Below, piece after piece: positions 1 through 54,103 of a DNA stretch of 54,103 nt. Under the pieces are notes generated by a model. It did no database searches and was not told where the DNA came from. It worked only from the letters and a program-made list of their open reading frames with translations. How positions within the stretch are numbered: position 1 is the first letter of the stretch; the number at the start of each line of letters is the position of its first letter. The translations under genes and the position numbers were made by a program. The DNA lies in the NCBI GenBank assembly GCA_017609985.1, contig JAFCCW010000014.1, forward strand, positions 1 through 54,103. The letters run 5' to 3'. Origin of the DNA: Candidatus Iainarchaeum sp. (GTDB taxonomy: Archaea > Iainarchaeota > Iainarchaeia > Iainarchaeales > JAFCCW01).

Positions 1-28
1 TGTTTGAAATTCTGAATTTAGTGGACGC

Positions 29-55
29 GGGCGGATTCGAACCGCCGATTCCCGC
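29..55 (-). repeat. 27-bp copy of tRNA-Val 3' segment (distal copy)
   Basis: On the minus strand this is an exact 27-base copy of the part of tRNA-Val(CAC) at 1171-1197: the 3' strand of the anticodon stem, the variable loop, the whole T-arm and the first acceptor base. After the match the copy ends in CGCGTCC rather than the CTCTCCC needed to pair with the tRNA's 5' acceptor strand. No matching 5' half is visible, so this is a tRNA fragment, not a gene. It abuts the stop codon of the homing-endonuclease gene by two bases and looks like the displaced old 3' end or a duplicated target site. Confidence 0.8.
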
Positions 56-57
56 AA

Positions 58-1131
58 TTAATTTGTTTTGAATGGCAGTGATAGTTTGGAGTATTTTTGA
101 TAATACTTAAGGACATCTTTTTTATTTAATAAGTTGCCTTTTAAATATTCCTTATATCTGATAATATGTCTTAAGTTTGAGCTTCCAACACAATCAAAAT
201 ATTTTTTAATCTTTTCAAAACTTCGGGTGCCAGTTTCAGTTTTGCTACTCTTAATTGTAAAAATATCATTCAAAAAAGAATTTTCTTTTAATTGATTTAA
301 CAAAGAAGGATTATGTGAACTAAATCTTATTGATAGGATTCCCCCATCTTTTGAAACACTCCCATCTGTGTCAATAAGTCCTCTCAAACAAGGGAAAAAA
401 TTTTCTTTGGACTCTTTAATTATTGGTGGCATTTTTGTTTTATTTTTAATTTTATTTCCAATTTTAAACTCAAGTTCTTTCTGAAAATAGCCACAGATAT
501 TTTTTGATCTTATTTCTAAATATAACTGGTTTGCAAATGGTTCTATTCTAATATCTGGACTAATATTAAACTTTTTTTGAACTAAACCAGTAAGATATTG
601 AAAATAAGGCAAATCAAATCTTTTGTCTCCGCTTATTCTAATGAAATATCGTGTTAGTGTGCCATCTCCTAAAATTGTTCCAAAAAGTTCTGCTATTTCC
701 CCATCAACTGTTTCTGGAATTGAAACTTTTTTTATGTTTCCTCCCGCAATGTTTGATTTTTTGAAACCCTGAGTTCGCCAATTATTTATAGTTTTAATAT
801 CATATTTCTTGAGCATGCATTTAATTCCTTTTTTTCCTGCAGAACTTTGCCACCAATTTGCAGGAATAATTTTATAATTGTATTTGGAGGTATCTATGTT
901 GCTGTATTCACAAAGAAGTTGAAAAACAGTCATTGGCAAAGTTTTTCTTTCTTGAAAATAATCTTTGAAAGAGGAATAATTCAAATTTATTGTCTGCCCA
1001 TAAGTTTCACAAAATTTTTTTAAACTAAGGTTGTTGGTAGCAGTAGAGATGAAAATTTTTTGTTCTCCTTTCTCAAATTTAACTCTCTTAATAACCACGA
1101 GATTATTTTGTTTTATGAAGTTTATAATCAC
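58..1131 (-). CDS. LAGLIDADG homing endonuclease-like protein
   Basis: Protein of about 357 residues with two degenerate LAGLIDADG helices, LFGTILGDGTL near the middle and LRGLIDTDGS about 100 residues later. That is the arrangement of monomeric LAGLIDADG DNA endonucleases, which cut one long target site and spread their own gene. The residues before the first helix form a basic region that may bind DNA. The open frame runs back through tRNA-Val, so an ATG inside the tRNA is not credible; I chose the GTG at 1131, just past the tRNA 3' end. The stop codon lies two bases from a 27-bp copy of the tRNA. There is no host protein or splicing motif around it, so this is a free-standing endonuclease gene, not an intein. 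Activity is unproven, but both motif acidic residues (D) are present. Confidence 0.8.
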   Translation of the reverse strand: MIINFIKQNNLVVIKRVKFEKGEQKIFISTATNNLSLKKFCETYGQTINLNYSSFKDYFQERKTLPMTVFQLLCEYSNIDTSKYNYKIIPANWWQSSAGKKGIKCMLKKYDIKTINNWRTQGFKKSNIAGGNIKKVSIPETVDGEIAELFGTILGDGTLTRYFIRISGDKRFDLPYFQYLTGLVQKKFNISPDIRIEPFANQLYLEIRSKNICGYFQKELEFKIGNKIKNKTKMPPIIKESKENFFPCLRGLIDTDGSVSKDGGILSIRFSSHNPSLLNQLKENSFLNDIFTIKSSKTETGTRSFEKIKKYFDCVGSSNLRHIIRYKEYLKGNLLNKKDVLKYYQKYSKLSLPFKTN

Positions 1132-1164
1132 TTTGAGACAGCAGACTTCCGTTGAATTATGGTT

Positions 1165-1236
1165 GGGAGAGGGCGGATTCGAACCGCCGATTCCCGCCAT
1201 GTGAAGGCGATGTCATAGCCACTAGACCACTCTCCC
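1165..1236 (-). tRNA. tRNA-Val (anticodon CAC)
   Basis: Perfect seven-base acceptor stem (GGGAGAG/CTCTCCC), D-arm GTC...GAC, anticodon stem TCGCC/GGCGG with loop TTCACAT giving anticodon CAC, and T-arm GGCGG-TTCGAAT-CCGCC. 72 nt, no intron, no encoded CCA. It lies between L15e upstream and the homing-endonuclease gene downstream, all on the minus strand. Confidence 0.95.
1171..1197 (-). repeat. 27-bp direct repeat inside tRNA-Val (proximal copy)
   Basis: Partner of the copy at 29-55. The two repeats enclose 1115 bp, nearly all of it the homing-endonuclease gene. This copy is part of the intact tRNA, so the tRNA is functional next to the element. Confidence 0.8.
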
Positions 1237-1314
1237 GGAATGAGCATCCGCTAAAAGATTATTTAGTGCGTGCCTTCTTTAAAGCTTTATTTTTAGAAAA
1301 AGAAATTTCTTAAA

Positions 1315-1938
1315 TCAGTTTTTGCTGTTCTTTTTATTGAAAACAGCTCTCTTGCTTGGCCTGAGTTTTTCAGCACCTTTTCCCTTGTTTCTTAATCCTC
1401 TTCCTTTCTTTCCAGCCGAGGTTCTTCCTCTCTCTGCCCTTCCCTTGTGCTTTTCTGTTGAAAGCCATTTAGTTTTTTTGTCGTTTTTGACTGAAGGATG
1501 TGCTGTGTCAATCAGAATTACTTCATAGTACTTGCTTTTTCCATCTTGTCCTACAAGATAGCTGTTTAACACTTCACAATTTGGATACTTTTTTGAGGCT
1601 TTTTGTTCTGCCATGCTTTTAATTGAAATATTTCTTGTAAGCTTTTTTATTCCCATTCTTCTTGGTTTTCTTCCCTTTTTTGGTCTTGTGTGCATTCCAC
1701 TTCCTTTTCTGACGCGAACTCTTACAACAACATATCCCTGTTTTGCTTTGTAGCCAAGCTCTTTTGCTCTTGGAATATTCAATGGTTTTTCAACTCTTGC
1801 CACTGCCAGTGGCTCGCGCCTGAACTCTATCAGTCTTTGCCTGTAAAGGCTTTTGTAGTCGTAGTCTTCTGTTTTTTCGCCAGAAATCTCTTTTTGGAAT
1901 GTTTTCTTTATCGCATTTCCCGCATTCATTTCAATCAT
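1315..1938 (-). CDS. rpl15e: 50S ribosomal protein L15e
   Basis: Component of the large ribosomal subunit found only in archaea and eukaryotes. The family signature is clear: the segment RQRLIEFRREPLAVARVEKP, then IPRAKELGYKAKQG, a basic middle rich in RPKKGRKPRR, and the conserved C-terminal block with NCEVLNSYLVGQDG, LIDTAHPSVKND and the basic tail ERGRTSAGKKGRGLRNKGKG. At 207 residues it is slightly longer than the usual 190-195 because of an N-terminal extension of about 25 residues. ATG at 1938 was chosen as first in frame; a second Met follows three codons later. tRNA-Val follows 78 bases downstream on the same strand. Divergent from ttuA across a 125-bp AT-rich spacer that must hold both promoters. 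Confidence 0.97.
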   Translation of the reverse strand: MIEMNAGNAIKKTFQKEISGEKTEDYDYKSLYRQRLIEFRREPLAVARVEKPLNIPRAKELGYKAKQGYVVVRVRVRKGSGMHTRPKKGRKPRRMGIKKLTRNISIKSMAEQKASKKYPNCEVLNSYLVGQDGKSKYYEVILIDTAHPSVKNDKKTKWLSTEKHKGRAERGRTSAGKKGRGLRNKGKGAEKLRPSKRAVFNKKNSKN

Positions 1939-2064
1939 CTCAAAATCTCAAAAATTCAAAAAACAAGCGTTAAAAGCATCAAAATTCTTGTTTTAAATTT
2001 TTAAAAGCTCCATCTTTAAAGCTTTAATTATTACAAATTTAGTGAAAGAATGGTTTAAAAGGTT

Positions 2065-3009
2065 TTGGTTGTGCTCTCAAAAAAGTGTGAAAGATGCGAA
2101 AAGCCCGCGATTGTATTTCTTCCCTATGGTTCGCATAGTTTCTGCGCTGAACACTTTGTTTACTTTTTTGAAAAGCGGGTTAAGAAAAATATTAGGGTGA
2201 ATTCTCTTTTAAAACATGCTGAACACATTGCAGTAGCTTATTCTGGGGGAAAGGATTCAACAGCAACTCTTTTCATGCTTAATCAGATTTTTTCAAAGTC
2301 AAATAAGCTTTCAGCAATAATAATTGATGAGGGAATTCCTGGCTACAGAGACAAGGCAGTTAAAATAGCAGTAAAGAATTGCGAGTCCTGGAATATTCCC
2401 TTCAATCTTGTTTCGCTTGAAGAAGAACTAGGCTTTAGAATGATTGATGTAATGAAGAAACTTAAATCCTCTGATGAAACACTGGGGAGCAGTTGTTCTT
2501 ATTGCGGGGTACTGCGTCGTCAGCTCTTGAACAAAAAAGCTCTTGAGATAAAAGCAGACAAGCTTGCAACAGGCCACAATCTTGACGATGAATGCCAGAG
2601 CATTGCAATGAACTTTTTTGACAACAAACTTGATCAGTTTGTAAGGCTTGGCTCTGAAGTAAGGAATGATTCAATCAATTTTGTTCCAAGAATAAAACCA
2701 TTGTATAACACTCCAGAATCTGAAATAAAGCAGTATGTAAAAATTAAGAACATTCCTCACTTTTCCAAAAAAGCTTGTCCTCTTCGTCATGAAGCAAAGC
2801 GTTCTTTTTACAGAAAAATGATTGATAGTGCAGAAGAAGAGTTTCCCGGAACAAAGTATTCTATTCTCCGGTTCTTTCAGCAGTCAAAGCCATTGCTTGA
2901 AAAAGCATTCAAGCAAAAGAAATTAAGAGCTTGTGAAAAGTGTGGATTTCCTTCTTCTCAGAAAATATGCGGTTCTTGTCGTCAAATTTCCAAATTGCAA
3001 TCCCTTTAA
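2065..3009 (+). CDS. tRNA 2-thiouridine synthase, TtuA/NcsA (Ncs6) family
   Basis: ATP-dependent tRNA sulfurtransferase of the TtuA/Ncs6 family, which thiolates uridine in tRNA (position 34 or 54) using a sulfur-carrier protein. All family landmarks are visible. There is an N-terminal zinc finger (CERC, then C and H in SFCAEHF), a PP-loop YSGGKDST at about residue 60, and the cluster-binding cysteines CSYC near 140 plus the Cys of KACPLRHEA near 225, which hold a [4Fe-4S] cluster in characterised members. A C-terminal zinc ribbon (CEKCG...CGSC) closes the protein. At 314 residues it has the normal length. The first start in frame is TTG at 2065; GTG at 2071 is an equally good alternative, neither with a strong ribosome site. 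Which uridine is modified cannot be told from sequence. Confidence 0.93.
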   Translation: MVVLSKKCERCEKPAIVFLPYGSHSFCAEHFVYFFEKRVKKNIRVNSLLKHAEHIAVAYSGGKDSTATLFMLNQIFSKSNKLSAIIIDEGIPGYRDKAVKIAVKNCESWNIPFNLVSLEEELGFRMIDVMKKLKSSDETLGSSCSYCGVLRRQLLNKKALEIKADKLATGHNLDDECQSIAMNFFDNKLDQFVRLGSEVRNDSINFVPRIKPLYNTPESEIKQYVKIKNIPHFSKKACPLRHEAKRSFYRKMIDSAEEEFPGTKYSILRFFQQSKPLLEKAFKQKKLRACEKCGFPSSQKICGSCRQISKLQSL

Positions 3010-3037
3010 AAAATTTAACCTGAACAAATTTATTCAA

Positions 3038-3072
3038 GGGCCCGTGGTCTAGCGTTGTTAGATCTCGGGAAA
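3038..3072 (+). pseudogene. truncated tRNA 5' half
   Basis: Starts GGGCCCGTGGTCTA, matching the acceptor and D-arm start of the intact tRNA-Val(GAC) 44 bases downstream (GGGCCTGTGGTCTA), continues through a D-arm-like TCT...AGA hairpin, then dissolves into CGGGAAAAATG. No anticodon arm, T-arm or 3' acceptor follows. A TATA-like run (TTTAAAAAATTTAA, about 3006-3019) sits at promoter distance upstream. Probably a decayed partial duplication of the tRNA; a split-tRNA 5' half is possible but no partner half with CGGGCCC was seen. Confidence 0.6.
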
Positions 3073-3081
3073 AATGTATTT

Positions 3082-3152
3082 GGGCCTGTGGTCTAATGGT
3101 TATGATGTATCGTTGACATCGATACGAAGAGAGTTCAATTCTCTCCAGGCCC
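3082..3152 (+). tRNA. tRNA-Val (anticodon GAC)
   Basis: Acceptor GGGCCTG/CAGGCCC, anticodon stem TATCG/CGATA with loop TTGACAT (anticodon GAC), T-arm GAGAG-TTCAATT-CTCTC. 71 nt, no intron, CCA not encoded. It lies 72 bases after ttuA and 44 bases after a tRNA 5' fragment. Confidence 0.95.
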
Positions 3153-3182
3153 ATTATATTCTCTTCTTCAAAAAAACAGTTT

Positions 3183-4718
3183 CTATTTTTTCTTTCCCTT
3201 TTTCTTCTTTAATTCAATCTTTTCAATCGCTATTCCCATTTCTTCTGCAAATGCTTTTTCAAATGCATCAAGTTCTTCAATCTTTTTGTCAATCTTTGCA
3301 ATCCTTGAATTAACCTGCCCATCCACTTGTTTTGCTTGCTCGTTTACTTTTGAGATTGCTTCGTTGTACTTGCTTACGTTTTGTTCAATTACTTTAATGA
3401 ACTGTTCCTTGAATGCGTCAAGTTCCTCTGTTGCTGTTGAAAGTTTTTCAATATCAATTCCTTTTTCTATCCTTGTTTTTACTGCTTCAAGTCCTGCTTC
3501 TGATTTCTTTATTTCTTTGTCGGTTTTTTTCCTGTAAAGAGTGAATAGTTCTGCTGCGTCTTTTTTTGTTTCTTCCATTTTTTTGCTGATGCTTTGTTCA
3601 ATATACTCTGAAATTCCTGTTTTCATTTCCTCTATTTTGTGAGCATATCTGTTGTCAAGACTTTTTTCAAGCTGTTCCAGTCTTGAAACCAGTTTCCTGA
3701 TTTTTTCTGGTTCTACTTGGTCTTCTATTCCCTTCAATTCAGCTATTGCTGCTCCGACTTTTACTGAAAGCTCTTCGCTTTTTTCAAGAGAAATTTCATC
3801 TATCTTGTCCTGTGCATCTTTTATCAGGCCCTCTGCTATCTTGCTTTCCAGTTCCAGGGTTCTTGAAACACGTGAGTCAATCTCTCCCATTTTCTTTTCT
3901 GCATTGTCTAAAAATTCCTGTGCCTGACTCTTGCTCTTTATTAGCTCGCTGTTCATGTCAGTTACAAGCTCTTGCTTGACAGTGCGAAGCTCTTCAAGTT
4001 TTGATTCAAATTCTGCAACAACTTTTTTTTGCTCTTCTCTTTTTAGTTCCATTTCTGCAATGTTTTCTTTAATTTCTTTGTTTAACTCTTTTAACTCGCT
4101 TACCTTGCTGTCAACTACACTCTCTATTTCTTTTGCCTTGTCTTCTAGCTCGGTTTCAACCTTGCTTGTCAGAAGAGTTTTTTGTGACTCAAACAAAATC
4201 CTTACTTTGTCGGTCTCCAGCGTTATTGCTTCAGAAATTTTTTCTTCAAGCTGGTTGTCAACTTCTTTCTTTATTTTTTTCATTTCTTCAAGTTTCTGGT
4301 CAACAGTTGTAAGAATTCCTTTTTCCCACAGTTTTGAAAGATTTGCGTGAACATGCACGTCCTCTTTTGATTGTGCTGATGAAATAAGGGGTGTGAGTGA
4401 AGGAATTTTTTTTTCCTCTTTGTTTGCTTCAATCAAATCTGTTTTGCTCTGGTCTTTGTTTATCTCAGTTAATTGGTCTTTGGGAACAGCAGTTGTTGCA
4501 AGTGTCTCAGCCACGTCCCTCATAACCTTTCCGCTGTCTGCTTTTTGTTTTATTTCTTTTTCTGCAATAGGCTTCTTTTTTGCCTCTGCAAGAAGTTGTT
4601 TTGCTTCCTCTGATTCAATTCCCACGTCTCGCAGGTTTAGGATTATTTCTCTGTCGGAAACATTGAGGGCAATCAGTTTCTTGATTGACTCCAGTATTAT
4701 TTCTTTTTTTCTGGACAT
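3183..4718 (-). CDS. long coiled-coil protein, function unknown
   Basis: About 511 residues. The first 45 form a small helical, possibly DNA- or protein-binding head (IALNVSDREIILNLRDVGI, then SEEAKQLLAEA). After a charged linker, almost everything from about residue 130 to the end is heptad-rich coiled coil full of Glu, Lys and Leu (for example ELKELNKEIKENIAEMELKR). It ends in a lysine-rich tail KKKKGKKK. There is no signal peptide or membrane segment, so it should be cytoplasmic and elongated, like an SMC-like rod or a scaffold. ATG at 4718 was preferred to the TTG one codon before. Last gene of the minus-strand run that starts with the NYN gene at 8127, 46 bases after the nucleotidyltransferase. 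No family recognised. Confidence 0.75.
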   Translation of the reverse strand: MSRKKEIILESIKKLIALNVSDREIILNLRDVGIESEEAKQLLAEAKKKPIAEKEIKQKADSGKVMRDVAETLATTAVPKDQLTEINKDQSKTDLIEANKEEKKIPSLTPLISSAQSKEDVHVHANLSKLWEKGILTTVDQKLEEMKKIKKEVDNQLEEKISEAITLETDKVRILFESQKTLLTSKVETELEDKAKEIESVVDSKVSELKELNKEIKENIAEMELKREEQKKVVAEFESKLEELRTVKQELVTDMNSELIKSKSQAQEFLDNAEKKMGEIDSRVSRTLELESKIAEGLIKDAQDKIDEISLEKSEELSVKVGAAIAELKGIEDQVEPEKIRKLVSRLEQLEKSLDNRYAHKIEEMKTGISEYIEQSISKKMEETKKDAAELFTLYRKKTDKEIKKSEAGLEAVKTRIEKGIDIEKLSTATEELDAFKEQFIKVIEQNVSKYNEAISKVNEQAKQVDGQVNSRIAKIDKKIEELDAFEKAFAEEMGIAIEKIELKKKKGKKK

Positions 4719-4764
4719 CAAGAATAAAGTAGTTCTTTTAGTATAAAAAATTAGTGTTTGCGTT

Positions 4765-5367
4765 TTACTTCAAACTTTTCAGGAATGGCACAACACGGTC
4801 TTGTGCATTGCAGTTGAAAGCTCGTCTTTTCAAATAGCCAACGTCTAGCGGAGTGTTTTTGCAGATTGAAAGAATGTCGTCAATATCGTGCTTTCCGTCT
4901 TCTTGTCCGCGTTGGGTAATTGACTTCAGTATCACGATGTCTTCCGGGCTCAAAACCTTTATCTTGGTTGAATCAATTTCTCTGTCCTTTACTCTCTTGA
5001 ATAACTGGAATGAAGGATGGAATGAATATGTTCTGCCGTTGATATCAAAGATTGCGTTTGAAATAAATTCTACGGTTACGCCTTCAATCTTAAAATAGAT
5101 GTTCCAGACACTGCCATATTTTTTTTCTTCCTTTGCAGGCCCTCTTTTTAGTTGCTCTTTGAAGGCTTCAACAATTCGGTCAGAATCTCTTTTAACAAAA
5201 AAGATGTCAATATCGTGTACTTCTCGGTCACTGCCATAAGCCTTTGCTGCTAGCCCGCCTGTAACCCCATAGTCTACTCCAATCTCTTTCAACTTTGAGG
5301 AAATAGTCTCAAGTGCTTTCTGCATGTTTCCCTGTTCTTCTTTGGTTTCAGCGACTTCTTCACTCAT
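4765..5367 (-). CDS. nucleotidyltransferase-fold protein
   Basis: 200 residues with the pattern of a polymerase-beta-like nucleotidyltransferase: GVTGGLAAKAYG at about residue 35, then the metal-binding DIDIFF about 15 residues later, and a later acidic residue in VEFIS. The C-terminal part (LSPEDIVILKSITQRGQ, then HDIDDILSI) resembles the helical half of AbiEii/MNT-type or uncharacterised archaeal nucleotidyltransferases. Such proteins transfer NMP to RNA, proteins or antibiotics; the substrate here cannot be told. No HEPN partner lies beside it, which argues against a standard HEPN/MNT toxin pair. It follows tRNA-Ala by 87 bases. The start ATG at 5367 is the first in frame. Confidence 0.75.
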   Translation of the reverse strand: MSEEVAETKEEQGNMQKALETISSKLKEIGVDYGVTGGLAAKAYGSDREVHDIDIFFVKRDSDRIVEAFKEQLKRGPAKEEKKYGSVWNIYFKIEGVTVEFISNAIFDINGRTYSFHPSFQLFKRVKDREIDSTKIKVLSPEDIVILKSITQRGQEDGKHDIDDILSICKNTPLDVGYLKRRAFNCNAQDRVVPFLKSLK

Positions 5368-5454
5368 ATTAATGATTCCCGAGAAAAAGGTTATAAAGCT
5401 AATAGATTTGCTTGTTTTTTTCTATCTGCTTTTTTTCGCTAGTTAAAACTGTTT

Positions 5455-5525
5455 GGACTCGGGGGGAATCGAACCCCCAGTCTCATCCATGCCAAGGATG
5501 TGTGTTACCACTCCACCACGAGCCC
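5455..5525 (-). tRNA. tRNA-Ala (anticodon GGC)
   Basis: Acceptor GGGCTCG/CGAGTCC has the G3-U70 wobble pair that marks alanine tRNAs. Anticodon stem CATCC/GGATG with loop TTGGCAT gives GGC. T-arm GGGGG-TTCGATT-CCCCC. 71 nt, no intron. It sits 47 bases after the LSm gene and before the nucleotidyltransferase, in the same orientation. Confidence 0.95.
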
Positions 5526-5572
5526 ATTAACTATCTTTTTCTAAAGAATGCTTTTAAAAGTAGGGTTCTGAA

Positions 5573-5791
5573 TTAAAGTGAAATATACAGCACATTGTCG
5601 CCACGAATCATGAGTTTTCCATATTTTTTCTTCATTGTACCGTTTTCCAGCTCTTCTGCATTTTCAAGGGCAAGATTCATGTGAACATCAAATGCTTTCA
5701 ATGTTCCCCTTATGTTTACGTTGTCTTTTAGTACAACAAGTACTTCCTGGCCTATTGCGCTGTTCAAAAAATCAAATGGTCTGCTTGTCAT
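5573..5791 (-). CDS. Sm-like (LSm) RNA-binding protein
   Basis: 72 residues, the usual size of archaeal Sm-like proteins that form heptameric rings binding U-rich RNA. Sm1 is visible as EVLVVLKDNVNIRGTLKAFD followed by HMNLALENAEE, and Sm2 as KLMIRGDNVLYISL. The ATG at 5791 has a good ribosome site (GGAGGAAT) that lies inside the last codons of the MinD-like gene, with a one-base gap, so the two are translationally coupled. tRNA-Ala follows. Confidence 0.95.
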   Translation of the reverse strand: MTSRPFDFLNSAIGQEVLVVLKDNVNIRGTLKAFDVHMNLALENAEELENGTMKKKYGKLMIRGDNVLYISL

Positions 5792-5792
5792 T

Positions 5793-6593
5793 CTATTCCT
5801 CCTTTTTTCTACTGAAAATTGATGTAATTCTCTGAAAGATTCCTTTCACTGCTGATTTTTTTTTGACAGTTAAAGGAACCTTTTTTCCCGTAATCTTCAT
5901 TGCAACTCTTTTGAATTCTACTACTGAGATTGCGTTTGGTGTTCTAAGAATTGTTGGCTGAACTTTTTCCTGCATAAAAGAGCGTCTTACTTCTGGGTCG
6001 TATGGGACTTTTCCATAAACCGGGAGTTCAAGCATTTTCATTATGTCTTCTGAATCAATTTCTCCTTTTTCTCCTCTGACACAATTTATTATTGTTCCGA
6101 TTGGATTGCTGTTTAGTCTCTCAGACACAATCTTTGTCTTGAGCACGTCTGCAACACTTGGTGAATCAGGAGTTGTTATTAAGATTGTTTCATCTGATGC
6201 AGTAAATGCTGCTTTAACATTTTTTTCAATTCCTGCTGCTGCATCAATCAGTACATAGTCATAGTTTGGGGCAATTTCTTTTACAATGGATTCAAGTCTT
6301 TCGCTGTCAACTCTTTTGTAGGACTCAAGTGAGAGGCCGCTCGGAATAAAGTTTATTCCCTCTGGTCCGTCGTATATTGCGTCCTGAGCATTTGCTTCTC
6401 CCAACAACACGTCATGAAGTGTTATTGGAGAGCTTTGCATTCCAAGAAGAAGGGAGAGGTTTGCCATTGCGACATCTCCGTCTATAAGTAGAATTTTCTG
6501 CCCCTGTTGGGCGAGAGCAATCCCTAAGTTTGCAGTGATTGTGGTTTTTCCAACCCCGCCTTTTCCCGATGCAAGTGTAATAATTCTTGTCAT
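5793..6593 (-). CDS. minD: MinD/ParA-family P-loop ATPase
   Basis: Deviant Walker A SGKGGVGKTT directly after the start, Walker A' region LLIDGDVAMANLSLLLG, and Walker B VLIDAAAGIE; these define MinD-type ATPases that dimerise on ATP and position partners at membranes or on DNA. The C-terminus (QRITSIFSRKKEE) could form an amphipathic membrane-binding helix as in bacterial MinD. About 266 residues, normal length. ATG at 6593 was preferred to the ATG at 6608 because GGTGG is then a well placed ribosome site and the protein begins MTRIITLASGKGG as usual. No MinC or MinE is present; the neighbours are a roadblock-like and a PATAN-like protein, which fits a polarity or localisation role rather than classic Min oscillation. 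Confidence 0.9.
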   Translation of the reverse strand: MTRIITLASGKGGVGKTTITANLGIALAQQGQKILLIDGDVAMANLSLLLGMQSSPITLHDVLLGEANAQDAIYDGPEGINFIPSGLSLESYKRVDSERLESIVKEIAPNYDYVLIDAAAGIEKNVKAAFTASDETILITTPDSPSVADVLKTKIVSERLNSNPIGTIINCVRGEKGEIDSEDIMKMLELPVYGKVPYDPEVRRSFMQEKVQPTILRTPNAISVVEFKRVAMKITGKKVPLTVKKKSAVKGIFQRITSIFSRKKEE

Positions 6594-6652
6594 CTTTTTT
6601 TCCACCATCTAAGTATAAAGTGTAAGTATGTTTCGTTTAAAAGAGTATTGCA

Positions 6653-7117
6653 TTAGTCTGCCTTTTTTAAGTGCTGCTCTATCTCCTTTGCAAGAGCTCG
6701 TAATTCAAGATGTTCAAGATTTGAAGTTGCTTTTACAATGTAAATCTTTTTTTCGTGCGGGATAATCATCATCCAGCCGTCTTTTCCTTTTACCAGAATA
6801 CTTTTTGATTCTGGTAATTCACTTTTCACATAGTTCAACATTGCAGCTCCAGTTATTGCTTCGTGAAATCCATTTCCTTCACTTGACACAATCATTGAAC
6901 CATCTTCTCTAGTAATCGTAACTGATTCAATTAAGTGTTTTCTTTTCATGAATGTAAGCAAGTCTCCCAGATCCTGGCTTTCTTTGAATGAAATCTTGTG
7001 CTTTGTCATTAAGTCATTCAAGGTATTTATTTGGTCTACTGGAACAGCAGTATCATCAAATGCCAGAAGCTTTGAAGCAATACTTTTTGCTGCTTGAGAA
7101 ATTTGCGAAAAAACCAT
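6653..7117 (-). CDS. roadblock/LC7-like domain protein
   Basis: 154 residues. After about 55 helical residues comes a fold pattern typical of roadblock/longin proteins: a hairpin VTITREDGSMIVSS, a helix FHEAITGAAMLNYVKSEL, then strands KSILVKGKDGWMMIIPHE and KIYIVKATS and a final helix LELRALAKEIEQHL. Roadblock proteins are small dimers that regulate Ras/MglA-like GTPases or other P-loop NTPases. No GTPase is adjacent, but the MinD-like ATPase begins 59 bases downstream on the same strand and is a plausible partner. The assignment rests on pattern only; a profile comparison would settle it. Confidence 0.6.
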   Translation of the reverse strand: MVFSQISQAAKSIASKLLAFDDTAVPVDQINTLNDLMTKHKISFKESQDLGDLLTFMKRKHLIESVTITREDGSMIVSSEGNGFHEAITGAAMLNYVKSELPESKSILVKGKDGWMMIIPHEKKIYIVKATSNLEHLELRALAKEIEQHLKKAD

Positions 7118-7153
7118 ACAATCAATCCAACACTATTTGTGCATCAAAAGCTT

Positions 7154-7651
7154 TTAATAGCTTTTATCAAAACCAGTTAGCCCTGCTCGCTTAAAAACAC
7201 TGTGCATTGACTCTTGTTTTTCAAGAGTTTTTCCAAGAGTCTGCTTTGCATAAGCTTCTGTATACTTTTTTGGTATCAGTCTTCGCAGGTCTTTTTCGCT
7301 TATTTCTCTTTCAAGAATTGCTTTTTCATTAAAAGTTGTTATAAGCTCAAGCTGTTGCTTGCTTAACTCGCAGACATCTCCCACAGCATATTTTGCAGAG
7401 AGTGCATTGAAGAATTGTTTTGCTGCTGAGTCTCCAAAAACACTTGTTCCAAATTTGGAGTATTCAAAGCTTGCTCCCACAAGCTGGCCATTGCTCAAGA
7501 ATAGCACTCCCTCTTCTATTCCGCTGTATCCCTCAATGGTTAACACAACATATCCTGTAAAACTGGTTTTCATTAACTCTGCTATTGTTTCAACAAAGTC
7601 TTCTTTTCCTTTGTCAATTTTTCTTGTTGTTTTTCCAGCAGGTAGGTTCAT
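7154..7651 (-). CDS. PATAN/DUF2226-like protein
   Basis: 165 residues. The first 100 read as a PATAN (DUF4388-type) or DUF2226-like module: SFTGYVVLTIEGYSGIEEG, then VLFLSNGQLVGASFEYS and GDSAAKQFFNAL, a signature of 'convert input into a small beta-rich sensor' proteins found in archaea and in bacterial signalling. The C-terminal third is helical and charged. It lies between the NYN gene (five bases upstream) and the roadblock-like gene (36 bases downstream). PATAN and roadblock modules are often found together with small GTPases or other NTPases; here the NTPase is MinD-like. Function not known. Confidence 0.6.
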   Translation of the reverse strand: MNLPAGKTTRKIDKGKEDFVETIAELMKTSFTGYVVLTIEGYSGIEEGVLFLSNGQLVGASFEYSKFGTSVFGDSAAKQFFNALSAKYAVGDVCELSKQQLELITTFNEKAILEREISEKDLRRLIPKKYTEAYAKQTLGKTLEKQESMHSVFKRAGLTGFDKSY

Positions 7652-7656
7652 TCAAA

Positions 7657-8127
7657 TCACTTCTTCAGGTATACTACTGCGTCAGCAGTGTTCTTGAGTG
7701 CAGCTGCAGCAGCTTCTTCTATTAGCACCGCAATTGCTTCTTTTCCATGATGTTTTGCTTTCACTAACGCAGGCAAAAAATCTGAGTCTCTTGTCACAAA
7801 AGCAATTCCTTGCACTGATGGATTGAACACAGCTTCTGTTGCTTCAACAGCCATTGCCACATCCACATCACCGACAGTAATTACTGCTTCGAATCCTTCG
7901 TTGACTACTGCTTCCACTAGCTTGTTGGATGCAAACTGGTTAAGGAAAACTTTTGCAATCTTTATTTCTCCAAAGTCTGTTAGCGCATCCTTTATCTCGC
8001 TGAGGTCAATGTCAAATTCTTTTCTGAGAATATTCGGACCGTCAACAAAAACAGCAAGCTTGTTTTTTTTTCCAGCAGGCTTTTTGCTTACTGCTTTTTG
8101 CAGTTTTGTTTTCACATCTTCAAACAT
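7657..8127 (-). CDS. NYN-domain (PIN-like) nuclease-family protein
   Basis: 156 residues matching the LabA/TIGR00288 group of NYN proteins, which have a PIN-like ribonuclease fold. The acidic active-site positions are recognisable: FVDGPNI at the start, the central Asp pair in TVGDVDVAMAVEA, and FVTRDSDFLPALVKAK. Proteins of this type are thought to cut or bind RNA with Mg2+. First gene of a tight minus-strand run continuing with PATAN-like, roadblock-like, MinD-like and LSm genes, so it may share their job. Divergent from aif5A across about 80 bases. Confidence 0.85.
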   Translation of the reverse strand: MFEDVKTKLQKAVSKKPAGKKNKLAVFVDGPNILRKEFDIDLSEIKDALTDFGEIKIAKVFLNQFASNKLVEAVVNEGFEAVITVGDVDVAMAVEATEAVFNPSVQGIAFVTRDSDFLPALVKAKHHGKEAIAVLIEEAAAAALKNTADAVVYLKK

Positions 8128-8207
8128 AGATATACCCTGTTCACTATAATCTTTGCAAAAGCTATTTAAAAAGTATTCCTCTCTAATCTTTTTAGAGGTT
8201 TTTGTTT

Positions 8208-8615
8208 ATGGCTGATATGGAGAAAAAATTTACCAAAATTGGAGCCCTAAAAAAGGGCGGATTTGTCTTAATTGATGAGGAACCCTGTCAAATCAGGGGA
8301 ATTGAAAAATCAAAGCCTGGAAAGCATGGTTCTACTAAAGCAAGGATTTCTGCATTCAATATTTTTACTGAACAGAAAAAAGGTCTTTTGAAGCCAACAT
8401 CTGCTGAAGCAGAGGTTCCAATCATTGAAAAGGGTTCAGCGCAGGTTGTTGCAATACTTGGGGATGTTGTTCAAATCATGGATTTGGAAAGCTATGAAAT
8501 GCTTGACACAAAAAAACCAAAAGATGTTGCTGGAATTGAGGGCGGAAAAGGAATTGAAGTTGAATACATTCGCTATGGAAAGGATGTAAAAATAATGAGA
8601 AAAAAGGGAAGCTAG
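8208..8615 (+). CDS. aif5A: translation initiation factor aIF-5A
   Basis: Archaeal IF5A, which promotes peptide-bond formation at stalled ribosomes and carries hypusine or deoxyhypusine. The hypusination loop KPGKHGSTKAR is intact (the Lys of GKHG is the modified residue), followed by an OB-like C-terminal domain (GDVVQIMDLESYEMLDT). 135 residues, normal. ATG at 8208 is preferred to a TTG two codons earlier; TTTAGAGG just upstream is the ribosome site. The agmatinase-like gene follows 40 bases downstream. Since hypusine comes from spermidine and agmatinase makes putrescine, the pair makes biological sense. Confidence 0.97.
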   Translation: MADMEKKFTKIGALKKGGFVLIDEEPCQIRGIEKSKPGKHGSTKARISAFNIFTEQKKGLLKPTSAEAEVPIIEKGSAQVVAILGDVVQIMDLESYEMLDTKKPKDVAGIEGGKGIEVEYIRYGKDVKIMRKKGS

Positions 8616-8655
8616 CGTTTTCCTATTTTAATCTTTTTCTAATACTATTTTTTCT

Positions 8656-9423
8656 ATGATTTTAGTAAAAGTTCCAAGCGAGCAGGGTTCTCTGGAAAAA
8701 AACATTGGCTGTGCAAAAGCACCCGAGTCATTGCTTTCGTCTCTCTCCATTAATCCAGAGCAGGTTGATGAAGTCAGGGTTGAAAAGTCGGACATTGAGG
8801 AAACCGACAAAGCAATTTTTGAAAAAACAAGCAAGCTTCTCAAATCAGAGAGCAGACTCTTTCTTTTGGGAGGGGACCATTCAATTACTTATTCTTCTTT
8901 CTCTGCTTTTTCTTCTCATTTTTCTCCAGAGCAATCCTCTCTCTTGATTTTTGATGCTCACGCTGACTCTTACCAGTCTTTCAAGCCTGTGTCTCACGAG
9001 GACATGAACCGAGTTCTTGTCGAAGAAAAAAGCCTATTGCCTTCCAATCTCATGATTGTTGGTGTCAGAAGCATTTATCCTCCTGAGCAGGAATTTATCG
9101 AAAAGCATTCAATTCAGACAATTTCTTCCGAGCAAGTTTCGCTTGAACCTTTTCATTCTCTTCAGCAAGTTGAAGGATTTGTTGCAAAAGCAAAAAACCT
9201 CTATGTAAGCATTGACATTGATGCTTTTGATCCAAGCATTGCTCCTGCCACTGGATATGTTGAAGAGAATGGCTTGCTTTGGAAACAGTTCTCGGCATTG
9301 CTTTCTCCTGCTCTTAAATCTGGAAAGCTTTGGGCTGGTGACTTGGTTGAATTCAATCCATTGATGAGAGGAGCAGAAAAAACCCAGATTCTTTGCGAGA
9401 ATATCATTAAAAAGTTTTTATGA
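8656..9423 (+). CDS. speB: agmatinase / arginase-family ureohydrolase
   Basis: 255 residues with the three metal-binding signatures of ureohydrolases: GGDHSITY at about residue 72, DAHAD at about 98 and SIDIDAFDPS at about 180. These coordinate the two Mn2+ ions that activate water to hydrolyse agmatine (to putrescine and urea) or a related guanidino compound. It is a little shorter than typical agmatinases (280-310), mainly in the N-terminus and between motifs, so the substrate is inferred from its place after aif5A rather than from sequence. aspartate kinase begins 25 bases downstream. Confidence 0.88.
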   Translation: MILVKVPSEQGSLEKNIGCAKAPESLLSSLSINPEQVDEVRVEKSDIEETDKAIFEKTSKLLKSESRLFLLGGDHSITYSSFSAFSSHFSPEQSSLLIFDAHADSYQSFKPVSHEDMNRVLVEEKSLLPSNLMIVGVRSIYPPEQEFIEKHSIQTISSEQVSLEPFHSLQQVEGFVAKAKNLYVSIDIDAFDPSIAPATGYVEENGLLWKQFSALLSPALKSGKLWAGDLVEFNPLMRGAEKTQILCENIIKKFL

Positions 9424-9448
9424 ACTAATATTGATGGGAAGTTGCATG

Positions 9449-10747
9449 TCAATTGTAATGAAGTTTGGAGGCTCGTCTGTTGGGAGTCCTGAGCGAATAA
9501 AGGCTGTTGGAGAAATTGTCAGGTCTCGCCTTGAAAAAAAACCAATTGTTGTTGTCAGCGCAATGAAGGGAGTAACTGATCTTCTTCTTGAATCTGGCAA
9601 AAAAAACAATTTTGAAGAAATCAAGAAAAAGCATTTGGATGTGATGGAAGAATTTGGAATTCCTGAAGAAAGCCTTGCTCCTGTTTTCAAAGAGCTTGAA
9701 AAAGTTCTTTCTTCAGTTTCTCAGGAACTGTCTTCTAAGGAAAAAGACCTTGTTTCAAGTTTTGGAGAGCGTCTTTCAGCAAGACAGTTTGCTGCCTATT
9801 TGCAAACCCAAAAAATGGATTCAACTGCTTTTGATGCTTTTGATATTGGCTTGACAACTGATTCAAATTTTCTTTCTGCGAATGTTGTTGAAGAAAGTTT
9901 TGAAAAAATAAATGCTGCTCTCAGACCTGTTGAAGATATTCCTGTGGTAACAGGTTTTATTGCAAAGGATTCTGCTGGAAACATTACTACTTTGGGCAGG
10001 GGTGGAAGTGACTACACTGCTGCTTTGTTGGGCAAGGCAGTCAAAGCTGAAGCAATTGAAATATGGACTGATGTTAATGGAATAATGAGCACTGATCCGC
10101 GCATTGTTTCAGAGGCAAAGACTCTTCCGATTGTTTCATTCAATGAGGCGGCAGAACTTGCTTTTTTTGGAGCAAAAGTTCTTCACCCTAAAACAATAGA
10201 ACCTGCTGTTGAGCTAAATATTCCTGTCAAAGTTCTTAATTCTTTTGAACCTGAGAATCGGGGAACAACTATCTTGAAAGAAAGCGAGCAGTCTGAAAAT
10301 ACTATTAAGGCAATTGCGCTTAAACAGGGAGTGACTCACTTAACTATTCATTCAACCAGAATGCTTGATGCTCCGGGTTTTATGGCTCGCGTTTTTAATG
10401 TCTTTGAAAAATACTGTCTGGACATTGACATGATTGCAACAAGCGAGGTTAGTCTTTCTCTGACACTTAACAATCCTGACAAGAGTCTGGTTGGAAAGGC
10501 AGTAAAAGAACTTAATAGTTTTTCAAGCACAACTGTGTCTGATGGAAAAAGCATGGTGTGCGCTGTTGGAGAGGGTTTACGGGAGACACCAGGTCTTGCA
10601 GGCAGAATGTTTTCTGCTCTTGGCTCTGCCGGGATAAATGTCACAATGATTTCTTCTGGTGGTTCAGCAATCAATAGTGCCTGTGTTGTTGACGAAAAAG
10701 ACTCTGAACAGGCAGTAAAGGTTTTGCACAAGGAATTTGTCTGCTGA
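9449..10747 (+). CDS. aspartate kinase
   Basis: Phosphorylates aspartate, the first step towards lysine, threonine and methionine. The N-terminal amino-acid kinase domain has KFGGSSVGS at the start, VVVSAMKGVTD, FGERLSA, and the nucleotide/substrate region TTLGRGGSDYTAALLG and EIWTDVNGIMSTDPR. Two C-terminal ACT domains (LTIHSTRMLDAPGFMARVFN and GLRETPGLAGRMFSALG) are the usual allosteric sensors. About 432 residues, normal. ATG at 9449 gives the normal start just before KFGGSS; TTG or ATG at 9431/9434 would add five residues. No homoserine dehydrogenase or semialdehyde dehydrogenase gene lies nearby. Confidence 0.95.
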   Translation, partial: SIVMKFGGSSVGSPERIKAVGEIVRSRLEKKPIVVVSAMKGVTDLLLESGKKNNFEEIKKKHLDVMEEFGIPEESLAPVFKELEKVLSSVSQELSSKEKDLVSSFGERLSARQFAAYLQTQKMDSTAFDAFDIGLTTDSNFLSANVVEESFEKINAALRPVEDIPVVTGFIAKDSAGNITTLGRGGSDYTAALLGKAVKAEAIEIWTDVNGIMSTDPRIVSEAKTLPIVSFNEAAELAFFGAKVLHPKTIEPAVELNIPVKVLNSFEPENRGTTILKESEQSENTIKAIALKQGVTHLTIHSTRMLDAPGFMARVFNVFEKYCLDIDMIATSEVSLSLTLNNPDKSLVGKAVKELNSFSSTTVSDGKSMVCAVGEGLRETPGLAGRMFSALGSAGINVTMISSGGSAINSACVVDEKDSEQAVKVLHKEFVC

Positions 10748-10800
10748 AGAACCAGCTTTTTAAACTCTTTTTAACGCATTTTTTATGTTCCATTTGTTTT

Positions 10801-10882
10801 GCCGGTGTGGGAGAGTGGTTTAATCCGCCTGTCTCGAAAACAGGTGTCCTCTGGACTCGCAGGTTCGAATCCTGTCGCCGGC
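10801..10882 (+). tRNA. tRNA-Ser (anticodon CGA)
   Basis: Class II tRNA: acceptor GCCGGTG/CGCCGGC, anticodon stem CCTGT/ACAGG with loop CTCGAAA (anticodon CGA), a long variable arm (TGTCCTCTGGACTC, about 14 nt) and T-arm GCAGG-TTCGAAT-CCTGT. 82 nt, no intron. Confidence 0.95.
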
Positions 10883-10953
10883 GTTTAAGGGATTTAGCCC
10901 AGCGAATAGTTCAAATATTAAATTGTTTCATTCTTATTATTTGTGGTGATTTA

Positions 10954-11400
10954 ATGTCTGAAAACGCTTCTGAAAAAGTTTCTGAAAATAATGGCTGTAT
11001 TTTTTGCAAAATTGTTGCAGGGGAAATCCCAGCAGCTGTTCTGTTTGATGGAGAAAATGTTCTTTCTTTTCTTGACATAATGCCTGCTGCGTCAGGCCAT
11101 GCTTTGGTTGTTTCCAAAGAACATTTTGCAACTCTTCTTGACGTGCCTCATGATGTGCTAAAAGACCTTGCTTTAACAATTCAGAAAGTTTCAGCCGCGG
11201 TTGTAAAGCATACTGGTGCTTCTGGCTTCAATGTTTTGCAGTCAAATCATGAGTCTGCGGGGCAGGTTATTCCTCATGTTCACTTTCATATAATCCCAAG
11301 ATTTGAAAATGATGACTTGAACTTTAACTGGGTGCAAAAGACACAGGATACTGCTGAACTAAATGCTTATGCAAATGAAATAAAGGAAAGTCTCAAGTAG
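10954..11400 (+). CDS. HIT-family nucleotide hydrolase
   Basis: Histidine-triad protein: CIFCKIVAGEIPA at the N-terminus, FLDIMPAASGHALVVSKEHF, and the catalytic triad HVHFHIIPRF near residue 110. Such enzymes hydrolyse AMP-lysine, AMP-NH2 or dinucleoside polyphosphates through a nucleotidyl-His intermediate. The long open frame begins inside tRNA-Ser, so the true start is ATG at 10954 with GGTGAT as ribosome site. 148 residues, normal. It ends eight bases inside the convergent membrane-protein gene. Confidence 0.93.
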   Translation: MSENASEKVSENNGCIFCKIVAGEIPAAVLFDGENVLSFLDIMPAASGHALVVSKEHFATLLDVPHDVLKDLALTIQKVSAAVVKHTGASGFNVLQSNHESAGQVIPHVHFHIIPRFENDDLNFNWVQKTQDTAELNAYANEIKESLK

Positions 11401-12844
11401 TGTGCACTAGCATTTTTTCTTCAAATCCATTTTCTCTTATGTGTGACAGTAATGCAAGGAGACTCCATGCCTGATAGTTTGTTTTGCTTTTGAGCGTCAC
11501 TGTTGTTGTCTGGTTTTTTGGGTCGTAACTCTTTTCAATAACTTCAATGTCGAGAAATTTTTGTTTAATAAATTTTGAATCATCAACTTCTTGGAACCAG
11601 TGCACTTTGAATCTTTTCACAAGGGGCACGACTTCTTTTTTCATTGCATAGAGATATGTCTCAGGTTTTAGTTTTTGCACCAACCTGTTTTGAAGTTCAA
11701 TTGGTCTGAATGATTTGTCTGCATCAATTATCGCGTAAGCTAGCCAGCCCTCTCTTTCAAATTCTTTTACTGTTCCAAATTCCTCTATTGTTTTCAAAAC
11801 TTCTTTGCTTTCTGAATTGTCTGGAATTCCGTAAATGAATATTCCCTGGTTCTGCCCCTCAATGTTCAATCCATAAGAAAAGTCCATCAAAAGTCCAAAG
11901 GAAAGATTTGCAGTGAAAATTAAAATTATTGCAAGACCTGCGTTTCCCCAGTTAATCTCTAACTTTTTTTGCTGAAATATTCTCACAAAATAGTATGCTA
12001 GGGACAAAAACATTGCCAGTGAAAGAGGATATGTTCCGCTGTATGATCTAAAGCCTGTGGAAATCATTAACATTGCAAAAAATCCTGTGCCAAGGCAGGG
12101 AATTAAATAATCTATTTTTGTTTTATTGGTTTTTTTTTCAACCCACCAGACAAGAAAGAAAAATGCAACAAATGGAATTCCATTCTCAAGCACCCCTCCG
12201 TCAATAATTCTTATAAATATTCCAAGTAGTCCTGCAGAGAACGCAACAAATCCTAGTGTGCTTGTGTTTTCAATTTCTTTTGTAAGAAGTAATATTCCTG
12301 AAATCAGCAATAACGCAAGAACAACTATGAATGCCAGAGACCATGCTTCGGGAAACTGAACCAGCTCGTAGAAGGGTCCGCCGTCATCAAATTTTCCTCC
12401 AAAATCAAGTCCGGATGTTTTTTCAATAAACTTGAGTGTTATTTTTGGAAAATGATTGTGGCTGTATCCGGAGGCTTCCCAGTTCTTGTAGTTTTCTGAA
12501 TCAATCATTGCTCCATGGGATTCAATAAATGAATCAAACTGGTTTGTGAATATTAATAATTGAATAAATCCGAGAGCAAAGCCTGCTATTACAATCGCTG
12601 AAAAAATCTTTTCCAAATTCTGTGCATTTATTTTTTCTTGAATTCTGGTTTTTCTTACTCCAATGACAAGAAATGGAATCAATGCAAACCAAGCGCTTGC
12701 AAATAAAAGTTTTCCAAAAGAGTTTCCTCCGAAAAATGCTTGCATTGCACCTCTTAACAGAAATGCAAATTCAGGAATAAGCAGGTATAATGCTGTCAGG
12801 ACTGCTGTTCCAGCTCCTAAAATCACAAGTTTTTTGTTTTCCAT
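11393..12844 (-). CDS. multi-pass membrane protein, unknown
   Basis: 483 residues with about nine hydrophobic helices in the first 330 (for example LVILGAGTAVLTALYLLIP and WSLAFIVVLALLLISGILLL), then a soluble C-terminal domain of about 150 residues (from IFIYGIPDNSESKEVLKTIE). The loop SHGAMIDSENYKNWEASGYS contains His and Asp residues, which recalls GT-C glycosyltransferase or oligosaccharyltransferase-like layouts, but no diagnostic motif is certain. ATG at 12844 was chosen. Divergently transcribed from another large membrane protein across only 37 bp, so the two probably share a promoter region. Confidence 0.7.
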   Translation of the reverse strand: MENKKLVILGAGTAVLTALYLLIPEFAFLLRGAMQAFFGGNSFGKLLFASAWFALIPFLVIGVRKTRIQEKINAQNLEKIFSAIVIAGFALGFIQLLIFTNQFDSFIESHGAMIDSENYKNWEASGYSHNHFPKITLKFIEKTSGLDFGGKFDDGGPFYELVQFPEAWSLAFIVVLALLLISGILLLTKEIENTSTLGFVAFSAGLLGIFIRIIDGGVLENGIPFVAFFFLVWWVEKKTNKTKIDYLIPCLGTGFFAMLMISTGFRSYSGTYPLSLAMFLSLAYYFVRIFQQKKLEINWGNAGLAIILIFTANLSFGLLMDFSYGLNIEGQNQGIFIYGIPDNSESKEVLKTIEEFGTVKEFEREGWLAYAIIDADKSFRPIELQNRLVQKLKPETYLYAMKKEVVPLVKRFKVHWFQEVDDSKFIKQKFLDIEVIEKSYDPKNQTTTVTLKSKTNYQAWSLLALLSHIRENGFEEKMLVHTT

Positions 12845-12881
12845 ATTAGTAGAAACCCGCAATTTCTTTTTAAATACCTTT

Positions 12882-15188
12882 ATGGACTATGTTATCATTG
12901 TGGTCAAAGTGAAGAATTTCCTGAAAATCTTTGCATTGTTGTTTGTTCTTTTTTCTTCTGTTTTTCTTGTTTCTTCAGTTTGGCATATTTTTGCTCCGCC
13001 AGAACAGAATTCTTTTTATTTAAATTCTTTTGACACGGTTTCATATTCTGATGCTTGTTTTGAACTAGGCTGTCTCGGACCCTGCGATTCTCAAAGCAAT
13101 GTTCTTGCAACAGTGTCCGGAAGAGAAGTTGTCTCTGATTCAATCTCAGGCAATGCTGTGAAAGAGTTTTGTTTTCCAATTTCCTCTATTTCTGCAGGTC
13201 AGAACAAGTTGCTGGTTTCTGCTGGAGACCAAACCCTGTTTTATCATTTTTTGGTTTCTGAAAAAGATATTTCCAGCAAAAAAATTCCTTCTGCTTATTT
13301 CGATGTTATTGGAAACAATCTTGTCAAGTTCTATGTTTCTGGTTTTCCTGAAGGCAGACATTCTCCTGTTTCAATTGTTGTCAACGGAAATCTTGACCAT
13401 TCAGTTTATCCCCCGTCCGGGGATAGCTTTTTTTCTGAACGCGTGTTTTTTGGCCAGGGAGAGAATTCTGTTTCATTGTTTTTTGAGGGAAAAGAAATTG
13501 CAAGCTCTTCAAAGCAGTTGTCTGTCACAATTCCTAAATCAATTCCTCTTGTCGGATTATTGTTTTTGACTTTTTCAGTTTCTATTCTTTTTGTTGCCTT
13601 TTCTGACCGCGGACTGCTTTTTGCATCTGCTTTCTCTTTTGTTTCCTATTTTCTGATTACAGTAATTCTTTCATTTGTGCTTTCTCTTTTCTCCGTGTTC
13701 ACAGAAGTTGTTTTTGTTATTCTCTTTCTCGCAGTAATTGTTTCAATTGCTTTTGCAAAGAGGTCAAACTTTTCAAAAATTCCTGATTTTGATTTCAAAA
13801 AATATGGTTTCTTTCTTGCTGCTCTTGCAATTGTTGTTCTCTTTATTCTTTTTGTTCCGCACTTGTTTACTCAGTCCCATCATACTTTTTTCAATACTTT
13901 TTATGAACGTGGCTCTGCTATGTTTGTTGATTCAAGTTCTCTTCCTTTGAGGGATTCTTTCAGTTATCTTGGGCGTGATTTTTCTTTTGTTCCTGGCTAC
14001 TTCTTTATTGAAAGCGCAACATCTTACTTGACTGGTTTTTCCGGAAAGCCATTGTTTGCAACAATGCTTTTGTTGTCCATGCTTTCCCTTGTTTCCTGTT
14101 CTTCTTTATTTTTCAGGTCTCTGCTGTCGAGAAAAAACTTTTTGATTGCTCCCCTTCTTCTTCTTTCAAGCAGTTTTATTTTTACTGCTGTTACTGTTAC
14201 TCCGCGTCATGGCATTGCAATCGCATTGCTTTTCGCAGGACTTTACTCTGTTTTCAGACTCAGAATTTTTTCTTCAGCTTTGATTCTTGGAATTGCTTCT
14301 TTTGTTCAACTTCCTATTCTTGCAGGCTTTGCTTTTGTTTATCCTTTCCTGCAAAAAAAGCCAGACTATAAAAAACTCTTGAAAGTTTTTGCTCTTGCAT
14401 TCTCTTTCTTTGTTGTATTGTTTTCTCCGATTCTTCTAGCAATTGGTATTCCCTATCAGACAACTCCTTTTGACTGGGGCTATCTGATAAAACTTCCCTT
14501 GGAGTATCTTCTTGTTGATCAGGGAATCTTGTTTATGGTTTCCTTGTTTGCTCTTGGCCTCTCTTTGTTTTCAAGAAGGCCTGGTTTGCCTGTTTTTTCA
14601 GGCTATTCAAAAAAGCTTTTTGCAGGAATCTTAATCGCATTTTTGTTGAATGTTTTTGTGAGCTCTAGAATGAATCTCTTTGTTTCAATTATTCTGGTTG
14701 GCTTTGTTGCTTCGCTTTTTGAAGCACTTCCAAAAATTCAGCAAAAACAATTTAAGACAGTTTTTGCTTTTGTTCTTTTGTTTTCTCTTTTTTCTTCCCC
14801 TGCGATTGTTTCAGTTACAACTCTTGATTCTGAAACAATTGCTGGTTTGAAGTATGTTCAACACAATGCTTCGACTAATGCAAATATTCTTGCTGACCCA
14901 GTGTATGGTCATGCTGTTGCTTTTATTTCCGAGCGCAAGGTTCTTGCTGATTTGATGGTGGAATATGCAAGTGAGTTCAAGCTAAATGATGCTTACAAGT
15001 TTTTGCTTGAAGAAGATTATTCTATTCTTTCCAAGTACTCTATTTCTTTTGTCTTGAACAAGCCCGACAAGATTAACAGGAATGCCTGGCAACTTTATGA
15101 AATCGATGGAAGAAAAAAAATAGAGTTTGAAGAACTGAACAAGGTTTTTTCAAACAACTCGCTTTTTGTTCACTTTGTTCCGAAGTGA
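12882..15188 (+). CDS. large membrane protein, GT-C-like architecture
   Basis: About 768 residues. A signal-anchor helix (FALLFVLFSSVFLVSSVW) leads into an extracytoplasmic beta-rich domain of about 230 residues, then 10-12 transmembrane helices, then a C-terminal soluble tail. The tail (LKYVQHNASTNANILADPVY, then SERKVLADLMVEYAS) resembles the segment after the membrane core of dolichol-sugar-dependent glycosyltransferases and STT3-like proteins, where 'ILAD..' and a cleared-home motif are common. Function is inferred only. The ATG at 12882 lies within bases of a TATA-like TTTTAAATAC (12868-12877), so a start at one of the GTG codons around 12900-12909 is more likely. Confidence 0.65.
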   Translation: MDYVIIVVKVKNFLKIFALLFVLFSSVFLVSSVWHIFAPPEQNSFYLNSFDTVSYSDACFELGCLGPCDSQSNVLATVSGREVVSDSISGNAVKEFCFPISSISAGQNKLLVSAGDQTLFYHFLVSEKDISSKKIPSAYFDVIGNNLVKFYVSGFPEGRHSPVSIVVNGNLDHSVYPPSGDSFFSERVFFGQGENSVSLFFEGKEIASSSKQLSVTIPKSIPLVGLLFLTFSVSILFVAFSDRGLLFASAFSFVSYFLITVILSFVLSLFSVFTEVVFVILFLAVIVSIAFAKRSNFSKIPDFDFKKYGFFLAALAIVVLFILFVPHLFTQSHHTFFNTFYERGSAMFVDSSSLPLRDSFSYLGRDFSFVPGYFFIESATSYLTGFSGKPLFATMLLLSMLSLVSCSSLFFRSLLSRKNFLIAPLLLLSSSFIFTAVTVTPRHGIAIALLFAGLYSVFRLRIFSSALILGIASFVQLPILAGFAFVYPFLQKKPDYKKLLKVFALAFSFFVVLFSPILLAIGIPYQTTPFDWGYLIKLPLEYLLVDQGILFMVSLFALGLSLFSRRPGLPVFSGYSKKLFAGILIAFLLNVFVSSRMNLFVSIILVGFVASLFEALPKIQQKQFKTVFAFVLLFSLFSSPAIVSVTTLDSETIAGLKYVQHNASTNANILADPVYGHAVAFISERKVLADLMVEYASEFKLNDAYKFLLEEDYSILSKYSISFVLNKPDKINRNAWQLYEIDGRKKIEFEELNKVFSNNSLFVHFVPK

Positions 15189-15201
15189 ATTCTGTTATCC
15201 A

Positions 15202-17527
15202 TTACCTCAAAAATGCGCTTGCAGTAACACCAGCATCCCATGAAAGCCTTGGCCTGATTTTTATCATCCAAATTTTTTCTGTGTTGTCATCTATTACTAG
15301 CGCGAATCCTTTTGCTCTTGGCATCTGCGCATAGTACTTGTCAAAATCTTGGTTCATGTAGCTTGGGCGTAGTGCAGCAACAGCTTCAATATCTGGCTTT
15401 GAAGTCATCCTGTGGCTAATGAATAAATCGCATTGGGATATTGCATCTGGGTGAAGCTTGTTTGGTCTCTGGGTTGCGAGAAGAAGGCTTAATCCTGGTT
15501 GTCTTCCAACTCTAACCCATTCCAAGAGAACCTGTAGTGCAATGCTTGGTCTGTCGTTTGGCATGAACATGTGTGCTTCGTCTATTAGCATCCAGATTAT
15601 TGGCATAGAACTTTCTTTCTTTTGTCCTTTGACAAGTTTCATTTCCTCTTCTTTTCTGTAAAGCATTCTTTCTTCAAAAAGCCTTTTGCCCAACATTGCG
15701 ACAATTATGTCTCTTGTTCCTTCCATTCCAATTGACTGTCTGTACGAGCTTACATCAATGACAGTTATTTTTCCTGGCTTTGCAATATCCATTATTTTTG
15801 TTCCTTTTTTTTCAATAAGCCCCCAGGTCTTTGCCATTTTCATTCTGCTGACCAAAGCCTGTCTGGTCAACTTTTCTGATTCAGTGTCCTGATTTATTAC
15901 TGAGATGATGTCGTCTATTCCATAGTATGTTCCCATTTTTTCTCTGACTGTTTCAATTACTCTTGAAATCAGAACTCCTTCTGCATCTTTCCAAGTGAGT
16001 GTAAATAGAGTCATCCATTCAACTGCGTCAAGCTCGCTTGCTTTGAGAGTGAATGAGCCATCTATTGGAACTTCTTTTTCTCTGTAAAATTCTTCTTTTC
16101 CTTTTGGAACAAGAACTCGTATGTCGGTAGCCTCTGGGTGCAGGCCCCATTCGGAGAGAATTTCTTCATTTTCCTTGTTTGGGATTTTGAGACTCCAAAA
16201 AATTCCAACAGTGTCAATTGTGATAACTGAAATTCTCTGCCTTACTTCTACTGGCAGACGGGCAAACTCTTCGAGAAAGACAGACATTGTGTAACTGTTG
16301 TGGATTATGATGTCGTTAGCAACAAAATTGTGTCCTTCCGGAACAGAAATATCAAATACTTTTGTTTTTTTGTTTATTTCTTCAATGCTTTTGATTTCAT
16401 CCCAATAAATATCTGACTCAGCAAGCAATTGGACAAGCTCGTTTTCATCAGCAATAGCTATTTGCAATAGCTTGTTTCTGCTTGGAGAATATTTTGTGCT
16501 TTCCCTTAATGCTTTTGGGTGTTTGTAGCCTATTTTTCTTCCAATTTTTGCCCAGTTTTCAGGAGTATATTGGTTCCAAAGTTCTTTTGGTATTGTATCG
16601 TAGTTCGGGTTAAATTTTCTTTCTGCAAAATCTCTTTGTGCGATTTTTTGAATTTTTTCTTTTTCTCCAAAGAATCCGATTTTGTCTAAAAATTCTTTAC
16701 AGAAAAATCCTTCAATTGTGATTTCAAATGATTCAAATTTCTTGCCTTCTAAAAAGATTGTTTTTTTTCTTAGTGTAGATATGATTCCAAATTTTAGGAG
16801 AAGATGCTGGACTTGTTTTATCAATTTTTCAGAGCTTGAACAATATCCTATTCTGGTTCTATTTCCTTCCCTCCGGATTGTTCCATCGCAAGAAAACAAG
16901 CGGTTTAAGAACAATGCAGTTTTTTGTTCAGTTAGGGAAAAAACTTTTACGGGAATTGTTTTTTCGATTGCTTTAAAACCGTATGCTCCAACTGAAATAA
17001 GCCATTCTCTTAAATAGTTCTTTTTTTCCATCTGAATTCCTTTTGCGAATTTTCCATTGCCTCTGGATTCCGCAATTATTTTTGTTTTTTTATTTGGATT
17101 GATTACTCTGAATTGTCCTTCTTGATTTTTCATTTTCTTAACTTCAAGTCTCTTGTCAAAATCTTCTACTGATTTGCGAAAATCTTTTTGGATTTTTTCA
17201 TCAAAATTTGTGAACAAAACTGCTCTGGAAATAGTGTGTCCTTCAGCAATGAGAAATGCTAGAAGTTTTACTTGGCTCTCACTCATAAATTCATTTCCAA
17301 AAAAACCAATCTTTCTTGGCGTTGCAATTCTCGAGCCGGTTTGTAGTTCACTTGCTGGTTTCCATCCTTCAATTGTGAGCAAAGGGTGTTCAGGAGTAAG
17401 TTTTATTTCTTTTCCAGTTCTTGTAGTTAGTTTTAGTATCTTGTTAACTTCTCGTGTAAAGAATTCTTGTTTTTTTGTAGAACTTAATTTGAAGTCTTCG
17501 CCGAGGGAAATTATCTTTTTTGAATTG
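15202..17527 (-). CDS. HerA-like ATPase, intein-interrupted, N-terminus missing
   Basis: The 364 C-terminal residues are a HerA/DUF87-type hexameric DNA-translocating ATPase: a helix following the P-loop (SYTMSVFLEEFARLP), Walker B-like WMLIDEAHMFMP, an arginine/sensor region LLATQRPNKLHP and the end GFALVIDDNTEKIWMI. The Walker A motif itself is incomplete: only its Ser (GK|S) remains, immediately after an intein. The open frame starts after a TAA near 17530 and has no ATG before the intein; the first possible start is TTG at 17382, inside the intein. The N-terminal HAS-barrel and GxxGxGK are not encoded upstream. Either a rearrangement or frameshift has truncated it, the assembly is wrong, or the N-extein is encoded elsewhere (split intein). 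Confidence 0.85.
16297..17527 (-). mobile_element. intein with LAGLIDADG endonuclease in Walker A of HerA-like ATPase
   Basis: Intein blocks in order: block B KLTPEHPLLTIEGWK, LAGLIDADG helix 1 LLAFLIAEGH, helix 2 LNRLFSCDGT, then block F VFDISVPEGHNFVAND and block G ending HN before Ser+1 of the C-extein. Splicing would join ...GK to SYTM, rebuilding the P-loop. About 410 residues remain. Block A (the nucleophilic Cys/Ser followed by a GDT-like stretch) is absent: the frame begins roughly 25 residues after where it should be. C-terminal splicing residues (penultimate His, Asn) are intact. Confidence 0.85.
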
Positions 17528-17800
17528 TTTTAAAGCCGGTTCCCTTGTCTCCGTGCTTTTCTATATCGTGCAATGATCTTCCAATTATTGCTTTCTTTTC
17601 ACTAAAATCCATGTCTGGCATGCGTATCCATAATGCTGTTTTTGTTTTTATATCTTTTCTTGAAAAATAGTTTTCTGATTGGGGGTGGTGGTTATGGTTT
17701 GTTGTAGTTTGATTGCAAGGCAAAGGAGGGGGGAGGGTTTATGGCAGGAAACTGAAACGGCAAAGGAGGTGGGGGTTGGGAGCAAAAGGAGGTAATCCTT
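17528..17800. other. spacer with G-rich purine tract and three AAAGGAGG-like repeats
   Basis: A 273-bp gap. The plus strand from 17684 to 17795 is G-rich (GGGGGTGGTGG, GGAGGGGGGAGGG, GGTGGGGGTTGGG) and holds three anti-16S-like motifs, AAAGGAGG at about 17722 and 17763 and AAAAGGAGG at about 17784. On the minus strand a TATA-like GATATAAAAAC precedes a 36-codon frame starting at ATG 17621 that ends at 17511 with RKAIQKR-like residues; no family is recognised. Nothing in any frame resembles a HerA N-terminus or intein block A. Confidence 0.5.
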
Positions 17801-18253
17801 TTAGTTCTTTGCCAAGTATACAACTTTCCTGCCTGCCCTGATTTTTTTCAGGTGCCCTCCCTCGTAAAGTCTATTTAAGCGCTGTGATGCTGCATTCTTG
17901 TTCTTGTATCCCAGCAATTGTTTTATGTCTTTTGCTTCAACCTGCCCTTGTTCTTTAACCTGGTGCATTATCATCTGGTCTGCTTCTGACAAAACCTGGT
18001 TTTGTGGTTTGTCACCAGCTATGTTTTTCAGGATTTTTTCATATTTTGAGTTTATTTCTTTCAAGAGCTTGTTGGTTTCTTCTCTCTCTTTGACAAGCTT
18101 GTACAGCAATGCTGAAACAAATCCCGGGTTTTTGCTCATTTTAAAGATTTCTTGAATATCAAGAGTTAATTCACTGAATTCTGGTGAAATCTTTGAAATA
18201 ATTTCTTCCTCGCTTACAGCGCCTGTCTTGTCAGTAGAGTCATGAGATATCAT
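17801..18253 (-). CDS. winged-helix transcriptional regulator
   Basis: 150 residues. The first half is helical (ELTLDIQEIFKMS, ALLYKLVKEREETNKLLKEI), probably a dimerisation coiled coil. The second half is a winged helix: VLSEADQMIMHQVKEQG, recognition region IKQLLGYKNKNAASQRLNRL and wing HLKKIRAGRKVVYLAKN. MarR/ArsR-like in build; no metal-binding Cys cluster. ATG at 18253. Its own start codon lies within an array of four TCATGA-type sites spaced about one helical turn, just downstream of a TATA box, so autorepression is likely. Confidence 0.8.
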   Translation of the reverse strand: MISHDSTDKTGAVSEEEIISKISPEFSELTLDIQEIFKMSKNPGFVSALLYKLVKEREETNKLLKEINSKYEKILKNIAGDKPQNQVLSEADQMIMHQVKEQGQVEAKDIKQLLGYKNKNAASQRLNRLYEGGHLKKIRAGRKVVYLAKN

Positions 18254-18276
18254 GTTGTATCATGATAGTGTCATGA
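18240..18276 (-). promoter_or_regulatory. four helically phased TCATGA sites (operator-like)
   Basis: The palindromic hexamer occurs at 18240 (TCATGA), 18250 (TCATGT), 18260 (TCATGA) and 18271 (TCATGA). The starts are 10, 10 and 11 bases apart, so all face the same side of the helix. The array spans the start codon of the winged-helix gene (18251-18253) and directly follows its TATA box. Confidence 0.65.
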
Positions 18277-18287
18277 TATATATAAAC
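18276..18287 (-). promoter_or_regulatory. TATA box of winged-helix gene
   Basis: Minus-strand TTTATATATATC ends where the operator-like array begins. It lies 24-34 bases upstream of the ATG at 18253, so transcription would start at or next to the start codon (leaderless). Confidence 0.6.
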
Positions 18288-18361
18288 TTTTCGCTTTAGT
18301 TTTTTTCCACTGAACTAGAATCAGCTATTTATTTTTCCTTTAAACAAAAAAGTAAATAAAA

Positions 18362-18377
18362 AGGGGGTTTAGCCCCT
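18362..18377 (-). terminator. terminator of alba
   Basis: Minus-strand hairpin AGGGG-CTAAAC-CCCCT overlapping the alba stop codon, followed by TTTTTATTTACTTTTTTG. Confidence 0.6.
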
Positions 18378-18648
18378 ATTTTGAGAGTTTTATTTCAATC
18401 GAGGACACTTTTAATGGTGTTCCCTCTGCAGAAGTTACTTCTTCTGTTGAAATATTTATGTCTGCTAGTTTTAGGTCCTGCACGAACTTATTTCTGACTA
18501 TTTCAGCAACATCTACTGCTTTGCTGATTGTTTTTCCTCTTGCTTTGATGTTTACTTCTTTTGCGCCTTGATTTACTTGTGTTACTACTGCAAGAACATA
18601 GCTCATTGTTCCTTTTTTTCCTATGAATACTGAGTTTTCCTCTGCCAT
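18376..18648 (-). CDS. albA: Alba DNA/RNA-binding chromatin protein
   Basis: 90 residues, normal for Alba. Recognisable segments are [20 protein letters not shown] with the family's conserved Lys region, [20 protein letters not shown] and the final beta-hairpin that grips the minor groove. Alba coats DNA and RNA as dimers. ATG at 18648 is preceded by a strong ribosome site GGAGGTG and, further up, by a TATA-like ATTTAAATATTT at about 18697-18712. It ends in a hairpin terminator, so it is probably a single-gene unit. Confidence 0.96.
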
Positions 18649-18732
18649 TGTTGCACCTCCAAACTAAATAGCTGTATGGTTATAATTGAATTTGTAAAAA
18701 TATTTAAATATTGCTTATTTGAATAGAATCAG

Positions 18733-19602
18733 CTAGTTTCCAGTGCTGAGATAGTTCAGAGTGTTTCTGAGGATTTTCGGAGTTTTGTGTGGTTCGTAGT
18801 TGAAGTATATTACTTTTCCAATTATTCCGCCGAATACTCCTTTCTTTTCAACTATTCCTGTGATATAGTCTCCGGTTGTTGTTTCAATGTAGGCTATTTC
18901 ATTTCCAACAGGGGTTACGTCAAAGACCTCTAGATTGTATGGTGGAACTTCATGGGTTGCTGGAGCGAATTCTATTCCCTTCATTATTTCATTGTCCCAG
19001 TCTTGTCTGAAGATAACTCCTCTAACATTTCTTGGGGTTACGCAACTCTGAATATTTGTTGCTTCTGGAGTGCATTGAACAGGAACAACATCTCCAAAGA
19101 TTGCTTCCCATCCAACTGCGTCTGGGGCAAGACCCTGATTTGTTTTAATGTAAATTCCACTATTTTTAATAATCACAAATTTTCCACCGCTTTTAACATA
19201 GTTTTGCATTTCTTCTGCAAACTCTTGCGGTACGCTCTTGTCATTGTCCATGGTTTGGTCCAGCCAGACTGCATCATATTGCGCTAGAATTTCTGCAGGA
19301 TTTCTCTGCATAGTGCTTGGCTTTACAATCCTGTATCTTACAATATCTGAGTATTCTTCAAGATATGCAACAAGCTCTCCTCTTGGGGAACCAACAATCA
19401 ATAATTTCATTGGGTCGTCTCCGCCGAGAATATCGCTTAGAACAGGAATATACCAGAAATCAAATCTGGCTCCGATTGCAATAATTATAATGACAACGAG
19501 AACAAGTGGAATCAAACCCTCTAGTCTAATGTTCATCTTGTTTCCAAATCCTCCGCCCATTGGTTCTGGGGGTAATGCGGCTCCTGGGTCATCTGGGTAC
19601 AA
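18733..19602 (-). CDS. membrane-anchored protein with glutamine-amidotransferase-like fold
   Basis: 289 residues: a Pro/Gly-rich cytoplasmic head, one transmembrane helix (GLIPLVLVVIIIIAIGARF), then an outside domain. That domain begins LLIVGSPRGELVAYL and continues YDAVWLDQTM, FAEEMQNYVKSGGKFVIIK, the alternating strand/helix pattern of class I glutamine-amidotransferase-like or DUF4350-type folds, without an obvious catalytic Cys-His-Glu triad. Start TTG at 19602 has AAAAGGTG as ribosome site; no ATG serves the full membrane anchor. Related in plan to the next gene upstream at 19744-20697, suggesting a tandem duplication. Function unknown. Confidence 0.7.
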   Translation of the reverse strand: MYPDDPGAALPPEPMGGGFGNKMNIRLEGLIPLVLVVIIIIAIGARFDFWYIPVLSDILGGDDPMKLLIVGSPRGELVAYLEEYSDIVRYRIVKPSTMQRNPAEILAQYDAVWLDQTMDNDKSVPQEFAEEMQNYVKSGGKFVIIKNSGIYIKTNQGLAPDAVGWEAIFGDVVPVQCTPEATNIQSCVTPRNVRGVIFRQDWDNEIMKGIEFAPATHEVPPYNLEVFDVTPVGNEIAYIETTTGDYITGIVEKKGVFGGIIGKVIYFNYEPHKTPKILRNTLNYLSTGN

Positions 19603-19743
19603 AACAAAACACCTTTTCCTTTTCTTAATCCATTCCGATTAATTTGTTAAATCCAATAATATTTTGGTTTCATTCTTTAAATAACTATCGTCAATTCAAC
19701 TTATTCTAATATGTTCCCATTCTTTAAAAACCTTTCTCCTTTC

Positions 19744-20697
19744 TTAACCGTAAACCATGCCAGTGTACATTTTTCCAATCAGTGTCAGGTACTTGTTTTC
19801 CTGTTCCAGCTTCGGGTTTGCATAGTACTCTGGTGGCAAAGCATAGTATGCTACGCGTTCTCCAAAACCTGATTGCACTATCAATGGAGAGCCTGAGCCA
19901 TATTCGTTTCCCGCGTCATCAAACAGGTTTGCCTGATAGTCTATGTCAAGCACTGCTGTTGACACTCCTCCTGAAACACGTTCCACGATTGCAAAGTCTT
20001 CTTCTTCAAAAACATTTAACACGAGGTTTGTTGACAGTCCCCTTATAAGAGGATTTTTTCTTGTTGTCTCTGGCACGAGAAGACCTGCTCTTGTTTCAAG
20101 TGAATTCGAACAGGGTTTCACATCACAAAAGTTTGCAATGTATCTGACTGAAATAAGCTGGTCAAAGTTTATTATTTCGTTTCCTGACTTTCTTGTCCAA
20201 GCATTTATTGGAATGTGTTCTCCGCCATCCTTTGTTTCATCTTCGTACAATAACTCGTCTTCGTGCAATGGCTCTACTCCAGCATCTCCTGTCCAGACAA
20301 GATAGCCGCCTCCGTTGACGTATTCAATAAACATCTTGAGTTGTTCTGAACTCATCTGCCTTGCTTTCTCCACAACAACCATGTTGTATTCTTTCAGGTT
20401 TCCGCTGTTAACATGGCTTATGTGAACAAGCCTTGGTCTAATGCTTGTAACATTTGGGTCTGACAAAATTTCTTCAAGAAGTTCTGGATTACCCAGCCCG
20501 GAGTTGCCATAGACAATCAGCACATCCGGCTTTCCTCCGTCTGCAAGATTTGTTATGCCATAGTAGATTCCGCACCAGCCAGGTACTGCTCTGCATTTGA
20601 GAAATCCTGTCCAAGTAAGTGCAAACAATAGCGCAAAAATCAGTGCTAGAAGTAGAGCAATCCTTGCTCCATCTGATGCTAGTTGTCGTGAATCCAT
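19744..20697 (-). CDS. membrane-anchored protein, paralogue of 18733-19602
   Basis: 317 residues with an N-terminal membrane helix (IALLLALIFALLFALTWTGF) and an outside Rossmann-like domain: DVLIVYGNSGLGNPELLEEI, YNMVVVEKARQMSSEQLKMF, IEYVNGGGYLVWTGDAG. The order 'strand, helix, YVxxGGxxxW/FVI' matches the neighbouring gene, so both probably arose by duplication and may pair. A cysteine pair (CDVKPC) may form a disulfide. No catalytic residues are recognised. The spacer of 141 bp to the next gene holds nothing else. Divergent from the Sec61-beta gene. Confidence 0.7.
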   Translation of the reverse strand: MDSRQLASDGARIALLLALIFALLFALTWTGFLKCRAVPGWCGIYYGITNLADGGKPDVLIVYGNSGLGNPELLEEILSDPNVTSIRPRLVHISHVNSGNLKEYNMVVVEKARQMSSEQLKMFIEYVNGGGYLVWTGDAGVEPLHEDELLYEDETKDGGEHIPINAWTRKSGNEIINFDQLISVRYIANFCDVKPCSNSLETRAGLLVPETTRKNPLIRGLSTNLVLNVFEEEDFAIVERVSGGVSTAVLDIDYQANLFDDAGNEYGSGSPLIVQSGFGERVAYYALPPEYYANPKLEQENKYLTLIGKMYTGMVYG

Positions 20698-20782
20698 TTC
20701 AGCGCCTTAGTTAAGCTTTTTATTGCTTTCTTTATCCTATTTATTTAGTTCTGGATGTATATATTTGTTTAGGTGAGATGAA

Positions 20783-20950
20783 ATGGTAAAACTAAAAAAA
20801 GGAGCCCCGTCAGCAGGACCAAGTTCTTCAATTGGAATAATGCGTTTTTTTGATGCAGACACTTCAGGGCCAAAGATTGCTCCGGAAGCAATTATTGTGG
20901 TTTCAGGAATTTTCATTGCAGCAGTTTTAGTAATAAAACTTCTTGGATAG
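20783..20950 (+). CDS. preprotein translocase subunit Sec61-beta
   Basis: 55-residue tail-anchored protein: a flexible Gly/Pro/Ser head (KKGAPSAGPSSSIGIMRFFD), the conserved motif PKIAPEAIIVVSG, and one C-terminal membrane helix. It is the small subunit of the archaeal SecYEbeta channel. ATG at 20783 follows a good ribosome site AGGTGA. It stands alone between the divergent membrane-protein gene and the convergent zinc-ribbon gene. Confidence 0.93.
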   Translation: MVKLKKGAPSAGPSSSIGIMRFFDADTSGPKIAPEAIIVVSGIFIAAVLVIKLLG

Positions 20951-20983
20951 AAAAGCCGGATAGCAAGTCAAGCAATTTCAAAA

Positions 20984-21184
20984 TCAAATTTTTCTTGTGC
21001 CCATGCAGTTAGGATACATTATGCAGCCCCAGAAACTTCCAAATTTTCCTTTTCTAATACTCATTGATTTTCCGCAGACTGGGCAGTTCTGCATTTTCAC
21101 ATCTTTTGGATTGCATCTGGAGCACAGAGTTGTTCCGTTTTCAAGTTCTTTGGTGGCTTGGCCCCCACAAACAGCGCATTTCAT
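20984..21184 (-). CDS. small double zinc-ribbon protein (topoisomerase C4-finger type)
   Basis: 66 residues with two four-cysteine zinc ribbons: CAVCG...CSRC at the N-terminus, and CPVCGKSMSIRKGKFGSFWG followed by C..YPNC at the C-terminus. The second is the classic zf-C4 finger found at the end of type IA topoisomerases, which binds single-stranded DNA. Here it stands alone without a topoisomerase domain. Role unknown; single-stranded nucleic-acid binding is inferred. It lies 42 bases upstream of nothing on its own strand except the ileS stop. Confidence 0.85.
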   Translation of the reverse strand: MKCAVCGGQATKELENGTTLCSRCNPKDVKMQNCPVCGKSMSIRKGKFGSFWGCIMYPNCMGTRKI

Positions 21185-21226
21185 TTAATCAGGAACAGAG
21201 AAAGAGCATAATGCTTTTTAACCTGT

Positions 21227-24112
21227 CTATGATTTTTTTGATTTTTTGATGTTGATGAAAAATTCTCTTTCAAGCAGTCGCTCCATTTCAGTGCTTTCCT
21301 TTCCTGCCACAATCTTTGAATTAGTTTCCTGTTCAATTGTCTTGCTGTATGCTTTTAAAAATTCAGTATCACTGCATGCAATTTCCAGAACTGCTTTTTC
21401 ATCTGGTTTCAACCCAGCTTTTTTTCTTGCGTCCTGCACGCGCCTTACAAGTTCTCTTAGTTCCCATTCCTGTTTTAATTTTTCATCAGCTTCTGTGCAG
21501 AGGAATATTTCAATTTCTGGCAGCTCTGATTTTTTCTCTGCATAGCCTCCTTTTGGTTTTTGCTTTGTTTCAGAAACCTTTTTTACATTTGCTGATTTTG
21601 CAACAATTTTCTTAACTTTTGAAATTTCCTTTCCTGACTTGCTTTTAACAACAAGTTCTTTAAGCGGCCATCTCAATCTCAGCTTTTCTTGTTCTCTTAA
21701 AGCAAGGGACTCCTGCACAATCTTCATTCCCTTTTCCATTTCTTGTTCAAGCTTTTCGTCAACAAGTTTTTTGTCTGATTTCTCAATTTCAAGAAGATGG
21801 ATGGATTCTGGCGCTTTCCCTGTTCTCATGTCTTGATAAAAATGCTCTGCAAGATGCGGAGTTATTGGTGAAACAAGTTTTAACAGGTTCAGGAAACAAT
21901 ACTCTAAAACTTTCTTTACTTTTTTTCCCTCTTCTCCTGTTCGTCCCCTGACAAGTTTTATATATGTTCTGCTCAAATCCTCTATTACAAATTCTTCTAT
22001 TGTTCCTGCAATCTTGTAAAACTCGTAACTATTGTAGTGGTTCACAATCTTTTCTGAAACCTGATTTAATCTGCTGACAATCCATTTGTCTTCCGGTTCA
22101 AGTTTGGATGGCAGACTTGCTTTTCCATTTGTTTCCAATCCAAGATACATTTTTGTGAATCTGTAAGAATTCCAAAGAATATTAAAGAATCTGTTAATGT
22201 CAGTAAAGTAATCCCAGCTAAAACTAAAGTCTTCTCCTCTTGACTCTTTTACTAAAAACCAGCGGAGATAGTCTCTGTTGTATTTTTCAATTACTTCTTC
22301 TGGCTGAACAACGTTGCCCAGGCTTTTTGACATTTTTTTCTTTTCGACATCAAGAACCATGCCGTGAACTGCAATGGATTCAAATGGTTTTTTGTCAAAA
22401 CAAATAATGCTTGTTATAAGCTGTGAATTCCACCAGCCCCTGACCTGGTCTGTTCCCTCTATGTTCAGGTTAGCTGGCCAGTATTTTTTGAACTTGCTTT
22501 TGTCTGACGGATGGCCCAGTGCAGCCCAACTGCTTACTCCTGAATCAAACCACACATCAAGTACATCTTTAACTCTCTTGAACTTGCCTCCACACCTGCA
22601 ATCCCATTCAACACTGTCAATGAATGGCTTGTGCAAGTCAAGCTCTTTTGGCAGGCTTGCTTTTTTTGACAGCTCTTTGACTGAACCAATTACTTCTTTT
22701 TCTCCGCAGTCGTCGCAAATCCATATTGGAAGCGGTGTTCCCCAGTATCTTTTTCTTGAAACAGGCCAGTCTCCAAGACTTTCAATCCAGTTTCCCATTC
22801 TGTCCTTCATCCACTTAGGAGTCCATTCAACTTTCTTGTTTTCTGAAGCAAGTTTTTTTTGAATTTTGCTGATTCTAAAAAACCATTGGGGTGTAGCAAT
22901 CATTAACAAAGGGGATTTGCATCTCCAACAAACAGGGTAATCGTGAGTGTAAGGGTGTTTGAACACAAGCTTGTTTTCTGAGTCAAGGTCTTGTACGATT
23001 TCTTCATCCACTACTCTTGCCTTGCCGCCAGAATATTTTCCTGCTTTTTTTGTAAGCTGTCCATTTATTGCAACAGGGCTCAGGATTGGCAAGCCTGCTT
23101 TGCTTCCTACTTCAAAGTCTTCTTTACCGTGTCCTGGTGCAGTGTGAACAAGACCTGTTCCCTCGTCAAGATTTACATATCTGTCGTTTGTAATTATTCT
23201 GTAACCGTTTTCAATATCTTTCTTTTCAAAAGCAAGATTTTTTTCCAATGGATTCTTGTAAGCAATTCCTTCGAGTTCTTTTCCGCTTACTTCTTTTTCA
23301 ATAGTGTAACCTGCTTCAATTGCATCCATTAATTTTTGCACAAGTTCTGATGCAATAATCCATGTTTCTCCATTGCCCATTGTTACAAAAGAATACTTGT
23401 ATTTTGGATGCACCATTATTCCTGAGTTTGCTGGAAGAGTCCAGGGAGTAGTTGTCCAGATTATGAAAAAATGTTTTTTCATATTCTTGTCTGCAAAAGG
23501 AAACTTGACATAAACTGCATTGTCTGTTTGCTTTACGTATTCTATTTCATTGTAGGCAACAGCTGTTTCACATCTTGGGCAGACATGCACTGAATATTTT
23601 CCCTTGTAAAGAAGTTCTTTTTCATCTGCTTTTTTGAAAGTCCACCAGATTGCTTCAATGTATTCGTTTGAAAGCGTCAAGTAAGGGTTTTCAAAACCCA
23701 TCCAGACTCCGAGATTTTCAAATTCATTGTTCATTGAATCAATGTGTTGTGTTGCAAACTCTCTGCATTTTTTTGTGAACTTTTTCACACCATATTCTTC
23801 AATGTCGTTCTTTTTTTCAAAACCGAGTTCTTTTTCAACAGCATTTTCAATTGGCAGTCCATGAGTATCATAGCCTGCTCTGTCAAACACTTCAAAGCCC
23901 TGCATTCTCTTTGATCTGATTGCCACGTCTTTGAGAATTTTGTTCAAAGCAGTGCCCATGTGAATACTGCCTGTTGCGTATGGTGGACCGTCCATTAAAT
24001 AGAATCTTTCTTTTTCCTTCTTTCCTCTAACTTTTTCAGGGATTTTTTTGGAGATCCAAAACTTCCTGATTTCTTCTTCTGTTTTTTTTGAAAACTGTTC
24101 CATCCTGCTCAC
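21227..24112 (-). CDS. ileS: isoleucyl-tRNA synthetase
   Basis: Charges tRNA-Ile and edits misactivated valine. Signatures: GPPYATGSIHMGTALN (HIGH motif) near residue 48, the CP1 editing domain (TTPWTLPANSGIMV), zinc knuckles CWRC and CDDCG, IEGTDQVRGWWNSQL, and KMSKSLGN near 590. 961 residues, a little shorter than most archaeal IleRS (about 1030-1060); the C-terminal part is compact. Start GTG at 24112 (MSRMEQF), with ATG at 24103 possible. It lies 103 bases downstream of tRNA-Ile(UAU) on the same strand. The spacer contains a small hairpin (CGAGC-AAA-GCTCG). Confidence 0.97.
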   Translation of the reverse strand: MSRMEQFSKKTEEEIRKFWISKKIPEKVRGKKEKERFYLMDGPPYATGSIHMGTALNKILKDVAIRSKRMQGFEVFDRAGYDTHGLPIENAVEKELGFEKKNDIEEYGVKKFTKKCREFATQHIDSMNNEFENLGVWMGFENPYLTLSNEYIEAIWWTFKKADEKELLYKGKYSVHVCPRCETAVAYNEIEYVKQTDNAVYVKFPFADKNMKKHFFIIWTTTPWTLPANSGIMVHPKYKYSFVTMGNGETWIIASELVQKLMDAIEAGYTIEKEVSGKELEGIAYKNPLEKNLAFEKKDIENGYRIITNDRYVNLDEGTGLVHTAPGHGKEDFEVGSKAGLPILSPVAINGQLTKKAGKYSGGKARVVDEEIVQDLDSENKLVFKHPYTHDYPVCWRCKSPLLMIATPQWFFRISKIQKKLASENKKVEWTPKWMKDRMGNWIESLGDWPVSRKRYWGTPLPIWICDDCGEKEVIGSVKELSKKASLPKELDLHKPFIDSVEWDCRCGGKFKRVKDVLDVWFDSGVSSWAALGHPSDKSKFKKYWPANLNIEGTDQVRGWWNSQLITSIICFDKKPFESIAVHGMVLDVEKKKMSKSLGNVVQPEEVIEKYNRDYLRWFLVKESRGEDFSFSWDYFTDINRFFNILWNSYRFTKMYLGLETNGKASLPSKLEPEDKWIVSRLNQVSEKIVNHYNSYEFYKIAGTIEEFVIEDLSRTYIKLVRGRTGEEGKKVKKVLEYCFLNLLKLVSPITPHLAEHFYQDMRTGKAPESIHLLEIEKSDKKLVDEKLEQEMEKGMKIVQESLALREQEKLRLRWPLKELVVKSKSGKEISKVKKIVAKSANVKKVSETKQKPKGGYAEKKSELPEIEIFLCTEADEKLKQEWELRELVRRVQDARKKAGLKPDEKAVLEIACSDTEFLKAYSKTIEQETNSKIVAGKESTEMERLLEREFFINIKKSKKS

Positions 24113-24215
24113 TTTAGCCTAAATTCATTAATAAAATTTATGTTGCCTTTTTTGTAAAACCCTGCTCGAGCTTTGCTCGAATAGGCATATCCTGTTTGCG
24201 GAATATTGAGGCAAT

Positions 24216-24288
24216 GGGCACGGGCGGATTTGAACCGCCGACCCTTGGTGTATAAGACCAATGCTCCGCCAGACTAAGCTACGCGCCC
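24216..24288 (-). tRNA. tRNA-Ile (anticodon UAU)
   Basis: Acceptor GGGCGCG/CGTGCCC, D-arm GCTT...GAGC, anticodon stem TTGGT/ACCAA with loop CTTATAC giving anticodon TAT, T-arm GGCGG-TTCAAAT-CCGCC. 73 nt, no intron. It reads AUA directly. Most archaea read AUA with an agmatidine-modified CAU tRNA, so a UAU isoleucine tRNA is uncommon. It lies seven bases after the OB-fold gene and directly before ileS. Confidence 0.93.
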
Positions 24289-24295
24289 AAAAAAA

Positions 24296-24643
24296 TCATG
24301 AAAGTTCTTTTTCACTCATGTTGTTTTCTGTATTTACTTCTTCAATCTCTTCTTTGGATTCTTCAAATTTTCCAAAGCGACCTATGCTGAGGCGCAGTGA
24401 ATTTTTGAAGAATTGAGTGTAGCCATTTTCAATCTTGTAAACTTTTCCAATTTCCGCCTTATCAATTGCTTCGTCCCAGAGAGTCAGAAGGATTGCTCCT
24501 GTTTCGTCTCCGACCAATGCTTCGGTTACTCTGTGTCTGCTGTCATCAAGTTTTGAAACAACTTCTCTTACTTCATTCTTTTCAACTGTTTTTACAATCA
24601 CGTCAATTTTTTTCTGGTATGGCTTCAATTCTTCAATCTTCAT
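24296..24643 (-). CDS. OB-fold single-stranded nucleic-acid-binding protein
   Basis: 115 residues. The core is an OB-fold of the RPA/ssDNA-binding type: KKIDVIVKTVEKNEVREVV, HRVTEALVGDETGAILLTLW and VYKIENGYTQFFKNSLRLSI. A Glu/Lys-rich acidic tail follows, as in many SSBs that bind partners. ATG at 24643 is set by a strong ribosome site AAAGGAGG. tRNA-Ile begins seven bases after the stop, so both are almost certainly on one transcript, processed to free the tRNA. Confidence 0.8.
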   Translation of the reverse strand: MKIEELKPYQKKIDVIVKTVEKNEVREVVSKLDDSRHRVTEALVGDETGAILLTLWDEAIDKAEIGKVYKIENGYTQFFKNSLRLSIGRFGKFEESKEEIEEVNTENNMSEKELS

Positions 24644-24757
24644 CTTGTTTCCTCCTTTTAGATATTTCACTTAAAAAGGATATTTAAAGTTATTCTATTT
24701 CTTTTTTTTCCTGCCTAATGGCTGTTGTGTGTTAAAAAAATAAAAAAAAGAGAAAAA

Positions 24758-24782
24758 AATGAAGCTTTGTTTAGCTTCATTT
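24758..24782 (-). terminator. terminator of the TM-helix protein gene
   Basis: Minus-strand hairpin AATGAAGCT-AAACAA-AGCTTCATT, including the end of the coding region, followed by TTTTTTCTCTTTTTTTTATTTTTTT. Confidence 0.7.
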
Positions 24783-25472
24783 CAGCCCTTTTTTCAGAGT
24801 TTGCCCGATTCCGAGCAATTCCTTTTTGTAGGCCAATCCTATGCCAACTCCAATTACGATTGCCAAAACCCATGCGAACGCAGTAATGAATGGTCCAACG
24901 AAGATTTTGATTAGCTCTATTAGAGTCTCAACATTGTATTGGTCTACTACAAACGACAGGCCCATTATTCCAAAGAAGACAACTATTATTATTTCTAGTC
25001 CAATTCCGACTGTCTTCTTTAGCTTGTGCTGTGTTGCTTCGATTATGTTTCTTACCCATCTTCCTGCAAGCAGGCCCGCAACAATCACAATGATTGCTTT
25101 AAGCGCACTTGGGATAAGCCACACAATTGTTCCAAGCAATTGGTCCAGCACCTCTAATTCTATTAGGTTTGCCGCTTGTTGCAGGAATACGAAAATGATC
25201 CACCATTTTACTAAACTTCCTGCAATAGCTGATATTTCCTGGCCTCCAATAGCTGCTGACAAATTCTGCTCATCAACCCATTGGTCGACGGGAGTGCTTT
25301 GAAGAATCTTTATTATGAGTTTCTTCAAGAGTACGCCCACCCAATAACCAATGGCTGCGAGAATTATAACCAGAGCCAATGACGGCAGGATGTTGACTAG
25401 GGCATTGACCAGACTTTCGCCTGCTGCAACAATACCTAGTACTTCCAAAATTTTAATTGCCGTATCTATCAT
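24777..25472 (-). CDS. membrane protein with conserved TM-helix repeats (MscS-related)
   Basis: 231 residues with five to six hydrophobic helices. Two copies of the 'conserved TM helix' repeat (PF05552 type) are visible: LVIILAAIGYWVGVLLKKLI and AIIVIVAGLLAGRWVRNIIE, a pattern found next to or within small-conductance mechanosensitive channel families. The MscS beta-domain itself is missing. Start ATG at 25472 with ribosome site GGTGATTT. Its ribosome site lies near the end of the P-loop kinase gene, so both are likely transcribed together. A transport or channel role is inferred. Confidence 0.7.
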   Translation of the reverse strand: MIDTAIKILEVLGIVAAGESLVNALVNILPSLALVIILAAIGYWVGVLLKKLIIKILQSTPVDQWVDEQNLSAAIGGQEISAIAGSLVKWWIIFVFLQQAANLIELEVLDQLLGTIVWLIPSALKAIIVIVAGLLAGRWVRNIIEATQHKLKKTVGIGLEIIIVVFFGIMGLSFVVDQYNVETLIELIKIFVGPFITAFAWVLAIVIGVGIGLAYKKELLGIGQTLKKGLK

Positions 25473-25497
25473 AGTGAAATCACCACTATCAACAACA

Positions 25498-26034
25498 TCA
25501 ACCTGCTTTATAAAACTTATCCATGACTTCGTCAATCTGATTCTCTAAATCGCGTATTGTCGAATTATTTGTGATAGTGTGTTCTGCGAGACTGGTTGCC
25601 TTTTCCAATCCTTTTTTCTTTAAATCAAGTCTGTCTCTGCCAAAGAATTCATCTCGCTTCTCAGGGTCTTGTTCGTCTCGCCTTTCAAATCTTTTGTCCT
25701 TTCCTGCTACTACTTCAATAACAAGCACTTTGCCAGCCTTCTCTTTTAGGAACTCAATTTCTTCTGGAGACCTTGCTGCTGAGGCAACAATCTTGTCGTG
25801 CTTTCTTGCCTCTTCCCAGAGCAGTTCTGCTGGGGCGTGCATCCCGATTTCCTTTCTTAAGATGTCGCCCATCTTTGCAAGATTCATCTTGCTTGGCTCA
25901 AGCCCTCTCTTCACTGCTTCCCTTGCGATGAAATCGGAAAACACTAGTTTCCTGAAGCCGTACTTTTCTGCAATATAGTCTGCAACAGTGTCTTTGCCAG
26001 ACCTTGCTCTGCCGGTTAAGATGATTAGCTGCAT
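25498..26034 (-). CDS. P-loop nucleoside/CoA kinase-like protein (UPF0200/CoaE-like)
   Basis: 178 residues: Walker A TGRARSGKDTVADYIAEKYG at the start, then a substrate-lid part (FSDFIAREAVKRGLEPSKMN), a mid segment ASAARSPEEIEFLKEK resembling dephospho-CoA kinase or UPF0200 proteins, and a basic lid FERRDEQDPEKRDEFFGRD. These are small kinases using ATP on a nucleotide-like substrate; the exact one cannot be told. ATG at 26034. Upstream are a TATA-like TTATATAATAAATA and a perfect 16-bp palindrome. Confidence 0.8.
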   Translation of the reverse strand: MQLIILTGRARSGKDTVADYIAEKYGFRKLVFSDFIAREAVKRGLEPSKMNLAKMGDILRKEIGMHAPAELLWEEARKHDKIVASAARSPEEIEFLKEKAGKVLVIEVVAGKDKRFERRDEQDPEKRDEFFGRDRLDLKKKGLEKATSLAEHTITNNSTIRDLENQIDEVMDKFYKAG

Positions 26035-26090
26035 GATAGTATTATTCTCTTTATTTATTATATAAATTCCGCTCTCTGGATTAACCTATC

Positions 26091-26106
26091 TGGGACATTT
26101 GTCCCA
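26091..26106. promoter_or_regulatory. perfect 16-bp palindrome TGGGACATTTGTCCCA
   Basis: Seven-base arms with TGGGACA facing TGTCCCA across two bases. It lies about 30 bases upstream of the TATA-like element of the P-loop kinase gene and downstream of the thermosome terminator. It has no T-run on either side, so an operator for a dimeric regulator is more likely than a terminator. Confidence 0.5.
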
Positions 26107-26177
26107 AACTACTGTCTCGCAAAACCAAGACTATTTAGAAAAAAATCAAAAAAAGAAATCAAAAAAGAAATAGAAAA

Positions 26178-26205
26178 AGGAAGATGCGGTTAACCACATC
26201 TTTCC
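26178..26205 (-). terminator. terminator of the thermosome gene
   Basis: Minus-strand hairpin made by AGGAAAGATG-TGGTTAACC-GCATCTTCCT-type arms (near-perfect, one mismatch), followed by TTTTTCTATTTCTTTTTT. Confidence 0.7.
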
Positions 26206-26216
26206 TCTAATTGGTT

Positions 26217-26318
26217 TACATCATTCCTGGCTGCCGTTACGCCCGGCAGGTGCGGAGCCCATACTCCTTTCAGTCGTATGGGCTGTGTTTGTCTTTGGGA
26301 CTCGCACTACATCATTCC
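26217..26318. repeat. 11-bp direct repeats enclosing an 80-bp double-hairpin insert
   Basis: TACATCATTCC occurs at 26217-26227 and 26308-26318. The right copy is part of the last codons and stop of the thermosome gene. The 80 bases between (26228-26307) form two hairpins: CTGCCG/CGGCAG (26231-26249) and AGCCCATAC/GTATGGGCT (26256-26284). The insert is more GC-rich than its surroundings. It looks like a small insertion with target-site duplication at the gene's 3' end, though a slipped duplication cannot be excluded. Confidence 0.55.
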
Positions 26319-27956
26319 CGGCATTCCGCCGCCCATGCCTTCCATTCCGCCTGGCGGCATTGGGGGTCCCTTGTCCTTTGAGCTTCCTGCGATGATGTCG
26401 TCTATTCTCAGAATCATTTCTGAAACCTCTGTTCCTGAAGTGATTGCCTGTGTCTTGACTGACAATGGCTCTATTACGTTTGCTTTTGCCATGTCAACAA
26501 GCTCTGACTTGTGCACGTCAATTCCAATGTTTTTTCCCTCTTTTTCTTGGTGCTTGCTTTTGAGGCTGACCAGTGTGTCCAAGGGATCCATTCCTGCTGT
26601 TTCTGCAAGAGTTCTTGGAATTTCTTCAAGGGTTTCCGCAAATGCTTCGATTGCTATCTGCTCTCTGCCCCCGATTGTTTTTGCATAGTCTCTCAAGCCG
26701 AGTGACATTTCTATTTCAATGCTTCCTCCGCCTGATACGATTTTGCCGTCCTTGAGTGCGGTTGCTGTTGCCATTAGTGCATCGTGGATTGCTCTTTCTG
26801 CTTCATCCACTACATGCTCGCTTCCGCCTCTTACAAGAATTGAGATGCTTTTTGGGTTCTCGCAGCCTTCTACAAACACCATGTCGTCTCCGGAGATTTT
26901 TTTCTCTGCTACTGTTTTGGCGCTTCCAAGGTCTGCTTCGCTGATGTCTTCGAGCCTTGTGACAATCTTTCCTCCTGTTGCCCTTGCCAGTGCTTTCATG
27001 TCACTTTCCTTGGCTCTCCTGACTGCTGAGATCCCTTCTTTTGCAAGGAAATGTTGTGCAAGGTCGTCTATTCCCTTCTGGCACACTACAAAGTTTGCGC
27101 CTGAATCAACTATTTTTTGAACCATGTCTTTCAGCATTTTTTCTTCCTGGTCAAGGAATGCCTGCAGCTGGTCTGGAGAAGTAATTTCAATTTTTGCATC
27201 TGTTTCTGTTTCCTTCATTTCAAGCGCTGAGTCAATCAGTGCAATTTTTGCGTTCTCAACCTTTTTTGGCATTCCAGAGTGCACGATTTCCTTGTCCAGC
27301 ACTATTCCTTCAACAAGCTCTGTGTTGTCAAGGCTTCCTCCTTCTTTTTTTTCAACTTTTACGTTGTCAATGTCAATAATGGTTTTTCCGTTTTCTTCCT
27401 CTGAAACTGCAGTGACTGCTTTCACTACAAGGTCAGAAAGTTCCTTGCTTGCTTCTGCGCTCTTTCCAGTCATTGAAGTCATTGCAATATTTCTCAATGT
27501 TTCCTTGTCGTCTTTTTTTATTTCGATTGCTTCTGCTTTTGCAACTTCTTTTGCTTTTTTTGCAGCCATTCTGTATCCTTTGATTATGATGCTTGGGTGA
27601 ATTTCGTCGTCAAGCATATTCTCTGCTCTCTTCAAGAGTCCGCCTGCTAGAACAACTGCGGTTGTTGTTCCGTCCCCCACTTCATCATCCTGTGTTTTTG
27701 CAACTTCCACAAGCATTTTTCCGACTGGGTGGTCAATGCTCATTTCGTCAAGGATTGTTGCTCCGTCGTTTGAAATTGTTACGTCTCCAAGATCGTCGAC
27801 AATCATCTTGTCCATTCCTCTTGGTCCAAGAGTGCTCTTAACTGCGTTTGCTACTGCCTTTGCTATAAGGATGTTTATTCTCTGGGCATCCCTTCCTCTT
27901 GTTCTTTTAGTGCCTTCTGTCATAAAGACAACAGGCTGCTGATTTGGTTCAGCCAT
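26307..27956 (-). CDS. thsA: thermosome (group II chaperonin) subunit
   Basis: ATP-driven protein-folding chamber subunit. 549 residues, normal. Signatures: [40 protein letters not shown], the ATP-site [15 protein letters not shown], the apical domain with its helical protrusion, [17 protein letters not shown], and a Gly-Met-rich tail ending GGMPGMM. ATG at 27956 has a strong ribosome site (GGAGGT, eight bases upstream). A TATA-like TTTATATCC and TTTATAATC lie at 28009-28037. Only one subunit gene is in the window. Confidence 0.97.
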
Positions 27957-28023
27957 TTATATCAACCTCCGTTAAAAAATATATATACTTTCATATCCAT
28001 CAAAAATAGATTATAAACATTGC

Positions 28024-28037
28024 TGGATATAAATGTT
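28024..28037 (-). promoter_or_regulatory. TATA-like element of the thermosome promoter
   Basis: Minus strand reads AAACATTTATATCC about 70 bases before the ATG. A second candidate, GTTTATAATC, lies at 28009-28018 and an AT-rich TATATATA at 27977-27990, so the exact start site is undecided. Confidence 0.4.
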
Positions 28038-28055
28038 TAAAAAGCTTGGCTTTGA

Positions 28056-28670
28056 TTATCTCAGTCTCTTTCTAATTGTTGTCTTTGGACATTTTCTCTG
28101 ATGAACTGATAGGCGGGCAAGTGCTGAGCCAAGTCTTCTTTGAGGTCTGTCAGGGAAAAAAGTTGGAAAAATTCTTGATATTGTTGGTCTCTTAAAATCA
28201 GGTGCTTCTTTAGGCCATTGGGCTCTAAGAGAATTTTCAAATTTTTCTTGTTCGTGTTTATCTTGATGTGTATAACCCAGGTGCATAAAGAATGCAAGAG
28301 AACGTGCAATTCCCTTAGTTATTTTCACTTCTTTAAAACCCATGTCTGCGAGCTTTTTTTCAATTAGTTTAATCATATTTATTGGTGTTTGGGGATGGGC
28401 ATATTCTCCTTTAAATTGATGAAATCCAATTTCCCCAATATTTGGGTTTTCTTTTGATCTCCATACATCTATCCTATTCGGCTTTTTTGCGTCCTGGTGC
28501 TTGAAGAAAAACCTTATTACTTGCCTTGGAGTTTTTCCATCTCCTGCTCTGGACGTTGTTTCAAATGGTTTTCCAATAGCAATTTCTTTTCCTGCCACTC
28601 GCATAATGCTTTCTGTTTCAATTTCTTTTCCACTATGCATTATCTTAAGCTGGTCTTTTGTTGGACTCAT
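28056..28670 (-). CDS. GNAT-like acetyltransferase with basic tail
   Basis: 204 residues. The middle fits a GNAT acetyltransferase: strand NIGEIGFHQF, helix PINMIKLIEKKLADMGF, strand EVKITKG, then IARSLAFFMHLGYTHQD, the usual 'helix plus LGY/F' end of the fold. The CoA-binding R-x-x-G-x-G loop is not clear. The last 55 residues are very basic and Pro/Arg-rich (ending TTIRKRLR), which suggests nucleic-acid or ribosome contact. No close family recognised. The gene is convergent to nothing and divergent from the ABC remnant. Confidence 0.55.
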   Translation of the reverse strand: MSPTKDQLKIMHSGKEIETESIMRVAGKEIAIGKPFETTSRAGDGKTPRQVIRFFFKHQDAKKPNRIDVWRSKENPNIGEIGFHQFKGEYAHPQTPINMIKLIEKKLADMGFKEVKITKGIARSLAFFMHLGYTHQDKHEQEKFENSLRAQWPKEAPDFKRPTISRIFPTFFPDRPQRRLGSALARLSVHQRKCPKTTIRKRLR

Positions 28671-28721
28671 AATAGAATTGAATACGTTAGGGAAATATAA
28701 ATTTATTGCAGTAGAAGATTA

Positions 28722-29045
28722 TTGCTAATTTCAGGGAGCTGTTTTTTTATTACTAAGAAATCCGATATTATCCGACTTGAGCATGTTTCCAAAGTCTACG
28801 ATTTGGGTGAGATAAAGATAAAAGCGCTTGATGATGTCAGTCTTTCAGTCTGCAGGGGAGACTTTATTTCAATCATGGGCCCGTCTGGTTCTGGAAAAAC
28901 TACTCTTCTTGATGTTGCAATTTTAACTCCTGAGCTTGCATTGTTTGCCCTTGCTTTCTCAATGTTTGTTGGCATGGCTTCAGGCTATTATCCTGCAAGG
29001 CGTGCTGCGTCTCTTGACCCAATAGTTGCTTTGAGGTATGAGTGA
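28722..29045 (+). pseudogene. collapsed ABC transporter: ATPase start fused to permease end
   Basis: One 107-codon frame joins two gene ends. The first 60 residues are the N-terminus of a MacB/LolD-type ATPase ([20 protein letters not shown] to Walker [13 protein letters not shown]). The rest is the C-terminal end of an FtsX/MacB-type permease ([20 protein letters not shown], then [14 protein letters not shown]). The signature motif, Walker B and nearly all of the permease are missing. The simplest reading is an in-frame deletion spanning both genes, or an assembly join. The stop TGA overlaps the GTG start of the kinase gene downstream (GTGA), which implies the permease and kinase were once a coupled pair. 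Confidence 0.75.
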
Positions 29046-29611
29046 TTGTGTGTCTTAAAAAATTTATTTCAAAGCATGGCTTGAAAAAAGGCAAGCGAAT
29101 TGCAAAAGGCTGGTCTTCTTTCATTTACGAGTGCACTGATTCAAAGGGAAAAAAGTTTGCTTTGAAAGTTGAACATGGCAAATGTCCCAGAAAGGGCATG
29201 GCAAAGCGCGAAGCAGAATTTCTTAAACTTGCAAACTCTTTCTCCATCGGTCCAAAACTAGTTGACTTTGATAGCGAAGCAGAAGCAATTCTAATGGAGT
29301 TCATTGACGGCGTTCCTTTTTCTGAGTGGCTTTTTGAACACAATCCTTCAAGGAAACAGCTTGAGAAATTTATTGACTTGTTGTTCAAGCAAGCTCGTGC
29401 TCTGGACAAAGCTGGTCTTGATCATGGTCAGCTTGCTGGCAGGGGAACAAATATTCTTGTTCGCAATCGTGGCAACAAGCCGGTAATCATTGACTTTGAA
29501 AAAGCCTCAACTAATCGCAAATGTCACAATGAAAAAGTGATTGAATCTTTTCTTTTCAAGAGCCCTTACTCTGCTTTTGTAAAAAAAATAAGGGAAACAG
29601 TAAAGGAGTAA
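29042..29611 (+). CDS. predicted small Ser/Thr protein kinase (COG2112-like)
   Basis: 189 residues, a minimal RIO/Bud32-like kinase. The glycine-poor ATP loop is [14 protein letters not shown], the catalytic Lys is in FALKVEHG, the alphaC Glu in [12 protein letters not shown], the catalytic loop is [15 protein letters not shown] and the metal motif is DFEKAS in place of DFG. These features fit the archaeal COG2112 group. Targets are unknown. Start GTG at 29042 overlaps the stop of the ABC remnant by four bases. It ends just before the convergent histone-like gene with no spacer. Confidence 0.8.
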
Positions 29612-30079
29612 CTACTCCTTTTCTGCTTTTTTTGCTGCTTCTAGGAAGCCGTAAGCTGTTCCTTTTCTCAGGACAAACTGTCTGTCAACTTCTGTTATCA
29701 ATACATCACATTCGCTTTTGATGCTTTCCAGCTGTTTGACAATTCTTTCTTTTTCCATTTCTATTTCCTGAACTTTTTCATAGGGTTCGATTGCTTCTCT
29801 GAACATGCTTCCGTCAACGTATGTGTATGGGTATGAATCCATTTTTTGTGCAATTCTTTCCACAATTTTTCCAAGCCAGATATTCATTTCTCTTTTTACC
29901 TGTCCCTTGATTTGTTTGCCTGGGGACAGATGGTCTCTGACCATGTTAACAATAGTTGCTTTTGGAAAAGGCAGTCCAATTTCCTCTATTTCGTCATCTT
30001 TCTCTTCTTCTATTTCTTCTTTTACAAGAGCTTCTGCCTGCTCTTCCTTTTCTTTTTCTTGCTTTTTTACTTCTGCCAT
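29612..30079 (-). CDS. histone-fold protein with acidic head and coiled-coil tail
   Basis: 155 residues. The central 65 residues read like an archaeal histone: LPFPKATIVNMVRDHLSPGK, then QVKREMNIWLGKIVERIAQK and a last helix MFREAIEPYEKV. Normal archaeal histones are 65-70 residues; here a strongly acidic, Lys/Glu-rich head of about 35 residues precedes it and a coiled-coil segment plus short tail of about 50 follow. Basic surface residues for DNA are fewer than usual, so it may regulate chromatin or bind other proteins rather than wrap DNA. ATG at 30079, with AGGTGG as ribosome site, preferred over GTG at 30088. A TATA box TTATATAAAAG lies at about 30178-30190. Confidence 0.65.
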   Translation of the reverse strand: MAEVKKQEKEKEEQAEALVKEEIEEEKDDEIEEIGLPFPKATIVNMVRDHLSPGKQIKGQVKREMNIWLGKIVERIAQKMDSYPYTYVDGSMFREAIEPYEKVQEIEMEKERIVKQLESIKSECDVLITEVDRQFVLRKGTAYGFLEAAKKAEKE

Positions 30080-30278
30080 ATTATCCACCTCTTAAATTTC
30101 AAACAATAAGCCTTGTTTTACTACGTTTAAATTTGTGAACATAAGGAATTTTAAACCCTATATTTTGTCTAAACACCTCTTTTATATAATATAACAAATG
30201 AATAATAATATGTGTCCTGCCCTCTTCTTCCCTCTAGCTTTTTTTTAAAAAAATAAAAAATAGGAAATATGCTTTTTT

Positions 30279-30758
30279 TTATTCAGCACATTTCTGCACG
30301 CATGCGTCTAGACAATCAAGGTCTGGTGAAAGCATTTCCGGAACACATCCGCTAATGCAGTCTGCCATTACCAGTCCTTCGCATTCTGCCTGTTCTCTTG
30401 TGCATCCTTCTTCGCAGGCAAGATTGCTTGCTCCGCTTAATGCACAGCTTTCAAAGCACAGCTCTTCTGTTTCTGCTGAACATGCTTCTGGCACATTCTG
30501 TGTGCAGGATTCATTGCATTTTATTTCTGATTCTATTCTGCACTCATCATTGCATGCGTTGACACATTCTTCGTCCAGTTCTATGAATGGTTCTTCTGGA
30601 ACAATATTGTTCTGTCCGCTTGTTCCTTGTTCCCCTGTTTCTGGTTGATTTTCTTGGTTTCCTGTTTGCTCTTGTGGTGTTGTATCATCATTCTTTGTAA
30701 CACAGCCTGCAAAAAGCAGTGCAAAAAGCAACAATAAAATTGCAATCTTTCCTTTCAT
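30279..30758 (-). CDS. cysteine-rich lipoprotein
   Basis: 159 residues. Signal peptide with lipobox (LLFALLFAGC, Cys lipidated), a Thr/Gln/Glu/Asn-rich linker of about 45 residues, then four to five repeats of a C-x3-C or C-x4-C pattern such as ECVNACNDECRIESEIKCNE and EACSAETEELCFESC. About 18 cysteines suggest a disulfide-stapled outside domain of repeated helical hairpins. Strong ribosome site AGGAGG before ATG 30758. Of unknown role; similar Cys-rich surface lipoproteins are common in small archaea. Confidence 0.8.
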   Translation of the reverse strand: MKGKIAILLLLFALLFAGCVTKNDDTTPQEQTGNQENQPETGEQGTSGQNNIVPEEPFIELDEECVNACNDECRIESEIKCNESCTQNVPEACSAETEELCFESCALSGASNLACEEGCTREQAECEGLVMADCISGCVPEMLSPDLDCLDACVQKCAE

Positions 30759-30894
30759 ATAATCCCTCCTATTAATTGATACTATATTACCTTATCTTAT
30801 TTATAAATTTTTTTGATTTGTTTTTTCTGTTCTTTTAATGAAAGATTTTTAAATTATTAAATAGTACTGATTATGATTGTTAATTTGGTGGTAA

Positions 30895-31011
30895 ATGTTT
30901 TTAAAAAAAGGGCAAGGAACAACAGAGTATTTAGTGATTCTTGCATTAATTGTTGTAATCGTGCTTATAGTCTTTGGAGTTATGGGTTGGTTCCCTGGTT
31001 TGTCTTCATGA
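30895..31011 (+). CDS. 38-residue class III (Q-start) pilin-like protein
   Basis: Short head MFLKKG, then QGTTEYLVILALIVVIVLIV and a nine-residue end. KKG|Q followed by Glu at position 5 (QGTTE) and a long hydrophobic helix is the archaeal class III signal pattern cut by an EppA/PibD-type prepilin peptidase. After cleavage only 32 residues would remain, a helix and little else, so it could be a pilus shaft or tip component, or membrane peptide. Ribosome site GGTGG at 30887-30891. Confidence 0.75.
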   Translation: MFLKKGQGTTEYLVILALIVVIVLIVFGVMGWFPGLSS

Positions 31012-31495
31012 AAACCAATTCTAGTTTTTATGCACAATTTTAAGTTTCAGGCTTTCAAGTGCTATTCCATTATACTGTTTTTTGCTTATTTCTTTGTCTT
31101 CACTAAGCATCATCACTTTTACCCATTAGCCCACCGCCTGTTTCGTCTGGCGGTACCGGTGTGCCGCCTTCACTTCGTTCAACGACACTGGCTCGCTTTC
31201 GTTCGCAGTAAATATAATGCCATCAGTCAATCCGCACGGCGTTCGCTTCGCTCAGCCGAGCATTCTTAAAATAGTAAAGCCATCAGTCCGCCCATCTATC
31301 ATCATTCCAGAAGGTCAGAGTCATCGTCAGTTCATCATCTGGCACTAGTTTATGGCTTGGAAACAGATTTAAATGATTCTAGTTTTTTTCCACTTGAAAA
31401 CCCTGTTTTTTGTGCTTTTTCCTGCAAAGCTTTAAATATCTTTATTTCGCTTATTTATCTAATTGCTTTTAACATAGCAAATGGAGGTAGATAAT
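31012..31495. other. 484-bp spacer: GC-rich hairpins and a C/D box sRNA
   Basis: No protein gene. From 31131 to 31270 it is GC-rich and folds into several short hairpins: ACCGCC/GGCGGT (31133-31154), GGCGG/CCGCC (31149-31168), and CGGC...GCCG (about 31236-31256). Copies of TTCGCTTCGCTC- and TTCACTTCGTTC-like motifs recur. A sRNA occupies 31279-31343 and a shorter echo of its 3' end (GACTGATGGC) is at 31219-31228. The promoter and ribosome site of the small histone gene lie at the right end. Confidence 0.6.
31279..31343 (-). ncRNA. C/D box guide sRNA
   Basis: All boxes in order on the minus strand: terminal stem GCCA (31343-31340), box C ATGATGA (31338-31332), a 13-nt spacer, D' CTGA (31318-31315), 9-nt loop, C' ATGATGA (31305-31299), 12-nt guide TAGATGGGCGGA, D CTGA (31286-31283), and closing stem TGGC. 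Such sRNAs direct 2'-O-methylation five bases upstream of box D or D'; the target would contain TCCGCCCATCTA. Target not identified. Confidence 0.8.
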
Positions 31496-31669
31496 ATGGC
31501 AAATTTAGTTGTTGGTTCAAAAGTAAAAGATGCAATTAAGGCAGCTGGCTGCAATACAGGCGGAGACGTAATGGATGGTCTTGATTCTGAAGTCAATTCT
31601 ATGGTTTCCAAAGCAGCAGAAAGAGCAAAAGCAAACGGAAGAAAAACAGTCCGAGCAAGCGATCTTTAA
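31496..31669 (+). CDS. minimal histone-fold protein (DUF1931-like)
   Basis: 57 residues: SKVKDAIKAAGCNTGGDVMD, then GLDSEVNSMVSKAAERAKAN and the end GRKTVRASDL. The last segment 'AxxRAKANGRKTVxxxDL' is the helix 2-loop-helix 3 signature of the histone fold as in DUF1931 proteins. ATG at 31496 with GGAGGT as ribosome site; an ATG at 31481 lies inside that site. TATA-like TTTAAATATC at about 31433. It ends in a strong terminator. Probably a small DNA-binding or chromatin protein. Confidence 0.85.
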   Translation: MANLVVGSKVKDAIKAAGCNTGGDVMDGLDSEVNSMVSKAAERAKANGRKTVRASDL

Positions 31670-31676
31670 TTGTTTT

Positions 31677-31717
31677 TTGGATGGGGGCCTCTGCTCCCAA
31701 TATCCAACTTTTTTTTC
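31677..31717 (+). terminator. terminator of the small histone gene
   Basis: TTGGAT-GGG...CCC-ATATCCAA hairpin (31677-31707) followed by CTTTTTTTTCTCG. Confidence 0.7.
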
Positions 31718-31749
31718 TCGATTTAATCAGTTTTTTAATTCTTTAAATT

Positions 31750-32265
31750 TTATGGAGTAATCCTTTCACTTTGGTAATAGTTTATTTCATCTTCTGAATC
31801 AACCACTGCTATCAGCAGTTTTGCTCTGATGTTCTGGCTTAACCTGACCATTCTTGAATAAGGAATCATTCCTGTTCTCTCGTCTTGGGTAAACACTTTT
31901 ACAACCCACTGGGTGTGTGCTTCACCCATTTTCTTTCCGCGCGGATAAACTCTGAAATCGAATCCAAATTTGAATCCTGTTTTGGCACAGTATCCCCTTT
32001 CTCTCAAGTTCTTGTAAACAACATACTTTGAATAAAATCTTGCTTCTCTTCCCTGGGCATATTCTAGCAACTTTCTTGGAGAAATCTTTTTTCCTTTTTC
32101 ATTAACCAGCTCTATTTTTTTGCCTTCAAGCAAATAAAGACCTTCTCTTAGGTCTAGGACGAGCTGTTTTCCTTTTCTTTCTCCGTAGCCCTTGCTTGTC
32201 AGCTGGTCAGCTGTTTTTTTTCCTTCAACAATTACTTTGTTTTGCACTAGCAATGATTTAGCCAT
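31750..32265 (-). CDS. endA: tRNA-splicing endonuclease (homotetrameric EndA type)
   Basis: 171 residues, the size of the alpha4-type enzyme. It cuts bulge-helix-bulge motifs in intron-containing or split tRNAs. The catalytic residues are visible: Tyr of FDFRVYPRGKK, His of GEAHTQWVVKVF, Lys of IRAKLLIAVVDSE. The N-terminal part (YGERKGKQLVLDLREGLYLL) is the usual substrate-binding domain. ATG at 32265. Divergent from trpS over 121 bp. Confidence 0.95.
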   Translation of the reverse strand: MAKSLLVQNKVIVEGKKTADQLTSKGYGERKGKQLVLDLREGLYLLEGKKIELVNEKGKKISPRKLLEYAQGREARFYSKYVVYKNLRERGYCAKTGFKFGFDFRVYPRGKKMGEAHTQWVVKVFTQDERTGMIPYSRMVRLSQNIRAKLLIAVVDSEDEINYYQSERITP

Positions 32266-32386
32266 TTTAATCAATCTCTCTTTTCTGAATTGTTTTTGTC
32301 TAATCCTTTTTTCTTATTTTAATCAATTATATTCTTTTGCGGTTATCTTTTAATACATTCCAGTAATTAATGTTTCCGGTGTTTTA

Positions 32387-33469
32387 ATGTCTCTTAATCC
32401 TTGGTCTTCAGATGCGGTAACTGATTATGACTATGTTTTCAAGGAATTTGGTCTCTCCAAGTTTTCTGAAAAAATTTCAAAGGAGCTGGATCACCTGCTG
32501 TTCAGGCGCGGAATTGTAATTGCTCATCGCGACTTTCAGCGCGTGTTCGATCGCATTGCTCTGAAAAAGCCTTTCATTAATATTACTGGAATTGCTTCTT
32601 CTGGTCACTATCATTTTGGTCACAAGGTAGATCTTGACTTGTTTATTTTCTTCAAGAAGTGCGGTGCAAGAAATTATTTTTCAATTTCAGATATTGATGC
32701 TTACACTTCCCGTCCTGACGACAAGGTTTCTTCTCTTGACGATTCCAAACAGTTTGCAGTGGACAATGTTGCTGATGCTCTTGCTCTTGGTCTTTCTCCA
32801 AAGGATATGTATGTTCAGAGCAACAAGGAAACACGTTTTTACGAATTTGCTTTCGAGCTTTCAAAGAAAATAACTCACAGTACTTTCAAGGCTATCTATG
32901 GTCACATTGACCTTGGAAAAGTTTCTGCTAATCTTTTGCAGTATGCTGACATAATGCATGGTCAGCTGAAGGAATACGAGGGATCAATGCCTTCAATAAC
33001 TGGTATTGGTCTTGACCAGGATCCTCATGCCCGAGCTACTCGGGATGTTGCAAGACGTCTTCCATATAACCTGGAATTGCCTTCTTTTATTTATTTCAGG
33101 CACCAGTCTGGTTTGCAGGAGGGAAGCAAGATGTCTGCTTCTCAGCCAAACACTGCAATCTTTTTGTCTGATTCTCCTAAGGCTGCTTCAAAAAAGATAA
33201 TGGGTTGTTTTACTGGCGGCAGGGAAACTGCTGAAAAGCAAAAGAAGCTTGGGGGCAGGCCTGAAATCTGCAAAAAGTACGAGCTTGACTTGTTCCACCT
33301 GGAAGACGATAAGAAGCTTAAGGACATTCACGACAAGTGCAAGGCAGGCGAGAGGTTGTGCGGACAATGCAAGCAGTTAACCTGTGAGTATGTCTGCAAG
33401 TTTCTTGAGTCTCATCAAAAGAAGAAAAAGAAAAACATGAAAAAAGCCGAGAAAGTTGTTTTTGGCTAA
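32387..33469 (+). CDS. trpS: tryptophanyl-tRNA synthetase
   Basis: Charges tRNA-Trp. Class I signatures: PFINITGIASSGHYHFGHK (HIGH variant GHYHFGHK) and KMSASQPNTAIF (KMSAS) near residue 250. 360 residues, typical for archaeal/eukaryotic-type TrpRS. The C-terminal end is unusual: a Cys-rich stretch (CKAGERLCGQCKQLTCEYVC) followed by six lysines, which might bind metal or tRNA. ATG at 32387. Confidence 0.96.
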   Translation: MSLNPWSSDAVTDYDYVFKEFGLSKFSEKISKELDHLLFRRGIVIAHRDFQRVFDRIALKKPFINITGIASSGHYHFGHKVDLDLFIFFKKCGARNYFSISDIDAYTSRPDDKVSSLDDSKQFAVDNVADALALGLSPKDMYVQSNKETRFYEFAFELSKKITHSTFKAIYGHIDLGKVSANLLQYADIMHGQLKEYEGSMPSITGIGLDQDPHARATRDVARRLPYNLELPSFIYFRHQSGLQEGSKMSASQPNTAIFLSDSPKAASKKIMGCFTGGRETAEKQKKLGGRPEICKKYELDLFHLEDDKKLKDIHDKCKAGERLCGQCKQLTCEYVCKFLESHQKKKKKNMKKAEKVVFG

Positions 33470-33723
33470 ATTTTTTTGTGAATGTTTTTTCTGTGTCCTA
33501 CTCTTAAAACAATCAGTGTTTTTGTTGACAGAACTCTTTGAACTATTATTCTGTAATTTCCTATCCTTATTTTGTGGTATTGCTGGTTTTTTATTTTTTC
33601 AAGAAACAGATTATCTGATTCTGACGCAGAATAGACTTTGTTGATTATTCTTTCACAAACTACTTTTTCAATATTCTTTAGGTCTTTTTTTGCTCTTTCA
33701 GTCCAAATTATTTCAAATCTCAT
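33466..33723 (-). CDS. RelE/ParE-family toxin
   Basis: 85 residues: EIIWTERAKKDLKNIEKVV, HKIRIGNYRIIVQRVLS and LIVLRVGHRKNIHKKI, the strand-helix-strand pattern of RelE-type ribosome-dependent mRNases, with basic residues in the last strand. ATG at 33723 overlaps the TGA of the upstream gene (ATGA), so toxin and antitoxin are coupled. It ends four bases inside the trpS 3' end. Confidence 0.85.
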   Translation of the reverse strand: MRFEIIWTERAKKDLKNIEKVVCERIINKVYSASESDNLFLEKIKNQQYHKIRIGNYRIIVQRVLSTKTLIVLRVGHRKNIHKKI

Positions 33724-33968
33724 TTCAAGCCCAGCTCTTTTTTCAATTGCTTTGTTGTGTAGAGCCTGCTCTTTTTAATGTCATCTTTAGCTTCTTCAAT
33801 TCCTTTAAGTGTTTCTTTGTTCAATTCAAGCATTGATTCTTCATTTTGTTTCATGTTTTCTAAAAGTCTTCTTATAACATCTGCATATGTTTCTCTGGAA
33901 TATTCCTTGAATGATTCAAGCTCTTTTTTAAGATTTGTTGGCATTTGAATTGTTGTTGTATCAACCAT
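33720..33968 (-). CDS. antitoxin (ribbon-helix-helix/AbrB-like), partner of RelE
   Basis: 82 residues: an N-terminal strand TTTIQMPTNLKKELESFKEY as in ribbon-helix-helix antitoxins, then RETYADVIRRLLENM, and a charged C-terminal half that would wrap the toxin. ATG at 33968, TATA-like sequence at about 33980-34010. The gene order antitoxin-toxin with four-base overlap is standard for RelBE-type modules. Confidence 0.8.
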   Translation of the reverse strand: MVDTTTIQMPTNLKKELESFKEYSRETYADVIRRLLENMKQNEESMLELNKETLKGIEEAKDDIKKSRLYTTKQLKKELGLK

Positions 33969-34082
33969 TATAATCACTTATATTGTTCTATAGCGAAATA
34001 TATTAAAGGCTTTTGCCTTGCTCCTGGAAATAAAGGATAAAATAATGGAAAAGAAAAACAGAACTTAAAAAATAGAATTCAA

Positions 34083-34105
34083 GGAAGCTGAATCAATCAG
34101 CTTCC
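34083..34105 (-). terminator. terminator of the H1-like coiled-coil gene
   Basis: Minus-strand hairpin GGAAGCTG-ATTGATT-CAGCTTCC overlapping the end of the coding region, followed by TTGAATTCTATTTTTTAAG. Confidence 0.65.
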
Positions 34106-35743
34106 CTTGTTTATTTCTGCTTCAATCATTTCTGGAGTCACTGCTTTGTGGTCTCTGAGCTTTACGAGAACAAAGTTGTATGCCTTTACTGTGTCTTCAA
34201 GGCTTAGCTTTCTTTTGAATCCAATTCTTGCAACTTCGCTGAAGTAGGTGTTCACGATGTTGTGAGCCAGCTGTTCTCTTGGCAATCCCTCGCCTGCAGG
34301 CATTTCTTCAATCTTTTCGTTGAGGCTCCTGATTTCTCTCTTGAGCTGTTCCAACTCGCTGATTGTTTCCTGCTCTGCTTCTTCAACTTCTTTCTCAAGC
34401 TCTTCTGTTTTCATTTTTTCAAGATCTGAATCGCCTGATTCAATCTCCACTGAAGTGATGCTATTTCTGATTGCATCCATTTCTTTGGAGAAGTCTTCCT
34501 TGATTTTTTGAACTTCTTTGGCCAGCTCTTCTCTGTATTCTGTTGGGCTTGCAGTTTTTGCTATTTCAATTTCTGCACCCATCTTGAGCATTTTTTCGTT
34601 AAGGTTTCCCTTTAGGTCTTCAACAAGTCCTTTTATTTCGTTCATTCTTTTGTCAAGTTTCTCGTCCACAAGCTCTTCAATGTTTTCTGGTCTTGCAACC
34701 TGGTTAACTATGTTGCCAAGTTCTGCTGTCTCAGTTCTTGTCTGTTTAACTATTTCGCTGAGCTTGTTCATTTCTCCAAGAGCTTTTGTGGTTTTTTCAG
34801 TGCTTGTTTTTATTACATTCATGCTGTTTCCAATCGCGCCGATTTTGCTTGAAATTTCATTCAGTCTCTTTCCATATTCCTGCTCTGTCTGTTTCTGCAT
34901 TTTGTCGTGGTCTTCAAGTTTTTTTACAGCAGTTGTAACTGCTTTGTCAAAGCTTGAGAGTTGTTTTTCAAGCAGTTCTGATTTTTTGACTCCTGTTTCT
35001 ACTCCTGTCTTCATGCTGTTCACACTTCTCTGGATTGTGGAGAGCTTTGAGGAAACAGAGTTTACTTTGCCTGTATTGTTGTTAATCATTTTTCTAAGAG
35101 CGTCTGCTCTTCCTGTTTCTCCTTTCAAGCTTTTCTCCATTGCATTAACTGTTTTCTCAAGTGAAGAAACAGACTTGTCAATTCCGCTGATTTTTGTTAC
35201 CTGTGTTCTAAGCGGGGTTGCAAGATTTATGTAAGCAACTTTTTTGCTTTCAACTTTTTTCTTAACTGCTTTTTTAGCAGGGTTTTTCTTCTTAACTGCT
35301 TTTGCAACAGTTTTCTTTTTGATTGGGCTTGCCTTTTTCACAGCTGATTTTTTCTTTGCTGGTTTTTTTGCAACAGCCTTTTTCACTGCTTTTTTTGCAG
35401 TTCCTGCTCCGCTCACGTTCACATTAACTTCAACCTTGCTAACGCCTGCTTTCTTCACTGCTGGCGTTTTATTAACTGCGGCTTTTTTGGCAGTTGTTTT
35501 CTTTTTCCCAGCTGGTTTTTTTGCAACAGCCTTCTTTTTAATTGGGGCTTTTTTAGAAACAGTTTTCTTCACAACAGTTTTCTTTACTGCTGGCTTTTTC
35601 TTAACAGCCTTTTTCACAGCAGACTTTTTGCCTGATTCCTTTTTTGATTTATCATTGATCGTAACATTTACTTTCTTTCCGCCCTTTACAGTGATTGTTT
35701 CATTCCCACTTTTAACAGTAACAACATCTTTTGCTTTTGCCAT
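34097..35743 (-). CDS. histone H1-like (KKA-rich) coiled-coil protein
   Basis: 548 residues. Residues 1-35 form a beta-rich head (VVTVKSGNETITVKGGKKVN). About 35-185 is Lys/Ala/Pro repeat, in KKAVKKKPAVKKT- and AKKPAKKKSAVKK-like units, as in histone H1 tails and bacterial AlgP/HU tails. The rest to about 480 is coiled coil (KSVSSLEKTVNAMEKSLKGE and similar). A folded end closes it (GLPREQLAHNIVNTYFSEVA, then EDTVKAYNFVLVKL). It probably binds DNA or polyphosphate by the tail and multimerises by the rod. ATG at 35743 with GGGGG ribosome site. No similarity to its neighbours. Confidence 0.75.
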   Translation of the reverse strand: MAKAKDVVTVKSGNETITVKGGKKVNVTINDKSKKESGKKSAVKKAVKKKPAVKKTVVKKTVSKKAPIKKKAVAKKPAGKKKTTAKKAAVNKTPAVKKAGVSKVEVNVNVSGAGTAKKAVKKAVAKKPAKKKSAVKKASPIKKKTVAKAVKKKNPAKKAVKKKVESKKVAYINLATPLRTQVTKISGIDKSVSSLEKTVNAMEKSLKGETGRADALRKMINNNTGKVNSVSSKLSTIQRSVNSMKTGVETGVKKSELLEKQLSSFDKAVTTAVKKLEDHDKMQKQTEQEYGKRLNEISSKIGAIGNSMNVIKTSTEKTTKALGEMNKLSEIVKQTRTETAELGNIVNQVARPENIEELVDEKLDKRMNEIKGLVEDLKGNLNEKMLKMGAEIEIAKTASPTEYREELAKEVQKIKEDFSKEMDAIRNSITSVEIESGDSDLEKMKTEELEKEVEEAEQETISELEQLKREIRSLNEKIEEMPAGEGLPREQLAHNIVNTYFSEVARIGFKRKLSLEDTVKAYNFVLVKLRDHKAVTPEMIEAEINKGS

Positions 35744-35824
35744 AAAAAACCCCCTAACTGCGCATTGCACTTTATATACTTGCACTCAAACTAATATTTA
35801 AACCTTTTCACTGTGTTTAGTTAA

Positions 35825-36226
35825 TTAGTTTTCTGGGGTTTTTGCCTCAATTTCCTCTATTTCTTTCTCTTTTCCAAGGTCTTTTCTGAGTTCTTTTACT
35901 AGTTCCTTGTAGTACTGATTTTCCTGCTTTTTTAGTACTATCTTATCTACTTCCCCTAGCACTGCATGTGCTTTTATCTTGTCTGCTGTTCTACCCCATT
36001 CCAAAATTTCCTTGCAGGCTTTTCTCTTTTGTCCACAGTACTGTCTTATTTTTTCCATTGCTTTGTTTTCTGCGCTTATTTCTCCGGCTGCTGCGCCTGT
36101 TCCCCCTGCCATTGCCTCGCTGTCAACAACTGCCAGCACAATAGTTTCTTTTGCTCCTTTCAGCGCTTTGTCTAAGAATTCGCTTCTGCTTTCTTTCTTT
36201 GTGAGAATCGGCAGTAAAACCTTCAT
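35825..36226 (-). CDS. universal-stress-protein-like domain protein
   Basis: 133 residues with a Rossmann-like pattern: MKVLLPILTKKESRSEFLDK at the start, then ETIVLAVVDSEAMAGGTGAA, a long helix pair (IRQYCGQKRKACKEILEWGR), IKAHAVLGEVDKIVLKKQEN and a Glu/Lys-rich end. This is the order of UspA folds; the ATP-binding G-x2-G-x9-G(S/T) motif is not clear. ATG at 36226 lies 11 bases after the stop of the winged-helix gene, so they are an operon. Confidence 0.55.
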   Translation of the reverse strand: MKVLLPILTKKESRSEFLDKALKGAKETIVLAVVDSEAMAGGTGAAAGEISAENKAMEKIRQYCGQKRKACKEILEWGRTADKIKAHAVLGEVDKIVLKKQENQYYKELVKELRKDLGKEKEIEEIEAKTPEN

Positions 36227-36237
36227 AGTCAATAACA

Positions 36238-36960
36238 TTAGGCTACTAACTTGAATAAATCCTTTTTCTTTTCGATTGCAAGGCCTTCTTCCTTCAAAAA
36301 CTCGATTACGCACCGTGCAAGCTCTCTGTTTATTCCAAGAAAAGCAGATATGTCCTCTGTTCTTAATTCTCCTGCTTCTTCCAATAGTTTCTCTACTGCT
36401 GGCCTGTATTTTTCATAAACCTCTGAAGTAATAATATTGTAGTAACCGTCAAATCCCTTTACTCCCATTACCTTTCCTGATTCAATTTCTTCCTTGATTT
36501 CTTGGCAGAGCTTCTTCACTAACAGCTCGTTTTTTAACTGCATAAATCCGTGCTCTTCCAGCCCTGCTGCTGTGCCAGTGAATTTTCTTCCGCTCTCGCC
36601 GCCCTCTTCTTTTTCTGCTATTTTGTAAACTGCTTTCTTGTAGCTTGGATTCAGTTTGAATTTGATTACTTGTCCCTGTTCCACCAGCTTTTCAAGAGCT
36701 TTTTGCTCTTCTTCTTTTAGCCCTGTTTCAAATCTTCCCTCTACTCTTTCACTCAGTGACTTGTTTGCAATCATTTCAATAACTCGTGCTTCTGCTTCCC
36801 CAAGCTCTTCTTTTTCTATTTTCTTTTCCTTTAGCACCCAGGTGCCCTGCCCAGCTTTCTCCAGCTCAAGCTCTTTCGATGAATCAAGCCCTGCCTTGTT
36901 GTACTCGTGTTCGCTCAAGACCAGCATCTTTTTTCCGTCAACCTCTTCAATGCGCGCCAT
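36238..36960 (-). CDS. winged-helix-containing protein, unknown
   Basis: 240 residues, charged and mostly alpha-helical. The last 75 residues form a winged-helix-like unit (RPAVEKLLEEAGELRTEDIS, then AFLGINRELARCVIEFLKEEG). An N-terminal beta-rich stretch (KKMLVLSEHEYNKAGLDSSK) precedes helical repeats. It may be a regulator of its operon partner, the USP-like protein. GTG at 36969 would add three residues. Divergent from the lipoprotein gene across about 140 bp. Confidence 0.6.
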   Translation of the reverse strand: MARIEEVDGKKMLVLSEHEYNKAGLDSSKELELEKAGQGTWVLKEKKIEKEELGEAEARVIEMIANKSLSERVEGRFETGLKEEEQKALEKLVEQGQVIKFKLNPSYKKAVYKIAEKEEGGESGRKFTGTAAGLEEHGFMQLKNELLVKKLCQEIKEEIESGKVMGVKGFDGYYNIITSEVYEKYRPAVEKLLEEAGELRTEDISAFLGINRELARCVIEFLKEEGLAIEKKKDLFKLVA

Positions 36961-37072
36961 CTCTCCCACTGCTCAATTTGACTCTTATTATATACAGAGA
37001 ATAAATAAAAGAATTATTAAAATGCTCTTTAACTGATTGTGCCTGAGTTTCCGCTTTAAAAACAAGAAAACA

Positions 37073-37084
37073 TTTATATATAAC
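37073..37084 (+). promoter_or_regulatory. TATA box of the surface-lipoprotein operon
   Basis: TTTATATATAAC centred about 26 bases before the ATG at 37104, which implies a leaderless transcript starting at the start codon. Confidence 0.6.
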
Positions 37085-37103
37085 CTCGCAATTATTTATC
37101 CTT

Positions 37104-37766
37104 ATGAGGGGAAAGATTGTCATTGCCTTGCTTTTCATTCTAGTCATTTTCTCAGGCTGCGTTGGAGACTCTTCTGAGTCTGCACAAACAAGTCTCTTGG
37201 CAGTCTGGACTTCCAATGGAATTGACATTTCTGAAACTTCCCTTGCTGCAATTGACATTGCATTGCTTGACTCTGAAACAATCTCTTCTCTCAAGGCAGG
37301 AATTTCTTCAGTTGATGTTTCAGGCACAGACAAGTGCACAAAATCTTTGAAAACACTTTTTATCCAGTACGTTGACTATCTTTCCTATAAGCAGGAGCTT
37401 GCCAGCAATTCAGCAGAGCTTGATGCAATCACTCCTGACAACTATTGCTCTGATGGACTAACTATTGGAGAGAACGCAGTTTTCAAGATTGAATCCTTAA
37501 AGGCTTCCGCAGAGGTTTTATCTTCTTCCATTGCAAGCTTTTCTTCTTCTTGCCCGGAACAGGCTACTGCCTTAAACATATCTTCTGATGTTCCAGCTGT
37601 CGCCTTGTTGGAGGAAAGCCTTTCAACAGCACAGGAAGGACTGCAGGAAATGAAGGACTTGTGCTCCGAGCCAGTCAGCCCAGAGTTTGATATTGAAGAG
37701 CCTGAGGAAATCGAACCATTTGAAACAGTTACTGATACTGAAGAACCTGTAGAGGTTGATGAGTGA
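37104..37766 (+). CDS. surface lipoprotein (paralogue of 52172-52786)
   Basis: 220 residues: signal peptide with lipobox (VIFSGC), an outside helical domain, and an acidic tail ending in a Glu/Pro-rich stretch (EEPEEIEPFETVTDTEEPVE). Segments such as NGIDISETSLAAIDIALLDS and DYLSYKQELASNSAELDAI match the protein at 52172-52786 (NGINLSAENAFDSIDYASV-type), so they are paralogues. First gene of a three-gene operon with the 443-residue secreted protein (nine bases on) and the 1297-residue protein. Function unknown; a cell-surface attachment or receptor component is likely. Confidence 0.75.
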   Translation: MRGKIVIALLFILVIFSGCVGDSSESAQTSLLAVWTSNGIDISETSLAAIDIALLDSETISSLKAGISSVDVSGTDKCTKSLKTLFIQYVDYLSYKQELASNSAELDAITPDNYCSDGLTIGENAVFKIESLKASAEVLSSSIASFSSSCPEQATALNISSDVPAVALLEESLSTAQEGLQEMKDLCSEPVSPEFDIEEPEEIEPFETVTDTEEPVEVDE

Positions 37767-37775
37767 GGTGTTTTT

Positions 37776-39107
37776 ATGAAAAAAATATTTTTTATTTTTG
37801 GTTTGCTTCTAATTTCCCAGATAGCTTTTTCTTTAAGCGATCCAAATACTATTCTTGAAAAATACAATGATGACTCTGATTTCAAGGAATGGGTTCTTCT
37901 GGAAAAATTCCCAAAGAAGGAATCAGGAACTGTGTCAATAGTAAAGAAAGATGGTTCAAGGACGTGGAACAGAGAAACCTTCAACTTTAAATTTAATGAT
38001 CCGGATAATCCTGGCAACTATTATTATTTATGGACAACTTTTTCTGTGTTGGATTATTCTACTAATGATAACTACCAGCAAGTCAAGTTTGGTGTTAAAT
38101 ATGGGGTTAATGAGGCTAAATCTCTTGGTAGAACAGGAGATACTATTGTGCCTTGGACGCCTTCTGCAAAAAACAGGTTTTATGGAATCACTAAAGGACC
38201 AGAGACAGTTTCTGGATTCCAGGGCCCATATGTTCTCAAACATAGTTCTTTAGTTGATGACTTTCCCAATTTAATGTTTTACATTTATTTGCTTCCGAAA
38301 GAGTTTAGTGTTAACTCAAGCGATGCAGATAATTCTACTCACAAGTTTCCTTTTGAAGCTTGGATTTATGCAGCAAAACTTAAACCCAGAGAAGATTATC
38401 GTAAGTTTGATCAGGAAATTTACACTTTGAAACAGGGTCTTCCATACACTATTAACCTTACTAACACATACAAAGGCGGTCACAACACTGTTGATGTTGA
38501 CGCAAAGCTGGTGTTTTCTGAAATAGTGGCTGACTTAACTCCTAAGATTTCAGCAACCCTGATTAAGGATTCTGTAATAATAACGAGCACAAATTCAGTT
38601 CCGATTCCAATGCACACAAGACACTATTATGATTTCAAAGAGCTTAACAAATTTTATCAGCTGTCAATAAAACCTCTTAAAGATACCCTAAGGGAAAGAT
38701 ATGGCTGCACATATCTTGATGTTTCTGTTAGTGGAGCATATCATGGAGGGGGTTTGCTTAAAATAAGTGATGCTATTGGTCAGTCCACTGGACAAGGTCA
38801 ATCCTACAGTTCTTATCCTGTTTGGTTTGATTTAGCTGGAAAGCCATGCGAGGAGATAACTGGAATCGAACCCTATTATCTGCAGGGATCCACTTGGAAA
38901 GCTGGCGGTTATTCAATAACAAAAGAGAGTATTTCCGATGGCTGCAGGCTTACTTCGAGCAAAAATCTCTCAAATGCTAATAATCATAAGTGGAAAATAA
39001 TTTGTGATGATCGAAACAGAATTTGGGAGTTTAAAATAAGCTCCGATGGGTCAAGCTTTACAAAAGATAAGTGTGACTGGACTTCTGATGGCTTATGTCC
39101 CAGGTAA
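37776..39107 (+). CDS. secreted protein, unknown
   Basis: 443 residues. Signal peptide (MKKIFFIFGLLLISQIAFSL) and no further membrane segments. The rest is beta-rich with many aromatic and Asn/Gly/Ser residues (for example NYYYLWTTFSVLDYSTNDNY), as in extracellular sugar- or surface-binding proteins. No family recognised. The ribosome site GAGGTG lies near the previous stop, and the giant secreted protein follows after 16 bases. Confidence 0.7.
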   Translation: MKKIFFIFGLLLISQIAFSLSDPNTILEKYNDDSDFKEWVLLEKFPKKESGTVSIVKKDGSRTWNRETFNFKFNDPDNPGNYYYLWTTFSVLDYSTNDNYQQVKFGVKYGVNEAKSLGRTGDTIVPWTPSAKNRFYGITKGPETVSGFQGPYVLKHSSLVDDFPNLMFYIYLLPKEFSVNSSDADNSTHKFPFEAWIYAAKLKPREDYRKFDQEIYTLKQGLPYTINLTNTYKGGHNTVDVDAKLVFSEIVADLTPKISATLIKDSVIITSTNSVPIPMHTRHYYDFKELNKFYQLSIKPLKDTLRERYGCTYLDVSVSGAYHGGGLLKISDAIGQSTGQGQSYSSYPVWFDLAGKPCEEITGIEPYYLQGSTWKAGGYSITKESISDGCRLTSSKNLSNANNHKWKIICDDRNRIWEFKISSDGSSFTKDKCDWTSDGLCPR

Positions 39108-39123
39108 CGGGGAGGAATAATCT

Positions 39124-42100
39124 TTGAATAAAAAACCTTGCGCTCTTAAAGTACTTGCTCTAATTTTTATATTTTATATCTTATTTTTCTCTTTTCCCTC
39201 TGCTTTTGCACCAGGCAGTGGTGCTCATGCGGGTCTTGGCAGTGGTGCTCATGCGGGTCTTGGTGGTGGCGCTCCTGCAGGAGGGGGAACTAGCACAACT
39301 GTTACTCCTTCTACAACAGCCACTCCTCCAACTACGACTGTTTCTCCATCCAGCGGAGGCGATTGCTATACGTCTACAGCCCCAAGAAAAACAACAGGCG
39401 CGCGAAGAACTTCAAGAACTACTTACGGTGGTGCCTGTGCTTACATTCCAAACTTTTCTTTTGACATCTCTCTTTCCTGCGAGCAGGTTTCCGGAAAGCA
39501 GGCTGTTTCCGCTAAAGCAACTGTTTCCAACATAAAGGACTCAAGGGCTTTGAACTCTGCAAAAATGTGGCTTTGGGAAGGAACTAAATCTGTTAACACA
39601 AAGTATGTTGCAGAGCAGGCTGGAGAAATTGATGGTTTTTCTTATTCAAAAATAAAGTCTTTTGTTGAGTTCAGGGGAGACAATTCTCAAAGACGCCTTG
39701 TCTGGATTTCTTATTACAACGCGGATGAGTCTTCTGCAAAGCGTTATCTGATTGACGGTGGAAACCTTGAAGACACTCCTGGCGACTACACACATGATGG
39801 TCCGCTTTACTATGTTCTTGACGGCGGTAAGAAACAAATTTCAAACACTTCCTTGAAGACAACTCTTGACGCAGACTATCTTGCAACAAGAAACTCGGAG
39901 AAAACAGAGGAAGACATTGCCTGTGTCTGCGTTTCAGGAGACAACTATGATGCTGTGAAGCAAGGCACTGTTTTCTTTGGCGGAACAGTCAAGGACAATT
40001 CTTTTGGTTCAACTGCTTCTTTCAATGAATGGAAAGTTTTTGATGTCAAGCCTGCGGCAAATCCTTCAGATATTTTCCTTTCAGAGGGCGAGCACTGCCT
40101 GTGCGCTCGATTGTTAAGTTCTAAATCTTCTGCAGTCAAGAAAAACATTGCTTCTGCTATCTGCACTGTTGGAAAAGCAGAGTCTGTTGATTCGCCTCCT
40201 GCAAGATGTGTTGATTGCACTCCTGATGACAAGGGCAATGTTCCGGCAGAATGCACTGAAGAAGACAAAAAACCAGATATGACTGGTGACGAAACTGGCA
40301 CAGAGGCCTGCAAACCAGATGGCTCTGGTTTGGTTCCTGCAACATGCGCCGATCCTGACCTTTTTGGAACTGGAATCTGTGTTAATGTAAGTCCTGTTTC
40401 TCTTGCAAGAGAAATCTTGCTTTCAGACCCTTACACTTCAAGCGTTACAATTCCACTGCCTTTTGCAGTCATTGACGTTGGGTCTTATCAAGAAGTTTCT
40501 GACAAAACACCAGATGAATACGCTGAACTGATTAAGGAAAAGAATTCTGATTTAGCCAAATTTGTTGATTTCAAGGTTGAGGAAAATCCTGAAACAAATT
40601 ATTCTCTTGAATTAACAATTTCTCTCAAAGAGGATGTTGACTGGTCTCTGATTTCAAGCGCAGTGAAAAAGTTTGAAGGAGAACTATTAATTGAATACGG
40701 TGCTTTCGGCGGAGACCTTTACGTTGAAGAAAACGAAGAAGGAATTCTTTCTCCAAGGGAATCAATTCCAATAAAGATTTACAATGAAAAAGGAGTTCTT
40801 GTCGTCTGGAAGGATTCTGCTATTTCCGGGAAAGTAATTGCTCTTGCAGGCAAGTCAGACGGCTGGGATTCACTTGTTGTAAATCACAGTGAAGAAAGAG
40901 GCTCTGAAGCTCGCTCTATTGAGCTTTACTCTGCTTTAGCAGAAAAGTGGGATGAAAGTCCGTTTTCTTATGTTGCGCTTGTTTATTCTCCTGAAGAACA
41001 GGCGGAAAAATTTCCTTTTTCTCGTTCAAACAACTCTTCTCTTGATGTTTTCCTAAGCCAGGCAAGCAATGGAGAAATAGGAATAGCTGTTTCACGCCTT
41101 CCAGTCTCATCTGAAGACGAGCTTGAAAGATTGTTCACAGATCACAATCAGAAAAGAAAAAATAAGGATCTTCTTTTTACTGTGGGAGTTACTAACAAGT
41201 TTTCCACAAAATACGAATTTTATAATTCCATCAGTAAAAAGGTTTCAGAGAAAGATTGGAGTGATGCAGAAGAAATATCAGGCTATGAGGAGAAACAGGT
41301 TTTGTCAAAAAAGTTTGATGAAATAGTTGCCAATTCTGAGCTTGAAGCAGTTAAGGGCATCAAGTCTCTTGTTGAAGAAGGCAAGTCTCCAGCGGGAATG
41401 GATTATGTTCTTGTAAGAGCCGGTACTTATTCAGGAGATTCAAATAATTATCTGACTTATTATTCTGTTGAAGATTATTCCAATGCAAGCTTTGAGCAGT
41501 CTGAGCGATATCTTCTTTCAGGAGAAAAGATTACAAAGCAGTTGGCTGACTTCGAGGGTTTAATAAAAAGAGATGCTGTGTCCACAGCACAGTATTCTAA
41601 AAATGAGAAGTTTAAGAACATGTTTAACATTAGTTTGCTTTATCCTGATTCAACCGGAGTAATGGCTGACTTTGCTTCACAAGGAATAAAGCTTTCAGAC
41701 GGAGATTACTACACAAAAGATGATATTCCTGATAATAATGTGGATGAAGATATTGAAGCAATTTCTTTAGAATTCAAATTTGGTCTTCCAGCCAGACCAA
41801 TCATTGTCCTTGACGCCTGCCCGCAGGACAATGCTCTTCCGCAAGCATTTGTGGAAAGAGGCGCAAGTGCTGTAATAGCCTATTACAATTCTGATGAATT
41901 TGTTCCAAGAGAAGATAATTTTCTTGACGTTGATGAAGTCTCTGTTGGTTACTCAGTCATTGAATACAACAGAAATGCTGGTGACTCTGAAGACAAGCTT
42001 GTTATCTATGGCTTTCCTGATGTTCTCTGGGAAGGTGGCAGAGATACGGGTTATGTTTCGGAAAGTGGTTCTGAAACATCATCTGGAGATATGAGTTCGA

Positions 42101-43017
42101 AGGCTGACGAGCCAGAGAAAGCTCCTGAAGACTATGAAACACAGTTTGATTTGGTTGATGCAGGTCCTGGCTATGTGACTCTTGGAAGCGCAGAGCTTGA
42201 TAATAAAAAAGATTGGGTTGAAGCTAGCGGTTCTGTTTCGCTGCCGAAAACTGGTGAAGACCCTGGAAAGATTACTCCTGATTTGTTTGCTGCTTATCTT
42301 CTTGATGAAGCTGGAACTAGACAGCCGGTGGATGCAAAAATTGTTGTTGAAAAAGATGAGGGGAATGAAAATGAGTTTAAGTTTACTTTAAGTGTTCCAA
42401 GTTTCAGTGGATTGTCTGAATCTATTTCTGCTGCACTAAAGCGCTTGAGAGCCGGCGACAAAGCAGCTACTCCTGAGCTTGTTGTTGAAGTTGAAACAGA
42501 GCAGGGAACTCTTTCAGCAAAGAGAGTCATTGTTGCAAACACTCAGGAAGTTTTTAAGGGAATAAAAAGTCTTACCAATAATTTCAGTGAAATCCTTGCG
42601 GGAATTGTTTTCAAGCCAGAGGCAGAGCAGTTCCTCAACCCTGATGAACTGATTCAGCAGGTTGGAACCTCTTATCAGGTTTTGAAGAATCCAAAAGCTG
42701 GCGACAAATTCAATGCTTTTGAAACAGTTATTAAGGGCAGGAAAATCACTGCAATGGTTCAGTCTGTTACTGGAAACGGAACAATCACTCTTGCACTCCA
42801 GCTTGGTAATGACCAAAAGCTTGCTGTTCTTGCTCCTTCAAACAATCGCACAAGAGTTGATTTTGGAATGCAGGGAAACAATGCTGTGAGAGCAAGTCCA
42901 AAATGTTATGGTGGTGTATCCTTCAGGCTTGAGGGAAACGATCTCAAAGCAATATATATAAAGCCTTTAACCAGCTGGACAAAGAAGTGTGCTACTTTTG
43001 AAGCAATGCAGGAATAG
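39124..43017 (+). CDS. giant secreted protein with C25 (gingipain)-like segment
   Basis: 1297 residues. TTG start at 39124 is backed by the ribosome site GGGGAGGA. Order: signal peptide (about 1-33, ending FPSAFA), a Gly/Ala/Ser-rich linker with two exact GSGAHAGL repeats, a Cys-containing beta-rich region (to about 430), a linker (CVDCTPDDKG), then a domain at about 440-960 shared with the protein at 48580. Within it IAVSRLPVSSEDELERLF, VLDACPQDNALPQAFVERGA and VIYGFPDVLW follow the order of C25 caspase-like peptidases, with the Cys in place but no GHG-like catalytic His upstream. So probably a non-enzymatic scaffold. The last 300 residues add beta domains. Function unknown. Confidence 0.75.
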   Translation: MNKKPCALKVLALIFIFYILFFSFPSAFAPGSGAHAGLGSGAHAGLGGGAPAGGGTSTTVTPSTTATPPTTTVSPSSGGDCYTSTAPRKTTGARRTSRTTYGGACAYIPNFSFDISLSCEQVSGKQAVSAKATVSNIKDSRALNSAKMWLWEGTKSVNTKYVAEQAGEIDGFSYSKIKSFVEFRGDNSQRRLVWISYYNADESSAKRYLIDGGNLEDTPGDYTHDGPLYYVLDGGKKQISNTSLKTTLDADYLATRNSEKTEEDIACVCVSGDNYDAVKQGTVFFGGTVKDNSFGSTASFNEWKVFDVKPAANPSDIFLSEGEHCLCARLLSSKSSAVKKNIASAICTVGKAESVDSPPARCVDCTPDDKGNVPAECTEEDKKPDMTGDETGTEACKPDGSGLVPATCADPDLFGTGICVNVSPVSLAREILLSDPYTSSVTIPLPFAVIDVGSYQEVSDKTPDEYAELIKEKNSDLAKFVDFKVEENPETNYSLELTISLKEDVDWSLISSAVKKFEGELLIEYGAFGGDLYVEENEEGILSPRESIPIKIYNEKGVLVVWKDSAISGKVIALAGKSDGWDSLVVNHSEERGSEARSIELYSALAEKWDESPFSYVALVYSPEEQAEKFPFSRSNNSSLDVFLSQASNGEIGIAVSRLPVSSEDELERLFTDHNQKRKNKDLLFTVGVTNKFSTKYEFYNSISKKVSEKDWSDAEEISGYEEKQVLSKKFDEIVANSELEAVKGIKSLVEEGKSPAGMDYVLVRAGTYSGDSNNYLTYYSVEDYSNASFEQSERYLLSGEKITKQLADFEGLIKRDAVSTAQYSKNEKFKNMFNISLLYPDSTGVMADFASQGIKLSDGDYYTKDDIPDNNVDEDIEAISLEFKFGLPARPIIVLDACPQDNALPQAFVERGASAVIAYYNSDEFVPREDNFLDVDEVSVGYSVIEYNRNAGDSEDKLVIYGFPDVLWEGGRDTGYVSESGSETSSGDMSSKADEPEKAPEDYETQFDLVDAGPGYVTLGSAELDNKKDWVEASGSVSLPKTGEDPGKITPDLFAAYLLDEAGTRQPVDAKIVVEKDEGNENEFKFTLSVPSFSGLSESISAALKRLRAGDKAATPELVVEVETEQGTLSAKRVIVANTQEVFKGIKSLTNNFSEILAGIVFKPEAEQFLNPDELIQQVGTSYQVLKNPKAGDKFNAFETVIKGRKITAMVQSVTGNGTITLALQLGNDQKLAVLAPSNNRTRVDFGMQGNNAVRASPKCYGGVSFRLEGNDLKAIYIKPLTSWTKKCATFEAMQE
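39214..39261 (+). repeat. 24-bp tandem repeat (two copies)
   Basis: Two exact copies of a 24-bp unit (39214-39237, 39238-39261) encode GSGAHAGL twice, followed by a third, decayed copy (GGGAPAGG). A slippage-prone N-terminal linker just after the signal peptide. Confidence 0.85.
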
Positions 43018-43095
43018 CTTTTTTGAAAACCTGTTGGCTTCATCGGCAATCTGCTGTCTGAAAGCGTTTTTTAATTCTGAATCCTTTTTTATGTA

Positions 43096-43512
43096 ATGCG
43101 TTTTTATGTTGATTCTTGTGTCTGGCTCGATTTTGCTTTTGAAAGAGGCAACAAACTAAATCCTTTGCACGAGTTTGCGTTTCAGTTTTTTAGAAAAGTA
43201 ATTGTGGAAAAACACAAAATTGTTTTTTCAAAACTTCTTGTTTCTGAGCTCAAACAATTTCTTTCAGAACACAAAATAAACAATCTTCTTCTAAGCCAGT
43301 TTAATAATCTTGGTTTGGCAGAGTACGTCAAAATTTCAAGCAATCAGTTAAAAGAAGCGCGTGCTCTTGCTTTTTCCAGAAAAATTCCAAAAGGAGATGC
43401 ATTGCATGCAATTTTAGCCCGAGACAATAAAACGTTATTGGTTTCCAATGATAAACATTTTGACTGCTTGCAGGATATTGTTGAAGTAAGGACTCCACAA
43501 GAAATTATTTAA
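43096..43512 (+). CDS. PIN-domain ribonuclease (VapC-like)
   Basis: 138 residues with the four acidic positions of PIN nucleases: RFYVDSCVWLDF, SELKQFL, IPKGDALHAILA and LLVSNDKHFDCL. Such proteins cut tRNA or rRNA, usually as toxins. The usual upstream antitoxin is missing; instead a ribbon-helix-helix protein is encoded on the opposite strand and the two coding ends overlap by eight bases. Confidence 0.88.
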   Translation: MRFYVDSCVWLDFAFERGNKLNPLHEFAFQFFRKVIVEKHKIVFSKLLVSELKQFLSEHKINNLLLSQFNNLGLAEYVKISSNQLKEARALAFSRKIPKGDALHAILARDNKTLLVSNDKHFDCLQDIVEVRTPQEII

Positions 43513-43762
43513 TGCTTGCTTCAATTTCTTTGAATGCTTTTTCTCTTGTGGTTTCCCATTCTTTTTTGGAAATATTTTTTCCTTTTGCAAATCCTTTTAT
43601 TTTTGCAAGTTTTCTGACTGCGAGCTTTGTTTCGTATTCTTCAACAAGTTCTCTTATGGCTTGTCTTATGAATTCTGTTCTGCTTTCAAAAGAAAACTGG
43701 TTTACGATTCCATCAACTCGCCTAATGTTTGTTTTATCCATTTTGAAAGTAACAAGTTTCAT
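43505..43762 (-). CDS. ribbon-helix-helix (CopG-like) DNA-binding protein
   Basis: 85 residues: strand KLVTFKMDKTNIRRVDGIVN, then FSFESRTEFIRQAIRELVEE, the classic strand-helix-helix of CopG/NikR-like DNA-binding domains, then a charged tail (KGKNISKKEWETTREKAFKE). Likely the antitoxin or regulator of the convergent PIN gene. ATG at 43762; upstream, two GTATATA half-sites (43771 and 43782) lie one helical turn apart and overlap the likely TATA box. Confidence 0.8.
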   Translation of the reverse strand: MKLVTFKMDKTNIRRVDGIVNQFSFESRTEFIRQAIRELVEEYETKLAVRKLAKIKGFAKGKNISKKEWETTREKAFKEIEASIK

Positions 43763-43861
43763 AAAACTATGTATATACAACGTATATATTAATTTATCTT
43801 CTTGTTCACCGGAATCCCGCTCTCTTAACTCTTTTTAACTAATTCCTTCTTTTTCTCTTCA

Positions 43862-45760
43862 ATGACAAAGAAAGATATTCTTTTTCGTTTTGACAAGCCC
43901 CGTGACCAGCAAAAACAGCTTTTGGAGGATGTTTTTGAATGTGTTTCAACTGGCAAGAATCTAATAGCTCATGCTCCAACTGGTCTTGGAAAAAGCGATG
44001 CTTCAATTAGCCCTGCTCTTTCTCATACTCTTTCAACTGACAAAAAGATTTTTTTTCTTACTCCAAAGATTTCCCAGCACGAGATTGCAGTAGAGGTTGT
44101 TCATGGTCTTAACGAAAAGCATTCTCTTTCCATCAAAGCTGCTGACTTGGTTGGCAGGAAGTATATGTGCGTTGACCCAATCCTTTCTGATGCTGACTTC
44201 TCTGGTTTTTATGAAATTTGTGCAAGGAGAAGGAAGAGGGAAGAATGCCATTACTACAACAATGCGCGCGGAAACACAAAGCAGGAGAAAGAGCGTGCAA
44301 AAATTCACTCGGAACAAATTCTTTCTTCCCTGCCTGATTCCTGTTCTCACCACGAGCTCCGTGACGCCTGCCTTTCCTATGAGTCTGGTGGAAAGGAGCG
44401 CATTCCCTGTGCTTACGAGCTCTCTCTTGAACTTGCAAAGGAAGCTGACATTATTATTGCTGACTATTTTCACTTAATGAATCCTCATATTCGCAAGATA
44501 ATGCTTTCAAGGCTGAAGCTCAAGCCAGAAGACCTTGTCTTAATTGTGGACGAGGCTCACAATGTTCCAGAGCGTGTTCGCTCCATGCTTGGTTCTACTC
44601 TATCCCTTTACTCTATTGAGCAATCAATCAACGAGCTTGAAAAGATTGCAAGACCTGACTTAATCAAGAAGCTCAGGCTTGTCAGAAAACAGCTTGCTTC
44701 TCTTGCAAAGAAAAAACTTTCTTTGAAGCTTCGTGAGTCTCTTGTTGCTCCGTCAGAATTTTTAGTTGATGAAATTGACGAGCTTGCTGAAGAACTTTAT
44801 GAGTCTGCAGTCAACTATATTGAGTCTTCCGGCAAGGGGCGGAGCTTTCAAATGCAGGTTTCTAACTTCTTGAAAAAATGGATTAATCCTGAAAAGGATT
44901 CTGTTCGCATTATTCATTCAAAGCATTCTAAAAATATTTCTTTAATGGTCAAGGCTCTTGACCCAGGAATTGCAACAAAACCATTGTTTGGAGAAGCTTA
45001 TTCTTCTATTCTGATGTCTGGCACTCTCTTGCCGACAAAGATGTATGCTGACTTGCTTGGATTTGATGATTCAAGAACTGTTCACAGAGAATTCTCTTCC
45101 CCGTTTCCCAGCGACAGAAGACTGAATCTTGTTGCTACAAATGCTACAACAAAGTATGGTGAGCGTTCCGAACAAGAGTATGAAACAATTGCTTCCACTA
45201 TTCAGTCAATTGTTTCCGGCGTTCCGGGAAACACTGCTGTTTTTTTTCCAAGCTTTGCCTTGCTTAACTCTGTTCAGGCTTTTCTTGACGAAAATCTGTC
45301 TCGCCCAATTCTTGCTCAGACTGGAAACATGAATTCAAGGCAAACCTCTGCCTTGCTCAAGAAATTCAGGGCTGCTGGCAATGGCTTTGGTTCTGTTCTT
45401 CTTGCTGTTTCTCAGGGAAGTTTTGCAGAGGGAATTGATTACGTGGGAGAACAGCTTTTGTGCTCCATCATTGTTGGCATTCCATTGCAGGAAATGAATC
45501 TTGAACTCAAGTGCCTTATTGACCATTATCAGGAAAAGTTTGCGCGTGGCTGGCATTATGCTTACCTCTACCCGGCTATTTCTCGCGCTATTCAGGCTTC
45601 TGGCAGAGTAATTAGAAAAGAGTCTGATGAGGGTGTTGCTGTGTTTCTTGACAAGCGATACACCTGGAGCAATTACCGCAACTGCTTTCCAAAGGATTTT
45701 AGAGCTGTTACAACTGACGAGCCTGGTCGCTATACTAAGCTTTTTTTTGACCAGTCCTAA
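43862..45760 (+). CDS. XPD/Rad3-like superfamily 2 helicase with iron-sulfur cluster
   Basis: 632 residues. Walker A HAPTGLGKSD, four cysteines between motifs Ia and II (RKYMC, KREEC, LRDAC, RIPCA) in the place of the XPD [4Fe-4S] cluster, DEAH box LIVDEAHNVP, motif III-like LMSGTLLP, motif VI QASGRVIRKESDEGV. A 5'-3' DNA helicase involved in repair. It ends convergently inside trxB (26-bp overlap). Confidence 0.92.
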   Translation: MTKKDILFRFDKPRDQQKQLLEDVFECVSTGKNLIAHAPTGLGKSDASISPALSHTLSTDKKIFFLTPKISQHEIAVEVVHGLNEKHSLSIKAADLVGRKYMCVDPILSDADFSGFYEICARRRKREECHYYNNARGNTKQEKERAKIHSEQILSSLPDSCSHHELRDACLSYESGGKERIPCAYELSLELAKEADIIIADYFHLMNPHIRKIMLSRLKLKPEDLVLIVDEAHNVPERVRSMLGSTLSLYSIEQSINELEKIARPDLIKKLRLVRKQLASLAKKKLSLKLRESLVAPSEFLVDEIDELAEELYESAVNYIESSGKGRSFQMQVSNFLKKWINPEKDSVRIIHSKHSKNISLMVKALDPGIATKPLFGEAYSSILMSGTLLPTKMYADLLGFDDSRTVHREFSSPFPSDRRLNLVATNATTKYGERSEQEYETIASTIQSIVSGVPGNTAVFFPSFALLNSVQAFLDENLSRPILAQTGNMNSRQTSALLKKFRAAGNGFGSVLLAVSQGSFAEGIDYVGEQLLCSIIVGIPLQEMNLELKCLIDHYQEKFARGWHYAYLYPAISRAIQASGRVIRKESDEGVAVFLDKRYTWSNYRNCFPKDFRAVTTDEPGRYTKLFFDQS

Positions 45761-46664
45761 TATAGTCGTATGCTGAGAGTGCTGCAACGCAACCACTTCC
45801 AGCTGCTACTACAACCTGTGCTGTTCCCCCATTCAAATCTCCAGCTGCAAACAATCCAGGAACACTGGACATCATTCCACTATCAACTTTCATGTATCCT
45901 TTTTCATCAAGCTCTGCTCCAGTCTGCTGTGCCAGTTCTGCACGCGGAGTCAATCCAATGTAAACAAATACTCCGTCTGCTTTAATTTCTTGTTCTTTCC
46001 CTGTTTTTCTTTCCTTTATCTTAACGGCTTCAAGCTTTCCTTCGCCAACAATCTCTGTAACCTCTGAGTTCAAGTGCATTGGAATTCCTGCTTCCTTTAC
46101 TCTGCTCATTATTACTTCGTCTGCTTTTGATTTTTCTAAGAATTCAACTATTTCCACGCTCTCCGCAATCTCTTGGATGTAGAGTGCTGCGTTTGCTCCA
46201 GAGTTTCCTGCTCCCACTACAACAACTTTTTTTCCCTTGAAGAACAAAGCGTCGCAAGTTGCACAATAGCTTACTCCCATTCCATTGAATTCTTCTTCTC
46301 CCTTTACTCCAAGCTTTTTTTTCTCTGAGCCTGTTGCAAGCACAACAGCTTTTGCTTTTACTTCTCCTGACTTCTTTGTTTTCAGAACAAACTCGTTTCC
46401 CTCTTTTCTGATTTCCTCTACTCTGTTTCCCTGTTCCACGCTAATCCCATAGTCTTTCAGGTGTTCTCTCATTCTTTCGGTGAGTTCTTCTCCCTTTATC
46501 TTCTTGTCTCCTGGCCAGTTCTCTACCCAGATAGCTTCTGCTGCCTGTCCCCCTATTCCCTCACTTTCAAAAACACGCACTTTCAGGTTCTTTCTTGCAG
46601 CATAAATTCCAGCAGTTATTCCTGCTGGACCACTGCCAACAATCGCAAGCTCTGTTTTCTCCAT
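45735..46664 (-). CDS. trxB: thioredoxin reductase
   Basis: 309 residues. FAD-binding GSGPAGITAGIYAARKNL at the start, redox site SYCATCDALF (CATC), NADPH site VVGAGNSGANAALY, and the last FAD motif GLFAAGDLNGGTAQVVVAA. Reduces thioredoxin or a similar small redoxin with NADPH. ATG at 46664 is set by the ribosome site AGGTGG. No thioredoxin gene is adjacent. Confidence 0.95.
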   Translation of the reverse strand: MEKTELAIVGSGPAGITAGIYAARKNLKVRVFESEGIGGQAAEAIWVENWPGDKKIKGEELTERMREHLKDYGISVEQGNRVEEIRKEGNEFVLKTKKSGEVKAKAVVLATGSEKKKLGVKGEEEFNGMGVSYCATCDALFFKGKKVVVVGAGNSGANAALYIQEIAESVEIVEFLEKSKADEVIMSRVKEAGIPMHLNSEVTEIVGEGKLEAVKIKERKTGKEQEIKADGVFVYIGLTPRAELAQQTGAELDEKGYMKVDSGMMSSVPGLFAAGDLNGGTAQVVVAAGSGCVAALSAYDYIRTGQKKA

Positions 46665-46800
46665 TAAACCACCTTTACCTAATAGCACTAAAAAGGTTTT
46701 AAATCAAACCAATTCTGAGGAAGCAAACGATTATAAATAATGAAATAATAAGTCTTAATGAAATTAGTTAAACAATTAAACAAGGTTAAAAGGTGATAAA

Positions 46801-47607
46801 ATGCCCCCTGCAAGAAAGCCAGGACAACCCAAAAAAAGAAAATCTCTTCCACAGTATTCAATTCCCGCAACTTATCGTGCTCCTGGTGTGGAAAAACTCG
46901 CACAGGAAGAAACAGCAAGAATGAATGATTATCTTAAAAAAGTAAAACAAAGTAATCGAAAGAGTGAACTTAGAAAGCTTTGGTCTCAGCCATGGTTTCA
47001 TCAACTTCCTGTAACTCATGAAAGAAGGGATTTTTGGGCAAAAGAGGTTTCAGCAGGAAGGGCAAAAGTTGTCAAAAGGTCTGATGGGCATTTTACTATT
47101 GTAAGAACAGCTACTGCGGGGAAGGAATTGCACAAAAGCCCTGAATCAGGCTCAACAAAGAAAAAAACTTCTGCAAAAAAAACAACCAAAAAATCAAGTT
47201 CTTCGACTTCAAAAAATACTAATTCAAGAACTTCACCAGCCAGCAGAAGTTCCACAAAAAACTCTGTTGCCGAACCAGTTTCTCCAAGCTCAGCAGTTGT
47301 TGATATGTCTGGAGCAAGAATAGGCTCTGCTACTTCAACAGGAGTAAATGTTGACCAAGGCCATATTGGAACAGGAAACATATCCAACAGGGCTGAGGGC
47401 GGTGTTGGCGGAACCGCAAATGTTTACATGAGTGATCGTGCTTTTGAACAGAGAAGGGAAGAGCAAGCAAGAGATGCGCGAGCTCGTGAAGAACCTGAAG
47501 AACGCGATTGGGAAGAGGAACCTGAAGTCCAGGAACAGCCAGAGCAGAGAAGGGACACTGGCAGACGATGGTATAATCCGTTAACTTGGTTCAGAAGGCG
47601 AAGATAG
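46801..47607 (+). CDS. basic protein with 45-residue glycine-rich module (paralogue of next gene)
   Basis: 268 residues, no signal peptide. A basic N-terminal region (KPGQPKKRKSLPQYSIPATY) leads to a helical segment, a Lys/Ser/Thr-rich linker (KKKTSAKKTTKKSSSSTSKN), then a 45-residue module (about 167-212) shared with the next gene (30 of 45 identical by eye): VDMSGARIGSATSTGVN, GHIGTGNISN, GGVGGTANV. A charged Arg/Glu region and an aromatic-basic end (WYNPLTWFRRRR) close it. Ribosome site AAAGGTGA. The next gene follows after 12 bases. Not a known family. Confidence 0.75.
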   Translation: MPPARKPGQPKKRKSLPQYSIPATYRAPGVEKLAQEETARMNDYLKKVKQSNRKSELRKLWSQPWFHQLPVTHERRDFWAKEVSAGRAKVVKRSDGHFTIVRTATAGKELHKSPESGSTKKKTSAKKTTKKSSSSTSKNTNSRTSPASRSSTKNSVAEPVSPSSAVVDMSGARIGSATSTGVNVDQGHIGTGNISNRAEGGVGGTANVYMSDRAFEQRREEQARDARAREEPEERDWEEEPEVQEQPEQRRDTGRRWYNPLTWFRRRR

Positions 47608-47619
47608 TAAGGTGATTAA

Positions 47620-48528
47620 ATGCCGGCACCCAAGAGACCAACTCGCAGGGCTGCTTCGACTGCAAGAAGAACTGCCCGTAGTAATGCTTCTGGAAACACA
47701 AATCCAACACATTCTGGCGCAAGCGTTAACATGTCCAACGCCGAGATTGGCAGGGCAAGTGCTACTGGTGTCAATGTTAGAAACGGTCATATTGGAACAG
47801 GCGACATAAGCAATGTTGCTCACGGTGGCGCAGGTGGAAATGCAAATGTTCACATAAGCGGAATACAAGGAACTGCTGGTCGAGACGGAAGAGATGGTTC
47901 TCCTGGCAGGGAAGGTCCTGCTGGTAGAGATGGCACTCCTGGAGAACGTGGTGTTCCTGGCGAGAAGGGAGATCCTGGTGAGAGAGGAGAACCTGGCACT
48001 CCTGGTGAGAGAGGCGAGCCTGGCACTCCTGGTGAGAGAGGAGAACCTGGCGAGCGCGGTGAAACAGGTCCTGCTGGAGCTGTCACACGAGTTGAACCGG
48101 AAATGTCTGACTGGTATAATACCCAGTCTTCTTCTTTGAGAATGGCTAGGGACAGATCTAGACAGCGCGTTAGATACTTTGAATCCAGAGCTGCAACTGG
48201 TTCAAACAGGCTTGGTCGCTGGTGGGCGAACAGAAAGGCTGTTCAAGAGAGAAGAAGATATGATTCGATTAACTTTCGTTTAAGAGAATTAAGAACTGCT
48301 CAGTCTGGTGGAATGCCACGCGATTACATGAGACGTGAAAGAAGCAGATGGTGGAATCTCTGGCGCGGAGACTATGGAACTTTCAGGCAGAGGCAGATTT
48401 CCAGGCGACTTTATGGTTCGTCTTCACGAGACTTTTCAACTGGGGCAAGAAGATACAGGCGTCCTGAAGCTTCAGGTTTTTCTTCAACTGCTTCAAGACA
48501 GCGGGAACCAGCTGAGCAGGAAGCATAA
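47620..48528 (+). CDS. collagen-like protein with shared glycine-rich module
   Basis: 302 residues, no signal peptide. Basic N-terminus ([20 protein letters not shown]), the 45-residue module at about 35-80 ([37 protein letters not shown]), then 25 uninterrupted Gly-X-Y collagen triplets (about 81-155; typical ones [15 protein letters not shown]). The C-terminal 145 residues are basic, aromatic and Arg-rich ([33 protein letters not shown]). Arg in Y and Pro in X positions are the triplets that stabilise collagen helices without hydroxyproline. The module may act as a trimerising cap. Ribosome site GGTGAT. Confidence 0.85.
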
Positions 48529-48579
48529 CTATCTTTATATATTAGAAAGTTAATTATTTATTAAACATAGGTTGGTTAT

Positions 48580-51531
48580 ATGAAAATTGGCATGGATTCT
48601 GTTCTCAAATATGCAACTGCCTTGTTTTTTATAGGAGTTATTCTTGTTGCTCTTGGAGTAATAAAACTTCCTGGTGAAGACAAGTTTCAGGGAGTTCCAG
48701 TTCCTCCTCCGGAACAAGCTGCTCAGGATTTTCAACAGTCTTCTGAAAACATTGCAAACATTGTAAATTTGTGCAAGGGTTATTCTCCCTCTGAATTCCA
48801 ACAGCTTGTTTCTGAACGCCTTCTTAATATTGCAAAAAAGCAGTTTGATGAAACAGGCCAAATCCCTTATTTTTCAATTGAGGACATTGATCAGATTGTA
48901 ATTGAATTGTGCGGTGTTCCATTAACTGATAAGCAGAAAGAAGAGCTAAAGTTTAACCTTGAAAAGCTCAATCTTGATATCAGAAACCTGATTCTTTCCA
49001 ATGCTGTGGAGTGCACTAGTGACGAAGACTGTAAAGAAGGAGAAGTTTGTAAAGAATTCAAATGTGTTTCCAGCGAGCAAGAAATTCAGCCGCCAGTAGT
49101 AATTCCTGAAATTGAAACAACTTTAATCAAGCCATTGGTTTTCTCCGATCCAAAAAAATCTTTTGCAGAGCTTACTCTCCCATGGGCTGTTATTCCAGTT
49201 GACAAATCAAAACTTGAAGAGCCTGAAAAATATTCTGTTGAAAACTTTAGTTTTTCTTTGATAAATAATTCAGGTTATGAAATAGGTTTTGATAATTTTT
49301 TCATTGCTGAAATTCCTGAAAGCGAAAAAGTCATTGAAGATGGAAAGCTTGTTGAAAGACCAAAGCTGAGGCTGAAGCTGAACATTGAAGACAAGTCAAT
49401 GTGGCGAACTTTTGCTTCTGGCGGACCTAGAATTGATGCAGAGATTGTTGTTAAATACAATCCAGAGCTTTTTTCTGAAGCCCAGCCATATCTTGACAAA
49501 CTTGTTAAAGACTTTTCAATCCCTGTTACAATTTACAACGAGTACGGTGTCATTGTCTTTGCAAAAAAGTTAAGAGAAACCAAGACAGGAACTGTTTCAG
49601 AGATTGAAACAATAACTGAACGCTCTGAAGCTTGGGATTATCTTGAAGTGGAAGACCCTGCTGATATTCAGACTCTCAAATATTATCTTGATCAAATTTA
49701 CACTATTGACAACACAAGTCTTGAAAATATTCCGACAAGCAGAGAATCCGGCCATATGTTTTCTTACCTTGTTCTTGTCTATAACGAGTCTGTTCCCGAC
49801 ACAGTTTTTCCAACTAAGCTAAGCAACTGGGAGCCAGAACAGGCTTCTGGTTATATGCTTGCTAACTTCAAGGGAACTGATGATGTGCTTAGCAGGATAG
49901 GTTCTTCAAGCAATGATGTTTCAACAAATGTTGCTGTTTCCCGTCTGCCGGTAAAGAAGTTGAACGATGTTGCAGAAGCGTTCTATGGGAAGACACAAGA
50001 CAGTGATGGCAAGACAGCTATTTTTTCTTCACAGGTTTACGAGTCAATGGGTGGAGTAGAAAAGCTTGCTGATGTTTACGGCTTGCTTTCTCCTGAAGCT
50101 GTTTCCTATGACACTGCGAGGATGACTGAAGCTGCAGTGGAAGAGTATGCTCCTTTCAAAGCGTTTATGATTGCAGGAAATTGTGATTCAAAAGGAATTG
50201 CTTTTGAAGACTCAAAGGGCACTCTTAATTATTATTCTGCAGAAGATGTTCCTGACCTGTCTGAAAAACAGTCTTCAAAATCGGAAGAGATTGATGTTAC
50301 TGAATGTTTTAATTCTGGAGATGAATTGTTTTTAAGAATTTCAAATCCTGTGATTAGTGGCTGGTCAAAAGAATCTGACGGCACAAAAAGCATGCCTGGC
50401 GGAGAACTTCCTTCAGTTATTTTTGCTCCTGACAGAAAGGTTTTCTTTGAACAGGGTTCTGCTGTACTATGGTGTGGTAAAGGCCCTGTTAAGATTTTGC
50501 CAAAAATTCGTGCTCTGAATTTTTACAAGCTTGTTCCAGAAAAGCTTGTTAGTTCTGGAGACGAATTGATTTACAAGTTCAGCAAGCCAGAGACTCTTGA
50601 AGCTGAAAAAATTGTTGTTAATGCAGAGCATATTGCAGATTCTTTTTCTCCGATTGTTTTGCTTGACGCCTGCCCGCAATCAGCGGGTATCGCGAAACAG
50701 TTTTCTATCAACGGTGCTGCTTCAGTTATTCAGTTTTCTGACAAAAACAAGTTTGCTCCAAGAACATCTGGTTATCTTTCTTCAAAGGAATTAAGCGTTG
50801 GTCACTCTGTAATTGAATTCAATGCAAGAAACACAACCGAGTTTTTGACGCTCTATGGCTTTCCAGATACTTGGTGGAGTGCTCTTGGCAGTTCAGACAA
50901 GCCTGCTGAAGCAAGTGTTTATGTAAACTATGAACAACAGCAGGCTGAAAACCCATATTATGCTGTCCTGAGTGTTGTTCCAGTTAAGGATGGAGAAGAG
51001 CTTGATTATGATGACTATCTTCCTGTCTCAGAACTTGATGAGAGTGTTGGTGTTATCTCTCAAAAAGCTTATGATAGTGCTCTTTCTTTGAGAATGAGTG
51101 CAAGAATCATGAAAAAGATTGAAGGCGGGGAAGATGTTGATGTCACTGGTAAAGTAAAAGACATAAAGTGGAGATGGTATTTTGCTTCATGGAAGTCAGA
51201 GAATGCAGAGCCAGAAGTATTGATTCAAAAACTTTCAGAATACGGTGCCTCAGTAGGAAGGGAATGGCATCTGTCAGTAACCGCGGACTTCAAGGATGAA
51301 AAAGGAGTTGCTTCTGCTCAGGACACTGAATCTTATTGCCTGCTTTCATGCGGCCCAGATCCAACAGTTTATCTGCGGATTTTTCAGAAGCCAGCTGGGA
51401 ATCCAGTGCTGATTGAAGACAAGGATGTTACTCTGTCAATGTGGGTAAAACTCTTTGACAGAAAAGATGGAAACTCAAACATGGCTTGGGAAAACAATTC
51501 CTCACTGCACTATAGATGTAAAAACTCTTGA
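48580..51531 (+). CDS. giant membrane-anchored protein, paralogue of 39124-43017 (frameshifted)
   Basis: 983 residues before a stop. One N-terminal membrane helix (YATALFFIGVILVALGVI) anchors the long outside part. CTSDEDCKEGEVCKEFKC is a Cys-rich knot; then, as in the protein at 39124, a domain starting SDPKKSFAELTLPWAVIPVD, IPVTIYNEYGVIVFAK, AVSRLPVKKLNDVAEAF, VLLDACPQSAGIAKQF and LYGFPDTWWSAL (C25-like order). A C-terminal beta module repeats. The frame ends abruptly at 51531, while the repeated module continues in the +1 frame (51455-52114), so a frameshift lies near 51480-51510. TATA-like TTTATATATTAG lies at 48533-48544. Confidence 0.75.
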   Translation: MKIGMDSVLKYATALFFIGVILVALGVIKLPGEDKFQGVPVPPPEQAAQDFQQSSENIANIVNLCKGYSPSEFQQLVSERLLNIAKKQFDETGQIPYFSIEDIDQIVIELCGVPLTDKQKEELKFNLEKLNLDIRNLILSNAVECTSDEDCKEGEVCKEFKCVSSEQEIQPPVVIPEIETTLIKPLVFSDPKKSFAELTLPWAVIPVDKSKLEEPEKYSVENFSFSLINNSGYEIGFDNFFIAEIPESEKVIEDGKLVERPKLRLKLNIEDKSMWRTFASGGPRIDAEIVVKYNPELFSEAQPYLDKLVKDFSIPVTIYNEYGVIVFAKKLRETKTGTVSEIETITERSEAWDYLEVEDPADIQTLKYYLDQIYTIDNTSLENIPTSRESGHMFSYLVLVYNESVPDTVFPTKLSNWEPEQASGYMLANFKGTDDVLSRIGSSSNDVSTNVAVSRLPVKKLNDVAEAFYGKTQDSDGKTAIFSSQVYESMGGVEKLADVYGLLSPEAVSYDTARMTEAAVEEYAPFKAFMIAGNCDSKGIAFEDSKGTLNYYSAEDVPDLSEKQSSKSEEIDVTECFNSGDELFLRISNPVISGWSKESDGTKSMPGGELPSVIFAPDRKVFFEQGSAVLWCGKGPVKILPKIRALNFYKLVPEKLVSSGDELIYKFSKPETLEAEKIVVNAEHIADSFSPIVLLDACPQSAGIAKQFSINGAASVIQFSDKNKFAPRTSGYLSSKELSVGHSVIEFNARNTTEFLTLYGFPDTWWSALGSSDKPAEASVYVNYEQQQAENPYYAVLSVVPVKDGEELDYDDYLPVSELDESVGVISQKAYDSALSLRMSARIMKKIEGGEDVDVTGKVKDIKWRWYFASWKSENAEPEVLIQKLSEYGASVGREWHLSVTADFKDEKGVASAQDTESYCLLSCGPDPTVYLRIFQKPAGNPVLIEDKDVTLSMWVKLFDRKDGNSNMAWENNSSLHYRCKNS

Positions 51532-52114
51532 AGAGTATTATCTCATGGATGAAGATGTTGCCTGGACAATCTATTCTTATCTTGCCTACGAGGGCACAAG
51601 CAAGGTTGCCTACAAAAGGCTCTGTAATGAGTCCTGCGGAGAATACGGCGACTATTTTTACACTTATGACTTAAAGGTCAACGAAACAGATTATCCTGAA
51701 GAAGAAGCAATAGTTCTCTCTAACGAAGGCAAGCTTGAAATAGAACCGGAGATTTTGGGAATGACTGATTCTGAAACAGACGGAGAAGACATCAAAGAGT
51801 TTGAGCTTGAAAAACTGCCAACTCCAATTAGGTGGTATTTCTATATTGATGGATTGCCTTACTTTGAGAAAGCTGTTGTGCAGGGAAGAAAAATTCCTTC
51901 TGGTTGCACTGCTGAGGTTGACAAAAAAGGAAACTTCACTGGCAATGGTGTTCCAATCTGTTCCTTTGAAGTCAGCGACCTGATTAACAAGCATAAGATG
52001 AAGGAAGGCAAGAAGTACAGGTTAAGGTCTTACGCAATCTTTGAGACAGTTGGACTCTCTTATCAGACAACGCTCTGCCTTGACCACTGTCCTGGTGAAA
52101 ACACGGAAGAATAA
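51455..52114 (+). CDS. continuation of the giant protein in the +1 frame
   Basis: 219 codons whose content continues the C-terminal module of the 48580 protein: 'CTIDV...IYSYLAYEGTSK...LCNESC' then 'GCTAEVDKKGNFTGNGV', 'CSFEVSDLINKHK', 'SYAIFETVGLSYQ' and 'CLDHC'. Both units have the same order (Cys, strand, aromatic, Cys pair) as the last unit of the upstream frame. There is no credible start or ribosome site; the ATG at 51455 is inside the other frame. It is a separate gene only if the frameshift is real and the protein is now two parts. Confidence 0.7.
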   Translation: MTEKMETQTWLGKTIPHCTIDVKTLEEYYLMDEDVAWTIYSYLAYEGTSKVAYKRLCNESCGEYGDYFYTYDLKVNETDYPEEEAIVLSNEGKLEIEPEILGMTDSETDGEDIKEFELEKLPTPIRWYFYIDGLPYFEKAVVQGRKIPSGCTAEVDKKGNFTGNGVPICSFEVSDLINKHKMKEGKKYRLRSYAIFETVGLSYQTTLCLDHCPGENTEE

Positions 52115-52171
52115 CACCGCTACTTTTTTATATAAGAAACACTTATATTAATCCACTTTAAAGTGATGTGC

Positions 52172-52786
52172 ATGAACTGGAAAGCAATACTTGGCATTAT
52201 CATTATTCTTGCTTTAGCTGTTTCCGCAGTCTTGTTTTTTTCTTCTGAAGAAAAGCCTTTTTCTGACGGAGTTGTTGACTTGGAAATGGCGGTTTCTTCT
52301 GCTGGAATAAATCTTTCAGCTGAAAATGCGTTTGATTCAATTGATTATGCTTCTGTTAACACTGATTTGCTTGAATCAAACCTTGTTTCTTTCAAGGCTT
52401 CTGTCGGAGGCTATGAAAACTCGCCTGTTCTTTCTGCTGCAACTGATGTGTATCTTGCATTTGCAGAGCTTGTTTCTTACAATAAGCAGATTTCTGAAGA
52501 TTTTGCACAATCTCCTGCTGAATCTGTTGATAACTGTGGAGAAGAGGTTTTAGCCTATATGAAGGGGCTTGAAACAGCTTCAAATCAGCAGTTCCAAAAA
52601 TATTCTTTGCTAGCTCAAAAGATTGATTCATTCAATGAATCTCACTCTGAAAATAGTTCATCATTCAATTTTAACAATATTTATCCAGACCTGCAGTTCT
52701 TGCAGGAAAAAAATTCAGAAGTTTCCGATTCAGTTGCGTTATGGGAAAGTTTTTGCGCTCTTACTCCAGAGAGTGTTGGAGAGTAA
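52172..52786 (+). CDS. membrane-anchored protein, paralogue of 37104-37766
   Basis: About 204 residues. An N-terminal hydrophobic helix (AILGIIIILALAVSAVLFFS) without a lipobox Cys, then an outside helical domain matching the lipoprotein at 37104: GINLSAENAFDSIDYASVNT, SFKASVGGYENSPV, LAFAELVSYNKQISEDF. TATA-like TTTTTATATAAG at 52124-52135. GTG at 52163 and ATG at 52166 are possible, but ATG at 52172 follows AAGTGATG best. It completes the duplicated cassette downstream of the giant protein. Confidence 0.7.
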   Translation: MNWKAILGIIIILALAVSAVLFFSSEEKPFSDGVVDLEMAVSSAGINLSAENAFDSIDYASVNTDLLESNLVSFKASVGGYENSPVLSAATDVYLAFAELVSYNKQISEDFAQSPAESVDNCGEEVLAYMKGLETASNQQFQKYSLLAQKIDSFNESHSENSSSFNFNNIYPDLQFLQEKNSEVSDSVALWESFCALTPESVGE

Positions 52787-52829
52787 ACTTAAATACAAGT
52801 TAACCCAATAATTTTAACAAGGTGTTTTA

Positions 52830-54103
52830 TTGATTTCAAGAAAAGCTTTTTTTGTTCTTTTTCTGATTTTTATAGCAGGAATTGGTTTTGCAGCAGATGC
52901 TCCTGCTTCAACAGTCGGCTCTGATAGAATGGAATTTTCCCAGACTGCTCAATATGAAATTGACAATCTGAGATTTTGCTCTGGTTCAACAGCTCTCTGT
53001 GACTGTTCTGCAGTTTACTGCAATGGATATCAAGCAACAGCATATTTGATGGCTCAGCTGATTGACAGAAGCTATAACAACATAAAGCAGGGAAGCGACA
53101 CAATGCTTGTTTATGGCTCTTGGCCTGCAATTGTAAAACTTCCAGATTATTCTTCGTATTATCGCGTTGTAAACCCTTATTCCATCAAGCCATTTAATTC
53201 AGAAGAATTTAAGAATTCTGCAAGTGTTCCCTATTCTTACTGGTTTGGAAGAAAGCCATTATCTGGAAAAGAAAACGACAGAACCTATATTGACATGCTT
53301 CAAAAGATTGATACAAAAGAATCACTTATTGCTGGAAGCAAGAGAAGAACACAGTTTGTTTTTGTTCCAATCAAGCAAAAAACAATTGGCAGGGATACTG
53401 TCTGGGAAAATTTCAATGCAATGCAGGGAATTTATGAATTAAAGGGAGACTGGGCTTTTGCTGACAAAGGACAGTCAAGGCTTGCGAAAGCTGTTTACTG
53501 GCTTGACAGTGGTGACAAGGCAGATTCTCTTCTCGCGAACTCTTCTGCTGTTACCAAGTTTTACAGAGCGTGCCTTGATTCTTTGAATGGTTATGTGGGC
53601 AATTCATCTGATAAAAGCAATTACTGTAAAAATGCAATTGGTTCTCCTGTTGGGGATGCTGATTCATTAATGCAGGCTGCATTAAGACCTCCTGTTGCTC
53701 AGCCAGCTCAGCCGTCTACTGGAACAGGTTCTTCTTCTGGCACAGGTTCTTCTGGTTCTAGCACGGGAGCAGGTTCTCCAGTCTCGCCTTCGACCGGAAC
53801 ACCAACTGGTTCTTTTGAAACAGCTGATGTTACAATTCTTGCTTATAATTTCAATGGCCAGCTTCCAACAGTTGAAGCCTTTTACGGCGGAAACATGGAT
53901 GGCTCTGGCTCATGGACTAACAAGTCTGGCTATACTCCACAGTATCAGAACAAGGCAGATGGCAGTTACTATGTGTTTTCAACAAAAATGACTATTGGCG
54001 TGCCATACTATGTCAAGGTAACTTATTCTGACGGAACCTTTGTTTACTGGATTGTAAAGCCCACAAGCAAGACCTCTGCAGAGGAATGGAAGGATGCCGG
54101 CAC
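52830..54103 (+). CDS. secreted protein, cut by the window end
   Basis: At least 424 residues, running off the right edge without a stop. TTG at 52830 with ribosome site AAGGTG. Signal peptide (FFVLFLIFIAGIGFAADA), a domain with paired cysteines (RFCSGSTALCDCSAVYC), a charged middle rich in Lys/Ser/Asp, then a Ser/Gly/Thr/Pro linker (GTGSSSGTGSSGSSTGAG) and a beta-rich region (FETADVTILAYNFNGQLPTV, YYVKVTYSDGTFVYWI). Low-complexity linkers of this kind are typical of surface-anchored proteins. Last known gene of the surface cluster; no family recognised. Confidence 0.75.
   Translation, partial: MISRKAFFVLFLIFIAGIGFAADAPASTVGSDRMEFSQTAQYEIDNLRFCSGSTALCDCSAVYCNGYQATAYLMAQLIDRSYNNIKQGSDTMLVYGSWPAIVKLPDYSSYYRVVNPYSIKPFNSEEFKNSASVPYSYWFGRKPLSGKENDRTYIDMLQKIDTKESLIAGSKRRTQFVFVPIKQKTIGRDTVWENFNAMQGIYELKGDWAFADKGQSRLAKAVYWLDSGDKADSLLANSSAVTKFYRACLDSLNGYVGNSSDKSNYCKNAIGSPVGDADSLMQAALRPPVAQPAQPSTGTGSSSGTGSSGSSTGAGSPVSPSTGTPTGSFETADVTILAYNFNGQLPTVEAFYGGNMDGSGSWTNKSGYTPQYQNKADGSYYVFSTKMTIGVPYYVKVTYSDGTFVYWIVKPTSKTSAEEWKDAG

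Follow-up and report, generated by a model that had tools for sequence, protein, structure and literature searches.

Two adjacent genes of an archaeal genome encode basic proteins, here called P1 and P2, that share a 50-residue module, and in P2 this module runs directly into a collagen-like rod. We tentatively read P1 and P2 as a two-gene, cytosolic, self-assembling structural pair in which the module would act as the assembly cap. The new elements are the unclassified module and the partner that shares it, not the status of P2 as an archaeal or signal-less collagen.

Results

Two adjacent genes encode basic proteins

The P1 gene lies at 46801-47607 on the forward strand of the window (the whole stretch of DNA analysed, 54,103 nucleotides) and encodes a protein of 268 residues (pI 10.4, net charge +22). 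The P2 gene follows on the same strand at 47620-48528, after a gap of 12 bp, and encodes 302 residues (pI 11.4, net charge +21); the coordinates given for both genes in the first-pass annotation were exact. The same ribosome-binding sequence, AAGGTGAT, was read on the forward strand 3 bases 5′ of each ATG, at 46790-46797 for P1 and 47609-47616 for P2. A TATA-box-like element, TTATAAATA, read at 46731-46739 on the same strand, ~60 bp 5′ of the P1 start, is the likely promoter of the two genes, judged by the archaeal promoter consensus. Because the gene at 48580 has a separate A+T-rich upstream region of its own, we infer that P1 and P2 form a two-gene unit. A family scan identified the neighbours of the pair as an XPD-like helicase and a thioredoxin-reductase-type flavoprotein, and the window also encodes ribosomal protein L15e, a TCP-1-type thermosome, and a tRNA-intron endonuclease, which fits an archaeal host.

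Other features of the window were noted by inspection. Two large proteins on either side of the region (39124-43017 and 48580-51531) contain segments that resemble each other and include a DAC motif (VLDACPQ... and VLLDACPQ...); by eye, they are possibly gingipain- or caspase-like, and no Pfam family matched them. The second, of 983 residues, appears by eye to start with a hydrophobic segment, and a 219-residue open reading frame at 51455-52114 seems to continue it in another frame (overlap ~51455-51531), suggesting a frameshift or a sequencing error. On the reverse strand, the product of 34097-35785 starts with a long, Lys/Ala-rich (KKAVKK...) stretch resembling histone H1 and continues as a coiled-coil-like protein, and intein- or LAGLIDADG-like segments (homing-endonuclease-like motifs) were seen by eye at 15202-17382 and 58-1200, the former with a splice-junction-like ...IIHNS.

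P1 comprises an N-terminal region, a Lys/Ser-rich linker, the module, a predicted charged helix, and an Arg/Trp tail, while P2 comprises an Arg-rich N-terminus, the module, the collagen-like rod, and a helical, Arg-rich C-terminal region. Neither contains Cys. The earlier description of both as basic and devoid of a signal peptide agrees with their pI and charge and with the lack of any signal peptide, transmembrane segment, or hydrophobic stretch in either (best 19-residue Kyte-Doolittle mean of 0.56 for P1 and 0.14 for P2). Their ends had also been called Arg-rich, which holds for the end of P1 (RRRR) and for the N-terminus and C-terminal third of P2 but not for the last residues of P2 (REPAEQEA). 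With no secretion signal in their sequences, both proteins would be cytosolic. P1 matched no family in Pfam, PHROG, NCBIfam, or PADLOC, and its Arg/Trp tail occurs on no other protein of the genome. A second common Arg/Trp motif at the two C-termini was considered and dropped, the local alignment being no better than that of shuffled sequences (p 0.63).

AlphaFold2 models, run on two-sequence alignments, had low overall confidence (mean pLDDT 49 and 51). The exception was a helical hairpin predicted at residues 160-228 of P2 (pLDDT ~76-92), within a C-terminal region predicted to be helical over residues 160-264 (48097-48411, forward strand). A Foldseek search of the P2 model against the PDB returned generic two-helix hairpins only (best E 0.057, EncB; none below 0.05), and the helical amphipathicity of the P2 C-terminus did not exceed that of shuffled sequence. 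The low-confidence P1 model places helices and a beta hairpin before the Lys/Ser-rich linker, and in it the module is immediately followed by the charged helix. Neither profile nor PDB matches supported another reading that was considered, a YadA-head-like or left-handed beta-helix.

P1 and P2 share an old and constrained module

The module occupies residues 163-212 of P1 (47287-47436) and 32-81 of P2 (47713-47862), both on the forward strand. The two copies align without gaps and are identical at 32 of 50 positions, where 20,000 shuffles gave a maximum of 17/50. The 30 of 45 identities counted by hand in the first-pass annotation are found in the central 45 residues. Essentially all the signal of the P1-P2 BLASTP match (E=2e-17) comes from the module, and alignment of the flanks outside it detected no significant similarity. 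Between the copies, dN is 0.39 and dS is 1.47 (NG86) or 1.92 (LWL85), a dN/dS of ~0.2-0.26, and identical codons are used at 16 of the 32 identical residues, against 12.7 expected under independent codon draws. These values show that the likeness is not due to chance: with dS near saturation (1.5-1.9) and a dN of 0.39, the duplication is old and the module has been kept at the protein level. In both proteins, an extended element directly follows the module, the collagen rod in P2 and possibly a helix in P1. An internal repeat of the module with a period of 15 or 11 was not significant (p ~0.28).

These data bear on the possibility that P1 is no partner but arose by tandem duplication and diverged until only the module was left, the two proteins acting independently. 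That the module alone is common to both, between dissimilar flanks and with no further copy in the genome, would fit such an origin; however, the module is constrained in both proteins, and the genes are still adjacent with identical translation signals, making this explanation rather improbable.

The module had been described as novel, and it was indeed an orphan in every collection searched, where only chance matches were found. The window's own genome holds two copies, those of P1 and P2. The module had no Pfam match at E<=5, no significant PHROG match, and no match by sequence in the PDB, and whole-protein scans of P1 and P2 with NCBIfam and PADLOC gave no family covering it. It was absent from phage records, plasmid records gave one weak chance match, and a pattern scan covering IMG/VR and 84,980 prokaryote species, each represented by one genome, returned chance matches only. 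A profile search of 87 genomes of its own phylum and 457 of two other archaeal phyla recovered only the own-genome copies. Searches with full-length P1 and with a module profile in prokaryote genome contigs and viral contigs gave no accepted relative, nor did the degenerate pattern GHIGTG[DN]IS, searched at the DNA level in viral contigs, reveal a true one; the P2 C-terminus had no relative in viral contigs or in its own phylum. Three kinds of matches were discarded: an unrelated 668-residue protein of a Bacteroides MAG (L005) that has only GHIGTGDIS in common; a match (L026) inside a 102-residue frame overlapped by a longer opposite-strand open reading frame, taken as chance; and weak own-phylum matches to the P1 N-terminus (E 0.003-0.35), mostly short or reading through stops. 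As the closest genomes searched are no nearer to the window's genome than its order, blanks in distant genomes are weak evidence, and the lack of relatives partly reflects sampling; it also means that conservation of P1-P2 as a unit cannot be shown.

BASS motifs were found through just such an arrangement, a short Gly/Asn-rich motif common to adjacent genes, and some archaea have BASS3-like motifs (PMC7889193, PMC8086366). P1 and P2 might thus be an amyloid-type signalling pair, with the module as a RHIM/BASS-like motif templating between the two proteins, an idea that the low-confidence beta segments of the AlphaFold2 models would accommodate. Yet we consider it very unlikely: neither protein has an NLR, Bell, TIR, or CHAT domain; the module has 50 residues, more than the 20-40 given for BASS, and it adjoins a collagen rod rather than an effector; and the Pfam library that it failed to match includes the HET-S, NACHT_sigma, and Ses_B models. 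The [IV]-Q-[IV]-G core is likewise absent, and the slight RHIM resemblance, offered earlier as a speculation, found no backing.

P2 contains a genuine collagen-like rod

The rod begins without a linker, right after the last conserved position of the module, and consists of exactly 25 consecutive Gly-X-Y triplets (residues 81-155; 47860-48084, forward strand), the number reported previously. These unbroken triplets place P2 in the Pfam Collagen family (PF01391; E=1.7e-12, 47.4 bits against a curated cut-off of 27.2). Pro (9) and Arg (5) fill 14 of the 25 Y positions, and KGD and RGE charge pairs are present. Pro and Arg at the Y position stabilise triple helices without hydroxyproline, and the sequence of the rod is compatible with a triple helix. 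Tandem Repeats Finder detected a 27-bp unit at 47973-48051 on the forward strand, and the Gly residues of the rod are encoded by three codons (GGT, GGA, and GGC), which suggests that the rod grew by repeat expansion and then drifted at synonymous sites.

PHROG tail-fibre families also matched P2 (best 9.3e-15), and Gly-X-Y repeats are frequent in phage fibres, as would be expected if the pair, a collagen-like tail-fibre or virion protein with its partner, had been left behind by an archaeal virus or mobile element. Those matches, however, stem from the collagen part: the module, the P2 C-terminus, and the P1 N-terminus alone gave nothing significant. Moreover, no relative was present in IMG/VR or in phage records, and no viral gene was recognised beside the pair, whose neighbours are the helicase and flavoprotein named above. 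A viral or mobile origin therefore seems improbable.

Collagen-like proteins with no visible signal peptide recur in another archaeal phylum

Fourteen archaeal collagen sequences had already been counted in Pfam in 2015 (PMC4565658), and transcriptomes and a proteome have also shown collagen-like proteins of archaea (PMC5069720, PMC13037477). In the phylum of the window's genome, collagens are rare: 2 of 87 genomes had matches, and the one besides P2 is a lipoprotein-like protein (L008). They are also rare in a second archaeal phylum, with matches in 5 of 296 genomes; four of these loci (L030-L032 and L034) have, ahead of the rod, a signal or anchor segment that is strongly hydrophobic, and the fifth (L033) looks to be of low complexity. 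One of the four (L030, G523 C11) is a membrane-anchored protein with 78 Gly-X-Y triplets that are Thr/Ala-rich and nearly proline-free.

In a third archaeal phylum, 81 of 398 genomes matched. Most of the best loci (L040-L067; G089, G550, and relatives), from genomes that are probably Nitrosopumilaceae, encode proteins of ~430-660 residues whose conserved N-terminal domain (SGVYEVQI...) is free of strongly hydrophobic segments; they contain up to 163 triplets, show no visible signal peptide, and close with a conserved C-terminus (...EEQIKLMSYLY). Neither terminal domain matched a Pfam family at E<=5. The first-pass annotation had held collagen-like proteins to be rare in archaea and non-secreted ones rarer still, and these counts argue against it: with 81 of 398 genomes matching and most best loci showing no visible signal, non-secreted archaeal collagens are not very rare. 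Archaeal collagen is better viewed as widespread and often apparently intracellular.

The survey also bears on whether P1 and P2 could be a cell-surface pair, exported without a recognisable signal and with the adhesin function of other prokaryotic collagens. Most of the prokaryotic collagens studied so far are surface proteins, the other collagen of the phylum is lipoprotein-like, and the product of 48580-51531, downstream of the pair, has the N-terminal hydrophobic segment mentioned above. Nevertheless, neither P1 nor P2 has any hydrophobic segment, strongly basic arms are unusual for export, and most collagens of their own and one other phylum carry a clear signal or anchor segment that P2 lacks. 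Export of the pair thus appears unlikely.

Discussion

The tentative reading of P1 and P2 as a cytosolic structural pair draws together several features: the module abuts the first triplet; its copies are 32/50 identical despite near-saturated synonymous sites; the genes are adjacent, with matching ribosome-binding sites; no hydrophobic segment is present; P2 has a rod of 25 unbroken triplets and a predicted helical hairpin; and many genomes of another archaeal phylum encode proteins of similar layout. P2 would form a collagen-like homotrimer, the module acting as an N-terminal trimerisation cap that gathers three chains in register. The 25 triplets would then fold into a short, stiff rod of ~20 nm, at 0.29 nm per residue, with the helical, Arg-rich region at its opposite end. 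P1, whose body differs, would use its own copy of the module to join P2 trimers or to compete with them by module-module contact. The arms rich in Arg and Lys (both termini of P1 and both ends of P2) probably bind an acidic partner, for which their charge makes nucleic acid a candidate. In this way we infer trimerisation, contact between P1 and P2, a binding partner, and a cellular role.

The role given to the module follows from analogy. In prokaryotic collagens of the streptococcal type, the N-terminal V domain nucleates trimerisation (PMC8968730), and the phage-fibre domains PfC and PCoil were shown by light scattering to be trimeric (PMC3368898). As these domains trimerise and flank Gly-X-Y rods, it is plausible that the module, as suggested in the first-pass annotation, trimerises and caps the helix, and its most likely function would be to nucleate and register the P2 triple helix. 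No predicted fold backs a cap, as the pLDDT over the module is ~34-44 in both the P1 and P2 models. A bolder proposal, which we hold unlikely, is that the module is a new assembly fold of one archaeal lineage that nucleates an intracellular triple helix and co-assembles a non-collagenous protein into a previously undescribed, two-part cytosolic collagen scaffold. Should the module indeed nucleate cytosolic triple helices, it would offer a compact new trimerisation tag, and a minimal archaeon would be seen to build stiff intracellular rods without proline hydroxylation.

Compared with known systems, P2 resembles streptococcal Scl1/Scl2 and the phage and prophage EPcl proteins in having a non-collagenous domain directly before the Gly-X-Y rod. 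The NCBIfam Scl models match this rod (E ~1e-12), although P2, at 46 bits, falls far short of their full cut-offs of 325-400 bits, and the whole-protein models of the Scl/Lcl surface adhesins together give 32-46 bits against cut-offs of 325-500. Unlike Scl1/Scl2, P2 has neither a signal peptide nor an LPXTG anchor and ends in an Arg-rich helical region, and the module is unrelated to any detectable V, PfC, or PCoil domain. With BASS1-10 and RHIM, P1 and P2 have in common a short Gly-rich motif carried by adjacent gene products, but their module is longer, linked to collagen, and without an NLR/Bell partner or a motif-family match in Pfam. Finally, P2 is like the proteins of the third phylum (L040-L067) in being archaeal, with no visible signal peptide and with an N-terminal domain, a Gly-X-Y rod, and a C-terminal helix-like segment, but it has 25 triplets where they mostly have 65-163, and its N-terminal domain and C-terminus are unrelated to theirs.
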